64,000 nt of DNA from Nematopogon swammerdamellus (lineage: Eukaryota > Arthropoda > Insecta > Lepidoptera > Adelidae): NCBI GenBank assembly GCA_946902875.1, contig OX336345.1, positions 6,913,395 to 6,977,394 of the forward strand. The letters run 5' to 3'. A program made the position numbers and the translations under genes. How positions within the stretch are numbered: the first letter of the stretch is position 1; every line of letters begins with the position of its first letter. The notes below the pieces were generated by a model. That model did not search any database. It worked only from the letters and a program-made list of their open reading frames with translations, and was not told where the DNA came from. Below are positions 1 to 64,000 of this stretch, piece by piece.

Positions 1-283
1 ACTATTATATTTGAAAACTGTTTATATACCATGTCACCATGGGGTTACCGTTCCCAATGGGGTTTGCAAAGACAACGGATCTTCACGTGACTTTATATTT
101 TACTCCAGGGCCCGCTTCGTTATTACCCGCTTGAGCTTTAGTAAAAATGTAAATGTAATATATTTATGAACTTGTCATTCATGTTATAAATTATTTTTTT
201 TATAGTAATATTGTGGGGTTATTAAAAACGGTGTATAAAATAGCCCAGTAAATGTGAAATGATTAGGTTAGGATAAGTAGTTA
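1..283. other. AT-rich stretch, no feature recognised
   Basis: Low-complexity AT-rich sequence with no credible reading frame and no repeat that I can match elsewhere in the window. Confidence 0.5.
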
Positions 284-470
284 AAAAAACCCCCGACCCT
301 TAAAAAGTCAAAAATAATTTCTGTTTACTTAATTAAAGGAGTCGGGAGACCGCTAAGTAAATTCCCGCGCAGCTCTGAGTTTTTATATTTTATTTACTTA
401 GCGGTCCCCCGACTCCTTTAATTAAGTAAACGGAAATTATTTTTGACTTTTTAAGGGTCGGGGATTTTTA
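284..470. repeat. Foldback (hairpin) repeat, ~78-bp arms
   Basis: Positions 284-361 and 393-470 are near-perfect inverted repeats. Both arms contain GACCCTTAAAAAGTC, an ATTAAAGGAGTCGGG block and CCGCTAAGTAAA, and they flank a ~30-bp spacer (CCCGCGCAGCTCTGAG). The spacer plus one arm edge recurs at about 2340-2380, so this is a dispersed family. The arrangement is that of a foldback MITE or an inverted pair of one repeat end. No coding content is seen. Confidence 0.75.
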
Positions 471-473
471 AAT

Positions 474-700
474 TTTTAATTTAACTTTTATTTCAAGCTT
501 TTTTAAAAAAACCGCATGAAAATCGGTCCACTTTTTGAGATAACAATTTTTTTTATTACTTAATTACTTGATTACTTGAATACAAACATAGCTAAGAACC
601 ATCCCGATTAAACAAGCTTCCTAATAAAAAAAACCGCATCCAAATCGGTCCATCCGTTTGGGAGCTACGATGCCACAGACAGACACACTCACACACACAC

Positions 701-739
<39 letters not shown>

Positions 740-795
740 CACACGTCAAACTTATAACACCCCTCCTTTTTTTTCGTCGGGGGTTAAAAATGACC
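474..795 (+). repeat. RTE-like repeat 3' portion with CA microsatellite
   Basis: The segment contains AACCGCATCCAAATCGGTCC, GGGAGCTACGATGCCACAGA, a CA-rich microsatellite (~682-740) and a terminal CCTCCTTTTTTTTCGTCGGG block followed by GTTAAAAA. The same order of motifs occurs at 2319-2605 without the CA expansion. Ends of the form 'CTCC-TTTT-GTCGG-TTAAAAA' are typical of RTE-clade non-LTR retrotransposons and their non-autonomous relatives. The clade is my inference. Confidence 0.6.
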
Positions 796-1525
796 AGGGT
801 GCATGGCTCAATTAAATGTAGCTCGGCATCCGACCTCGCCTGAATTGACTGACTGATTTCGAAAAATTGTGTGTAAAATTCTTAGAGTATAAACTTAGTG
901 ATTATTGCCATGTCATATATTTTTGAAATTGCTTCAATAATGTGATACTTGATTTATTTTAAAGCAAAAAAAAATTTTGGTTCACGGGTACCCGTTACTT
1001 TCCACCGAACTTTCACAAATTAATCTGTGGCCTTTCTGCGTATTTTGGCTACAGTTTCATCAAAATCGCTTTAGCAGATCCGGAGATATGTGACAGACAG
1101 ACGGACAGACTGATAGACACCAGAGCGAGCCTATAATTTCAATTTCACATGTTGCAACGGGACCCTAAAAACCGTCCCGCAATTTCTTTCATAAGGTAAA
1201 GTACTACTTGCAAACACTATTCAGCAACTTGTCCAGTAAAATATTTCACATTTCTTCCCCCCTTCTTTGCTCCATCCACCCCTATGACAGGTCACCCTAG
1301 TGTGTACAATGGGACGTATTTTGTCAAGGAATCGGACCAAGAATGTAAGTAAGCAGTCCGTTTGCACACCCTTCAGATACGAGGAGACCCTTGCAGAGGT
1401 CGTGAGGATTTCTTAGCCTTTGTGTTCTGTATTTGTGAAGAATTATTTTAACCTACACATTAGAAAAGCTAGTATTGTTGACCTGAGGGTTGGCCTGTGT
1501 GTGAGAGAGCATCTACAAAAAAAAA
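796..1525. other. No gene; fragmentary repeat motifs only
   Basis: A partial repeat with GACAGACAGACGGACAGAC lies near 1092-1110, a motif common to several insect repeats. Nothing else is recognised and there is no coding frame. Confidence 0.4.
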
Positions 1526-1526
1526 T

Positions 1527-1573
1527 ACCATCGAATTGAGAACCTCCTCCTTTTTTTTGAAGTCGGTTAAAAA
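1527..1573 (+). repeat. RTE-type 3' terminal tail
   Basis: CATCGAATTGAGAACCTCCT, then a T run, then GAAGTCGGTTAAAAA. The same tail occurs in reverse orientation near 60925-60985. It is an isolated 3' end with no coding part attached. Confidence 0.55.
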
Positions 1574-1689
1574 TAGTTGGAGTCCCGTTCAGTTCAGTGT
1601 AGCTGCCACGGCCAAAGGTTGTATTGGTATGTCACCTAATTGACATAGGAAAATGGTGTAATTCCTGTAAGTCCCATAAATCACAAAAC

Positions 1690-1795
1690 TTTTTAGGGTT
1701 CCGTAACCAAATGGCAAAAACGAAACCCTTATAATTTCGTCCTCTCCGTCTGTCTGCCCGCCCGTCCGTATGTCACTGCCATTTTACTCAGAGAC
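1690..1795. repeat. Partial family-H-like repeat
   Basis: AGGGTTCCGTAACCAAATGG is followed by a CCGTCTGTCTGCCC/CCGTCCG block, as in the family-H copies at 39045-39940 and 61340-61620. It is a fragment only. Confidence 0.5.
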
Positions 1796-1799
1796 TATT

Positions 1800-2318
1800 G
1801 GCATTATATAGATGCAATTTGGGAGGACGGTAAGTTAAATTTTCATCTATTTATTAAAATACAACTTGACACAGTCAGTAAAACTAATTAAATAAAATTA
1901 ACCTAATAAATAATAAAAAGTAAATAATTACACTATTACTTAAGTAAAAAATTTCGTCTAACTCAGTCGACTCCGCCACAGTACCCAAATACGCTGGCTG
2001 CGTTGCCCCTTTGAATGGCTAGCCCTATTCGCTGAAAGAAGAAAGACTTGGCACGTCGGTCACCAGACTTATCAATAAGGAGCTAGACGTTTCCGAAAGT
2101 CCTTGAGTCGGATGACCACAGGCCAAGTGTTATTATAATAACATTTATTATTCTATTTATTTGTACCAAAAGGTTGGCGCAATTTTTTTAAAGTGCATTA
2201 AACATATTTTGATTTGATTTTCATTTTATGAACCGCTATACAATGATGTCGTAAGATTAATAAAAAAAATTGATTAATATTACTATAACTGATAATAACA
2301 CCGTTATATAAAAATAAA
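1800..2318. other. No feature recognised
   Basis: AT-rich DNA without a defensible reading frame, RNA or repeat match within the window. Confidence 0.4.
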
Positions 2319-2605
2319 AAATAATTTCCGTTTACCGCCAAGTAACCGCTAAGTAAATACCCGCGCAGCTCTGAGTTTTTATATTATAATCTGTCCATCC
2401 GTGAGACGTAATTTTTGTTACTTCATAATTACTTGATTACTTGATTACTACTATTAACATAGCTAAGAACCATCCCGATCGAACCAGCTTTCTAATAAGA
2501 AAAACCGCATCCAAATCGCTCCATCCATTTGGGAGCTATATTGCCACAGACAGACAGAGGCGTTAAACTTATAACACTCCTCCTTTTACGTCGGGGGTTA
2601 AAATC
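2319..2605 (+). repeat. Second copy of the RTE-like repeat
   Basis: It carries the same motif order as 474-795: the CCGCGCAGCTCTGAG spacer sequence, AACATAGCTAAGAACCATCC, AACCGCATCCAAATCG, GGGAGCTATATTGCCACAGA and TCCTCCTTTTACGTCGGG, then GTTAAAA. It lacks the CA microsatellite. The foldback spacer sequence precedes it here too, which suggests the hairpin at 284-470 and this tail belong to one family. Confidence 0.6.
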
Positions 2606-3189
2606 TAAAAAAAACGGCATCTAAAATTAAACTACATAATAATTATGTATATGTATGCATCTGCAACTGTTTAAAATTCATTGGCGAAATTCAAATAGGG
2701 CGCTTTCGATTATGGCAACCCTAAGAACTAAATTACACGTATTTAAATTTTATTTCACATTCTCGCTCGAATAATAAAACAGTTCTAAGTCCGGACGCCA
2801 ATTGCGACCACTATTGTGTATTTCTCCCCAGAGCGAGGTCATTCCTAAGGGAAATAAAGCGATTCAATCGGAGGTAGAGATTAGGGGCAATAGACTTTTT
2901 ATCCAATAAAAGTAATCGCCGCCTTTGTGCGAGATTCCAATGGAATATTTTAAAGCAGCGTCATCGAGTTTGTACTTTAAACTAATTTGATCGCGCCCCT
3001 AAAACGTTGAAGAAAAGTTGAGTGGGTAAATTTGGACTATTGAGAAAGGTGGAAGAATGGATGATAGAAGACTAACGAAAGAAATTTATGGATCGATTGT
3101 GAGTGAAAGATTCGGAAAGGGTCGCCCTAGACGCACGTACCTAGACCAGATCGGGCATGTGCTCAAATAGGTTCAAGTTTCGGGTCCTT
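2606..3189. other. No feature recognised
   Basis: No repeat or coding region identified. Confidence 0.35.
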
Positions 3190-3325
3190 CAAGAGGGGCG
3201 TGAAAGGCACTGGTCAGGTCGGCATGGCATTCGTAACCCCCGCATACGACCGAATGTCTAATGGGCGTCGTTAGTCACCTCATGGGTGGCACAGCGCCAC
3301 ATGTCGCGCTTTCAATAAAAAGAAA
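3190..3325 (+). repeat. Repeat family D, copy 1
   Basis: It contains GGTCGGCATGGCATTCG, CGACCGAATGTC, GGGCGTCGTTAG and TGTCGCGCTTTC, then an A-rich end. Related copies lie at 43150-43240 (same strand) and 11054-11345 and 46605-46985 (opposite strand). The family ends in CGCGCTTTC followed by an A-rich tail, so it is probably a retroposed SINE- or LINE-end family. It is not classified further. Confidence 0.6.
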
Positions 3326-3329
3326 TCCG

Positions 3330-4540
3330 TAGTACCCATAACCGACGAGCATGTATGAAGAAAATTATGAGAGTGGAAGAGGCGGCAGAGGTGTGTCAGG
3401 ATCGTAGCACGTAGAGATCCGTTGTCTCTGCCTACCCCTCTGGGAAACAGGAGTGACCCTATGTCTGTATGTTGTTTGAGAAAATTTGGAATATTCCGTA
3501 CGGATACGGAATCCTTAAGACTGCGGTACTACAGCGTGAGGCACAATTTTCAAAATTTGGCACATTTTCGTTTCGGTTTTTTGTTCAACGAATTTCAAAA
3601 ATATATATATTAAAAAATCCTGTCTAAAAGTTGACCATATTTAAAAGTTGGTGACAGATTTTTATTTTTATTTATGTCAATTAATATACGAAAAGAAAAA
3701 TCACAAACGTGCTACTAAATGGTCCTAAATACTCCGAAATGCTCTCTTTGTTTCGAAATTGCAGCTTTCTAAAACATTATTTTGAGTTTACACAAATTGC
3801 AGATGATGTAAGATAAAATTATACTTCTTTTGACAGATTTGGATATTCGTGTTATGTAAATTGGTTTAACAAACTTTGAACAAATACTATAAAACAAGCG
3901 AACGATTTGATATTCAAAATGCGCCATATCAGTGCGCATTTTGATGCTGTAGTGTAGTACCGCGCTCTTAAAAAGTAAATAACCAAGTAGGTACCAACAT
4001 ACTTTAGTAAAACTTTATAATAATAATTGCCAATTAAAAAGTGAAGGTGAAGGCAGCACTGTTCTTTAGAAAACCGCACTAAAAACAACTATTATGTACT
4101 TATATTTAATATCAAATAATTTGATGCGCAATAAAACTTTACATTTCATTTTTATTGTCGTTTTCATTTTCACATTAAACGATATAAAAATGCTTCCTAA
4201 ATCAATTAAAATTGCACCTTGTTACCTCTAGATAGAGCTCATGTTGTTTCTTGCATGTATAGCCACGATCATACGGTCGTTATGGCATTATTAGATATAA
4301 TAACATATTTAACTTGCTCAGTATTCGCACGACCTGAACAATGGAAAGTGTACAATAATAGCTGTCGGAAACTGCATATACCACTGATCTATAGTACCTA
4401 GTTGAGCCTTTCTCATACATGAATGCCGAAAAAACATGTTACCGACCAATTCAAATACCCAGTGAGCTTCTCCTCAACCCAAAGTTTAGTTTGGAAAGAA
4501 TGTTACATTGCATTAAACTCGCCTTTTGTCCATCGATCTT
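3330..4540. other. No feature recognised
   Basis: AT-rich. Short reading frames here (for example 3852-4088 minus) lack any recognisable motif and are what chance would give. Confidence 0.4.
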
Positions 4541-4546
4541 TTTATC

Positions 4547-5030
4547 GTGCGAGCAACATAAAGCTGTCCTGCTCGCGTGCGGGTGCGACGGCTGAAGACG
4601 CGGCCAGTAGGAAACACAAAAAAAACGAAGATATTAGGTGCAACTACTGGTTCGTGGCTTTCGCCATCGAAATATTTTGGACGTGGTCGGAGGAGGCCAA
4701 GGCCTTCGTCCTTGAGGTGGGTTCCAGGATGGTGACCGTAACTGGAAACCCGTGTTGCCTCTCGTATCTCCGGCAACGAGTTAGTCTGGGGATACAGAGG
4801 GGCAACGCGGCCGCCATCCTGGGAACCTGGGAACCATCCCGGGGACGACGCCCCTTGAGGAAGTATATAATTTATAAGTTAGTTTTTAGTTTTTAGTGGG
4901 TTTTAGTTATAGTTTTTTAATTAGTTATATTTGTCTTTAAAATTTATTTGATAGGTAGTTTAAGTTTATTTAATAATTTTAATTTATAAATTGTAAATAA
5001 ATATTCTTTATATGATTATATTTCAATAAA
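4547..5030 (+). pseudogene. Non-LTR retroelement ORF C-terminal fragment with 3' UTR, copy 1
   Basis: A frame within 4423-4896 encodes a segment with RAGATAEDAASRKHKK, then FVAFAIEIFWTWSEEAK, then TGNP...YLRQRVSLGIQRGNAA and AAILGT. The copy at 45575-45960 gives AVETLGSLCEEAKGF and QRISMAVQKGNAASVMGT, and a third reversed copy lies at 50930-51335. This 'AVETxGxW...RGNAASVMGT' C-terminus recurs at the end of invertebrate retroelement proteins. Copies 1 and 2 also share the AT-rich 3' sequence TTAGTTATATTTGT with GATAGGTAGTTT and a final AATAAATA, consistent with a shared LINE 3' UTR. No RT domain is present, so this is a 5'-truncated dead copy. The exact clade is not recognised. Confidence 0.6.
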
Positions 5031-6450
5031 AAAAAACTTAAAGTATATTTGATTTCATGTATTTGAATTGAGCTTTCTCTGCTGAAGTTCACAATTTACT
5101 GATGCTTGTGTTGTGTGATTCACCTTATCGTCTTATGTCTGCAAAAACGCAAGGGAGGAGCGTCAGCGCATTCATAGCATGAGACACAATATTTACACAA
5201 TACACACATTACATCTGCATAAACAATCTCCAGCTACAAATATTGTTCTACAGAAAATCAGTGGTCTCTTTGAGTGTATCCATGTTGATATTTTCACGTG
5301 AAGGCACTACATTGTTCACTGGCAGGGCAGGTAACATGTTCCATATACAGATATACTATCACAGTATCTAGCTTTTGCGAAGGCGAAGGCTTCTGTACTA
5401 AGTACAGGTGAATACTTTTGGTGTAATTGAGCAGTGCCTGTCGAGTTCTTAGGAAAAACAGTGCCAGCCCATGCCACCGAAGCGTTGGTTTTTGTGTGTC
5501 TAGATGCATACACCGCAGCGCACAACGCCTGACGTCTGCGAACGAACAGTCATCGAACAACGTACAAACACGCCGAATGCTCGACTCCGAAGTTGCCTCA
5601 ATCATTAATGCTATCACTCTGTCTATCTTATTTTATATTATGTCTTATGGTACTTAGCTATGTTCGCAAATCAATAGCTTGCGTCTTAAAACCCGACTTA
5701 ATTTCTTCCGCAGAACGAACGCGATACAGTCGCGAGCGAGAAAATAAAATTGTAGACGAGGCATAGAGCAGGTGAAAGTAATTTATCATTTGTGCACAAA
5801 GACGAAATTACAAAATATATCCATCTCTGTCAGACTTGTGCACCCTCGTATCTTTATCAAGAGACGTGTTACAAGCCGGCCGATACAAATTATGTGCGTA
5901 CATTATGCTGATGAGGACAAAGTAAGTAATTATTGTCCCAGATCGCCCGCTTAATATTAGCACCACGCGATTACTTAGCTCATAAGGTACAAACATGATT
6001 TTTTCAGGATTTTATACGGCAAGATCCTGTAGAGCGCTCTGTCGTGTAATATTATTAAATTTTTTTCTCAAATATTATGATGCAGTCGTCGGTGAGTCAG
6101 TATCACCAAATTGATTCATTGAAGAAAATTAAACGGTTTCACCATGATAATCGCAATTCTATCGTTTTGAATTCTGCAGTCACGAGTGTATAGTGAGTGT
6201 GATGCGATAGAAGCCGTGTCACGTGAGCAGTGTGACAGGCGTGACACCAGACGCGGCTTATTGGCCGTTTACGTCGCGCCGGATCGTCACGAGGAACTGA
6301 GATGTGGTTATGGCGAAATAGAACCATAGAATCTAAGAATAGTGTGAAGATATCACGCACCTATTAACGCTTGAGACAAAAAACAAACACAGGGTGTTAA
6401 AGGTTAAATATCCAAAAGGCGAGTTCATTGGTATTATACGTAACTCTAAT
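5031..6450. other. No gene recognised
   Basis: Overlapping frames on both strands at 5294-5657 and 6139-6360 carry no domain or motif and overlap each other. I see nothing supportable here. Confidence 0.4.
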
Positions 6451-6451
6451 C

Positions 6452-6551
6452 GGGACATTATAACCCTAGTAGGGACATTATAACCCTAGTACGGACATTA
6501 TTACCCTAGTAGAGACATTATTACCATAGTAAGGACATTACACCCTAGTAA
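6452..6551. repeat. Minisatellite, five 20-bp units
   Basis: Five tandem copies of a 20-bp unit, consensus GGGACATTATAACCCTAGTA, with one to three substitutions between units. It is non-coding. Confidence 0.85.
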
Positions 6552-6555
6552 GGTT

Positions 6556-7699
6556 ATATATAGGTATCAATGGGCGCGTTGAATGCTACGAAGCATTTTT
6601 TTAACCTTTGGAATGTGGCAGACACGCTCGTTCGCTCGACGACTATACCTATCTATTACCTATAGCCTATAGGTAGTTTATAGTTTTATATGCCCTCTCA
6701 AAGTCTTTTTCTTTTTTTTTAAACGGTTGAACAGATTAAAAACAACATTATTTCAGAAAGAATTTTTTTTTTAAAGGAAGGAAAGAAATTTCAATTCGAT
6801 CCGACCAGTAGTTTAGGAGTTATAGGCATTTATTGGTTTTCGAAGTCTTTTTTGTAAAGACTATGACTAGACTACATCAATTGTGCATATTATTCATTGA
6901 CGTTGCCACAGGTGGAAGGCGGCCGAGTGACTATCACCTGATACCTGGTTTGCAGAGATTGGTTGAGCGGTTCGTGAGATAGTGGTATGCCGAAAGTATT
7001 AAAAATTACGGTAGATTTTTGCAAATGGCACGGGTAAGACATTACCTACATAGGGATTCCATGTCAAAATCACCAATTAGTATGATTTCCTTGGTGCGTT
7101 TCTATGAAATATTGTTGGCCCGTGACTACTGGTAACTAAAACAAAACGGACTGCGGTTGCTGGCATATTCACGGATGGTGGAGGAGACCCAGCTGGTATA
7201 GTCTATGTTAGAAGTGCACTATCCGTTCATTCGCTAGTGTCGCAGCACAGCGCGCAGGGGAGTGCGACGGTAATCAAAATGTTTTATGATTATGTCTTAA
7301 CTAACGCCATGCTCGTGAGCCCTTTATGACAGAATGAACACGTAATTTGGTCTGTATCTTGGCATGGCACTAGGATATTACCGTGTAGTGTTTCGAGCAA
7401 AATGTTCCTATACATTTTTGTGGCCGTCATTTAAAAAAAAAAGGTAAAGGGTTTATAAAACGTTTTATTTAGATTTTGAAAAAAGTAACAAAGGCAAACG
7501 TTGTTTATTTTATTTACCATAAAATTGTGGTAGTAATTACTGAACCATCTTTATTTGTCTGTTTAATAATTTTATTTTGATGTAAGTATAGAAAATGTCT
7601 TATGTGCCTAGTTAGTGAGTTTATTTAATCGGGGCCCATCTGAAAATAGCGCTATAGGCAATAGGTCGCTATGTGCACCTATAGCACAATCATGTTGAA
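6556..7699. other. No gene recognised
   Basis: AT-rich with short homopolymers. No repeat in this span matches another part of the window with confidence. Confidence 0.35.
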
Positions 7700-8000
7700 A
7701 TGGGCGTAATAGCCCGACTGCATCTCTCTCCGTGCATGTCGTAAAAGGCGACTAAGGCATAATAACAAGATACCGTGCTAAAGGACGACAGGTTAGCAAC
7801 CTCTCACCTTGACACGGTCCTTCCACCGAGTCATGCAGAAGGTGAGTATTCGTGCCTTACTTGCTGCTTGATAGCTATCTTGTCCTAAAACATTGCTAAA
7901 TTTGGCGGTCAGTGTTGTGCTGTAAATTAACAAGAGTAATTGCAGCACAACACGTATTACTCTGTTTAACCCAATTTTCGGAATACAGCGTGTGAATGTA
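7700..8000 (+). repeat. Repeat B, copy 1 (diverged, nearly full length)
   Basis: The order of blocks matches the better copy at 37443-37785: GCATCTCTCTCCGTGCATGT, TCGTAAAAGGCGACTAAGG, CACCGAGTCATGCAG, CGTGCCTTACTTGCTGCTTG, the internal hairpin region (GTGTTGTGCTG ... CAGCACAACAC) and ATACAGCGTGTGAATGTA at the end. The family ends in a short (ATGT)n-like run. It is non-coding. Confidence 0.8.
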
Positions 8001-8060
8001 AGTATTTATGGTTTTGTATATTTTTGTTTCTTTAGTACATTTCTTTATACCGAGTACATA

Positions 8061-8652
8061 TGTTTTATCTCACGAGCGCGGGAAAGCCACGCTTGTGTGT
8101 GTTTAAAAAAAACACACACAAGTGTTTTGGTGGTTTAAAAAAAATTACCAGGGTTAATTTATAGAGATGCATCGCTACGCGACGCATCTTCTATGAGTTA
8201 ACCCTAACCTAATGTTGAGGCGGTGCAACCTACATCACAGATGTGCATGTGCCTATATTTCAACTAACAATCTTCAGTGAACGCCAATGATGTATATTGC
8301 CCCGAGACGCTCGTTGCAAGCGTCATCTCCCGCCCGCCCCGCGCGCTCTTTAGAAATACAATCTTACTAACCATAATTAGTAAAATTATAATTTTACTAG
8401 ATATCTAAGAGATGAAGCAGTAAAATTGTAAGAAATTATAGCATTTTACAATCTTTCTAAGGTAGTCTAGTAAAATTATAATAATGCTAACTTTAACCAG
8501 TAAGATTGTGAATTTTTGCTTTGACTCACAATAATACGAAGGATTATGATTTTACTAGTAAAATTATAATTTTACTAATCTTATGATAATACTGCGACAT
8601 CTATACGCATTACAACTACAAGTATGGCTCACCCGCGCTCGTGAGATAAAAC
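8061..8652. mobile_element. TIR element (~590 bp, MITE-like)
   Basis: The ends are inverted: GTTTTATCTCACGAGCGCGG near 8062 and its reverse complement, ending GCTCGTGAGATAAAAC, near 8650. The similarity extends about 35 bp with a few mismatches (GCCACGCTTG/GCCATACTTG). The interior is AT-rich and holds a smaller inverted repeat (8152-8210, AGGGTTAA ... TTAACCCT) and repeated AGTAAAATTATAATTTTACT palindromes. There is no transposase, so it would be mobilised in trans. No clear target-site duplication could be assigned. Confidence 0.7.
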
Positions 8653-8726
8653 ACCTGTAGTTGATGGCACTTTTTATTATGTTTCCTTCTCTCTCTTTTT
8701 CTACAGTAATTTATTGAAACACGATG

Positions 8727-8950
8727 AAAAACCGGCCAAGTGCGAGTCGGACTCGCGCACCTAGGTTAGGCACGACAAAAAAAAAACTGAAAAAAAAACA
8801 TGTTTCTTGTATGGGGACCCCCCTTAATTTTTGATCTTTTCTATATTTTATTATACCTATTCCAGTTCCCAAGATACAGCAGTAGGACATACAGACAGAC
8901 GTCGTAGACTTAACAATAGGCTTCCGTACGAGATACGGAAACCTAAAAAT
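8727..8950 (+). repeat. Repeat family H copy (near full length)
   Basis: It starts AAAACCGGCCAAGTGCGAGT, then CGGACTCGCGCAC, then a GTTTCTTGTATGGGG block. It ends ACAGACAGACGTCGTAG, CTTCCGTACGAGATACGG and AACCTAAAAAT. Further copies are at 39045-39940, 40105-40320, 47985-48085 and 61340-61620. This family is abundant in Lepidoptera by my recollection. The short reading frame at 8857-9039 minus is a shadow of it. Confidence 0.75.
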
Positions 8951-9182
8951 TTATGAAACTTTAGATAGACAAGAAAGGAAACCGGTCTAAAGTCTAGGCA
9001 CGAAATCATATGAAATAGAATAAGTAAGTATTCATTCAAAAAGATGCCTCAAATGTCATCAAAGCGACAGGGGCGTAACCGCAAACGCTATTGCGCCTTT
9101 CGTAATACGAAATTGAATACGTGAGGTGATTCGACCGCAGGCAAAATATTCGAAAGTGAGGAAGCGGCATCTACGTTTGTTA

Positions 9183-9532
9183 GCCTCGGTAGCTCGGTGG
9201 TGCGATCGGTCGACTGTTGTTAAGCAACCCTGAGCGCGCTCAGCTCAGTACATACCTGGATGGGTGACCTCTCCACCGTTGGAGGCTAACCGTGGTGCAG
9301 ATTCCACGTAAAACTTTAGGCCCCTTCACCACAGCACTGAATAAAACGTTGTCGGTCGAAACGGCTATGTAAATAGTTCGTGTTTTCCGTCCAGTTCAGT
9401 GCAGCCGACATGAAATGAAGGAAAACACTGACATGGCACCTAGTTCACGCGGTGTTATGGGCTGACACCACAGATTTTGTAGGTGATGTAGCCAAGCCAA
9501 CCGTGTCAGTTTCAATATAAATAAATAAAAAA
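9183..9532 (+). mobile_element. SINE-A copy 1
   Basis: The head has a tRNA-like A box (GGTAGCTCGGTGG), then a 5S-rRNA-like block (GTTAAGCAACCCTGAGCGCG, then CTGGATGGGTGACC) and a degraded B-box-like region. The body has CCGCACTGAAT-type sequence, CGGTCGAAACGGCTATGTAA and GTCCAGTTCAGTGCAGCCG. The tail is GTAGGTGATGTAGCC, CCGTGTCAGTTTCA and an A-rich end. It would be transcribed by RNA polymerase III and retroposed by a partner LINE. Confidence 0.85.
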
Positions 9533-9540
9533 GTTGTCAA

Positions 9541-9845
9541 CTTTGGTAGCTCGGTGGCGCGATGCCTCGGTGCGAGATCTCCGTAGCTAAGCAACGTACG
9601 TAACGTAAGTACGGTGGACTTTGCCTGAGTGACCGTTCAACCGTTGAGGCTGCCCGTGGTTCGGATTACACGTATAGCTGCAGGTCCCTTCCCTTACATG
9701 TTCTAATTGGTTTTAGGGTATGACCACCGCACTGAATGAAAGTTAAGTCGAAGCGGATTGTAAATAGTTCATGTTTCCATCCAGTTCAGTGTAACCGGCA
9801 TGACCAAAGGGAAACACTGACATGGCATCTAGTTCATTAAGTACA
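9541..9845 (+). mobile_element. SINE-A copy 2 (3' truncated)
   Basis: It begins TTTGGTAGCTCGGTGGCGCG, with a decayed 5S-like block (CTAAGCAACG ... GAGTGACCG) and a B-box-like GGTTCGGATTACACG. It continues through AGGTCCCTTCCCTT and CCACCGCACTGAATGAAAG to TGACATGGCATCTAGTTCAT, where similarity stops before the usual tail. It lies directly downstream of copy 1, in the same orientation. Confidence 0.8.
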
Positions 9846-10135
9846 TATATCAAGGATTATGTGACTTCATGTACAGTAGTCATCAAGAATAGCATCAACA
9901 ATGTAGCTCAAAGTGTGTGATGGTGTGGTGCCTCCTACCTTGATGATGATGATATAGTCTCCGCCCGCAGCCGCACCTTCGATAGCTCAGTCCTTACAGG
10001 TAAGTTAGTGGTCGTCGGCACGTCCGATGTCCGAGGATCCGCTGGGCCCAGCTTCGCACACACATCGGAACTACACTCAATACTGCCGTTATAGGTCAAC
10101 CACCTCTGAGAGCTTACATCGCGGATGTAGTAGGC

Positions 10136-10552
10136 TTTTTTTTATGTAATCCGGTATGGGTGGCTGAGTCAGAGGGGCCAAAGCACATGCTCTGACTAGC
10201 CAATATCACCTCCGAGAAGGTAGGTGCCATACCGGAGACTTCCCTGGATTGCTGGCTATACTGGACTAGAGGAGAACACAACCGAGGCTGCTATGCGGCC
10301 ATCTTACATCCAGTACGGTGGTACCAAACCAGTCGGCTACAATTTGAGCCTACCACCTAGTAAGGGGCAAGGGAAGGGACCTGCAGTTTTACACCGGTTC
10401 CGAACGGTGAAGCAGCAGGTGTAGGTACACCTACACCTGCACGTAATTTTTTTCGTCAGAAAAAACTCATTGGTACCTACACGGCGACCGGATTCGAACC
10501 GCGGACCTCCCGCATGAGAAGCCGATGCCCAAACCACTCGGCCACCCGCCGC
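10136..10552 (-). mobile_element. SINE-C copy 1 (full length, tRNA-headed)
   Basis: Read on the minus strand it begins with a tRNA-like head (10552 to ~10482), passes through a central block shared with SINE-A (GTAAAACTGCAGGTCCCTTC, CTTACTAGGTGGTAGG, TTTGGTACCACCGTACTGGA), then a family-specific body (AAGATGGCCGCATAGCAG, TGTTCTCCTCTAGTCCAGTA, TCTCCGGTATGGCACCTACC), and ends CCATACCGGATTACAT plus an A run. It is the most complete copy in the window and the reference for the others. Confidence 0.85.
10482..10552 (-). other. tRNA-like SINE head (Leu/Ser type), not a functional tRNA gene
   Basis: The minus strand carries a perfect A box (TGGCCGAGTGG) and a perfect B box (GGTTCGAATCC) about 45 bp apart, flanked by short acceptor-like complementary ends (GGCG ... 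CGCC). An anticodon-arm-like stretch (CGGCTTCTCATGCGGG) lies between. The A box is of the type seen in tRNA-Leu/Ser. It is followed directly by SINE body and is not a free-standing gene. Confidence 0.75.
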
Positions 10553-10844
10553 TTATGTGAAACGTGTGAGTTTTCAATATAATATTTTTTTTTATAACGA
10601 AATAGATGTGTGACATGTATAACAGTTCTGATTGTTTTAATACTTTTCCTCGCAAGGTAATCGTATCGAGAGCCAGTGACGAAAGTGTTGGACCGAAAAC
10701 GTGTTACGAGACTCATCTGCAAGTCGGAATACATTTTTCAAGGCAGTGGCTTGAAAGTTCGCGACTATTGGTGCGGAAAATTCGAATTGACGCCGATGTT
10801 AGAATACGTTATGTGAGATTATGAGAACACTACAAATACAAAAA

Positions 10845-10985
10845 TAGGGGTAAGTAGAGTTATCGCTGCTGTGCTGCAAGTATTGTGGAAAATAACGGCA
10901 CAACACCGACAACCACGTTGAGCAAAATATAATATTACAAGATGATCAAGCAGCAAGACGTCACGAAGACAGTCACTTACATATT
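10845..10985 (-). repeat. Repeat B fragment, copy 2
   Basis: It has the minus-strand version of the internal hairpin (GCTGTGCTGCAAG ... ACGGCACAACACCGAC) and GATCAAGCAGCAAG. It is a 3' part only. Confidence 0.65.
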
Positions 10986-11053
10986 GCATGGCTGTGGAAA
11001 AAACCGTACCAAGTTCAGAGGTGGCTAATCTGTCACCCATTAACACGGCATTG

Positions 11054-11345
11054 TCATGTGTCTAACACCACGCCCATGAACATTCGGTCGTATGCGAGGG
11101 TTGCGAATGCCATGCCGGCCTGACAGGCGCCTATTCACGCCCCCAACCGGGAGGACCATAGACTTTACTTTGAGCGGAAACATGGCCAGGGAGAGCGTTC
11201 TAGAGCTTACCGGTTCTGTGGAGGAAATAACTGAAGGACCGATTGATTGGTACGCATCTGCGGTAAGGCCAGCAGCGTGTCGTGTAGGGATGCAATCCCT
11301 GCCCAGTGCGCGTTGTGCGGAGGTGGAAAGGGGACGACGGGATCG
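11054..11345 (-). repeat. Repeat family D, copy 2
   Basis: CGCCCATGAACATTCGGTCG and GGTTGCGAATGCCATGCCGG match copy 1 in reverse. It continues into a section (GTTCTGTGGAGGAAATAACT, GGAGGTGGAAAGGGGACG) shared with 46605-46985. The 85-aa frame through it is a by-product of the repeat, not a gene. Confidence 0.65.
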
Positions 11346-11385
11346 TTGAAATAGGGATAATATAAATATGTACTAAATGTATAAC

Positions 11386-11985
<600 letters not shown>

Positions 11986-11989
11986 AGAT

Positions 11990-12588
11990 AAAGATAGAGA
12001 TAGAGATATAGAAGATATATATTATCCATCAAAGATTTAAATCGATAGATAGTGCATTGCGCTCAAGAGTTCGTCACTGATTATTAGACATAACTGTGTG
12101 TGTGACTTCATCATCACGAATCGCATCAAAAGCTGCCTCAAGTTAACAAAACTCTAACGCTCTGCACTCGCGCGCCGGCGCGTTCCAACACTCGACCTCT
12201 CAACACGCGCGTAGCGCTGGGTCTGATGCGAAGTAGCCGCATGCGGCTTTGGTGAAATTTGTAGTGCGCCATGTTAGACTATTCCCTAACTATCGATTTA
12301 AATCTTTGCCCTAGGCACATTGTATGCGCTTTTGTGTCACAATTAGTATAAAAAAGCATGTAAAAAGGTAGAAAGATTAGTGAGTTTAGCCAACTCTTTA
12401 GCTACAAGTAAAACTACGAAAAAGTTACTGCATACGACCAACAACATTAGCGCGTTTTCAAACTTTTTTTGTGTGACTTTGTCTGACTTTTTTGTGCACA
12501 GAGTTGGATGTTAACAGGATCACAGGTCAAGAAAGAATAAATAAAAAACTACTGTCAAGTGCGAACGTTATTCACACAAAGGGGGTCC
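11990..12588. other. No feature recognised
   Basis: A short GATAGA-type simple repeat lies near 11968-12010 and a GC-rich patch near 12170-12250 (CGCGCGCCGGCGCG). Nothing else is supported. Confidence 0.4.
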
Positions 12589-12590
12589 TA

Positions 12591-13425
12591 GTACGAGAGC
12601 GCACCGTAAAAAACCAACGTCATCGAGTACCAAGATGGGACTAGTTTGTGGTGGTCTAGAATAGGATAGGCATCTAAAATATACAGGGTTGCCTGAGCAA
12701 ATCCTGGCACGTTTTGTGTAAAAGGTAATTAAACATGTCATTTTTTTGGTGAAATTTACGTCATCGAGTACCAACTGGAGACCTGACACATTCGATAAAG
12801 GTCATCAAGAAGAGCACAAAAATACTAGGTTGCCTCGTCCTACCTTGGCAGTTTTTGGAGTCGGGCAAATTTAAGAGTGGTGAAAAATGGTCAAATTTAC
12901 GTCATCGAGTACCAAGATGACAGTCAAACCATTCGATAGTTCTAATAACCTAATTCATAAAAAACCTTGGTTGCCTGCCCTCACCTTGGAGAATTACCTA
13001 GTCGGCCAAGTTGAATATCGGATAGCCGCCTTGTTACTAAGTTCTAAAATCGTTCATGTGTAATCATAGGACCGTTTAAAGATATATTTGTCATAAAACT
13101 GTGAACACTTTATTAATCCAGCTATACCAGTGGTAGTCAAACCGCGGTCCGCGGGCGGTATTTGTACGCATTGTCACAAACAGCGCAGATAATAATAGGT
13201 ATATATTTTAGCTTTTACTCAGTATGAAAATATTATCTGCGCTGTGAATGTGTGTGCGCACTTGACGACAAAAACTGATGCGGAAATATGCAGAGCAAGT
13301 GAGCAGGTGGCGGGACTGGCGGGAGAAGAGTTTCGGCAAATTTTCCAACTGTTGCTGCCCTGCGATACGACATATCTAATATCTATCAAGATATGGTGTC
13401 ATATTTGAAGGAATATTTGACATAA
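12591..13425 (+). repeat. Left terminal inverted repeat of the large element
   Basis: The first ~330 bp contain three units with a strict 141-bp period. ACGTCATCGAGTACCA occurs at 12617, 12758 and 12899, and each is followed ~70 bp later by GGTTGCCT. The arm continues past TAATCCAGCTATACCAGTGG to about 13425. Compared with the right arm it has ~150 extra bases (about 13133-13282), which begin GTCAAACCGCGGTCCGCGG. Confidence 0.85.
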
Positions 13426-13960
13426 ATTAAAAAAAGAATTAACGATGTGAAAAGTATTAATAATTGCTTTATTTCTACAAAGAAAGCCCGTAACATTTTG
13501 AAAATGATGACATGAAATTATTCAGATAGTTGATGAACGAAATCATCGAACTAAAACACGGCACACAACCTAAAGCTCACTTAATCGAACATCGTGAAAA
13601 GCAGGAGGACATAAAATTTTTGAGGAAGCCTAGCACCCTTAAAGTTTTAAAGACTCCACACTATTTTAACAAAGTTTCTTTCGACGTACCTCTGAGAAGT
13701 TTCATTTTCAAAAATGAACATCTTAAAAAACAAATATTGCAATAGCCTTTGCAGCCGGAAGACGCAATGAGGATTGCACGTAGTCCCAAAGACGCCAACA
13801 TAGAAGAAATAAGTAACGTAGTTCACCTTTACTTTAAAGAACACAGTACACCTCAATACTTTAAATTATGTCACATATAAATTAACTAAAACATGTTTGT
13901 CGTTGTATTAAACATCTCGAAGACACATTTTTTGTTTACTATACAGTACGTGGCAGTAAA
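13426..13960. other. Interior of the large TIR element, no gene recognised
   Basis: A 71-codon frame (13530-13745 plus; MMNEIIELKHGTQPK start) shows no motif I recognise and is followed immediately by stops. It could be a remnant of the outer element's own gene, but there is no evidence beyond position. Confidence 0.3.
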
Positions 13961-13967
13961 TCGGGAT

Positions 13968-15000
13968 TTAAAAAGAGACAATCCGGTTGTTGAGCATCTC
14001 TCTGTCGTAGAACGACAGAGAGATGCTCAGAGAGACAATAGTTTCGCCTTCAACTCTATGAACGATCAAAATCCAACGTCTCTGGACACATTCCCCACCC
14101 AGGACGTCAAGACTACCGTCATTGGGGACATCCTGGAAAGTAGCTTGAAGATGAGATGGATCAGCCTTAGTAGAGAAGGCGCAAGCTTTCGTTTTGGCTA
14201 CCTTGACGTTGACCAAGTTCTCCTTTCCCAAGAGGATACTTTTTCGAAAACAAGGTCAACCTGAGCAACAGTTTCGCGCCTCGCATTTGATGCTGAGGCC
14301 ACTTTCCCCCTTCCAGTCTTTGGTGAACCCTTGTTGATAAATAAAAGAAACAGCATTGGCGACAGCACGGACCCTTGTGAAACACAAGCATTGATTGATT
14401 AATCGACCAGACAGGCACCATCTAGGGCGACAAAGATCAACCGACCACTCAAACACTGGAAATCCAAGTGCACAGTTTTGTTGGGGCACCGTAGGCTGGA
14501 AGCTTGCTTAGTATTTCCCGGTGCCCGACGGCGCGATAATGCTTTGGAAATATCCAGAGCGGCCGCCAGAGATTCCCTAAAACCATCGAGCCTTTCAGCC
14601 TACAAATGTGTGACGTACGCTAGAAGATCTCCAGTCGACCTTTACTTGAGTAAGCCGTATTGCTTGTCGTCGAGGAGTTTAAAGTCTTCTAGGTACGTCG
14701 GGAGCGCTGAGTTGACCATACGCTCCATAACATTAGTGAAGAGTGAGGTTATCGAAATAGGGAGATATTTTGATGGGTTCGCTGGGTCCGAAACCGACCG
14801 GACCGAATCTCTCTTCCAGCAAGAAGGCATTGAACCGGAGGAATAGGGGCATTTGAATAGGCTGGTGAGGAATGGCGCCAATTCCAGTGCACAACTTCTC
14901 AAGACGATCGCTAGAACGCCGTCAGGCTAGCTCCTAGCTCCTCTTCGAAATATTCAACCCACGTGCGTTTTATAGACGACTCTGGGGTGGAACGTAATAT
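13968..15000 (-). pseudogene. Decayed Jockey-like LINE, reverse transcriptase part
   Basis: Minus-strand frames in order carry recognisable RT fragments. LAPFLTSLFKC and PISITSLFTNVMERMVNSAL with LLDDKQYG (14642-14902) correspond to the first RT blocks. VSQGSVLSPMLFLLFIN (about 14330-14390) is the 'PQGSVLSP' block in a different frame. FSTKADPSHLQ (13968-14231) comes from the C-terminal thumb region. Stops, frameshifts and loss of the YADD block show it is dead. The endonuclease part of the same type of element lies at 27491-28065 on the same strand, on the other side of the inserted SINE. I infer both halves were one LINE. Confidence 0.7.
13992..14028. other. Perfect 17-bp hairpin
   Basis: GAGCATCTCTCTGTCGT, loop AGA, then its exact complement. 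It lies inside the decayed LINE and has no known role. Confidence 0.8.
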
Positions 15001-15555
15001 TTGCCATCATACGGCCGTAATGGGGTAATGACGGGGGTTGGCGCCCAGGTCATCCATGTTGGAGTTGGATGCGAAAAGGCGTGCAAAGACATTTACCTTT
15101 TCCTTCGCGAGTATAGCGAGAATTACGTAGTCGACACCGGTTATTTACTTTTTAAAAAGTATTTAATTAATTAGTAGTAATTTTACAGAGTTCTTTTCAG
15201 GTCGGCGATAGCTTACAGACTAACTAAAATATATCGGAGTCTTCAGTGAAGAGAACAATGCAGGCGGCCGGCCGAGGTGCTGTCCTCAGAAGTCGTCTGC
15301 TTCGTCAGCGGGAATCGCCTGCTGCTGGGCACATAACTCGAGCAAACCATCCGACCGAACGCTCCAGCGGAGGTAGCAAGACGGCATAAATTCCGATCAA
15401 AGGACGAGAAACCAGAAGGCGCGGCTACCCGAAGAGGTAGGTGCGAGTTTCGCGCCAATTCCACGGCCGCGCCTGAACTTAGCCAAGTTTTGCGTTCCTT
15501 TGTCCTTTTGTTCCTAGCAGCGACGTTGAGCTCTCGTCTATTCTCGACTTTTTAA
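15001..15555. other. Linker of the decayed LINE, not interpreted
   Basis: The minus-strand frame 15243-15464 (start MELARNSHLPLRVAAPSG) has no domain I can name. By position it lies between the endonuclease and RT parts of the Jockey-like LINE. Confidence 0.35.
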
Positions 15556-15756
15556 AATGGAAACGGACACGTTTGGTTACATCACCTGCAACATCTGTGA
15601 TGTCAGCCCATAACACCGGGTGAACTAGGTGTCATGTCAGTGCTGCCCTTCATTTCATGTCGGCTACACTGAACTGGACGTGAAACACGAACTATTCACA
15701 TAGCCATTTGGACCGACGTATCGTTCAGTGCGGTGGTACCAACCCGGCCCGGATAA
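15556..15756 (-). mobile_element. SINE-A copy 3, 3' half (split by a LINE)
   Basis: Read on the minus strand: GGGTTGGTACCACCGCACTG, GTCCAGTTCAGTGTAGCCG, CCGGTGTTATGGGCTGAC, then a TCCATTTTAAAAAG tail. The 5' half is at 27145-27312. GATAA occurs at both junctions (15752-15756 and 27145-27149), the expected target duplication of the LINE between them. Confidence 0.85.
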
Positions 15757-16015
15757 GTCAAAGTCAAAGTCAAAGTCATTTATTCAGTGATAAGTGATTA
15801 TAAAAATTAACATAGTGTATATAATTTTTTTTCCTTTTCACTTCGTCATAAAAATTAACCTAGTATAAAATTATATTAAAAATTAGAGTTAAAAATTAAA
15901 TAATCATATTAAAAATTACAGTTAAACAATTAAAATTAAACATTAAAAACAATATAAAAAATTTAAAAAGTAATAAGGTATTAAAAACATTATTTTTATC
16001 ATTGCAGCAATTGTC
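15757..16015 (-). other. 3' UTR and tail of the CR1/L2-like LINE
   Basis: AT-rich sequence after the ORF stop, ending on the minus strand in CACTGAATAAATGACTTTG and further TTTGACT repeats at the junction with SINE-A. Short tandem repeats instead of poly(A) at the 3' end are typical of CR1/L2-type LINEs. Confidence 0.75.
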
Positions 16016-16415
16016 TTATATGTCTAACTTAAAATACGTCATGTCATAAAATGTTTTATTTAAAAGCCATTTATGCAGTTTCTTTTTAAAAGAGACTTCG
16101 CTCTCCTCTCTTTGCAATTCAAGGGGCAGTTTGTTATAAATGCTAGCCGCCTTGAATTTTAAGCTTTTTTGGAATTTCGTGGTGCTGTGACTTGGCATTT
16201 GAAGTAGTTGCTTGTGCCTGGTAGTGTAGGTGTGTGTGCGTGCGTTGTATTCTGAGCCGTTACACCTCGCAAACAGCACGACTTTCTTCACGTAAGCATC
16301 GTACATCGTCAGCATCTTGAGCTTTTTAAATATTGGTGCGCAGTGGTCGTTCCACGCCGATTTGTTTATTATTCGTACTGCACGTTTTTGCAGTACGAAT
16401 ATGTTGTGGGCGTCG
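16016..16415 (-). pseudogene. CR1/L2-like LINE ORF2, C-terminal part (split by an LTR element)
   Basis: The frame continues from the LTR junction (DAHNIFVLQKRAVRII start) to a stop at 16016, including YNKLPLELQ and FKKKLHKWLLNKTFY. These are typical C-terminal LINE sequences. When the Ty3/gypsy element and one copy of its 4-bp duplication are discounted, the frame is continuous with 25436-27159 (1724 + 400 nt = 2124 nt, divisible by three). The ORF was therefore open when it was hit. A 99-codon frame here is the tail of that ORF, not a separate gene. Confidence 0.85.
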
Positions 16416-16419
16416 CCTG
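16416..16419. other. Target-site duplication of the Ty3/gypsy element (CCTG), left copy
   Basis: CCTG precedes the LTR at 16420 and is repeated at 25436-25439 after the other LTR. Four base pairs is within the 4-6 bp range of Ty3/gypsy integrases. Confidence 0.85.
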
Positions 16420-17723
16420 TGTTACCTGTCTATTTTTATAGCAATATAAATAAAACCCAGGTGTACAATTTGTAGATTTATTCGGTCGTTTCTACAATTA
16501 ATTGGTATATAAATAGGGTCTCTGGATTAAATACAAGTCCTCGGCGTGCTGCGTCCGCTCGGCGAACAAAGAATTCCTACCTACCTACCTAGTCAGCTGA
16601 CTAAGGAAGAATAGGAGCGATCGCACCGGTTTATTGACGGACGGCGTGGTCTTCTTCTCCGTCTTCCCGCACAATCAGCCGGAGGCCTAGCCTCTCGACG
16701 CGCAGCTCCCACGGCACGGCGTTCCGCTGAACACAGCAGAGCCGCCGGCAGCCCAGCGACAGGTGAATCGCTGACTCGCAGGGGTGGCGTCGACGGGGCA
16801 CTCTCCGACCGTCCTGACCGCTCGCGCGGTGACGGGAGCGGAAGTCGGGAAGTTGTCTTGGAGCGAAGCCCGTACCAAACTCTGCGCGATAGGGATAAAT
16901 ATCACACGCCGCACTAACATAATCACCATGGAGCGGCGGTGGGGCCCTATCACGCAGTAAAAACACAATTTACCATTTTGTGAAACGTGGCTCCGATGTC
17001 GGTAGCCGTTATAAAAATTTTACATGTTGAAATTTACAGATTTTATATAAATTGGCGTTCGCCTACTCACCCACTGACGTGGAGTTTACTTCTCGTTCAA
17101 GGCGAGATGTGAAAATATTCCTAATACTCTTTTCACATTATTTTAAGCTTGAACAAAAGAATTGTGCTGAGAGCGTGCACCAATCTCTGACAGCCGGAAG
17201 AAAAGTAATATCTGTCGCACTGTCCTATCCTTCGTGGTTCGCTCTCGGGTCCGCGACTCCGTTCGCTCTTTCTCTTGACGTGCTGCCTCGCTCCCTGGTA
17301 TCGGCGAGCGAGACAGCACTTCATTCGTCTGTGAGCAGCGGCGCGGACCGTCGAACGAGTTGACGCCCATTAAATGTTAATTTATTTGATTCTACTCACA
17401 ACTGTGAAGTAAAGATTTTACAATTAATACCATTATTTTATTTATCATTTTAACTATTAATATTATCCAATACCGGCGCACGAAGCGACGCGACTCTGAT
17501 CGAGTTGCTGTGTTGGTTGATGTCAGATCAAAGATTGATTGAATCGAATTGATTGATGGTTGATTGACGTCAGCTGCAAACATAACGCGCGGCCGTATTC
17601 TGGTCGCCGTATTTGAGTCGCTTTCGTCCGTGAGCGGCGGCAATATTTAAAATACTGAAACAAATAACTAAACAGAACCGAAGGGTCGTGTTACGGCAGA
17701 CCTTGCGGTTTTGCAACGTAACA
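16420..17723 (-). repeat. 3' LTR of the Ty3/gypsy element
   Basis: In element orientation it begins TGTTACGTTGC and ends GACAGGTAACA, the canonical TG...CA form with a 6-bp inverted terminus. Short frames inside (for example 16631-16966) recur identically in the other LTR and are not genes. Confidence 0.95.
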
Positions 17724-17726
17724 GTA

Positions 17727-17736
17727 CCCCCTTTCC
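17727..17736 (-). other. Polypurine tract
   Basis: The minus strand reads GGAAAGGGGG three bases upstream of the 3' LTR. This is the expected plus-strand primer for reverse transcription. Confidence 0.75.
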
Positions 17737-19147
17737 AACAAAAGATGAATTCTTCCTCTGAAGGAGGGAAAATTCATCAAGAATAAAATTTCTCCGATAA
17801 CCTTAACACACAGACAATGGTTGAACTGAAGTTTTGCTGATCTGGATCGCCTTTATACTGTCATTCATCAACATTCACATCCCTATCATACCCTTCCCCA
17901 TTCACTCTTTGTTCACACTAAGCCGTCACTAGCTGACATCGCTAGTGAGGCACCGTTCATTCTCTTGTATACCCTCCTGTATGTATACCACACGGCTCTC
18001 CTAGCTCTTTCTGCCCTATCCTGCCTAAATGCGACTCTCCGTGGTATACTGCCCTACCTACATCCACTCCCAACTTAGCATTGGGGATTGAGGTTGTAGG
18101 CGACGTCTCGGCATAATGAGACGATAACACTGTACCGCTCGCCTTGACATACCTGTGTCCAAAGCAAAATCTCCAGAACACAGGTACTTAAGCAATACTG
18201 CTTACCACGTAGACCCACTGACCGTCAAGGTGAGAAATAAAAAAAATTTCAACCAAAGTGTGCGAAATTGAACACCAACAGGCAGCGTACCAAGTGTACT
18301 GGGGGCTGATTCAGGTCGGGTCGGATGGACATTAGGTGGGCCGGCTACATACTTGGCTTTTGATTTTTTTTGATTGGTAGTTATGTAGGTGCCGCTACCA
18401 CGTAGTTTTGAGGCTTTTGATTTTAGACAGGGTTACTATGACCGCCCTGTAGCGATAAGGCATTCTGAGTCGCTATCCGCTCTGCCGAGTGTCACGCTAA
18501 TTACATCGAACCCGAGCACTGGGTCAGACCCCAGCAGCACCGCCTGCTGTGTAGAGTAAAATAAACAATAAGGTTTATTTTTAAAGAAAGAAAAAAAATT
18601 AGATTAACAATTATCAATCGCGAACGATGATAATAATAAGTTTCAACTATAAAATTTTGCGAAGTTTGTTTTTTCAAAAGGTCAATCTCAAAAGATGCTT
18701 TGAAGGAACATAATAATTCCCAAACTAATATAAATGCAATTATTTAAGTTTACGAAACCAAGTCAATCACGAATGATGACATACTACTATATAAGTTTTA
18801 TTTTTAACTGCAACCACGTGTCGCTAAGTTAAATATATCTAAGAATTCAATATGAGTAATTAGAATTCTTAGAAGAAAAAAAATTTTATAAAGTTACAAC
18901 CGTTTGTTGCCAAACTTTAATAAAATTATCCAAGTATTCAATCTAAGTAATTAAAATAATTACTATAATGAAAAAAATTTTTTTTTTTTATAATAAAGTT
19001 ACAGCTGTTTGCTGCCAAACTTTAATTAATTATCCAAGGGTTCACTATAAGTAATTGAAATTACTATTAAAAAATGTATAAGTTACAACTGGTTGTTGCC
19101 AAACTTATTAAATTATTTACTACATTACACTTACATACATGACTACG
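17737..19147 (-). other. 3' non-coding region of the Ty3/gypsy element, with tandem repeats
   Basis: About 1.4 kb between the pol stop and the polypurine tract. The frame at 17957-18181 has no domain. At about 18830-19115 a ~100-bp unit is repeated three times, each with AAGTTACA followed by TTGCCAAACTT-like sequence (near 18893, 19000 and 19080) and a CTAAGTAATT-type block. The rest is unique. There is no env-like frame with a signal peptide or membrane span. Confidence 0.7.
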
Positions 19148-22100
19148 CTACTGGGGTCGTGCACTATCTGTGCTTGCCACTGAAGGTGGTTTGAGATCCT
19201 TGATATGCCACCTACCAGCGACAGGACGATCGTTCATGTCGGATAGAACATAGATAAGAGGTGTTATCTTTTGTAGGATTTTACATTTAACATATTTAGG
19301 AGCTAGCTTAGTGGAAAAATAAACCCCTGCATCACTCTGTTTATATGATTTCCTCCATACAATATCACCAACATTGAATTCTGCGACCGTACGCCTCAGA
19401 TCGTAGCGTTGCTTACTTTTTGCATGAGCATCATGTAATGTTTTTTGAACTAGGTCAAAAATATTCGACAAGGTACCTATATTTTCCGCGTACTGGTCCC
19501 GTGGAGCGTGGATCAGATCGGCTTCATCTGCGTGTGAGCTTCCGTAACACGAACCATCTACAACGACTTCTCTACCATACACTAAGAATGAGGGTGTGAA
19601 TCCTGTGACTTCATTAACTGAGTTGTTTATGGCGAAGTTAATTTTTCGTAGATTCGTGTCCCAAGTACGTTGGTCCTCTCCCACAAATGACGAGATTGCC
19701 GTCTCTATGGTGCCATTATATCGCTCTACTAAATTTACTTGTGGGGTGTAGCGCGCGGTGAAGTGAACTTGAGGAACTTTATATAATTTAAAAAATTTGT
19801 CCATGTCCTTACTAGTGAACTGCGAGCCATTATCCAAAATAATAGTGCGAGGTACTCCGTGAACTAGGAACACGTCGTTCTCCAAATGCTCTATTATTCG
19901 AGCCGAAACGGCTCTACGCAAAGGAAATATTAGGCAATATTTACTAAAACAGCACGTCACCACCAAAATGTGTGTGTGACGGTTCCTGGACATGGGCAAG
20001 GGACCTACTAGATCAATACTGATCGCCTGCCATGGTCGCGTGCATACTTTCGGGTTACCCATTACACCTAAGGGTGCCCGCGTAGAGTGCTTGTAAGCTT
20101 GACAGGTGTCACAGCCTGATATGAATTTAATTACATCACGGTACAACCCTGGCCAGAAGTATCGTAATGCTAACCTTTTATGTGTTTTAAATATTCCGAA
20201 ATGGCCTGCGGTAGGCACTGAATGATTTTCGAAAATTATCGATTGCCGCTCTTCGGCAGGAATAACCAGTTTCCAGTCGTATTCGTCACTGAGCCCAAAC
20301 TTTCCTTTACAGAAACGGTATAATTTTCCATTCTTTATACTGAAGTTTGGGAAACGTTGGGGTGTTTTCTCACAATTATTCACTAAATTGTTGTACCAAG
20401 GGTCGGTGCTTCTATTTGGTGAGACAGCCGCTACCGGTACTGAACGAGACAAACCATCTGGAACGACATTGAGGGAGCCCTTACGGTGTATTATTTCAAT
20501 ATTAAAAGGTGACAACCTAATTCCCCACCTAGCTAACCTTCCCGTTGGGTTATCGAGGTTAAGGAACCATTTTAAGCTAGAGTGATCGGTATACACTATT
20601 GTTTTTTCACCATTCTCTATGTAGCACCTCCAGTGTTCCAGGGCTGCTATCACACTGAGCGCTTCCCTTTCCGTCGCTGAATAATTCTGTTCCTGCCTAC
20701 TTAGTGAGCGACTCATGAACGCGATGGGATGTTCCACCTCGTTAATAGTTTGACACAGCATGGCTCCTATTCCGAACCCACTTGCATCCGTATGGATTTC
20801 AAAAGGTAATGTATACACTGGACAAGATAAAACTGGAGCACATGCGAGGGCCGATTTGAGCTGCTGGAATGCAGACTCAGCCGCCTCCGACCATGCGAAG
20901 GACGGAGCGCCTTTTTTTGTAGAGGTCAATTTATTAAGGGAACTGGCGATAGTAGAAAAGTTTGAAATAAACCTCCTATGATATCCTACCGTTCCCAGGA
21001 ATCTCTTTACTTCTTTTTTTGAGCTGGGAGCTGGATATTGTAGTATCGCCTGCACCTTTTCAGGATCAGGACGTAAACCGTTCTCATCAACGAGATAACC
21101 TAGGTATTTTAATTCATTTCTAAAGAACTTAGATTTTGTACGGTTTATGGTTAAATTGGCTCGTTTCAGGGCATCTTTCACCTTCAGAAGGAGCTGTAAA
21201 TGTTCATTAAAACTTTCTGATACAATAACGATATCGTCGAGATAACAGAAGACCTTGCCTAAAAATTCCGGGCCAAATAACCTGTCCATTAACCTTTGTT
21301 GTCTTGATGGGGCTCCGGTGAGACCGAAGGGGACCACCTTAAATTGGAAGAGACCACGATTGGCCACTGAAAATGCAGTTTTTCCTCGATCGGCTTTTGC
21401 TATAGGTATTTGCCAAAAAGCTGAACTTAAATCAATACTAGATAGATATTTAGCGTCTCGAAGACTATCCAAGATATAAGCTATATTAGGAAGTGCATAT
21501 GCATCTTTTTTAGTAACTGCGTTGAGTTTACGACTATCCAAACAAAAGCGCCACTTGCCGTCTTTCTTCGGCGTGAGTAACACCGGCGAGTTCCACGGAC
21601 TCTCGCTTGGTTCGATGACGTCTTGCTCCAACATTTTGTCTAACTCTTCGTAAAGTGCTTTCGTTTTGATCGGGCTCATGCGATAATACCGTTGCTTAAT
21701 GGGAGGACCTACGGTTTCTATTGTGTGTTCTATCAATGACGTTCGGCCTAGTCCTACCCGTTCGGCTGAAATGGTTTCAAATTGTTCTACAATATTATCC
21801 GCTAAAACCTTTTCTTCCGCGCTAAGAGCATCGTAGTGTGACAATTTGCCGGCAGAATTCACTTCGGTGACCGATGCTACCTGTTCTGTGGTTGACTGGA
21901 ATGAAACTACGTTTTCCAATAATTCTGGAGCTAAATTGAATTTCTTCCAGAAGTCGACTCCCAATATAAGTGGATCTTTAATTCCCGGAATTACTAACAA
22001 TTTAATTAGATGCAGTGAATTATTAAAATGCATGGGAATTTGCATATAACCAAGACTTTGTATTGAGTTACCGTCGGCAGCTGTTACCGACCGTTGCTCA

Positions 22101-22216
22101 GTAGCACAAATACTAAAACCTAAATCTATCAATTTTCTATGTGAGTTGTTACCTAATATGGAGATAGAAGCTCCCGAGTCTAAAAGACCACACATAGATG
22201 TTTTATTTACGGACAC
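19148..22216 (-). CDS. pol: pol polyprotein: protease, reverse transcriptase, RNase H, integrase
   Basis: The 1022-codon frame opens at a GTG (the first ATG is codon 8), so the true N-terminus is uncertain and probably comes from processing of a longer precursor. Protease: LLDSGAS with D13-S14-G15. RT from about 190 to 375: WRFCLDSRKLN, SIDLSSAFWQIPI, and YLDD at 325-328. RNase H: HTDASG (D477), ATEREAL (E516/E518), YTDHS (D544). Integrase zinc site H665, H672, C702, C705; catalytic D735, D795, E831 with the canonical 35-residue spacing between the last two. The C-terminus includes GRWHIKDLKP. This order is diagnostic of Ty3/gypsy. All catalytic residues are present. The enzyme set copies element RNA into DNA in gag particles and integrates it into chromosomes. 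Confidence 0.95.
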   Translation of the reverse strand: MSVNKTSMCGLLDSGASISILGNNSHRKLIDLGFSICATEQRSVTAADGNSIQSLGYMQIPMHFNNSLHLIKLLVIPGIKDPLILGVDFWKKFNLAPELLENVVSFQSTTEQVASVTEVNSAGKLSHYDALSAEEKVLADNIVEQFETISAERVGLGRTSLIEHTIETVGPPIKQRYYRMSPIKTKALYEELDKMLEQDVIEPSESPWNSPVLLTPKKDGKWRFCLDSRKLNAVTKKDAYALPNIAYILDSLRDAKYLSSIDLSSAFWQIPIAKADRGKTAFSVANRGLFQFKVVPFGLTGAPSRQQRLMDRLFGPEFLGKVFCYLDDIVIVSESFNEHLQLLLKVKDALKRANLTINRTKSKFFRNELKYLGYLVDENGLRPDPEKVQAILQYPAPSSKKEVKRFLGTVGYHRRFISNFSTIASSLNKLTSTKKGAPSFAWSEAAESAFQQLKSALACAPVLSCPVYTLPFEIHTDASGFGIGAMLCQTINEVEHPIAFMSRSLSRQEQNYSATEREALSVIAALEHWRCYIENGEKTIVYTDHSSLKWFLNLDNPTGRLARWGIRLSPFNIEIIHRKGSLNVVPDGLSRSVPVAAVSPNRSTDPWYNNLVNNCEKTPQRFPNFSIKNGKLYRFCKGKFGLSDEYDWKLVIPAEERQSIIFENHSVPTAGHFGIFKTHKRLALRYFWPGLYRDVIKFISGCDTCQAYKHSTRAPLGVMGNPKVCTRPWQAISIDLVGPLPMSRNRHTHILVVTCCFSKYCLIFPLRRAVSARIIEHLENDVFLVHGVPRTIILDNGSQFTSKDMDKFFKLYKVPQVHFTARYTPQVNLVERYNGTIETAISSFVGEDQRTWDTNLRKINFAINNSVNEVTGFTPSFLVYGREVVVDGSCYGSSHADEADLIHAPRDQYAENIGTLSNIFDLVQKTLHDAHAKSKQRYDLRRTVAEFNVGDIVWRKSYKQSDAGVYFSTKLAPKYVKCKILQKITPLIYVLSDMNDRPVAGRWHIKDLKPPSVASTDSARPQ

Positions 22217-22389
22217 TGTGACGTACGGCCTACAGTGATCCTTGTTATTTTCGAATAGTATAGAGGCTGTATTGTATGTACTAAAAAAAATCGAAATTGT
22301 TTTTAGCCAAGACTTCCACGAGTCTAGGTCAAAATTATTTTTATTTTTTACACCTTCGCTGTGCTTGGTTTTATTACAACGAAGACCAA
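22217..22389 (-). other. gag-pol junction
   Basis: Gag ends in TAG at 22390-22392. The pol frame, read backwards from codon 1, stays open only to a TGA about 125 nt upstream, which lies after the gag stop. The frames therefore do not overlap. Simple -1 or +1 frameshifting at the gag stop would not join them in this copy, and reading through the TAG meets a TAA 13 codons on. Confidence 0.65.
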
Positions 22390-23736
22390 CTAGTTTTTTG
22401 AATTATTGTTATGAGTGTTTCCGGCTTGATTTTTATTGTTATTGCCACCACTCTTGTTGTTTGCGCACTTGGGACACTCGGATAACCGAACACCTGGACT
22501 ACCGCAGCCGTAACAGATTAAGTCTTTACGCGCTGGGCACTTATAAGTGAAGTGATCCCTCGACTTACACCTATGGCAGTATTTGTTTTTTACGCCGACC
22601 GCCGATACGTTCGGTCGGTTGGTCGGTTCGGGTTTGCTAAGGGGCTTTGGTGGTTGGTACGCCAAGTCTGACGCCAGTGTGTTAGGACCCGCTACTGGTG
22701 GCTCGTTGAAGACTTTTGATGCGGCCACGCTCGCTTCTATCTTCCGGCATAATGTTTTTAGTTGCGTCACACTTTTTATGTCTACCAACGCCAACTTGTC
22801 GAGGTATATTGGTCGTATGTTGTGAAGCAATGTCTCTAAAATTTCGTCTTCCGACGGCTTTGTTCGTAGCCGTGCGAATAAACAATTCATTGACGCTAAA
22901 TAAATGACGATAGACTCGTCCCTACCCTGCGTTCGCTCGCGGATTTCGGCCTTGAGTCTATAGTCGTAATCGACCACTCCAAACTCCTCTTTCAGTACCT
23001 CTGCCAATTCTTCCCACGTTGAGAAAGAATCCAGATTACCCCTGTACCAGTTTAATGCTGGACCCGTAAAAAGTTCAGCAGAAAGTTGCAGAAGTTTGCT
23101 ACTACTGATGTTCCTACACCTTCTTATTTCATCCACCCTTTCCAAAAACACACGCACGCATCCCCTTCCATCGTACTTTACTTTTAGAGAGTCTGCATGG
23201 AGATTATGGGAGCAATTTACCGTGACTGTCGGAGTCCCTGCGTCACCGGTACTCTGCACAGGCACATTCTCTGTCGTTGCTTCGGTCTCCGCGGCATTGC
23301 ACGAGCTGGAATATTTAAGATAAGTTTTGAGTTTTTTCCATATCGTTACTAGCTGTGCTTCCTCCTCTTTGTCGGAGGGAATCATCCTGTTGGCACGGTG
23401 ATAAAGGTGGTTTAAAAGAGCACGAGTCCTCGCTTGTTTGCCCTCCGCCAGTGCCTTTTCGGCTTCGGCGAATTTTGTATTCATTACGGAGACCTCGTCG
23501 GCAAATGGAATGTCTGTTGTGTCCAAACTCGGGTACACTTTTATCAGTTTTATTATTTGATGTCGCAACCCTGCCACTGTTTCTGCTGGAGAATCACCCC
23601 GTATGCTGACTTCATACTGGAGTTCATCCTTGTGAAGTAGGCCATACTGTATATCGTATGCCATTGTAGTGTATGTAAGTAAGTACCAATATGAAATAGT
23701 AGTAACTAGACTACGTAGGTAGTTACCAAAACACAA
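22390..23736 (-). CDS. gag: gag polyprotein with CCHC zinc knuckle
   Basis: A 448-codon frame. The likely start is the internal ATG at 23664 (MAYDIQYGLL), giving 424 residues, because the first 24 residues look like leader sequence. A capsid-type region spans about residues 185-335 (YDGRGCVRVFLERVDEI, TGPALNWYRG, WEELAEVLKEEF), matching the retrotransposon gag fold. The basic C-terminus has one perfect knuckle CHRCKSRDHFTYKC (C387, C390, H395, C400). A second, C408-C411-C421, has the same spacing but valine (V416) where histidine should be. It ends in an Asn-rich tail. The product packages element RNA into virus-like particles. The 5' leader between LTR and gag is ~400 nt. Confidence 0.92.
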   Translation of the reverse strand: MCFGNYLRSLVTTISYWYLLTYTTMAYDIQYGLLHKDELQYEVSIRGDSPAETVAGLRHQIIKLIKVYPSLDTTDIPFADEVSVMNTKFAEAEKALAEGKQARTRALLNHLYHRANRMIPSDKEEEAQLVTIWKKLKTYLKYSSSCNAAETEATTENVPVQSTGDAGTPTVTVNCSHNLHADSLKVKYDGRGCVRVFLERVDEIRRCRNISSSKLLQLSAELFTGPALNWYRGNLDSFSTWEELAEVLKEEFGVVDYDYRLKAEIRERTQGRDESIVIYLASMNCLFARLRTKPSEDEILETLLHNIRPIYLDKLALVDIKSVTQLKTLCRKIEASVAASKVFNEPPVAGPNTLASDLAYQPPKPLSKPEPTNRPNVSAVGVKNKYCHRCKSRDHFTYKCPARKDLICYGCGSPGVRLSECPKCANNKSGGNNNKNQAGNTHNNNSKN

Positions 23737-24131
23737 AATTCAATAAAACGGAGTTATTGAAATAAAATCAACTACTGCCAGTGAGTAACTAGGCGAACGC
23801 TTACAAACAACAATTTAAAACAATAATATCACCGCACAGTGAGGCTAGTGCAAAATTTAAAAAATGTGAAAAAATTTATGTAAAAAAAAAACAACTATAT
23901 TAACACTAATATTACTAACCCTCACTGTGCCACCTTCTTCGCGCCCCCGCTCTGAACGAACAACTAGTATTCAGAGCGGTTCTGCTGTCCCAACCTTTGC
24001 CGGATTCTTACCGGCAGGCGTTGGCTCGGCCTGTGGCTAGACGTATTCTTTCTCCGTAGCCACACAGATAATAATGCACATAAAGCGGAAAATTTGTATT
24101 AATCCAGAAATAAGACCTGTTCGTGCGTCAC
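23737..24131 (-). other. 5' leader of the Ty3/gypsy element
   Basis: The untranslated stretch between the 5' LTR and gag. On the minus strand the first bases inside the LTR are GTGACGCACGAACAGG, where the primer-binding site should lie. I cannot name the matching tRNA. Confidence 0.6.
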
Positions 24132-25435
24132 TGTTACCTGTCTATTTTTATAGCAATATAAATAAAACCCAGGTGTACAATTTGTAGATTTATTCGGTCG
24201 TTTCTACAATTAATTGGTATATAAATAGGGTCTCTGGATTAAATACAAGTCCTCGGCGTGCTGCGTCCGCTCGGCGAACAAAGAATTCCTACCTACCTAC
24301 CTAGTCAGCTGACTAAGGAAGAATAGGAGCGATCGCACCGGTTTATTGACGGACGGCGTGGTCTTCTTCTCCGTCTTCCCGCACAATCAGCCGGAGGCCT
24401 AGCCTCTCGACGCGCAGCTCCCACGGCACGGCGTTCCGCTGAACACAGCAGAGCCGCCGGCAGCCCAGCGACAGGTGAATCGCTGACTCGCAGGGGTGGC
24501 GTCGACGGGGCACTCTCCGACCGTCCTGACCGCTCGCGCGGTGACGGGAGCGGAAGTCGGGAAGTTGTCTTGGAGCGAAGCCCGTACCAAACTCTGCGCG
24601 ATAGGGATAAATATCACACGCCGCACTAACATAATCACCATGGAGCGGCGGTGGGGCCCTATCACGCAGTAAAAACACAATTTACCATTTTGTGAAACGT
24701 GGCTCCGATGTCGGTAGCCGTTATAAAAATTTTACATGTTGAAATTTACAGATTTTATATAAATTGGCGTTCGCCTACTCACCCACTGACGTGGAGTTTA
24801 CTTCTCGTTCAAGGCGAGATGTGAAAATATTCCTAATACTCTTTTCACATTATTTTAAGCTTGAACAAAAGAATTGTGCTGAGAGCGTGCACCAATCTCT
24901 GACAGCCGGAAGAAAAGTAATATCTGTCGCACTGTCCTATCCTTCGTGGTTCGCTCTCGGGTCCGCGACTCCGTTCGCTCTTTCTCTTGACGTGCTGCCT
25001 CGCTCCCTGGTATCGGCGAGCGAGACAGCACTTCATTCGTCTGTGAGCAGCGGCGCGGACCGTCGAACGAGTTGACGCCCATTAAATGTTAATTTATTTG
25101 ATTCTACTCACAACTGTGAAGTAAAGATTTTACAATTAATACCATTATTTTATTTATCATTTTAACTATTAATATTATCCAATACCGGCGCACGAAGCGA
25201 CGCGACTCTGATCGAGTTGCTGTGTTGGTTGATGTCAGATCAAAGATTGATTGAATCGAATTGATTGATGGTTGATTGACGTCAGCTGCAAACATAACGC
25301 GCGGCCGTATTCTGGTCGCCGTATTTGAGTCGCTTTCGTCCGTGAGCGGCGGCAATATTTAAAATACTGAAACAAATAACTAAACAGAACCGAAGGGTCG
25401 TGTTACGGCAGACCTTGCGGTTTTGCAACGTAACA
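24132..25435 (-). repeat. 5' LTR of the Ty3/gypsy element
   Basis: Same length as the 3' LTR and, as far as I can read, the same sequence. It should carry the element's promoter in its minus-strand 5' portion. Its first codons (from 25435 downward) create a spurious C-terminal extension of the LINE frame that runs into it. Confidence 0.95.
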
Positions 25436-25439
25436 CCTG
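25436..25439. other. Target-site duplication of the Ty3/gypsy element (CCTG), right copy
   Basis: Matches 16416-16419. Confidence 0.85.
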
Positions 25440-27159
25440 CTACTCCCCAGAATTCTAACCCGAATATCATTGTGGAGTAGAAATATCCGTAATATGCGTT
25501 TACCATTGTTTTTATGTCACATGATTGGGCCAGAATTCTGAGACAGTAGCATGCTTTACTCAATTTGGCACAAACACTGTCGATGTGGTCCGAGTACCTG
25601 AGGTTGTTGTCGAGCGTAAGACCTAAGAATTTATGGGACTTTTGGAACTCGATGACATCTCCGAAATGTCGAACACACATATTATTTCCTAAATCCCCTC
25701 TATTGATTATCGTGAAATGCACACATCCTGTTTTTGATTTATTCATCAGTAGCTTGTTTGCTGTGAACCAGTCGAATAAAGCTATTAAGCAGTATTCTAA
25801 CTTGTTTAGCAATTCTGTTTGATCTTTTGCTTTAACAATTGCATTGGCATCGTCTGCGTACAATATTAGTAATGCGCATTTTATTGCATCTGGTAAATCA
25901 TTAATGAAAAGTAAGAATAATAGTGTCGACAATATGGAACCCTGTGGAACGCCGTATGTTATTTTGAAGGGTGCCGAGATTGAATCCGTCAGTTCGAGGT
26001 CAAGCATGCTTTTTACTGACACTTGCGCTTTTCTATCGTGTAGGTATGTTCGAAACCAGTCCAAAGCAATCCCACGTATTCCGTAGAATTCTAATTTGTT
26101 GAGCAACAAACCGTGGTCTACGAGATCAAACGCCTTAGACAGGTCCACGAACACACCCGCGACTCGTTCTTGTTTGTCAAGACTCTCCAGTATGGCTGTG
26201 GTGAGTTGGTAGGTGGCTGACGATATAGATCTGCCGGGACGGAATCCATGCTGCGAGTCGGTAAGTATTCCATTCAGTTTTATAAAGTTCATGAGCCTGC
26301 CGTAGATAGCTTTTTCGAAAATTTTGGAAAATACAGGAAGTATTGATACCGGCCTATAGTTTTCCACTGCGGATTCCGCTCCTTTTTTGAACAATGGCAA
26401 AATCTTAGCGTTTGAGAGAGCTGAGGGGAATGTTCCTGTTTGAAAAGATAAATTAATAAGAAATGTTATTATATTTAATATAGGTCCATAACATTTTTTA
26501 AGAAGGGATACAGGCATTCCGTTAATATCTTGTGAATTTTTGTTTTTTAGTGATCCTATAAGCTTCATGATTTCTTCCGTGTCGCAAGGCCTGAGGAAAA
26601 ACGTATTTGAAATTGGCTTAATGTTTTCCCTGAGTAGTTTATAAGATGTTTCCGTACATTGCGGCATGGTAAGGAGAAGTTTTTCTGCAATGCTCGAGTA
26701 ATGTTTACCAAATTCTTCTGCTACTCTCTGTGGTTCTGAGGTTACCTGGCCTTCACTAGTAACTAGTTTAATATTTTTTACGATTCCCCTGTGAGTGCCC
26801 TTCGAAGTTTTTCGTTTCACAATGTTCCACATTGTCTTCTGCTTGTTATCACTGTTTTCTATTATTGCTTTATAGTAATTAGCCTTTTCAGTTTTAATTT
26901 GCACGTCATATTTAACTTTTACTTTATTTAGTGTATTTGTGTATTCGCGGCTTTCCGTTGTGCGTCTTAGCATATCAAAAATTTCAATTTTATTCTTTAG
27001 GTTTTTACTATCTTCTGAAAGCCATGGTGCTAATTCTTTTCTTTTATTTGTACTATATTTCTTTGGTGTAATTGGGAAACTTGAATTAAAAATGTATGTG
27101 AATTGAGTAAAAAATAAATCAAAAGCGATATTTGCAAAACCCTTGATAAACCCTACCAC
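25436..27159 (-). pseudogene. CR1/L2-like LINE ORF2, RT part (5' truncated, interrupted)
   Basis: 575 codons before the LTR junction. RT blocks in order: AKILPLFKKG and ENYRPVSILPVFSKIFEKAI (about 251-285), DSQHGFRPGRS (301-311), VFVDLSKAFDLVDH (336-349), YGVPQGSILSTLLFLLFIND (402-421), LILYADDANAIV with the catalytic YADD at 434-437. The endonuclease domain is absent: the element is truncated at 27144, and the first five codons (MVGFI) are mostly read from the SINE it landed in. No internal stop or frameshift is seen, so this is a young copy killed by truncation and then by the Ty3/gypsy insertion. I cannot separate CR1, L2 and Daphne by eye. Confidence 0.85.
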
Positions 27160-27312
27160 TTAGTAAGGCAAGAAGGGAAGGGACCTACAGCTTAACTTAG
27201 AATCCGAAACTTGGTCAGCATCCAATGGTCGAGCGGTCACCCATCCAAGTAAGCGCCCAGGGTTGCTTAATAACAGTTGACCGACCGCACCACTGAGCTA
27301 CCGAGGCTGAAA
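27145..27312 (-). mobile_element. SINE-A copy 3, 5' half (head)
   Basis: The minus strand begins GCCTCGGTAGCTCAGTGG, then the 5S-like TTAAGCAACCCTGGGCGC and ACTTGGATGGGTGACCGC, a TTTCGGATTC B-box-like region, and AGGTCCCTTCCCTT with CTTACTAAGTGGTAGGG. It breaks at the LINE. It sits inside the decayed Jockey-like LINE. Confidence 0.85.
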
Positions 27313-28065
27313 GACCTATTTTGCAGCTATTTCCTATAGGCCTAGTTCTTAGCGTCAATAACCAGCCTGGAATGACGATCGAACCAAGGCTTAAGGCGTC
27401 CACCGATGGGAACGATGGATGGAGAAATTCATACCCTGTGCGATCACATCGACGACCGATTGGGCACACAGGTATAGGTCTGAAAAAGAGTCAAACGTCG
27501 CGCCAAGGGTATGCACGCAGGAAGGAACGGAAGTCATCCCATTGTGCTAACCGGTAGTGCCAAACTGTCCGCGTACTACATTCACGTGCTTCTGCGAAGT
27601 GTACAGTTGGCACAGTTGAGCGTATAAGGCAATGGTCGGAGTTACCGAGGGGAGCCTCAATCCTCACCCTGTAGCCATTTGGCTCAATAGTCAGGACAAG
27701 GTCCAATAAACTAGGTCGATGGGCAGGGTTATCCGATATCCTAGTAGTTCCGGACACCAACTGCGTCAATCCGTGTGCAATGGCTAAGTTACCAGCTAGT
27801 TACAGGCTGACCTCCAAGTGCAGGAAAGTGACATCAGGAGTTTTTCGCCTGCGACCTGTGGTACCGAACCGGGCGACATGGTGGAGAACCTGTCTACAAC
27901 ATATTGAAGGTGAAAATAGATCCCGTTTAGGCGCAGGATGATTGCCTGTCGCCTGACATTTCTCAGCTATGCGAGGTCTAGGACGGTGGCAAAGCCTACA
28001 GACATCGTCGCAATGAGTGTCGGACTTGCTGAGCTCTACTTGAGTTTGAACCGCCACTGGCATAG
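27313..28065 (-). pseudogene. Decayed Jockey-like LINE, endonuclease part
   Basis: The minus-strand frame 27491-27769 reads LTQLVSGTTRISDNPAHRPS, then LLDLVLTIEP, EAPLGNSDHCLIRS and YPWRDV. These are the C-terminal blocks of an apurinic-type LINE endonuclease, including the SDH motif with its catalytic His. The frame shifts downstream, where SIVIPGWLLTLR-type sequence appears, and upstream (27800-28063) into non-coding remains. It belongs with the RT remnant at 13968-15000. Confidence 0.75.
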
Positions 28066-28784
28066 TAGATTGCTAGATTCGTAATTTGGTGAACTCCATT
28101 CAGCTCCAGAGAACACTACCAAGGCTTAACACAGCGACCCTTCGGCCAAAGAACTCATCAACAAGATGAGGGTCAGGCAACACAAATTCTCGTGCATCAC
28201 CACAGGTGCGCCCTGGTCCACAGGAACGCCAACCTATATAGAGACCGCACCGTACACCGTACGTACAGGGATAGCACCGCTGGAGGAGTATCTCCAGACG
28301 CTGTCCACGGGCTTCTTCAAGGGGCGTACTGACACGACAGCCCGCTGATCGCTAGCGCTTGCGACTACCGACTGTGGGATCCATCAACACGGCGCTCTCT
28401 GTCGATCGGGCGCCGGGGTCGATGTCGAGCAAGCAGGCGGTTTGACTGACATTCGCTTCTCATTGGCAGTTCTCTTCACCACTCGCAGCTGCAGCGGCTT
28501 CGATGCCGCTCGCCCTTAGCCAGTAGTCAGTCACTGCGGCCGCCCTAACTTATGGCGGACAAAGTGACCGCTCCTACCCATGGCTCCTACTCACCAACCA
28601 GCCGACCACGGCGACTGTGCAATTTTATATAGAGCGGACAAAGTGACGGCAGGCCTCACGGGGTTACCGGGCAAAAAAGACCGGTTACGGTGTGAGAGTT
28701 TTACGACTAATACCTTGTTTTCCTTCGCAGATTCCAAATTCCAGCGACCCTTTAATTTTTTTTTATATTATTCTTTAAATATTT
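28066..28784. other. Interior of the large TIR element, not interpreted
   Basis: GC-richer than its surroundings. GAGCGGACAAAGTGAC-like sequence occurs near 28630 and GGCGGACAAAGTGACC near 28553. It is possibly the 5' region of the Jockey-like LINE. No coding motif is identified. Confidence 0.35.
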
Positions 28785-29454
28785 CTTCAAGTATAACCAT
28801 ATTTTGATAGATACTATCGGCAATAGATACGTCGAATCGCAGAGCAGCAACATTTGGAAAATTTACCGAACTCTTCTCCCGCCAGTCCCGCCACCCGCTC
28901 ACTTGCTCTGACCACTGGTATAGCTGGATTAATAAAGTGTTCACAGTTTTATGATAAATATATCTTTAAACGGTCCTATGATTACACATGAACGATTTTA
29001 GAACTTAGTAACAAGGCGGCTATCCGATATTCAACTTGGCCGACTAGGAAATGCTCCAAGGTGAGGGCAGGCAACCAAGGTTTTTTATGAATTAGGTTAT
29101 CAGAACTATCGAATGGCGTGACTGTCATCTTGGTACTCGATGACGTAAATTTGACCATTTTTCACCACTCTTAAATTTGCCCGACTCCAAAAACTGCCAA
29201 GGTAGGACGAGGCAACCTAGTATTTTTGTGCTCTTCTTGATGACCTTTATCGAATGTGCCAGGTCTCCAGTTGGTACTCGATGACGTAAATTGCACCAAA
29301 AAAATGACATGTTTAATTACCTTTTACACAAAACGTGCCAGGATTTGCTCAGGCAACCCTGTATATTTTAGATGCCTATCCTATTCTAGACCACCACAAA
29401 CTAGTCCCATCTTGGTACTCGATGACGTTGGTTTTTTACGGTGCGCTCTCGTAC
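28785..29454 (-). repeat. Right terminal inverted repeat of the large element
   Basis: The complement of 12591-13425. The conserved TGGTACTCGATGACGT occurs three times with ACGT at 29143, 29284 and 29425, again exactly 141 bp apart. It lacks the ~150-bp block present in the left arm. The 123-codon plus frame at 29256 mirrors a minus frame at 12568-12789 only because the arms are inverted copies; it is not a gene. Confidence 0.85.
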
Positions 29455-29540
29455 TATCCGTAACCAATCCTTTCTTGCACGCAAAGCGAAAGGGATCGGG
29501 AGGGGGCTGGCGGCCGCCGCAAGCCACAAGAATGCCACAT

Positions 29541-29682
29541 TACATTACATACATACGTACCACACGCTATACGCCGACAATCGGGGTAAGCAGAGTAATC
29601 GGTGATGTGCTGCAAGCACTCTGTTAGTGCATTCTGGTAGAAAGCATTCGCAAGATAACTATCAAGCAGCAAAACCCACCTT
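29541..29682 (-). repeat. Repeat B, copy 3, 3' half (split by SINE-A)
   Basis: CATACATACGTACCACACGC, CGACAATCGGGGTAAGC, the TGCTGCAAG hairpin half and ATCAAGCAGCAA. It continues at 30077. Confidence 0.75.
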
Positions 29683-30076
29683 TTTTTTATTTATTTTTTT
29701 ATGGAAACTGACACGGTTGGCTACATCACCTACAACGTCCGCGATGTCAGCCCATAACACCGGGTGAACTAGGTGCCATGTCAGTGCTTCCCCCTTTGAT
29801 CGTGCCGGCTACACTGAACTGGTCGGAAAACACAAACTATTTACATAGCCGTTTCAACCGACGTTTCATTCAGTGCGGTGGTACCAACCCGGGCGGGTTA
29901 AGCCCTACCACCAAGTAAGATTAGGAGGGAAGGGACCTACAGTTTTACGAGGAATCCGAACCTCGGTCAGCCTCCAACGGTCAGCGGTCACCCATCCAAG
30001 AACTGACCGCACCCAGCGTTGCTTAACATTCAATAGCGACAGTTGACTGTCTGCACCACTCAGCTATCGAGGCGGG
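29683..30076 (-). mobile_element. SINE-A copy 4 (full length, inserted in repeat B)
   Basis: On the minus strand: GCCTCGATAGCTGAGTGG head, 5S-like GTTAAGCAACGCTGGGTGCG and TTGGATGGGTGACCGC, GAGGTTCGGATTCCTC, the shared core, body and A-rich tail. It interrupts repeat B between GCAGCAA and CCTGCTACATGACTCGG. With copy 8 it is one of the two best-preserved copies. Confidence 0.88.
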
Positions 30077-30238
30077 CCTGCTACATGACTCGGTGAAAGG
30101 ATCGCGCCAAGGTGAGAGGTGGCTACCCTGTCGAACCTATAGCTTGTCCTTATCCCTTAGCCACTTTTTACGACGTGCACGGGGAGAGATACAGTGGGGC
30201 TATTCTTTTTAAGTACCAGTCCCACACGGTACCCCAGA
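30077..30238 (-). repeat. Repeat B, copy 3, 5' half
   Basis: CTGCTACATGACTCGGTG through CCACTTTTTACGACGTGCAC to GTCCCACACGGTA, the minus-strand version of the repeat B 5' end. Confidence 0.75.
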
Positions 30239-30239
30239 C

Positions 30240-31128
30240 GCTATTTTCTCTATAAACGTATCTACTATAATATCTATTATTCTATTATACTTCAAAATAG
30301 TTTTCTAGTAGTAGTACTTAGATTAAATGGACAACTTTAGAATTATTTATTAATTAACCTTTGCATGCCGCAGCTATCACCTCGGAAAGCGCGTGTGACC
30401 GACAGACATACCCATGGACCATTTTGTAGGCATCAGTGGCTACGGAACCCTAGAAAAAAAAAACAAAGATAAGAACCCAATTATGAATTCACCGGGCTGT
30501 GAAAAGGTGTCAAAACAATGTCCATCTCCCGTCCGCGGGCGGCTCGGAGGTGCGATTGCTAATGTATGATGACGTGCGCGTGATTTTGTTGCCTATTAAC
30601 TTGATAAAGATGACAGATAAGAAATTGTTTTATTAGAGTGAGTCGACCTGTGAGAAGCGTATCGGTGTATAAAGTTAATTAAATGGTAGGTTACATTTAT
30701 ATAATAATACCTAATTCGTAATATGTCGTTGAATGTGGGATATAGTGAGCTTCGTTGATAAAAACAGTTCTATAAATTAATTGAATGTTTGTGGAAAAAC
30801 ATTTAACTTAGGGCCACTTTAACCACTGTGGTGTAAAATGTATCCACTAAAGCCATATAATAAAAAAAGTCTCGGACGCAAACCAAAGCTACAAATGGAC
30901 CTAAAAAGTTGTAAGATCCCATGCAGAGCCAGGTTTTTTCATATCATTGAAGACCCAATTCAATAATGTTGCAAATAATCAATATTAGTTATTCGATCCA
31001 TTTAACATCTTCATTTCTATAAAACCATATCTTGACTTGACAATCAAACAGCACAAACAAATCGCTTCCCAAACTATCTAGGTATATAAATAACTATATA
31101 GTAATAATAATAAACTAACTAGGTATTG
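30240..31128. other. No gene recognised
   Basis: AT-rich. A short GACAGACATACC motif lies near 30400 beside 'GGAACCCTAG', a possible family-H relic. No coding sequence. Confidence 0.4.
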
Positions 31129-31459
31129 TACCGTGTGGGGCCGGTACTTTAAAAGAATAGCCCCACTGCATCTCTCCCCGTGTATGTCGTAAAAGGCGAC
31201 TAAGGGATATGACTCCCTTCTTATATCACTAGGTGGTAGGGTTTAACCCGCCCGGGTTGGTACCACCGCACTGAATGAAAGGTCGGTCGAAACGGCTATG
31301 TAAATAGTTTGTGTTTTCCGTCCAGTTCAGTGTAGCCGGCACGACCGAAGGGAAGCACTGACTTGGCACCAAGTTCACCCCGTGTTATGGGCTGACATCA
31401 CGGATGTTGTAGGTGATGTAGCCAAACATGTCAGTTTCAATAAAAAAAAATAAAAAAAC
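31129..31459 (+). mobile_element. Chimeric SINE: repeat B head fused to SINE-A body (copy 5)
   Basis: TACCGTGTGGGGCCGGTACT through GTCGTAAAAGGCGACTAAGG is repeat B. After GGATATGACTCCCTTCTTAT the sequence is SINE-A core (CTAGGTGGTAGGGTTTAACC), body, tail and A run. The same junction occurs at 42136-42466. It lacks the tRNA/5S-like head. Confidence 0.85.
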
Positions 31460-31712
31460 ATTTATTTTCAGTAAACTGGTATTAAGTAAAGTAGCTACGT
31501 TCATATTATTGTTAAAATATTTTAGCTGTCCGATTACAAAGATCCTGCATCTTTTAATCGGCCAAAAGTTGCTTCGAGAAAAGTACGGTACGGCCGTGTT
31601 TGCTCGACTTGGCGGGGGCACTGTATTATATGATAAATGTCACTTTAACCGACAGATAAATATTATCCGATAATTAAGCTTAGCCTAAAATTAAATGTCA
31701 TATTTATGTTGT
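31460..31712. other. No feature recognised
   Basis: The frame 31428-31673 runs from the SINE tail into AT-rich DNA and is not supported as a gene. Confidence 0.4.
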
Positions 31713-32012
31713 AATTAAGCAAATCTGGGCGCGGTCAAAAATTGGGATGGGTTCGACCGTTGAAGCTGGCCGTGATTCGGATTCCTCGCAAAACTGTTAA
31801 GTAGGTGTCTTCTCTTCTTACCTTACTAGGTGGTAGGGCGGTGGTCGCTCGAAGCGGCTATTTAAATTGTTCGTGTTTCCCGTCCAGTTCAGTGTAGTCG
31901 TCGAGACCAAAGGGAAGCACTGACATGGCGCCTACTTCACCAAAGTTTTGTGTGCTGATACCACGAATGTTGTAGGTAATATAACCAACCGTGTCATTTT
32001 CCATAAAAAAAA
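31713..32012 (+). mobile_element. SINE-A copy 6 (5' truncated, internally deleted)
   Basis: It starts within the 5S-like block (TTAAGCAAATCTGGGCGCGG), has GGATTCCTCGCAAAACTG and CCTTACTAGGTGGTAGGG, loses the usual CCACCGCACTG segment, then has AGCGGCTATTTAAATTG, GTCCAGTTCAGTGTAG and the tail CCGTGTCATTTTCCAT plus A run. Confidence 0.8.
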
Positions 32013-32569
32013 AGTCAACTTAAATATTGCCACCATCATAATTACTACTATTCAATATTACATCAAAGCTTGCCTGCCAACCAACGCGTTCTTCCACTTA
32101 ATCCACCTAACCTCCATCATTCGCACGGAGATAACGATGCGCATATTGAAGCGGTCCCCAACTTCGTTACCAGACAGTTCTAATCGACTGCATTCAGCAT
32201 GTGGACTTTGCGAAGATCTAATGAGCTGAACGGGATTTGATTTCCGGCTTCGGCGCTGCGCCTGTGATCCGAAAGTCACGAGCCCCGTACGACGCGCGGG
32301 ATTCCGTACGATACATATACATATAAAATAACGGGTTTGTACTTTGTTCGATGGCTGATAGGCGCTGCGCGCCGCGACACATGCATCACCTTCCCTCCAA
32401 ACAATGCAAAGACGGACTCACTAATTTTAGAGAATTTTGGCAGTTTCGTTCGGTTTCGCAATCTCTATACGCCCGTGCGTAAGGTGTCTCTTTATTAGAT
32501 GCAAATATTTTGGGAGGGTTACATACCCGCCATAATAAACACGTTAAGCAAAAAAATTCTATGTTCTTA
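32013..32569. other. No gene recognised
   Basis: Short overlapping frames on both strands without motifs. Nothing supportable. Confidence 0.35.
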
Positions 32570-32830
32570 GCATTAGTTTTCGAGAAAATAAAACATGTAT
32601 ATGTTCTATACAACCAAAACGTGCCACTAGGTACCTAAACAGCTGATTATTTGAGATCATTGACTATACTGCACGGGCTGCGCCCGCGCTGCATCCCGCG
32701 CGCAAAAAGCTCCCCGGCCAGAGAGTCAATGACCTCAAATAAAGAGCTGTTTAGGTACCTAGGGGAGCGTTTTGATTGTGTAGAACATAAATACGTTTCG
32801 TTAAATTTCTCGTAAATTTCGAAAAGTAAT
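32570..32830. repeat. Palindromic MITE-like element
   Basis: Inverted arms: CTAGGTACCTAAACAGCT near 32624-32645 and AGCTGTTTAGGTACCTAG near 32742-32763. Similarity extends outward through the ATGTTCTA(T/C)AC block and inward through TCATTGACT / AGTCAATGA. The centre is GC-rich (GGGCTGCGCCCGCGC). It may extend to ~32535-32880 with weaker similarity. Non-coding. Confidence 0.75.
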
Positions 32831-33630
32831 GGTACAATTTAATTTTTTTATTTATTTTTTGCTTAAAAAAATTGCTAGTAGCGATGAATGGCTAATAGAG
32901 AATAGACCCGCAGAGTCCGTCGGACAATTAGATAAAGCCAATAACACCACTCCTCTCGAAACCAAGCTCAATCAGTGAGATGGCATGGCAGCGACAAAGT
33001 GGATATAGAGTTTGTCGTCGATTTTATTGACACTATTACCAATTTGTCAATTTAATATGACTTGTAGAGTAAATGTGTACATACATAGGTGACCTACTCG
33101 TGAAGTGAGCGTAATTTTATTCTCAAATTTTTATTAAAGTACAAACATGAGCCATAACAATTATAAAACATACAGATTAACTAAAATGGTACAGGTACAT
33201 GAGCCACCAGCTCCGCGCTTCCCAAAATAAAATACATGTATAAAAAACATACAAAAACAAATACAAAAACAAGAGGAACAGAATATTGAAAAATTCCACA
33301 CAAAGCCAGGAAGAAACACAAAGATACACAAAGATTCATCAATTCATACAATTTACGTCACTATGTCACTTCGATTGTAATGTGTGATTCAACCAACAGT
33401 ACGAATCCCGCAGCCGGACCGTGTTCGCGTGTGTTCGACTTCTGTCGGTCTAATGACGATAGATGTTCGATGGAACGTGGCTCGCTACTGCACCGCCATA
33501 CCAGAGGCATCGTGACGCGCCATACCACCTCTTGTATACCTGTTGTATGAGTTATGTCGTGCTGCTATATTTATCTAAATATGTGATATGTGAACATTTT
33601 GTCCTATTTAAATGTGGTAGGTCTAAATTA
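32831..33630. other. No gene recognised
   Basis: AT-rich. Nothing identified. Confidence 0.35.
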
Positions 33631-33735
33631 TAATTTTTTTTATGTAATCCGGTATGGCTGGCTGAGTCGGAGGGGCCAAAGCGCACCGGTTCCGAACGGT
33701 GTGAAGTGGCAGGTGTAGGTATGTACGTAATTTTG
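33631..33735 (-). mobile_element. SINE-C fragment, internally deleted (copy 2a)
   Basis: TTATGTAATCCGGTATGGCT and GAGGGGCCAAAGCGCACCGG jump directly to CCGGTTCCGAACGGTG and CAGGTGTAGGTA, skipping the body. Confidence 0.75.
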
Positions 33736-33741
33736 ATGTTA

Positions 33742-33945
33742 AGATGGCCTCATTGCAGCGTCATCGGCTCTTCTCCTCCCGTTCAGGACTGGAGGACTAG
33801 TTCTGTATAAGAAACATTCCAAAGAGAAGTCTCCGGTATGGCACATACCTTTTTGGAGGCGATATTGGCTGGTTGGAGCATGTGCTTTGGCTCCTCTGAC
33901 TCAGCCATACATACTGAATTACATATAAAAATAAAAAAAATTGAG
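33742..33945 (+). mobile_element. SINE-C fragment, opposite orientation (copy 2b)
   Basis: AAGATGGCCTCATTGCAG, AAGTCTCCGGTATGGCAC, GAGCATGTGCTTTGGCTCC and TGACTCAGCCATACATAC, then TTACATATAAAAATAAAAA. With copy 2a it forms an inverted pair. Confidence 0.75.
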
Positions 33946-33954
33946 TAGTATTAT

Positions 33955-34085
33955 TGAAATGAAAAAATTCTTTATTGCACAATAAAAAATGACAAAAGAC
34001 GGACTAAAGCCCAAAGGCATTCTCTACCAGTCATCCCTGGGATTGTGGGTAAGGTACATGTGTAGTGGAAATTGAATGAAAAAAT
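33955..34085. repeat. Repeat family G, copy 1
   Basis: TTTATTGCACAATAAAAAAT, then AAAGCCCAAAGGCATTC, then CAGTCATCCCTGGGATTGTG. It matches 49655-49770. It resembles an antisense LINE 3' end, but this is unproven. Confidence 0.6.
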
Positions 34086-34572
34086 AAATTATTCCTCATA
34101 TATTTAAATACAAATAAATACATTCATTACTGGATAAAATCCCTGTAAGAGATAAGCCCACCTCTGCTTCTTTGAAATATCACATAGTGGTATGTAACCA
34201 GACTTAGCATACAGGAGAATAAAAAATTCACTCGAGCGAAGCCGCAGTCAAAATGCTGTAAGAAATACGCATAAAAATACGATTCTTTTCATTTCAATCC
34301 CGGAAAAGCTAGGTAGCTACGTCCACCGTTCTAGAACAAACGAACCAGTACTCTCCTCCCTTAATTGAGCTATCTCACCATCTTAACTTGAATTTATTGG
34401 GTGCGGTATGTACAATCGCGGTAATTAACAGAAAACATCTACTGGCGTAACACCCACCCACCCTTTCGCAGAGGAACAGAAATACAAGATGCTGCATACT
34501 TTTCTCAAAAATCTGTTAATCTAAGATTAGTTCAATGTCTGAATTTTGGCAAAATTGAATTAAAAAGTTTTG
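34086..34572. other. No gene recognised
   Basis: Only a short family-E-end relic (CACTCGAGCGAAGCCGCAG) near 34230. Confidence 0.4.
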
Positions 34573-34806
34573 ACTCCCTTACGAGGTGATAGGGCTTAAC
34601 CCGTCTGTGTTGGTACCATCGCACTGAATGAAAGGTCGGTTGAAACGGCTATTTATAGAGTTCGTGTTTTCCGTCCAGTTCAGTGTAGCCGGCACGACTG
34701 AAGGGAAACACTGACATGGCACCTAATTCACCAAGGTCTTATTGGCTGAGATCACGGATGTAGTAGGTGATGTAGCCAACCGACAGTTTCCATGAAAAAA
34801 AAAACA
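34573..34806 (+). mobile_element. SINE-A copy 7 (5' truncated)
   Basis: It starts TTTGACTCCCTTACGAGGTG, then AACCCGTCTGTGTTGGTACC, body and tail (GTAGGTGATGTAGCC, CAGTTTCCAT, A run). The GACTCCCTT start matches the chimeric subfamily junction at 31129 and 42136, so it may be a truncated member of that subfamily. Confidence 0.82.
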
Positions 34807-35279
34807 TCTTGTTGTTGGGGTCCAAATTCCGAAGTTAATAAACTATACGTTACGATAAAATTCAGGTACCTTTTTTTTTCTGTATAAACCAAAATGGGTG
34901 GCTGTGTCGAGGGACCAATGGTACAGTCGACAGAGCCAAAAAACCCCTCTCCTCGCATAACAACGCTCAGTGAGGCGCCATGCCAGCAGATTTGCGGACT
35001 GTTGCTAGGCTGTCTAGCCCGTTGGTACGACGTTTGAAGGACACCCAGGTGAATTCGGAAAACACACTCGCTGGGAGACATTTCCACACCCTAGCGCGGT
35101 GCGACAAAGAATGCAACCAGGTAGAAATAGGTAACCTTTGGACGCCTACATAAATTTAATAAAAACATAATCATACGAAGCCAATACAAATTATTAAACA
35201 TTAAACAGCTTTACTCATAGTTCTCCGAGCTACATAGCTCTTCGTGTTGAGCCAAACGTATAGCCCATCATCATGAAAG
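34807..35279. other. No gene recognised
   Basis: The 111-codon minus frame (34752-35087) begins in unique DNA and ends inside the SINE tail. It shows no domain. Confidence 0.4.
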
Positions 35280-35625
35280 ACCACGAGTACATACATACAT
35301 ATCACACACGCTGAATCCCGACAATCGGGGTAAGCAGAATAATCGGTGTTGTGCTGCAAGAACTCTGGTAAATTACAGCACAACACCGACCACCACGTTT
35401 CGCAAATTATTCGAACAAGATTCAATCGATCAAGCAGCAAGTAAGGCACGAAGACCCACCTGCTGCATGACTCGGTGGAAGTACCATGCCAAGGTGAGAG
35501 CTGGCGAGCCTATCGCCCTTTAGCACGGCATCTTGTCCTTATCCCTTAGTCGCCTTTTACGACATGCACGGGGAGAGATGCAGTGAGGCTATTCTTTTTA
35601 AGTACCGGCCCCACACGGTAATACC
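35280..35625 (-). repeat. Repeat B, copy 4 (full length)
   Basis: On the minus strand it runs from TACCGTGTGGGGCCGGTACT to the ATGTATGTATGTACT end. The internal hairpin at 35344-35388 is perfect: CGGTGTTGTGCTG with complement CAGCACAACACCG and a 19-nt loop. It has no coding capacity and no obvious Pol III boxes. Confidence 0.85.
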
Positions 35626-36189
35626 GTTTAATTTTTAATAATGCTTAACAGCCATGGTAATTTAAAAATCCGTACAAAATTATTAAATTTTATAAATGCA
35701 AATGTTTAACCAAAATACTCGTTTTAAAGAACTCGCGGATTCTCCCGCATAATCCGCTGTCAGTGCAAAAATTTAAATATAACAATATTCACATCCGAGA
35801 CTCACAAATCCTGAGCCCCCAGAGGCGGAAATTTAATTTGCGGTCAGCGACCCAGGATAATCAAAGCGGCAACGTTATTAATAATTACTGTGCAAATAAG
35901 GCGGTGGCTGTCATTAAGCGAAACATTGGGTGTATGTATCCATGCGTGTTGATATGATATGTCGACGAATTTATGATCTTGATTGTCGTGTTGCCATTGT
36001 ATGTCGACAGATTCATTTCAGCGTCAGGGTTCATCCACTCAATCAAACTAATACCACCACTATGTTTATACATACAATTTACTCGCGTAATTGTTAGAAA
36101 ACAATATTAAAATATTATATTATGTATAAAAAAGTCTAAGTATTAATAATATTGACATAAACTTAAAAAAAAAGTTAGTTTTTCTTTAA
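35626..36189. other. No gene recognised
   Basis: Opposed short frames at 35763-36073 lack motifs. Confidence 0.4.
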
Positions 36190-36363
36190 GTATGTAAAAT
36201 GGCCGCATAGCAACCCCGGTTGTGTTCTCCTCTAGTACGTATAGTCATCAATCCAAAGCGAAGTCTCCGTTATGGTACCTACCTTCTCGGAGGTAATATT
36301 GGCTTTTCGAAGCATGTGATTTGGTCCCTCCGACTCAGCCACTCATAATTACATAAAAAAAAA
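36190..36363 (+). mobile_element. SINE-C copy 3 (5' truncated)
   Basis: AAATGGCCGCATAGCAACCC, GTGTTCTCCTCTAGTACG, GAAGTCTCCGTTATGGTACC and CCGACTCAGCCACTCATA, then TTACATAAAAAAAAA. It is 5' truncated before the shared core. Confidence 0.8.
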
Positions 36364-36365
36364 GC

Positions 36366-36790
36366 CTAAGGTTGCACTCCGGGAGTGCCGGCAGAAGTGA
36401 AAACTTGAACATCAACGTTGTGCATTTTTGAATATTTTGGAATGGTTAGGGAATAATTTTGGACGAATTGTTTTATTTATCAGTATAAAAGTACTATCAT
36501 TTATGTGGTAAAATACAATATTCATTTATTGCGCAATGAAAATTTATATTACATAAAAAATTTAACACTACAGGGCTATTATAATTATTTTACATCAAAA
36601 AGTTTATTTCTCAGAAAAATCAACTTTCATCCATAATTTCAACGAATCTTACGCTTTTTCGATCAGGCTACGGATCTGACGCGAGATCTGACGCGAGTTT
36701 AACATTTTTTACCCATCTAAAAAAGTGCTAAGCGCCGCTAAAGAAGTTTTCACTTCAAAAACCGGTTGAACTGGGACCCACTATAGACGA
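36366..36790. repeat. Probable MITE with inverted GAAGTGAAAACTT
   Basis: GTTGCACTCCGGGAGTGCCG and AGAAGTGAAAACTTG sit at the left. AAGAAGTTTTCACTTC sits at the right (~36745-36760). Similarity beyond that motif is weak, so the boundaries are approximate. Confidence 0.45.
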
Positions 36791-37079
36791 TTTTCCACCT
36801 AAACACTGTCGACTTAAAGTTTATCGATATTTCGCCCACATCGACATGCAGGCGGTATATTTAACGCAGTGAATTTATGATATTATCGTATCTTAACATC
36901 TCCGAATCGAACAATTTATGCGGCTGACTCTGGCTCAGACCCAATTGTAAGAGGCTTACTGTCCGATCTCTTACGAGCTGTCGCTGTTACCTTTGTATGA
37001 CTACCATCTTATGTGTAGCGAGAGCGGTATTTCTTTTATTTCCATCAGGGGCACGGCAGTGCTCGTGCCAAGTTCATGT

Positions 37080-37256
37080 GACATATACATACATACATAA
37101 ATACCACAGGCTATATCCCGACAATCGGGGTAAGCTGAGAGTAATCGGTGTTGTGCTGCAAGCACTCTTGTAAATTACAGCACAACCCCGACCACCACGT
37201 TTAGCAATGTATAAGGACAAGATAACTATCAAGCAGCAAGCAAGGCACGAAGACAT
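37080..37256 (-). repeat. Repeat B, copy 5 (3' half)
   Basis: CATACATACATAAATACCAC, the hairpin CGGTGTTGTGCTG ... CAGCACAACCCCG at about 37147-37191, and ATCAAGCAGCAAGCAAGG. Confidence 0.8.
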
Positions 37257-37442
37257 GTGACTCCTACACACTATAGCTCTCTGCTTCACCATATGATTAG
37301 GGTCGTGGCCCAAAGCTATGCGAGAGTCCATGGGTTCCAGACCAGAGGCACCGAATATATATTACTAGCGTCCAGAGGCCCGCGCCACATTTGCTTTCTC
37401 GTTCGTGTTTCCGAGTAAGATAAAAGTTCAGACTCTATGTAA

Positions 37443-37785
37443 GTACCGTGTGGGGCCGGTACTTAAAAAGAATAACCCCACTGTATCTCTCCCCATACAT
37501 GTCGTAAAAGGCGACTAAGGGATAAGGGCAAGATGCCGTGCTAAAGAGGACAGGCTCGCCACCTCTCACCTTGGCACGGTACTTCCACCGAGTCATGCAG
37601 CAGGTGGGCCTTCGTGCCTTACTTGCTGCTTGATCGATTGAATCTTGTTCGAATACTTTGAGAAACGTGGTGGTCGGTTTTGGGCTGTAATTTACCAGAG
37701 TTCTTGCAGCACAACACCGATGACTCTGCTTACCCCGATTGTCGGGATTCAGCGTGTGTGATATGTATGTATGTATGTACTCTAT
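37443..37785 (+). repeat. Repeat B, copy 6 (full length)
   Basis: TACCGTGTGGGGCCGGTACT, GTCGTAAAAGGCGACTAAGG, CCACCGAGTCATGCAGCAGG, TTACTTGCTGCTTGATCG, a hairpin with a decayed left stem, CCCCGATTGTCGGGATTC and a (TATG)n end. It lies in opposite orientation to copies 4 and 5. Confidence 0.85.
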
Positions 37786-37950
37786 GCATACTATAAGTCT
37801 CTTCCATAACCACTAGGTGATGGCACTGAATGTAGGTCGGTCGAATATATACCTAATTAGAATACTTATTATTGTGCAGTTTGTACTACTTACCTACATT
37901 AGATTAGAAGGTAAGAAGTTTTTAAAATTATTTATTTACTAATTAATATT

Positions 37951-38133
37951 TTTTTATGTAATTCGGTACATAATCCGGTATGGGTGGCAGAGTCGGAGGG
38001 GCCAAAGCATAATTATGTTCAGACCAGCCAATATCACCTCCGAGAAGGTAGGTGCCATACCGGAGCCTCCCTGGATTGCTGACTATACTGGACTAGAGGA
38101 AAACACAACCGAAGCTTCTATGTGGTCATCTGT
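37951..38133 (-). mobile_element. SINE-C copy 4 (truncated)
   Basis: ATGTAATTCGGTACATAATC, then GTATGGGTGGCAGAGTCGG, continuing to CTTCTATGTGGTCATCT. It is cut there at the start of SINE-A copy 8. Confidence 0.8.
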
Positions 38134-38518
38134 CAGCCTCGATAGCTCAGTGGTGCAGACAGGCAACTGTCGCTATTGAATGTTAAGCAACGCTGGGTGC
38201 GGTCAGTACTTGGATGGGTGACCGCTGACCGTTGGAGGCTGACCGAGGTTCGGATTCCTCGTAAAACTGTAGGTCCCTTCCCTCCTAATCTTACTTGGTG
38301 GTAGGGTTTAACCCGCCCGGGTTGGTACCACCGCACTGAATGAAACGTCGGTCTAAACGGCTATGTAAATAGTTTGTGTTTTCCGACCAGTTCAATGTAG
38401 CCGGCACGATCAAAGGGGGAAGCACTGACATGGCACCTAGTTCACCCGGTGTTATGGGCTGACATCACGGACGTTGTAGGTGATGTAGCCAACCGTGGCA
38501 GTTTTAAAAAAAAAAAAA
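38134..38518 (+). mobile_element. SINE-A copy 8 (full length, reference copy)
   Basis: Head: A-box-like GATAGCTCAGTGGTGCAG, then GTTAAGCAACGCTGGGTGCG and CAGTACTTGGATGGGTGACC, which match the internal control region of 5S rRNA (A box, intermediate element, box C), then B-box-like GAGGTTCGGATTCCTC with one extra base. Core: GTAAAACTGTAGGTCCCTTC, CTTACTTGGTGGTAGGG and GGGTTGGTACCACCGCACTG. Body: CGGCTATGTAAATAGTTTG and ACCAGTTCAATGTAGCCGG. Tail: GTAGGTGATGTAGCC, then an A run. Confidence 0.9.
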
Positions 38519-38870
38519 CGTAATCCGGTATGGGTGGCAGAGTCAGAGTTCCGACCAGCCAATATCACCTCCGAGAAGGTAGGTGCCATACCGGAGCCTC
38601 CCTGGATTGCTAGCTATACTGGATTAGAGGAGAACACAACCGAGGCTTCTATGTGGTCATCTTACATCCAGTACGGTGGTAACAACCCAGTCGGATACAA
38701 TTTGAGCCTACCACCTGGTAAGGAGCAAGGGAAGGGACCTACAGTTTTACACCGGTTCCGAACAGTGAAGCAGCTGGTGTAGATATGCACGTAAATGTTT
38801 TCGTCATAACAAACTCATTGGTACACGCGGACCGGATTCGAACCTCAGACCCCTCGCATCAGAAGCCGAG
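38519..38870 (-). mobile_element. SINE-C copy 5 (nearly full length)
   Basis: It matches copy 1 from GTAATCCGGTATGGGTGGC through the shared core to the tRNA-like B box (CGGATTCGAACC on the plus strand) and stops at GCATCAGAAGCCGAG, so the A-box half of the head is missing. Confidence 0.85.
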
Positions 38871-39044
38871 TAAGTTACTTGTTTGTACAAGTCTTGTGAA
38901 TGTCAATTTGTTTAAGCAGAAATTATTCCTTGCTTAATAACTCTAATAATAACTTTAGCAAGCCTATAGCGATGCCTATAGCCAAAACTTGATTTCTATT
39001 AAAATTTCCTTTTAAAGCTGCCGCCAGAATTGGAACTTCAATAA

Positions 39045-39447
39045 AAGATCAGCTCGTTTTTATTAGGTTTCCTTATAGTACGGGACCCTATTACTAAGCC
39101 TATGCCGTCTGTCCGTCCATCCGTCCGTGTGTCCTTACTTTATGGCTGTATTTTTTTTAACCGTAATAGGTAGCCGGTTGAAATGTTCATAGAATATGTG
39201 CTATTTATTATGTCGGATATCCTTTTAAATAATTTACAAAAAGTAAAAAAATTAAGAAGGTCCCCATACATCAATAATATTTTTTTTATTTAATCGTAAG
39301 AACTCTAACTTAAAAGCGTGAAAATTAGTGTCATTATAAATAGTGCAAAATCCGTGGCAAACTCTAGAATAAATAATAAAAATCGTCCAATTACGTGGTG
39401 GTACGGAACCCTCGGTGCGCGAGTAAGACTCGCACTTGGCCGGTTTT
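39045..39447 (-). repeat. Repeat family H (minus orientation)
   Basis: TTAGGTTTCCTTATAGTACG, CCGTCTGTCCGTCCATCC, CGTAATAGGTAGCCGGTTG, then CGCGAGTAAGACTCGCACTT and GGCCGGTTTTTTTT at the family's 5' end. Confidence 0.75.
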
Positions 39448-39599
39448 TTTTTAATAAAATAGTTCTTTGGGCGTGTAATGCGATACTATATTATTGCCAT
39501 AACTCTTTGTGATTTTATTATATTGAGTGACAACAGGGGGTCCTTCCTTGTAGACAATTTATTTGGCGCCAGCTTGGTAAATATAGGTATAATAAGTAA

Positions 39600-39940
39600 A
39601 TATAAAAAAACCGGACAATTGCGAGTCGGACTCGCGCATCGAGGTTTTTGATTGAAAAAACACGTTTCTTGTATGGGGGTCCCCTTAATTTTTCACTTTC
39701 TCATTTTTTAGGTTTCCGTATCCCGTACGGAAACCTATTACTAAGCCTCCGTCGTCTATCTGTCCGTCCGTCCGTCCGTCCGTCCGTCCGTCTGAGGGCT
39801 GTTATCTCTTGAACCGTAATAGGTAGCCGGTTGAAACTTTCACAGAATATGTATTACTGTGGCGGATGAAATAACAAATAAGAAAAATAATAAAAATAAG
39901 AAAAATTTATGGGGGCCCCCATACAAGAAACGTTTCATTA
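39600..39940. repeat. Family H, two copies head to head
   Basis: 39600-39717 is plus orientation (CCGGACAATTGCGAGTCGG, GTTTCTTGTATGGGGGTCC). 39718-39940 is minus (TTTCCGTATCCCGTACGG, six CCGT units, CGTAATAGGTAGCCGGTTG, CCCCCATACAAGAAACG). Confidence 0.7.
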
Positions 39941-40104
39941 AAATCGATTAGTCACACTATTTAATAACAGATGGCGCCACAAGCTTTTATACATTGCATT
40001 GTTATAGCCGCTCAAATGCCAACGACCTCATTGAGGCTTCTCTCCGATCGTCCTACACCTACATATCTTCGAAATTAAAATTCGAAGACCATTCCACCTG
40101 AGCG

Positions 40105-40320
40105 GATAGGCGGATATTATTGATAGCGGATAGATACGGAAACCTTCGTGCGCGAGTAAAACTCGCACTTAACAGATTTTTTATTATTTATTGTTATATC
40201 CGCCAAAATAACACATATTCTGTCAACATTTCCACAGGCTAGCTATTACGCTTCCAAAGATACAGCCATCGGACGGACGGACAGACGGACGGAGAGACAT
40301 ATAGACGTTGTAGGCTTATT
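40105..40320. repeat. Family H fragments, opposed
   Basis: CGCGAGTAAAACTCGCACTT (minus end) is followed at 40191 by plus-orientation TTATATCCGCCAAAATAACA and GGACGGACGGACAGACGG. Confidence 0.65.
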
Positions 40321-41017
40321 CTTTATTCATCATTCGTAAGGTAGTACACTACGCTGGAATTTGTCCTGTTAGTTTTTACAATCCGGTTCGATTACACCCA
40401 CAAAGAAGAGCCGGCAAGAAACTTCGCAGGGTTCTTTTTTTAACGTCTTCAATTACAATACATTGTGACTAGCTAAACAACAGACACCGCTTACAGTGTT
40501 AAGATATAGTTTGAGAGCTAGAATAACTATAATTTAAGCTTGATAATTCTGACCACATAAAATCAAAAGTTAAACCAACAACAAACTTATAGTTCAAGTA
40601 TTACGTTCCGCGCAAGTCCTACCTGAAATTACCATTGGCCATATTCCGCAAAAATGTAATAAAACCAAGTGTGGCCATAAAAACATCGAAGGCTACCCGA
40701 GGGTCCCAAAATCGTTACATATTGCCCCCTGATTGGTGACGAGGTCGCCACGCGGTCGGCGAAATTTGTCCTATATCACGCACTATAAGTATTCTATTCC
40801 AAACCCACATTATGTACAACCGTACGAAAATTTAAGAACTTTTATTTGCGTTCTTATTTGGTTTTTTTTTTTTTTTGAGAAAATATTTGCAATTTTTTTA
40901 GGATTTCCCGCAGATTATTTAATGGTATGAAAATATTTTAACAATTTGCAGAAATTCAGAAGAAAAGGACGATATTAGATTTTCCTGAGATCAAATTAAC
41001 ATAGGAATTTATGCCAC
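40321..41017. other. No gene; one short relic
   Basis: GAGCCGGCAAGAAACTTCGC near 40410 is a motif I recall from lepidopteran repeats. Otherwise nothing. Confidence 0.4.
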
Positions 41018-41238
41018 TTTCTTTATGTAATCCGGTATGGGTGGCTGAGTCAGAGGGGCACAATATCACCTACGATAAGGTAGGTGCAACATCGGAGACT
41101 TCCCTTTGGATTTCTATCTATACTGTACTAGAGGAGAACACAGCCATGTCTGCTATTCGGCCATCTTACATCCAGTACGGCGGTACCGATCCAGTTGGCT
41201 AGAGCCTACCAGCTAGTAAGGAGCAAGGGACTTCATAC
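41018..41238 (-). mobile_element. SINE-C copy 6 (partial)
   Basis: TTATGTAATCCGGTATGGGT through CTAGAGGAGAACACAGCC, GCCATCTTACATCCAGTACG and GAGCCTACCAGCTAGTAAGG. The tRNA head is absent. Confidence 0.8.
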
Positions 41239-41880
41239 CCTGTCGATTACATAAAAATAATAAAAAACAAAACATTATTTACAAAACATTATTACCAGTT
41301 ATAAAACAATATGGTTCCGTGCGTAAACCTCTTGATATCTTGCCTAGTTCGCTCTGTAATTTTTTCTGCGCTTATCACAACACTATTAATAAATTAATAA
41401 TCACATGCTTACTACATTCAGTTAGATGTTATTAAATGACGATTTGTAGTATGTTTATACTTGTTTTATTATTCAATAAATATTACCTAAATATAACTAA
41501 GAAAAAAATTATTCTTGCACGAAAAAATAAGTAAGTGATAACATCACTAAATAGGTCGTTACTAGACCTCACATTTCATAGGCACCGGAACTTTTTTCGC
41601 CACCGTAGCTCTTACCCATTATCCAGCCTTTATGGCCAATAAAAGTCAGGCAAAACGAATAGCTTCAACACCGCAGAGGTTATATATAAGCAACGATATC
41701 AAATATTTTGCTGGTTTTAAAACTTGCTTGCGCGTGATGATTACGCAAGGGTCAATGGAAATAAACAGCTGGAAGCACCATTCAACGTATAAAGTTGGGC
41801 CAACGAGACGAGATAAAGAAAGTGCCATCACTGAGTTGCGTTATGACTTTATGACTGTAAGCGATCTTGTATCTCTTACT
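41239..41880. other. No gene recognised
   Basis: Opposed 96- and 61-codon frames at 41632-41922. No motif; probably chance. Confidence 0.4.
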
Positions 41881-42056
41881 CTAATCACGAGATTTAATCT
41901 ACTACGCTACGCTACGCCGTGATCTCCGCATCATTTTCTATGGAGAAACGGACAGCGCCTCTAGTGATAGATTTGCGAACTTCGTTTCTCTTTACAAAAT
42001 GATGCGGAGAACACGGCGTAGCGTAGCGTAGCGTAGTAGGTTAAATCTCGTGATTA
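41881..42056. mobile_element. MITE with ~57-bp inverted arms
   Basis: CTAATCACGAGATTTAA at the left and its complement at the right end. The arms include CTACTACGCTACGCTACGCC and TCTCCGCATCATTTT; the right arm has one extra TACGC unit. The 60-bp centre is unique. No transposase. Confidence 0.85.
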
Positions 42057-42113
42057 GGGTATCTGTCCTTTCCTTCGCACGCTATAACGTTAGAAATACG
42101 CTAGAACGTTACT

Positions 42114-42160
42114 TTTAAAGTACCGGCCCCACACGTACCGTGTGGGGCCGGTACTTTAAA
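42114..42160. repeat. Palindrome of two opposed repeat B 5' ends
   Basis: AAAGTACCGGCCCCACACG is immediately followed by TACCGTGTGGGGCCGGTACT, two repeat B starts facing each other. Confidence 0.85.
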
Positions 42161-42466
42161 AGAATAACCCCACTGCATCTCTCCCCGTGTATGTCGTAAA
42201 AGGCGACTAAGGGATATGACTCCCTTCTTATATTACTAGGTGGTAGGGTTTAACCCACCCGGGTTGCTACCACCGCACTGAATGAAAGGTCGGTCGAAAC
42301 GGCTATGTAAATAGTTTGTGTTTTCCGTCCAGTTCAGTGTAGCCGGCACGACCGAAGGGAAGCACTGACGTGGCACCAAGTTCACCCGGTGTTATGGGCT
42401 TACATCACGGATGTTGTAGGTGATGTAGCCAACCGTGTCAGTATCCATAAAAAAAAAAAAAAAAAA
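42136..42466 (+). mobile_element. Chimeric SINE: repeat B head fused to SINE-A body (copy 9)
   Basis: Same structure and same fusion point (GGATATGACTCCCTTCTTAT) as 31129-31459, with few differences over ~310 bp and an 18-bp A run. This supports a real subfamily, not an accident at one locus. Confidence 0.88.
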
Positions 42467-43149
42467 TGGCAGTCGGTAGGTGTTTCATAGTACTTAGTAG
42501 AAAGCGGTCGACGCACCAGTTCACAACATTTGGGTTGAAATTTTGTGTTTAAGTTTATTCCTACTCAAAATACGCTCTTCATGTAACATGTTACTTTCGC
42601 TTCCGTGTTCTGTTTGGTTTGTTGTTATAAATTTATTATTGTTATTATAATTTTCTTATTGTTAGTTTTGCTGTTTATTTTTGCTGTTATTGTCAGGTGG
42701 TCATGAAAGTTTATGAACTATTATAATTATGGAGCCAAATCCTGGCAGCTCCAGACAATCTTTAAAATATATTAATTCTGTAGTTTAAAAATGCGACTAC
42801 AGAAATAAACTAAAATGATTCTACTATGTACTTAACATTGTAACAACAATTATTGTTATACGTAATATTGAAACAACAATTATTTTTCGTTACGGTTACA
42901 TTTTATTCAGTTTTATTTGTTTTTAAAATTTGATATATAGTTATGCAAGCCTTTTTTTTCTGTAATAACAATTATGTATAATGTTTAATACTAAAATTAT
43001 GTATACTCATAAGTAAAAAATATTTGACTCATAATTGTTTTTATAATTTGCAGGAAAAGCAGGAACTGCAGGAAAATGACAGAATTCCTTTTGAACTGAT
43101 TAAAGCTCAATAATTCTAAGAAACTTACCAAAATAATTATAAATAACAG
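42467..43149. other. No gene recognised
   Basis: Very AT-rich, with AACAACAATTATT-type repetition near 42840-42895. No coding content. Confidence 0.4.
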
Positions 43150-43240
43150 CAACGTTCGACCGAATGTCCATGGGCGTCGTTAAACACCTTATGGGTGGGT
43201 CGGCGCCAAAAGTCGCGCTTTCTATAAAAAAATCTATCAC
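43150..43240 (+). repeat. Repeat family D, copy 3 (3' end)
   Basis: CGACCGAATGTCCATGGGCG, then ACCTTATGGGTGGGTCGGCG and AGTCGCGCTTTC, then A-rich. Confidence 0.7.
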
Positions 43241-43803
43241 GAAACTAACATAAATAAAATATTTAATTTACATAACTACTACAATAGCTCCAGGTCCTTG
43301 TGATCTTTTGTACGTGTGTATATATTTACTGTATAAAGTGTGCGTGTATAAAGAACTCCTTTAATTACCGACGGGCGTCTCGTTGATTTATGAACATCCC
43401 ATTTTTTTCTCCTCTAAGAAATTAAAACCGGTCGGTTCGGAGTTCGTAACATAATGAATGAAGGCTTCCTTCTCGCCGTTCAGTGAATTTTTATTTTTGC
43501 GTAATATAAAACAAAGCTATTCACCTGTAATAAATCATGGCCAACTCTTTGCCCGGCCACGCAAAATAATGTGCCATGTTATGGCCGAACTCTCTCATAT
43601 TTCCACTTTGGTAATATTTTAAAGTATCCGGTTGCTTGTTGTAACTTTTTAGATGGTTTTTAAGTGAAGTAGATTTATTTTAAACTCTTGACTTCATTTT
43701 GAATGTAAAAAAATAAATTATGTAATTTATAAATGATATTGTGGTAAGCAGCATGGTTTAATAATTTCTAACATTAAACACTTTCATTACATACGTCCCA
43801 GCA
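43241..43803. other. No gene recognised
   Basis: AT-rich and unique within the window. Confidence 0.4.
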
Positions 43804-44007
43804 GTAAACGAAGGCACAAGGGGTACGGGGTAGGAAGTGGTACGAGAGGCGGCCGCCCGGAGCTCAGTAGAGAACGAACTCGGTGCCAGGTCGGTACACA
43901 CGTTCTACACGGTCTCCGCGTCGCTCCTTCGAACCGAGTCGTTCCCTGCTGAGCTCCGCGCGGTCTCACACCACTTCCGACCTCATATCCCTCGTGCCTT
44001 CGTAAAA
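43804..44007. repeat. GC-rich palindromic MITE-like element
   Basis: Left CGAAGGCACAAGGGGTACGG and GGAAGTGGTACGAGAG. Right CCACTTCCGACCTCATATCC and CTCGTGCCTTCG. Inner GGAGCTCAGTAGAGAACGA pairs with CCTGCTGAGCTCCGCG. Arms ~75 bp, imperfect. GC-rich in an AT-rich neighbourhood. Confidence 0.75.
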
Positions 44008-44769
44008 TGAAAACACTCTACCAAACATCGGTTTGTCCCGATTGATGTTTCTCGTAAACCACTGATTTTGGTGGACGTAAGTGCAGAATCAATAAATATT
44101 TCATTGTAGGCATAATATTTCATAAAATAAATAACACTCTCCTTGAGTGGAAGCAGTATCTATTGTATGTTTTATCGATTTTGTAAATAAACGAAACGGA
44201 AACGATGAATTTCAGAATTATCAAGAGCATACCTACTTTACGATTTCTTTTTTGTCCATCCAAATAGATCTAATTGCGTTTTAGGCTCAGCGGGATGTCG
44301 TGTAGAAAGCCATATATTTTTTTAAATATCAAACTCACAGTACTATACGAGAAACATAAATCGGGGGAGCCCGATTTTTTGGTACTGCTGTGCTGAGACT
44401 TAAATTTACAAGAAGTCGACGACGTGAAGCAGTGTGGCAAGTGGTCCGGCCAGACGCACACAGCAAGATGCGCGCAGGCGGCATCTGGTTACTTTGCTCT
44501 GGAGCCTCGTAATTAGATTATATTACTTTTTATCGTAAGAATTCCTAGAGAGCAACAGCCTTAATGAGAACACAGCCTCCGGGCTTCCGATTCGATACAT
44601 TTTGCTGATCTAAACAAAAGCTAATTATAAATATTTTAATTAATTAAAGAAGAATATCCAACAAACATCCAAAGGTTCGCCGGAAGAAATAAGTGATTTG
44701 CACCTCATGTACATACCTACATCGTGTTTGTTTCTGTAAAATGTTTTGGATTTGGATTTGGGATCTTCT
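44008..44769. other. No gene recognised
   Basis: No motif in the short frames present. Confidence 0.4.
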
Positions 44770-45022
44770 TTATGTAAACCGGTCGTCAGCTAAAACAGCT
44801 AACCGGGCTGTGTCAAAGGGGCTAGAGCAAATACTTCGACCAGCTAATATCACCCCCGCCCGAGAAGCGGCCACATCGGAAACCTCCCTTTGGATTGCCG
44901 GCTATACTGGACTAGAGGAGAACACAGCCGAGGGTGCTATGCGGCCATCTTACGTTAAGTACGGTGGTACCAACCCAATCGGCTTCAATTTGAGCCTACC
45001 ACCTAGTAAGGGGCAAAAGAAT
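44770..45022 (-). mobile_element. SINE-C copy 7 (partial, diverged)
   Basis: TTATGTAAACCGGTCG, CGGAAACCTCCCTTTGGATT, TATACTGGACTAGAGGAG, GCGGCCATCTTACG and GAGCCTACCACCTAGTAAGG. It ends before the head. Confidence 0.75.
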
Positions 45023-45107
45023 CTAACACAAATTTAGGTCTAAAATATACTTGCTATCTACAAACAAGCGGCTATTACATGATATTATGATAAAATTGTT
45101 CCTATTC

Positions 45108-45218
45108 CAGTCAGTTCAACCATGGCACCTAGTTCCGACAGGAACAAGGCATAATACGCCGACGTCACGGGTTTAGCATACGCTGAAGACCACCATGTCA
45201 GGTTCCATGAAAAAAATC
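45108..45218 (+). mobile_element. SINE-A copy 10 (3' fragment)
   Basis: CCAGTCAGTTCAACCATGG, GGCACCTAGTTC and GACGTCACGGG, then GTCAGGTTCCATGAAAAAA. Heavily decayed. Confidence 0.55.
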
Positions 45219-45574
45219 CTCAGAGCAACGAAGGAACCATGTGTTCAGCAATAAAACGTCAAAGGGCTGATCTGAAATCTACTATAAAAATACATAAATA
45301 AATATAACAGTTGAACTACCTAACATTGCTTCGAATTGTATTTTCGCACTCTGTAATGAAATTAATATATGGTAATGTTGAGTACTAATGATAAGTACCT
45401 ACTATATCGATAGCAAAAAAATTCAAAGTTGCCCCCAAATAGTATAATAAAACCGCTAGTATTCAAGAAATACTTAAAATTAGATCATAAAACTTTACAT
45501 AATAACTCATCTAAATATATAGCAGGTGCTATATGTTTTTTTATCAATTGTAAATCAAAGTTGTAGTTGAGTTT
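45219..45574. other. No feature recognised
   Basis: AT-rich, nothing identified. Confidence 0.4.
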
Positions 45575-45960
45575 GTAGCAGTGGCTGTGGAAACCCTTGG
45601 TTCCCTGTGCGAGGAGGCGAAGGGGTTTCTAAAAGAAATAGAGCGCCGTCTCGCGGAGACATCGGGGGATTCCCGTGCTGGATACTTCCTGTTGCAGCGC
45701 ATCAGCATGGCTGTGCAGAAGGGCAATGCCGCCAGCGTTATGGGCACATTCCCGTCATGGGGCCATTTGGATGAAAGTTTTATGGATGCGTGAATTTTTT
45801 AATTTTTTTTATTAGTTTAATTATTTTAATTTATAAGTTCGTATTTAGTTATAGTTTTTAATTAGTTATATTTGTAGGTAAATTATATTTGATAGGTAGT
45901 TTTAGTTTATTTAAAAAAAAACTAAATATTAGCTGTTATTTGTTTAAATATGAATAAATA
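45575..45960 (+). pseudogene. Non-LTR retroelement ORF C-terminal fragment with 3' UTR, copy 2
   Basis: The frame MAVETLGSLCEEAKGFLKEI, then RRLAETSGDSRAGYFLLQRI and SMAVQKGNAASVMGTF to a stop at 45793. A 3' region shared with copy 1 follows (TTTTTAATTAGTTATATTTG, GATAGGTAGTTTTAG, AATAAATAAA). The fragment is ~70 codons with no catalytic domain. It has a cleaner frame than copy 1, so it is probably younger. Confidence 0.6.
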
Positions 45961-45984
45961 AATTTTTTTATATGTTTTAAAAAT

Positions 45985-46604
45985 ATCCATTATTTTCACT
46001 GTCCAAAACCTGAACTACCGCGCGTTGCACTCTATTTTATATACAATTTTATTACTTAGAGTACCGTCCGAAAACAGTTGCATGACCGCAAGCACTAGTG
46101 GGCGAGCGGGATAGGTGGCGCGGAGAAGGGGGGCCGGTATGGCAAGCGTGTATTTCCGTTCCGATTTTTAAACTCAAGAATGTTTAAAAACTAAAAAAAC
46201 ATTCAAATTATTATATTTTCTCTAACAACAGAATTAGCAAAACCGAGGCCGCTCTTAATAACAACGAATTGCTAATCACTTTTCGGAACGCCCAAAAAAC
46301 AACCACAACGAAGTTCAGCCGAAACGAAAACAAAACCAAAACTAAGCCGACATAATAATATGAGCAAAATATTATTCAAAATGAGCGTACAGACTTAGAA
46401 GGAGCATGGACTTCTCGAACTGGTGATAAAAAGTACAAAATTACAAAGACATGCCCATCTCTGTTGCACTTGTAAGCTCGCGTATCTTTGTATGCTGCAA
46501 ATAGATGGCGACCAATGTTAGTAATTAGCAAGGCAAAAATATAAAGATTGGCTGGAGAACACTCCGGGATAAGTCCGCTTTTGAACCAAATAAATTTATT
46601 TTTA
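45985..46604. other. No gene recognised
   Basis: Nothing identified. Confidence 0.35.
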
Positions 46605-46985
46605 AAGAAAGCGCGACATGCGGCGCTTTACCATGAGGTGTCTGACGATGCCCATGGAAGTTCGGTCCCATGTGGGGGTTGCGAATGCCATGCCGGCCTG
46701 CCAGGTTTCTATTCTCACCCCTTTTGAAGGAACCGATATTGTACCTGGAAAATTAAAATACTCGTCGGATTGTACGTGGGGTGAAATTTGTGGGCAGGCA
46801 AAGAGCGTTCCAGAATTTACCAGTTCTGTGAAGGAAAGATCTGCAGAACTGATTGCTACGCACGCATCCGCGATAAGTCCAGCTGGTATGGATGCAATCT
46901 CTGCCCAGGTCGCGTTGTGCGGAGGTGGAAAGGGGACGGCGGAATCGGTTATGTTTGTGAAGCAATAGAGCATCTCTATCTATAA
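46605..46985 (-). repeat. Repeat family D, copy 4 (longest)
   Basis: AAAGCGCGACATGCGGCG, CGATGCCCATGGAAGTTCGG and GGGTTGCGAATGCCATGCCG, then AGTTCTGTGAAGGAAAGATC, CCAGCTGGTATGGATGC and GGAGGTGGAAAGGGGACGG. Opposed 116- and 123-codon frames span it, but the alignment with copy 2 shows indels not in multiples of three, so I do not call a gene. Confidence 0.65.
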
Positions 46986-47698
46986 AATATATGCAACATT
47001 CATACACGTTAGTACCCCAAAGGGGTGATTCTAAGCCTGAAACTGAACCATTTTTGTTCTACTTTTTATAATTTTTTTAACTTTTTATGTTGAGAATATT
47101 GTTTTCATTTTCTTTATCCAAAAGTGCAAAAAAAAATTTTTTTATTAACAGTACGTTTATTAAATGTTTCAGTTTCACATACACTTTCAGCGAAATAAAA
47201 AGTACCGCGGACAATATGTAACACATAAAACAATGCAATTTCTGGAGACTCAATGTCCTTGTCCAAATGAATGAAATTAGCCAAAGCGTGAGAAAACAGT
47301 GCGTTTGACGTTCGCCACTACGCCCATGTGTGAAGAAAGGATTCATTCACAAAATATTTGCACGCGATGAATCCTTTCAAATACTCGAGGTAGCTACCGG
47401 CTGTTTAGGTTCTTACGTACTTTTTCAATGGCGTGGAGAGACAAAAAACTGCTCTCAAAACTGAAATACCATTTCAAGAAAATAATCTCTATATTCAAGA
47501 ATAGTTTCTGGTGTAAAAAATTGCGGTCAGTGTGGATAAGGGAAAAATACCTATACTTATAAATTAAATATTTTTGTTCATACCAATATTTAGTTTCCGA
47601 TTTTTTGTACACAATAAATAAAAAAATACATATGTATATTATAGTATAATAGTGTATTGTTTTATTTTTTGTGTATATTATTTATGTGTGTATTATTT
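46986..47698. other. No gene recognised
   Basis: AT-rich with short minus frames and no motif. Confidence 0.4.
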
Positions 47699-47968
47699 AT
47701 GTGCATGTCTTAAAAGGCGACTAACTTTAAAAGGTGTCGTGCTGAAGGGCGACAGGATAGCCACCTCCCACCTTGGCATGTTCCTTCCACCGAGTCGTGC
47801 AGCCAATGGGTCTTTGTGCCTTACTTGCTGCTTGATAGTTATTGTCCTAATACATTGCTAAACGTGATAGTCGGCGTTGTGCTGTAATTTACAAGAGTAC
47901 TTGCAGCACAACGCCGATTACTCTGCTCACTCCGATTGTCGAAATACAGCGTGTGGTATGTATGTATT
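47699..47968 (+). repeat. Repeat B, copy 7 (5' truncated)
   Basis: TGTGCATGTCTTAAAAGGCG, CCACCGAGTCGTGCAGCC, TTACTTGCTGCTTGATAG, hairpin CGGCGTTGTGCTG ... CAGCACAACGCCG, CAGCGTGTGGTATGTATG. Confidence 0.8.
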
Positions 47969-47984
47969 ACAGGAAACCGTAAAC

Positions 47985-48085
47985 GAAAATGCTATGTCTT
48001 AAAGTTCTTACGGAAAACGCAAGATTACGGAACCCTCTCCGCGCGAGTTCGACTCGCACTTGAACGCTTTCTTTTTAGAAGTTAG
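47985..48085 (-). repeat. Family H fragment
   Basis: CGCGAGTTCGACTCGCACTT near its end, preceded by ACGGAACCCTC. Confidence 0.6.
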
Positions 48086-49654
48086 TCAGTTATATAATAA
48101 AAACCCAGATACCATACATAATTCGAACTTCTAAGAATAGTTCAGAAAACTTTGCCCACCTCGAAAATAGCGCTAGCAAAGCTGAGAGCAACCGTCAGGT
48201 TTATAAATACGACAAAGAATAAAAGACCATCAGAACACTAAAATTTCAGTCAAATCAAATGACCCTTTTGAAATGCTCCATACGCCATCCTTTTTATTCG
48301 TTCCATTTGACACGAGTCCCAACACTGACATTACCAACAGGAAGTTAGGGTTGCGTTAACATTTTGCCCGAGCTTTATAGATCGATCACTCTCAGGCTAG
48401 GCCCCTCAAACATATTGACAGGTTTATACGGACTCATTAATACTAGTGCTAGCTTATTAATGCTTGAAACAATGTGAAGAACTGGCACGGTTATAAAAAA
48501 AAGATTTTTATGGAATATATTTACCTATATCTATTTATCAACATTATAATGTTTTTAATTAAAATTATTAAATACATTTATATCTATACTTTTTCATAGT
48601 CATTTATTAAAAACAGAGCTGTATTCATTCTCTGTCACATATGTATTAACAATAAGTTTCGACTAATTGTAGAGCAAACTACACCAGTTTGTTCTACTAT
48701 TTGCAGTAAAATAATACTTATATAAAAAGTTTTTTTTTTGCTTATAAATCAGTTCATATTTCAATTTAAACTTTCTTGTTTAAATCTGATTTTAAACAAA
48801 GCCATTTTGGCATTGCAACTTGCATGCATTATCCTGTCAATGTCTGCTTGAATAAACCCGACAGATCGTCACGCGAGGCCGCGTTAGGACGCGGTACAAG
48901 TTTTAATGGATTTTCTCAGCTGGTCTGGAAGTCGACTCCGGAAATTCGAAGAGTGTTTGCTGGCGTCCCGCGGGCGACAAACGCCTGGGGGTTAGTATAA
49001 GCCCCCGTGCAGGGGGATAAAAATGTATGGACAAACAGTACATGATATGTGCCATCAGCAAGATATATTCTTTTGTGTGATAATGTATTTGGCTTGTTTA
49101 ATAAGTGGAATAACGCTGAGAGCAAATGCAATAGACAGTATGCAAGCTTCAGTTATAGAAACAAAAAATAAACGTAGAAATAATAAAAACAGAATTAAAA
49201 ATGAATCCTCGAGAGGTTTCTTGTCGGTACCTAACCCAATTTGCCAATTTACCACCTTTTCACAACCCTATTTAATATCACTTGTTGCACAAAACCTTTT
49301 CATAAACCTATTTAAATATTGCTTGTTACAGAAAAGTGTTTCATAAACCTATCTATTTGAATATCATTTGCTGCACAGGGGCTGCACAGGGATAAAGTTT
49401 CAAGATGTACATACAGGTTGACAATTTACAATATCACTTCTAGAGTACTGTCAATCGCCAAGTCCCCGTGTGCAGGGTTTCTCCCAAATAGCTCACGCCA
49501 TACCGAAGGTTGTGGTAAATCAGGCACTATTATAATCGGTAACTATGAAACGATTTTCGCGATTCCAAATGTCCTGAATCTGGATCCTAAACTTGTATGG
49601 ACGGCAAAAAAAATCAATAAAACAATCAAACGTAATGTTGAAATGAAAATGATT
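48086..49654. other. No gene recognised
   Basis: A GC-richer patch at 48865-49020 contains GCCGCGTTAGGACGCGG and the small hairpin GCCCCCGTGCAGGGGG, possibly a decayed repeat 3' end. Opposed frames at 49023-49346 and 49055-49255 have no motif. Confidence 0.4.
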
Positions 49655-49770
49655 ATATATATTATTGCACAATAAAATGTGACAAAAGGTGAACTTAAAG
49701 CCAAAAGGCATTCTGTTCCAGTCATGCCTGGGATTGTGGGTAAGGGTAATGCGAAATTCAATGAAGAAAA
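49655..49770. repeat. Repeat family G, copy 2
   Basis: ATTATTGCACAATAAAATGT, AAAGCCAAAAGGCATTC, CAGTCATGCCTGGGATTGTG, matching 33955-34085. Confidence 0.6.
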
Positions 49771-50460
49771 TGTGTAACTACTTACTTAGGTATATATTTA
49801 ATGTACAAATAAATAGATTCATTAGATACATACTTATATGTTCACAGGTACATACAATGTTCTACGAGATCACAAGGTTGTTGGTTTTTTCTGAATTAAT
49901 AGGAAGTTTGTTTTAATAAAATCCAAAAGATATTTCTCATTCTGCCCGAAAAAGAGAAAGTAAAGCGCGTAATATTTAAGAAAGGGTTATCTTATCTCGA
50001 AAAAGGTGAGCTGAGAAATGGAGTGGAAATATTTCACAAAAGTAACTTGCAGGGGCTTCGGCAGGGAGATATTTTTGACACCTTTTAACATTTGACCTTG
50101 TTCTCTAGCACTAAAAGGATCCATTAGACTAGAATTGGTTTTTTTACTTGCTAGATATATCATCGTCTTAGTAAACGCCTTGGAGAATATTATACTGTTT
50201 ATGTGATATACAAAACAAATATGAGTCATCTTCGGTACCATAGAGAGATATTATTTTGTTACACTACAAAAAGAAAACTCAGTGCAGCTACGGTGAAAAG
50301 GCAGACTTATCCCTTAAAAAATTACATACAGACAATACTTGAATATCATTATCGAAAAAAGCATATTGCACTCTAAATGAAGCGTTGCAGACAAAACCTT
50401 CTATGCTAGCTAGATATTAGCTGATAAAACTATATCTCGACTTTCTGACTATAGATAATA
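49771..50460. other. No gene recognised
   Basis: AT-rich, nothing identified. Confidence 0.4.
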
Positions 50461-51930
50461 CTAGCTGAGCCCGCGGCTCCGCTCGCGTGAAATTCGTATT
50501 CCAAAGAAGAATGTAAGTAACTAAGGGCGAGGCCGAAAGCCGAGCTGCGTTCAGGTAATCGATAAACCTTCTTAAAGAAAGTAACTAACTAAGGGCGAGG
50601 CCGAAGGCCGAGCTGCTTTCAGGTAAACGATAAACCTTTCTCAAATAAAGGAAGTAAGTAAGGGCGAGGCCGAAGGCCGAGCTGCGTTCAGGAAGACGAC
50701 AAACCTTCTGGAAGAAAGGAAGGAACTAAGTGCGAGGCCGAAGGCCGAGCTGTGTTCAGGTAAACCAAAAACCCTCTTCCGCCTTCGGGCCTCGCCCTTA
50801 AAGACTTCCTTTCTTCGATAGAATATAATATCGTTTACTCAATCTATTTATTTCATATAAATAAAAAAGTAATATTAATAACTAAAGAATTAAACCTACC
50901 TAACAAACATTAAAATAACTATCAATACGGGCATTTTCAAATGTTCTTAGAGCGGCATTACCCCGCTGGATGGCAAAGCTTACCCTTTGAATGAAGTACA
51001 TAAGCCCTTGATGACGGGACACCAGTTGCGTCAACCAGCTCAAGCCTTTTTTGGCTTCACTGCTCCACGGACCGAGGGTTTCAACCGCAAACGCAACAAA
51101 TTCGAAATCTTGACTTATATTTCTATATTTGCTGCGTTGGAGGCTCTCCGCCCCAGCCTCGCCTCGGCCGCGCCAGCCACTCTTGAAGATGTCCTAACGT
51201 GACTTGGAGCCAATGTGAGAACAAAAGTGGCGTCCCACATCAAAGAACTACCCTTAGTCCATGGCACTAAGGTCTCTAGCATCGGGCCTCTTGCCATCCA
51301 GCCGGGAATAACCGGGAGGTTCTAGGATGTACGGTATATTTGCCGTTAGAAGCGTGGACTTTATAATAAAATTTAAATTAAATTAACTCAATCTTAATAT
51401 TAATTAACTTTATTCGAGATGGTTTAGCTTCTTCCTGAACGCAGCTCGGCCTTCGGCCTCGCCCTTAGTTACTTGCTTTCTTCGAGATGGTTTATCATTT
51501 GTCAGAACGTAGCTCGGCCTTCGGCCTCGCCTTAGTTGCTTACTTTCTTCAAGATGGTTTAGCTTCTTCCTGAACGCAGCTCGGCCTTCGGCCTCGCCCT
51601 TAGTTACTTGCTTTCTTCGAGATGGTTTTTCAATTATCCGAACGTAGCTCGGCCTTCGGCCTCGCCTTAGTTGCTTACTTTCTTCAAGATGGTTTAGCTT
51701 CTTCCTGAACGCAGCTCGGCCTACGGCCTCGCCCATAGTTACTTATTTTCTTCAAGAATGTTTTTCTTCTTCCTGAAATCAGCTCCGCCTTTCGCCTCGC
51801 CCTTAGTTACTTTCATCGAGAAAGAATATCGTTTACGTGAGCGCAGATCCGCCTTCGGGCCCGCCTTTAGTTACTTACTTTCTTTTTTTTAAATACGAAT
51901 TTCACGCGAGCGAAGCCGCGGGCAACAGAT
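50461..51930. mobile_element. Palindromic minisatellite element, locus 1
   Basis: The ends are inverted: CTAGCTGAGCCCGCGGCTCC at 50461 and GCGAAGCCGCGGGC near 51908-51921, each adjoining CGTGAAATTCGTAT. Inside are about four plus-oriented ~68-bp units (50523-50770), then a short reversed piece, a LINE fragment, and about seven minus-oriented units (51411-51890). Same family as 52437-57990. Confidence 0.8.
50930..51335 (-). pseudogene. Non-LTR retroelement ORF C-terminal fragment, copy 3
   Basis: Minus-strand segments read [47 protein letters not shown] and YFIQRVSFAIQRGNAA with frame breaks. They correspond to the two 5'-truncated copies elsewhere but extend further N-terminally. It occupies the middle of minisatellite locus 1. 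Confidence 0.6.
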
Positions 51931-52436
51931 ATATAAATTTTATTGCACCAATGACAGCGACATAACTTCGACTTTCAATTATTATTTTTATTTATCAAAC
52001 AATTTGTCACCGGCCAGCTCACGTCGAGATGACAGTTCTCCGTTGTCAACATGACATTTAAAATTGTTTTTACCTTTACTTTGGACTACGTGATTTTAAA
52101 TGCGCAATAATGTTTATAATTGATAATTTTTTTTTATTTTTGTTAATTTTTTTTACGTATTATGTTAACCCGGCATATAAACTGCCACTATACAAAGTTT
52201 CGTCTAATTCCGTTCAGTGGTTTTTGCGTGATGCGCGTACAGACAAACAAACAAACAAACAAAAATTTTAAAAACTGTTCTAACATGTTCACTATCTCAT
52301 TTTAAGGCACCCTGGTTAGTTTTTTTCCGAATACATTCAATGTACAGACTTTCTTACCTCTACGATTTTATTATATGTATAGATAGATGTATAATTAGTT
52401 AGCGCTTGACGATTAGTACCTCAACTTATTAATCGA
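51931..52436. other. Spacer between the two minisatellite loci
   Basis: AT-rich. A (CAAA)n patch lies near 52245-52262 beside TTCCGTTCAGTGGTTTTTGC, a motif shared with other repeat ends. Confidence 0.45.
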
Positions 52437-52479
52437 CTAGCTGAGCCCGCGGCTCCGCTCGCGTGAACTTCGTATTTCA

Positions 52480-53760
52480 AAGAAGAAAGTAAGTAGCTGA
52501 GGGCGAGGCAGAAGGCCGAGCTGCGTTCAGGAAGACTATAAACCTTCTCGAAGAAAGTAAGTAACTAAGGGCGAGGCCGAAGGCCGAGCTGCGTTCTGGA
52601 AGACTATAAACCTTCTCGAAGAAAGCAAGTAACTGAGGGCGAGGCCGAAGGCCGAGCTGCGTTGAGGAAGACTATAAACTTTCTCGAAGAAAGCAAGTAA
52701 CTGAGGGCGAGGCCGAAGGCCGAGCTGCGTTGAGGAAGACTATAAACCTTCTCGAAGAAAGTAAGTAACAGTGGGCGAGGCCGAAGGCTGAGCTGCGTTT
52801 AGGAAGACTATAAACCTTCTCGAAGAAAGTAAGTAACAGTGGGCAAGGCCGAAGGCCGAGCTGCGTTCAGGAAGACGATAAACTTTCTCGAAGAAAGCAA
52901 GTAACTGAGGGTGAGGCCGAAGGCCGAGCTGCGTTGAGGAAGACTATAAACCTTCTCGAAAAAAGTAAGTAACAAAGGGTGAGGCCGAAGGCCGAGCTGC
53001 GTTCAGGAAGACGTTAAACTTTCTCGAAGAAAGCAAGTAACTGAGGGCGAGGCCGAAGGCCGAGCTGCGTTGAGGAAGACTATAAACCTTCTCGAAGAAA
53101 GTAAGTAGCAAAGGGCGAGGCCGAAGGCCGAGCTGCGTTCAGGAAGACGATAAACTTTCTCGAAGAAAGTAAGTAACTGAGGGCGAGGCCGAAGGCCGAG
53201 CTGCGTTCAGGAAGACTATAAACCTTCTCGAAGAAAGTAAGCAACAGAGTGCGAGGCCGAAGGCCGAGCTGCGTTCAGGAAGACGATAACCTTTTCGAAG
53301 AAAGTAAGTAACAGAGGGCGAGCCCGAAGGCCGAGCCGCGTTCAGGAAAAATGTAAACCTTCTCGAAGAAATTAAGTAATTGACGGCGAGGCCGAAGGCC
53401 GAGCTGCGTTCAGGAAGACTATAAACCTTCTTCATGAAAGTACGTAACTGAGGGCGAGGCCGAAGGCCGAGCTGCGTTCAGGAAGACTATAAACCTTCTT
53501 GATTAAAGTAAGTAACTGAGGGCGAGGCCGAAGGCCGAGCTGCGTTCAGGAAGACGATAAACCTTCTCGAAGAAATTAAGTAATTGAGGGCGAGGCCGAA
53601 GGCCGAGCTGCGTTCAGGAAGACTATAAACCTTCTTGATGAAAGTACGTAACTGAGGGCGAGGCCGAAGGCCGAGCTCCGTTCAGGAAGACTATAAACCT
53701 TCTTGATGAAAGCGAGTAATTAAGGGCGAGGCCGAAGGCCGAGTTGCGTTCAGGAAGACG
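52480..53760 (+). repeat. ~68-bp minisatellite, plus array (~19 units)
   Basis: The unit contains GGGCGAGGCCGAAGGCCGAG, CTGCGTTCAGGAAGACTATA and AACCTTCTCGAAGAAAGTAA. Units differ by point changes and 1-2 bp indels. The minus-strand frame at 53139-53435 is a by-product. Confidence 0.95.
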
Positions 53761-53762
53761 AT

Positions 53763-54235
53763 CCCCGTCCCCGTCCCCGTCCCCGTCCCCGTCCCCGTCC
53801 CCGTCCCCGTCCCCGTCCCCGTCCCCGTCCCCGTCCCCGTCCCCGTCCCCGTCTCCGTCTCCGTCTCCGTCTCCGTCTCCGTCTCCGTCCCCGGCCCGGT
53901 CCCGTCCCCGTCCCCGTCCCCGTCCCCGTCCCCGTCCCCGTCCCCGTCCCCGTCCCCGTCCCCGTCCCCGTCCCCGTCCCCGTCCCCGTCCCCGTCCCCG
54001 TCCCCGTCCCCGTCCCCGTCCCCGTCCCCGTCCCCGTCCCCGTCTCCGTCTCCGTCTCCGTCTCCGTCTCCGTCTCCGTCTCCGTCTCCGTCTCCGTCTC
54101 CCTCTCCCTCTCCCTCTCCCTCTCCCTCTCCCTCTCCCTCTCCCTCTCCCTCTCCCTCTCCCTCTCCCTCTCCGTCTCCCTCTCCCTCTCCCTCTCTCTC
54201 TCCCTCCCCTCCGCCTTCCCTCCCCCTCCCCATCA
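53763..54235. repeat. Hexanucleotide microsatellite: CCCCGT, CTCCGT and CCCTCT blocks
   Basis: About 470 bp with alternating blocks: CCCCGT, CTCCGT, then CCCCGT again (to ~54040), CTCCGT (to ~54097) and CCCTCT (to ~54200). The minus strand is GGGGAC-rich and could form G-quadruplexes. It begins in the middle of a minisatellite unit. The Ser-Pro, Asp-Gly and Arg-Pro repeat frames are artefacts. Confidence 0.95.
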
Positions 54236-54239
54236 TTTA

Positions 54240-54530
54240 ATCCTAAAATCTAATTTTGAAATCATCCCCTATTTTTTTAATTTAAGGGTTGATTTAACTA
54301 AAACGCTGAAACACGTAATTCTTTATTATATACCAAAAGCCTAAATATGAATCGTTATATCCCTAACTCGAGAAATGCTAGGTTCCCCATACAAACTTTC
54401 ATCCCCTATTTCACCCCCTTATGGGTTGTTTTTTGAGACAAAAGGTAGCCTATGTCCTTCCTCAGGATCCAATTCATCTCCGTGCAATATTTTATCGAAA
54501 TCTGTTCAGCGGTTTAGCCGTGAAAAGGTA

Positions 54531-54586
<56 letters not shown>

Positions 54587-54610
54587 CAGAGTTACTTTCG
54601 AATTTATAAT
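54240..54610 (-). repeat. Family F repeat (left arm of the central hairpin)
   Basis: AATTTAAGGGTTGATTTAAC, ACGCTGAAACACGTAATTC, GACAAAAGGTAGCCTATGTC, CTGTTCAGCGGTTTAGCC, a (CAGA)n run, then AACAGAGTTACTTTCGAATT at the end. Confidence 0.85.
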
Positions 54611-54614
54611 CCAT

Positions 54615-54652
54615 ACTTCCATACTAATATTATAAATTCGAAAGTAACTCTG

Positions 54653-54688
<36 letters not shown>

Positions 54689-55640
54689 TACTTTTTCACG
54701 CCTAAACCGCTGAACAGATTTTGATAAAATATTGCATGGAGATTAATTGCATCCTAAGGAAGGACATAGGCTACCTTTTGTCCCAAAAAACAACCCTTAA
54801 GGGGTTGAAATAGGGGATGAAAGTTTGTATGGGGAATCCAGCATTTCTCAAGTTAGAGATATGAAAATTCATATTTAGGCTTTTGGTATGAAATAAAGAG
54901 TTACGTGTTTCAGCGTTTTTGCTAAATCAACCCTTAAATTAAAATAGGGTATGATTTCAAAATTATATTTTATGATTTTATAAAATTTAGTACGGAGATG
55001 AATTGCATTCTGAGGAAGGATATAGGCTACCTTTTGTCTCAAAAAACAACCCTTAAGGGGGTGAAATATGGGATGAAACATTGTATGGGGAATCCAGCAT
55101 TTCTCAAGTTAGAGATATGAAAATTCATATTTAGGCTTTTGGTATGAAATAAAGAGTTACGTGTTTCAGCGTTTTTGCTAAATCAACCCTTAAATTAAAA
55201 TAGGGGATGATTTCAAAATTATATTAAAGGATTTTATAAAATTTCGTACAGAGATGAATTGCATCCTGAGGAAGGACATAGGCTACCTTTTGACTCAAAA
55301 ACAACCCTTAAGGGGGTGAAATAGTGGATGAAAGTTTATATGCGGAAACCAGCATTCTCAAGTTAGGGAGGGGGTGATTTCAAAATTATATTAAAGGATT
55401 TTATAAAATTTTGTACGGAGATGAATTGCATCTTGAGGATGGACATAGGCTACCTTTTGTCTCAAAAAACAACCCCTAAGGAGGTGAAATGGGGGGGGGG
55501 GGGGGGGGGTGAAAGTTTGTATAGGAGTATCGGTTTTTTTAAAGGTAGGAACTTGAAAATCATAATTCTAGCTACTCATCATAAATACATAATTGTTTCA
55601 GGGATTTACCATTTAAAGGGGGGGGGGGGGGGGTAATTTG
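54615..55640 (+). repeat. Family F repeat, expanded by ~250-bp tandem duplications
   Basis: It starts CATACTAATATTATAAATTC and (CTGT)n, then TTTCACGCCTAAACCGCTGA. After that, a ~250-bp segment (ACGGAGATGAATTGCAT, ACATAGGCTACCTTTTG, CAACCCTTAAGGGGGTGAAA, ACGTGTTTCAGCGTTTTTGC) occurs about four times, near 54724, 54975, 55232 and 55400; the last copies are shortened. Two G runs (19 and 16 bases, 55491-55509 and 55618-55633) interrupt it. Confidence 0.8.
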
Positions 55641-55649
55641 GGGTGACAG

Positions 55650-57950
55650 TGGCCTTGCCCTTGGTTATGTTCATTCGTTACTTAGTTACTTACTTTTTCG
55701 AGAACGTTTATCGTCTTCCTGAACGCAGCTCGGCCTTCGACCTCGCCCTTAATTACTTACTTTCTTAGAGATGGTTTATTGTATTCCAGAAAGCAGCTTA
55801 GCCTGAAGCCTCGCCGCTAGTTACTTACTTTATTTAAAAGGTTTATCGTTTACCTAAACGCAGCTCGGCCTTCGGCCTCGCCCATAGTTACTTACTTTAA
55901 TCGAGAATGTTTTTCCTCTTCCTGAACGCAGCTCGGCCTTCGGCCTCACCCATAGTTTATACTTACTTTCACCGAGAAGGTTTATAGTCTTCCTGAAAGC
56001 AGCTTGGCCTTCGGCCTCGCCCTCAGTTACTTACTGTCTTCGAGAAGGTTTATGGTCTTCCTGAACGAAGCTCGGCCTTCGGCCTTGCCCTTAGTCACTT
56101 ACTTTCATCGATAAGGTTTATAGTCTTTCTGAACGCAGCTCGGCCTTCGGCTTCGCCCTTAGTTACTTACTTTCATCGATAAGATTTATAGTCTTCCTGA
56201 ACGCAGCTCGGCCTTCGGCCTCGCCCTCAGTTACTTACTGTCTTCGAGAAGGTTTATGGTCTTCCTAAACGCTGCTCGGCCTTCGGCCTCGCCCTTAGTT
56301 ACTTACTTTCATCGATAAGGTTTATAGTCTTCCTGAACGCAGCTCGGTCTTCGGCCTCGCCCTTAGTTACTTACTTCCTTCGATAAGGTTTACAGTCTTC
56401 CTGAACGCAGCTCGGCCTTCGGCTTCGCCCTTAGTTACTTACTTTCATCGATAAGATTTATAGTCTTCCTGAACGCAGCTCGGCCTTCGGCCTCGCCCTC
56501 AGTTACACTCTGTCTTCGAGAAGGTTTATGGTCTTCCTGAACGCAGCTCGGCCTTCGGCCTCGCCCTTAGTTACTTACTTTCATCGATAAGGTTTATAGT
56601 CTTCCTGGACGCAGCTCGGCCTTCGGCCTCGCCCTTAGTTACTTACTTCCTTCGATAAGGTTTATAGTCTTCCTGAACGCAGCTCGGCCTTCGGCCTCGC
56701 CCTCAGTTACTTACTGTCTTCGAGAAGGTTTATAGTCTTACTGAACGCAGCTCGGCCTTCGGCCTCGCCCTTAGTTACTTACTTTCATCGATAAGTTTTA
56801 TAGTCTTCCTGAACGCAGCTCGGCCTTCGGCCTCGCCCTTAGTTACTTACTTTCATCGATAAGGTTTATAGTCTTCCTGAACGCAGCTCGGCCTTCGGCC
56901 TCGCCCTTAGTTACTTACTTTCTTCGAGAAGGTTTATAGTCTTCGTGAACGCAGCTCGACCTTCGGCCTCGCCCTTAGTTTCTTACTATGTTCGAGAAGG
57001 TTTATAGTTTTCCTTAACGCAGCTCGGCCTCCGGCCTCGCCCTCAGTTGCTTATTTTCTTCGAGAAGGTTTATGGTCTTCCTGAACGCAGCTCGGCCTTC
57101 GGCCTCGCCCTTAATTACTTACTTTCTTAGAGATGGTTTATCGTCTTCCTGAACGCAGCTCGGCCTTCGGCCTCGCCCTTAGTTACTTACTTTCATCGAT
57201 AAGGTTTATAGTTTTCTTGAACGCAGCTCGGCCTTCGGCCTCGCCCTTAGTTACTTACTTTCTTCGAGAAGGTTTATAGTCTTCCTGAACGCAGCTCGAC
57301 CTTCGGCCTCGCCCTTAGTTTCTTACTATGTTCGAGAAGGTTTATGGTTTTCCTGAACGCAGCTCGGCCTTCGGCCTCGCCCTTAGTTACTTACTTTCTT
57401 CGAGAAGGTTTATAGTCTTCCTGAACGCAGCTCGGCCTTCGGCCTCGCCCTCGGTTGCTTACTTTCTTCGAGAAGGTTTATGGTCTTCCTGAATGTACCT
57501 CGGCCTTCGTCCTCGCCCTTAATTACTTACTTTCTTAGATAAGGTTTGTCGTCTTCCTTAACGCAGCTCGGCCTTCGGCCTCGCCCTCAGTTACTTATTG
57601 TCTTCGAGAAGGTTTATGGTCTTCCTGAACGCAGCTCGGCCTTCGGCCTCGCCCTTAATTACTTACTGTCTTAGAGATAGTTTATCGTCTTCCTGAACAC
57701 AGCTCGGCCTTCGGCCTCGCCCTCAGTTACTTACTTTCTTCGAGAAGGTTTGTAGTCTTCCTGAACGCAACTCGGCTTTTGGCCTCGTCCTTTGTTACTT
57801 ACTTTCATCGAAAAGGTTTATAGTCTTCCTGAACGCAGCTCGGCCTACGGCCTCGCCCTTTGTTACTTACTTTCTTAGAGATGGTTTATCGACTTCCTGA
57901 ACGCAGCTTGGTCTTCGGCCTCGCCCATAGTGACTTACTATCTTCTTTGA
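55650..57950 (-). repeat. ~68-bp minisatellite, minus array (~34 units)
   Basis: The reverse of the unit at 52480-53760: GAACGCAGCTCGGCCTTCGG, CCTCGCCCTTAGTTACTTAC, TTTCTTCGAGAAGGTTTATA, GTCTTCCT. Higher-order repeats are visible; for example, a variant pair starting CTTCGCCC at 56151 recurs at 56423. Confidence 0.95.
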
Positions 57951-57999
57951 GATACGAATTTCACGCGAGCGGAGCCGCGGGCTCAGCTAGTATTAGTAT

Positions 58000-58535
58000 A
58001 TGGATTCATACCAAAAGCCTAAATATGAATCGTTATATCCCTAACTGGAGAAATGATGGGTTACCTATACAAACGTTCATCCCCTATTTCACCCCCTTAA
58101 GGGTTGTTTTTTGAGACAAAAGATAGCCTATGTCCTTCCTCAGGCAGGATGCAATTCATCTCCGTACAAAATTTTATAAAATCCTAAAATCTAATTTTGA
58201 AATCATCCCCTATTGTAATTTAAGGGTTGATTTAGCAAAAAACGCTGAAACACGTAATTCTTTATTTCATACCAAAAGCCTAAATATGAATCGTTATATC
58301 CCTAACTCGAGAAATGCTAGGTTCCCCATACAAACTTTCATTCCCTATTTCACCCCCTTAAGGGTTGTTTTTTGAGACAAAAGGTAGCCTATGTCCTTCC
58401 TCAGGATCCAATTCATCTCCGTGCAATATTTTATCGAAATCTGTTCAGCGGTTTAGGCGTGAAAAGGTAACAGACAGACAGACAGACAGACAGACAACAG
58501 AGTTACTTTCGAATTTATAATATTAGTATGGATGG
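58000..58535 (-). repeat. Family F repeat, two tandem units then the terminus
   Basis: TACCAAAAGCCTAAATATG occurs twice (~58010 and ~58272), TTAAGGGTTGTTTTTTGAGA twice, then CTGTTCAGCGGTTTAGGCG, (CAGA)n and AACAGAGTTACTTTCGAATT, ending TATAATATTAGTATGG. It is the reverse complement of the start at 54615, so 54615-58535 could be one family-F element that contains the minus minisatellite array. Confidence 0.8.
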
Positions 58536-59845
58536 ATTGACAACTTGATACTTCAAGTATCTTAATATTGAATTTTTTGACAAATTATACTACGTTGTAG
58601 TGTAGTATGCGTAATGTACTAACACTTCTCAGTTGATACAATTTACGTATCAAAATTTGACAAAGGCTCTTTAAACCTGATACACTTAATTACTATGTCT
58701 TTTGTAGTCAGAATTATCAGTGAAATTGTTATTCTTAATACGTTATTGGAATGTGTAACTGAAGCAATAGTATTAAAACTGAAGGCTCACAAGAATCGTA
58801 AAAAAGTCATGTCGTGTTGCCGCTGGGGAAGTACATCGTTTTAAGGTCTTTGCTTACGGTGACGCTTGGTCCGGATCGCCTCTCACCCTCAAATATGGTT
58901 GAGGGACGCGATGGCTTGATGCTCGTGAACGGGTGCTGTTTGTGAAGACTGGTCTGCTCTGTTATATGAAGGGTTTACGCATATAGAACAAATGTTCTGT
59001 TTCTGTTTTTTTTTTAGAAAGAGTGATGACTTGTACTGTTAGGCAGTGGCAAACACTTTTGTAGTGTTTGTATGTAGACTAAGTGGACGTAACAAAAAGT
59101 ATCCAGCGAAGTTTCTTCCCAGTTCTTCCTTGCTGTGATCGAACTGGCAAAATGCTAAATGTATCCGTCTATGGATGATGAATGATAATTTTGATTTGAT
59201 TTGATTTGATGATGAATAAAGAATAAAGAATAATATAGCAAACAAGAATGTCATAAAATCGTTATAAAATGTGCAACAAACAAAATGACAATTTTGAAAT
59301 TTACAAAATTGTTCTACCAAAAATCAGACGGCTCAAGTTGTTATTATGGGGTCTGCCTTCGGTATCATTTGGCTTCCCTGTGGAATGCCTTAGGCTGCCA
59401 TTACGACACTGTAAAAACCTTTATACTCAATTATTCGGTTTTTCGCATCCGAGTTTCTTCGAAGCATCATGTGGAGTTGCGTTCCACTCGTCTGGGACTA
59501 TATAATTTTGTTTATTGCAAAAAAAACTAAAGAACTAAAGAGCTGACGCCGTCGATTGGCGCGGTTGACAATAATAATTCCAAACGTGTTTTAATTTTAA
59601 TTTAATGTATACCATGTTCTTCGCTCATTTACGAAATTACCATATTTGAACCTACTAAATGAAATGTCCTTTGAAATAATAATGTAAAAAATAAACGCAG
59701 ATTATAGCATATTGTGCAAATTGCTAAAATTAAAAAGGACGGAAGAAGCATCCACTCTTCGCAGCCATGGCAATACAATGTCATTAATTACCTTTTCATC
59801 CAACTACGGAAAACCATTGATAATGTTAATTATTTTATCAAAGCA
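58536..59845. other. No gene; minor simple repeats
   Basis: A (TTTGA)n run lies near 59190-59215 and GAATAAAGAATAAAGAATA near 59215-59233. Frames at 59039-59530 on both strands have no motif. Confidence 0.45.
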
Positions 59846-60145
59846 CTAGCTTTTGCCCGCGGCTTCGCTCGCGGTAGCCTAGGTTTAACAGCAAATCCTA
59901 TTTAAACGCAAATATGATAATAAACGATAGCTTCTCTTATATCCTCTCTCCCTTCCATACTAAAGATTTTTTGATATTGCTCAGACCTAAGGCTATTTAG
60001 CGTAATGGTATATAGTGAGCCTCAAGAACTACTCTTTCCATTGGTGCAAACCGCATCAAAATCTGTTCAGTGATTCCGGAGTTTACCTCATACATACATA
60101 CATACAGACAGACGTTCCATTTTATAATAAGTAGAGATAGAGATA
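59846..60145 (+). repeat. Repeat family E, copy 2
   Basis: ACTAGCTTTTGCCCGCGGCT, CAGCAAATCCTATTTAAACG, TATATCCTCTCTCCCTTCC, GAGCCTCAAGAACTACTC, AATCTGTTCAGTGATTCCGG and CAGACAGACGTTCCATTTTA. It has a normal short CT tract. Confidence 0.85.
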
Positions 60146-60234
60146 GAGATTATTATTTCATAAATTATTATAAACGATGTGCACAAACATGACCGGTCGA
60201 GTTGTCTAATGCAAATTATTGTGTGCAGATTTGT

Positions 60235-60541
60235 GACCTGGATGGGTGACCGCTCGACCGTTGGAGGCTGACCGTGGTTCGCTTTCCAACTATAGGTCCC
60301 TTCCCTTCTTACCTTACTAGGTGGTAGGGCTTAACCCGCCCGGGTTGATACCACCGCACTGAATGAAAAGTCGGTCGAAGCGACTATGTAAATAGTTAGT
60401 ATTTTGCATCCAGTTCAGAGTAGCCGGTACGACCGAAGGGAAGCACTGACATGTCACCTAATTCACCAAATGTTATGGGCCGACATCACGTATGTTGGAG
60501 GTGATGTAGTCAACCGTATATCAGTTTCCATATTTAAAAAA
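60235..60541 (+). mobile_element. SINE-A copy 11 (5' truncated)
   Basis: It starts in the 5S-like block at CCTGGATGGGTGACCGCTCG, then AGGTCCCTTCCCTTCTTACC, ACTAGGTGGTAGGGCTTAAC, CCACCGCACTGAATG, the body and TCAGTTTCCAT, then A-rich. Confidence 0.85.
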
Positions 60542-60784
60542 AATCTCATGCAATGTATGGAAATCGCAATTCAATTCTTTTGAATTCATTGCTGTAAAGG
60601 ATATTGGAGATAAACAAAACGTAGTGTGGTTGCTGTTTACGCGTACATGAATAAAGCCGCAGGCTAAAGCTAGTTGGAATATTAATTTTAATGGGGTTTC
60701 TAAATAGCCAGGTAGGTTTTGCCCGGGGCTATAGATCACTCTAGTTACTGCCCAGGTTGATATGGCATCTGCTAAACATTGCAA

Positions 60785-60925
60785 TTTTGTGTTACATCCT
60801 GACGTGGTTGACTACATCACCTGCTACATCCGTCATGGAAGCCTATTAGGATATTTCCTGCTGAAACTAGGTGCCATGTCAGTGCACACTTCCTTCGTAC
60901 CGGTTACGTACAAACCATTTTCAAC
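60785..60925 (-). mobile_element. SINE-A copy 12 (3' fragment)
   Basis: ACGTGGTTGACTACATCACC, TGCTACATCCGTCATGG, AACTAGGTGCCATGTCAGTG and CTTCCTTCGTACCGG, matching the reversed tail. Confidence 0.65.
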
Positions 60926-60985
60926 CGACTTCCGAAAAGGAGAAGGTTCTCAAATTCGTCTATAGGTTTTTTTTGTGTGGTTACT
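60925..60985 (-). repeat. RTE-type 3' terminal tail, reversed
   Basis: CAACCGACTTCCGAAAAGGA, GAAGGTTCTCAAATTCGTCT, then a T run. The reverse of the tail at 1527-1573. Confidence 0.55.
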
Positions 60986-61339
60986 CGATTTCTCTCGGTT
61001 ACTCAAATTTTCAACCGATTTTAATAATATTTTTTTTCATGATTAGATTAGATATACCCTATCTCAGGGATGGTCCTTTCATAAATTTTATGAAATAATA
61101 CTACCCCTAAGGGTGGGAAATTAAGGGTGAACACTTTCACACTAAGGAATTGTTCAATCACCCTCTTCCCGTCAACCGATTTTAATATTATTTGATATTA
61201 CTAAAAAGACGTAAATAAAACAAAACTGTTTAAAAAAAAAACATTGACCTATAATAATATAATAATATTTTGATCTTGAGTAGAAGGCGGTACAAAAGCA
61301 CACCTGTAGATGGACCCTTTTGTGCTTTTGTACCACTAC

Positions 61340-61620
61340 AAAAAACCGGCCAAGTGCGAGTCGGACTCGCGCACCGAGGTTTCCGCACCACAAAAAAAAC
61401 ATCGAAAAAAACACGTTTCTTGTATGGTTCTTTACACGTTCCTTAATTTTTCACTTTCTAAATTTTTTATTATTTGTTGTTATATCCGCCATAATAACAC
61501 ATATTCTGTGAAAATTTCAATGAGCTACCTATTACGGTTTAAGAGATACAGCCCTCGGACAGACAGACGGCGGCGTAGGCTTAGTAATAGGCTTCCGTGC
61601 GGGATACGGACACCTAAAAA
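61340..61620 (+). repeat. Repeat family H, full-length copy
   Basis: AAAACCGGCCAAGTGCGAGT, CGGACTCGCGCACCGAGG, CACGTTTCTTGTATGG, TTATATCCGCCATAATAACA, ACAGACAGACGGCGGCGTAG and GTGCGGGATACGGACACC. Best copy in the window. Confidence 0.8.
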
Positions 61621-62319
61621 TGTGCTTAATGTAATCGCTCCACAGTTGGCCTCAAATGGGGAACATGGAACATTGCACCCGAGAGGGCCAGTGCAATTAA
61701 ACAGCCAGAGATCTCTATGGCGATTTCGTGTTGCAGCTAATGTTGGCATTTTTCATTTCGCCAGCACATTTTTTATTCTGCGTTGCAAAAATTCGCACGT
61801 TCAAAGAGGAAAACCATGTTTTGGTACTAAGTGAATTTAAAATTAGACAATTTTTACAGAGTGAAGCGATTTTATTTAGCGCTTTATTTAGTAGAGTGTA
61901 GGTTAATCAAGAATAGTAGTTTATTTTATTAAAATATTAAATAGTTATTTTATAATAAAAAAAAGATATTTGTTTTCATTTACTTTTTGTAAAGATTGTC
62001 TCATGGCATTAAACTCGCCTATTGTGCCCCTTTTAATATTGGTGTGCAATAAAATGTGATTTAATTTTATTCAAAAATCATTTTGAAATTATTCATCTTC
62101 TTTGGAAAACTGGAACCTATTAGTGGCCGATATGTGCTTTTCACAAATAAGCATTATTTTTTTACCCGACTGCGCGACGCAAAGGAGGGTAATGTGTTTA
62201 TCAGCCTATGTATGTATGTTTTTTACTAATTTAATTACCGTAGTGAAAAAGAGCAATTTGAAATACAAACTTTAGCAATGCGTCTTCTAATGTCGCGAAT
62301 ATGATATTACTACTTCTTA
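61621..62319. other. No gene; one short repeat relic
   Basis: CCCGACTGCGCGACGCAAAG near 62166 is a recurrent lepidopteran motif by my recollection. The 174-codon frame 61310-61834 starts inside family H and has no motif. Confidence 0.4.
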
Positions 62320-62655
62320 TAAAAGGGAACGTCTGTCTGTATGTATGTATGAATGTATGTTTAAGGTAAACTCCGAAACTACTGAATATATTTTGATGCG
62401 GTTTGCACTAATGTAAAGAGCAGTTTCTTAAGGCTCACTATATACCATCACGCTAAATAGCATTATGACTGAGCAGAATGAAAGAGGTATAGTATGAACG
62501 GAATTTAGTGTCGAATGGTAGTGCCGATGGAGAGGGTTGAAAAGGACGAAGGGGAGGGAAGAAGGCAATGGAGGGAAGGAGGAGGAAACAGATCGTTTCG
62601 GATTTGCTATTAAACCGAGTTTATCGCGATCGAAGCCGCGGGTAAAAGCTATTAA
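62320..62655 (-). repeat. Repeat family E, copy 3
   Basis: TTATAAAAGGGAACGTCTGT, CTCCGAAACTACTGAATAT, TTAAGGCTCACTATATACC, GGATTTGCTATTAAACCGAG and GCGATCGAAGCCGCGGGTAA. Reverse orientation; purine-rich GGAGGGAAGGAGGAGG at the CT-tract position. Confidence 0.8.
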
Positions 62656-64000
62656 GCATATAAAACATAATCTCAAACATTGACCGTAAACTTTCGCGTC
62701 CTTGAGGCAAACAGTGACTCACTCCAGTATTAAACTCAATTCATTACCGAGTGACGCACGCATATTATTTTGTCTATCTTATCGTACTTGCGTTATAACG
62801 ACTCCAGCTCCGCCGAGCACCATTTCACCCAAAACGAATAGTCTTGAAGTTATCATTTGACAGTGTGCGTGCGCCCTTATTTTGTCACGCGAGATATTAT
62901 GAGGCGCGTCGCAACTACACTGTCCGGTTCTCGCGTAATTAAAATAAGGTGTTCACGGCCAAATTCTCAACCGTATGGCGTGACAGTTGTGTTTAAACGG
63001 AGTTTAACACGCTTTAACTGCCTATAGTGGGCGGTAAACCTCGTGAAGGACTGTGTGTTTATATGGTGAGTTATATTTGAACAAGGCGCCGTTAAATTTT
63101 CAGGATAACGAAAACGGTATGTGGCCGTCGATTATTTAAAGCTCGGTTCCATTCATAATAAATAAATGTTATATTATGTGCTTATTGGAACGGTGGGACG
63201 AACCGCTCTGAAGAAAAATTATTTTGTTATTATGAGACTAGTCACCTGTTTAGGCACCGAGGCTCTATTAGGTATGTGACTAGATTTAGTTTATTTATAG
63301 AAAAGTTACTGTTACTTTTAGTTATAGGTAATACATACTTAATCAATATATTCTATATAGGTATATATAATGGGTGTATTTATTATATAAATATGTTTTT
63401 CTAGTTGAAGAGAATGCCTTAGGAAATGAGTTAAAAAATATTGTTTTATATAATTATTTTGTTTACTAGATTAGGAGTTTATACTGTTATAATAATTGCT
63501 ATAAAGCATATTAAATAAAATATAGCTCATCAGAAATGAATGCCGCACCTATAGCTATCGTAGGGTATTTTAGCAGTCAAAATGAGCAAAGTTTTCCTCT
63601 TCATTTTTTTAATGTTTAAAAACATTATTTAATTTTTGTTTATTCCCTACAATAATAATGGCGTCTTTTTAGATTTATAAAACTTTCCATTTTGTTAAAA
63701 TAAAATAAGAAAAAGTAGTTCATTCAAGATCTACTCTAAATAGAAAACCTACTTATTCGTACATTATAATGGTTTGAATGTGTCTTAGTACATTTAATAA
63801 AAATACCAAACTGTGCTTTCTTTCCCACAAATAAAGGTCCTCACCAAACTGCCTCCAACCGCGACGAATACCATACATCACCTAGGGCAAACAGAAAGTC
63901 ATCTGTTGGGCCATTGGTGGTGGTCGGTGCCAAATAGCCCATGGTATTAAATCGTGCGTCGAAATGCGCCCGTATCAATGGACATGCGGCGTCATTGCTT
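62656..64000. other. No gene recognised
   Basis: AT-rich sequence. The last ~160 bp are more balanced (ATACGGGCGCATTTCGACGC on the minus strand) and may be the edge of an unclassified repeat. Confidence 0.4.

Follow-up and report, generated by a model that had tools for sequence, protein, structure and literature searches.

Elements that unite 5S and tRNA-SINE parts reportedly exist in vertebrates, as in AmnSINE1 and the 5S/tRNA SINEs of fruit bats. Among the Lepidoptera, the published account of HaSE3 from Helicoverpa armigera describes a 5S-derived head on the body of HaSE1, a chimera that probably arose by template switching (PMC3272025). PxSE4 and PxSE5 are described as 5S-headed lepidopteran SINEs of 389 bp, belonging to a group that includes LaSE2 and CsSE2, and a comparison of PxSE4 with the tRNA-headed ObSE2 in the same report places the difference in the first 115 bp, with a central 122 bp common to both (PMC8010984). 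Thus, with HaSE3, PxSE4/5 and ObSE2, both 5S-headed SINEs and swaps of 5S and tRNA heads on one body are already published for this order. According to two of these reports, which cite Kapitonov and Jurka, SINEs derived from 5S are thought to be weakly transcribed outside their genomic context (PMC3272025, PMC8010984), and lepidopteran SINE3 elements are described as having higher divergence upstream of the 5S promoter (Kojima 2024, PMC10886601).

The window analyzed here, a stretch of 64,000 nucleotides from contig OX336345.1 of Nematopogon swammerdamellus, contains a SINE family, SINE-A, for whose head an earlier note had proposed a composite layout, with the 5S internal control region lying between a tRNA-type A box and a B-box-like block. 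Our analysis indicates that SINE-A is probably a 5S rRNA-derived SINE of the SINE3 class, with a complete remodelled 5S head and a body related to that of a second family, SINE-B.

Copies of SINE-A and their surroundings

The copies in the window that bear a head are the following:

38132..38518, plus strand: full-length SINE-A copy (c38132), 387 bp including 13 A
29690..30077, minus strand: second young SINE-A copy (c30077), inserted in a LINE-headed short repeat
9179..9532, plus strand: older SINE-A copy with full head (c9179) and a compensated helix I change
9536..9836, plus strand: very diverged SINE-A copy (c9536), with the most 5S-like 5' half among five copies
27147..27311, minus strand: 5' part of an older, LINE-split SINE-A copy (c27311), with the remainder at 15561-15756(-)
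60236..60517, plus strand: SINE-A copy with a 5'-truncated head, from box C on
31715..32013, plus strand: SINE-A copy with a decayed partial head

The head is therefore wholly or partly present in seven copies, those at 9179, 9536, 27311(-), 30077(-) and 38132 and, as partial heads, those at about 31715 and 60236, in agreement with the earlier count of at least seven that keep some or all of it. The 5' end with the A-box-like block is retained in five of these seven, the exact 12-base box C is likewise found in five, and the exact 12-base B-box-like block occurs in two (38132 and 30077). A pattern consisting of the A-box-like block, 38-62 bases and GGATGGGTGACC occurs three times in the window and in none of 100 shuffles; pattern scans of viral and prokaryotic contig collections, which say little about an insect element, returned no matches. 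SINE-A insertions in the window number about ten, interspersed and in most cases with A-rich tails, as would be expected of SINE3, where such tails are A-rich or LINE-like. The tail of c38132 is poly(A), and this copy is 96.6% identical over 384 bp to that at 30073-29690(-). Inspection by eye of the sequence around c38132 and c30077 revealed no clear target-site duplications. The tests of box matches, conservation, 5'-half similarity, control-region spacing and helix pairing presented below were made on five copies, leaving aside the partial heads at 31715 and 60236. From the main conservation count c30077 was excluded as a near-duplicate of c38132, and it was also excluded from the tRNA test with the A box removed; the 5'-half similarity test of c9179 took positions 9179-9218.

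The copies at 9179-9836 are two SINE-A elements arranged head to tail with almost no spacer. At 37971-38869 SINE-A is flanked by a partial and a longer SINE-B copy, both on the minus strand, which have 160 bp in common; as this common part differs by several substitutions and an indel, the flanking copies look like separate insertions and not a target duplication. A LINE ending in (TTTGAC)n interrupts the copy c27311, whose two parts lie at 27311-27147 and 15756-15561 on the minus strand. An alternative reading of 27147 as a SINE-LINE chimera was rejected, given that the SINE tail resumes at 15756-15561(-) beyond the LINE and TTATC is present on either side. Within this LINE sits in turn a gypsy element; its ends (16588-17723 and 24300-25435) show 100% identity over at least 1136 bp, in a repeat that may be longer, and its insertion is therefore very recent. 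A search with part of a gypsy-type reverse transcriptase matched 1040 proteins; four of the 120 listed bear organism names, all of them lepidopteran (Mythimna loreyi, Parnassius apollo and, twice, Plutella xylostella), which suggests a moth or butterfly as host. Elsewhere, the region 51400-58500 holds two 68-bp satellite blocks in opposite orientation, forming inverted arms of about 850 bp that are 89% complementary, with 12-bp repeats between them.

The 5S-like head and its terminal stem

The head of c38132 and the start of its body comprise the following features:

38132..38244, plus strand: 5S rRNA-derived head, end to end (positions 1-120 of the 5S model RF00001)
38132..38140, plus strand: 5' strand of a stem like 5S helix I, GTCAGCCTC, with 9/9 pairs to 38235-38243
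38143..38154, plus strand: tRNA-type A-box-like block TAGCTCAGTGGT, 8/9 defined consensus positions, P 0.06
38182..38227, plus strand: 5S internal control region (box A, IE, box C), recognized by similarity z scores
38235..38243, plus strand: 3' strand of the helix I-like stem, GAGGCTGAC, recognized by pairing and the 5S model
38247..38258, plus strand: B-box-like block GGTTCGGATTCC within a short hairpin where the common body begins, its match not above chance
38248..38345, plus strand: body segment common to SINE-A and the tRNA-headed SINE-B, 73% over 105 columns, E 4e-11

The three motifs of the earlier note, TAGCTCAGTGGT (38143-38154), the 5S box C GGATGGGTGACC (38212-38223) and GGTTCGGATTCC (38247-38258), lie where it had put them. 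Its identification of a 5S internal control region including box C also stands: compared with two insect 5S sequences, this region of c38132 yields z scores of 9.1 and 10.5, and compared with the Rfam consensus one of 5.4. The boxes A, IE and C stand at their 5S spacing in c38132 and c30077; this spacing is broken in c27311, c9179 and c9536. When RF00001 is run on the head of c38132 alone it scores 22.0 bits (E 0.018), short of the model's gathering score of 38, and this match is gone once the 5' half is removed. Two other SINE-A heads scanned singly yielded no 5S match, and neither did SINE-A in the Rfam scan of the whole window. The last bases of the head (38228-38244) show no likeness to 5S in primary sequence (p 0.37-0.86), and the stretch around the A-box-like block of c38132 aligns with 5S positions 9-28 at p 0.0065, 0.023 and 0.037. 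Judged by sequence similarity, the SINE-A head derives from 5S rRNA, as the heads of SINE3 elements do, its 5' half and 3' end being the weak parts of the comparison.

The ends of the head are further connected by pairing. The 9/9 terminal pairing of c38132 was reached in none of 20000 shuffles when restricted to Watson-Crick pairs, and in 0.025% with G-U allowed. The older copy c9179 also has 9/9 pairs, with a compensated change from C-G to U-A at pair 3; the helix is perfect in two of the five copies and has 7/9 pairs (two broken) in each of the others. The covariation score over the five copies lies above that of every slid version of the helix and was reached by 55 of 500 shuffles, a control that it does not clear. 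Given that the outer nine bases pair as in 5S helix I, the region of the A-box-like block seems to fall within the 5S copy. The most fitting reading of the head is that of an entire, remodelled 5S copy and not of a 5S segment between tRNA boxes.

Affinities of the A-box-like and B-box-like blocks

The 5' half was compared with both 5S and tRNA sequences. In c9536, ungapped and in register, it matches the two insect 5S sequences at 23/49 (p 0.0025) and 22/49 (p 0.019) positions, as against 7-11 matches when shifted by one; against the Rfam 5S consensus p is 0.146. The 5' 50 bases of the other four copies are mostly not significantly similar to 5S (p 0.057-0.77), with c9179 reaching p 0.0155 in one of three tests. 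Over the same 50 bases these four copies show similarity to tRNA-Lys (p 0.001-0.013) and tRNA-Gly (p 0.008-0.042), and at p < 0.05 they match none of tRNA-Ala, tRNA-Arg and the SINE-B head. This resemblance could speak for a true composite, in which a 5S-headed SINE acquired a tRNA 5' part, A box included, by recombination, the B-box-like hairpin goes back to the T arm of a tRNA-derived SINE ancestor, and transcription relies on a hybrid promoter joining type 1 (box A/IE/C) with type 2 (A/B). Such an origin would also suit the good match of the A-box-like block, which together with box C is among the best conserved parts, and the B-box hairpin, in whose stem one pair varies on both sides, from A-U to U-A. 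Nevertheless, we consider it unlikely. With the A-box-like block removed, 15 of 16 tests (four copies by four tRNA-type references) give p > 0.05, the lowest value being 0.0455, and hence the tRNA signal is the A-box-like block itself. Moreover, the 5' nine bases are part of a 5S-type helix I, and the B-box-like block, whose match is not above chance, has an extra base relative to the consensus. ARAGORN called no tRNA in the SINE-A heads, nor did an Rfam scan in three of them, and in comparison with the few references used the head does not align with tRNA beyond the A and B boxes, as that of a tRNA-derived SINE (SINE2) would. A tRNA head with a 5S insert was rejected for the helix I pairing and the chance-level tRNA similarity beyond the A box. 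The earlier proposal of a 5S part set between tRNA-like boxes is, as an account of origin, not supported either, on these two grounds and because the B-box-like match is not above chance and belongs to the body common to SINE-B. Removal of the A-box-like block also brings the similarity of c9536 to 5S to chance or near it (p 0.058, 0.053 and 0.23), the other copies giving p 0.11 to 0.84. It is the helix I pairing and the end-to-end alignment, and not primary sequence alone, that speak for a 5S origin of bases 12-49.

Viewed singly, the box matches are weak. Three of five copies agree with the A-box consensus at 8/9 positions (P 0.055-0.07) and two at 7/9 (P 0.43 and 0.53). Among the four divergent copies the 14-base A-box-like block has a conservation of 0.92, ranking 1/117, compared with 0.84 for box C, 0.80 for the 3' part, 0.75 for the B hairpin, 0.74 for 5S box A, 0.73 for the 5' strand of helix I, 0.31 for the spacer and 0.29 for the IE region. 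In a recount that included c30077 and left out each copy in turn, four of the five sets place this block between ranks 1 and 9 of 118, and the set lacking c9536 lowers it to 6 or 21 of 118. The strict 12-base A box stands between ranks 1 and 17 of 120 in those four sets and at 11 or 28 where c9536 is omitted. Box C ranks 1 or 2 of 116 without c9536; omission of c27311 puts the A-box-like block at rank 8 or 9 and box C at 26. The top conservation rank of the A box hence depends partly on the diverged copy c9536. The block itself is real and, with the 5S box C, is among the best-kept parts of the head. These ranks bear on a second alternative, that SINE-A has a plain SINE3 head in which the A- and B-box resemblances are both due to chance. 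In line with it, neither box consensus is matched at a P value better than about 0.06, an 8/10 B-box match is present even in the insect 5S sequences, and the rank of the A box depends in part on a single diverged copy. The high rank of the 14-base block, both among the four copies and in four of the five leave-one-out sets, speaks against this alternative, which we consider improbable.

The B-box consensus is matched at 8/10 positions in two of five copies (P 0.065 and 0.076) and less well in the other three (P 0.43-0.96), in two of which the best match lies away from the named place. The block is not specially conserved, and it lies outside the 5S part. Homology between SINE-A and SINE-B becomes detectable within the B-box-like hairpin, from 38248 on; upstream of this point SINE-B carries its own tRNA-type head. 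We accordingly rejected the B box as a part of the head promoter, since it sits in the body common to SINE-B. Of the two tRNA-like boxes of the earlier note there thus remains an A-box-like block conserved upstream of the 5S region, whereas the B-box-like match does not rise above chance. The outcome which that note had held against itself, boxes at chance level or a SINE3 of a described kind, is what we find for the B box and for the SINE3 status, and in part for the A box.

Exchanged heads, a possible promoter and described relatives

Beyond SINE-A itself, related bodies are represented in the window by the following:

10145..10560, minus strand: SINE-B, a tRNA-type head on a related body, with an ARAGORN tRNA-Glu at 10480-10552
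38869-38520, minus strand: second SINE-B copy
31128..31450, plus strand: body and tail of SINE-A joined to a third kind of head, probably LINE-type
42135-42461: SINE-A body and tail under the same third head

Related bodies therefore occur under three kinds of head in this window. The third of these is probably LINE-derived; our guess is that it may be a derivative of CR1 (Zenon/Persaeus-like). The same head is also seen at 7708, 30232(-), 35625(-) and 37443, on a different short repeat.

Our preferred reading, that of a complete remodelled 5S copy, suggests a head of about 113 nt closed by the helix I-like stem, which was most likely placed on an existing SINE body by template switching of reverse transcriptase onto 5S RNA. 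Transcription by RNA polymerase III would begin with the first base of the 5S part, directed in young copies by their intact 5S control region via TFIIIA and TFIIIC. The A-box-like block, at 5S positions 12-25 and upstream of the 5S promoter, most likely arose from 5S sequence and may have been kept for helping TFIIIC to bind; the B-box-like block would be a hairpin of the shared body. SINE-A may conceivably have a working hybrid type 1/type 2 promoter. The fuller proposal, that a tRNA-type A box evolved in situ within the 5S sequence and freed the element from the upstream signals required by 5S genes, we regard as doubtful. If true, an A-box-like block kept inside a 5S head would be a simple way around weak transcription.

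With regard to the described elements, in the passages of four reports compared here, their alignment figures aside, no SINE3 is said to have an A box ahead of its 5S promoter (PMC3272025, PMC8010984, PMC10886601, PMC6740152), which is weak evidence for the absence of such a box from print. HaSE3 is like SINE-A in having a 5S head with boxes A, IE and C on a body and tail taken from a tRNA-derived SINE, HaSE1. Unlike SINE-A, it is not mentioned, in the description on which this comparison is based, as having an A-box-like block upstream of the 5S promoter (PMC3272025). SINE3-1_LycPhl, SINE3-1/2_ChrCul, SINE3-1_EnnFus and the TRIM Ajax are portrayed as having a conserved 5S promoter and a diverged sequence upstream, where SINE-A has its A-box-like block; for the SINE3 elements among them the account mentions no tRNA A box, and Ajax, unlike SINE-A, is an LTR element (PMC10886601). 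PxSE4 ends in (TGA)n and PxSE5 in (ATGT)n, whereas SINE-A ends in poly(A). The likeness noted between SINE-A (387 bp) and PxSE4 (389 bp) concerns length and layout, and the junction reported between ObSE2 and PxSE4 is of the same kind as that between SINE-B and SINE-A (PMC8010984). By its length, layout and head exchange SINE-A fits the lepidopteran SINE3 group; apart from a possible role of its A-box-like block, it is one more member of that group and a clear local case of related bodies under several heads.
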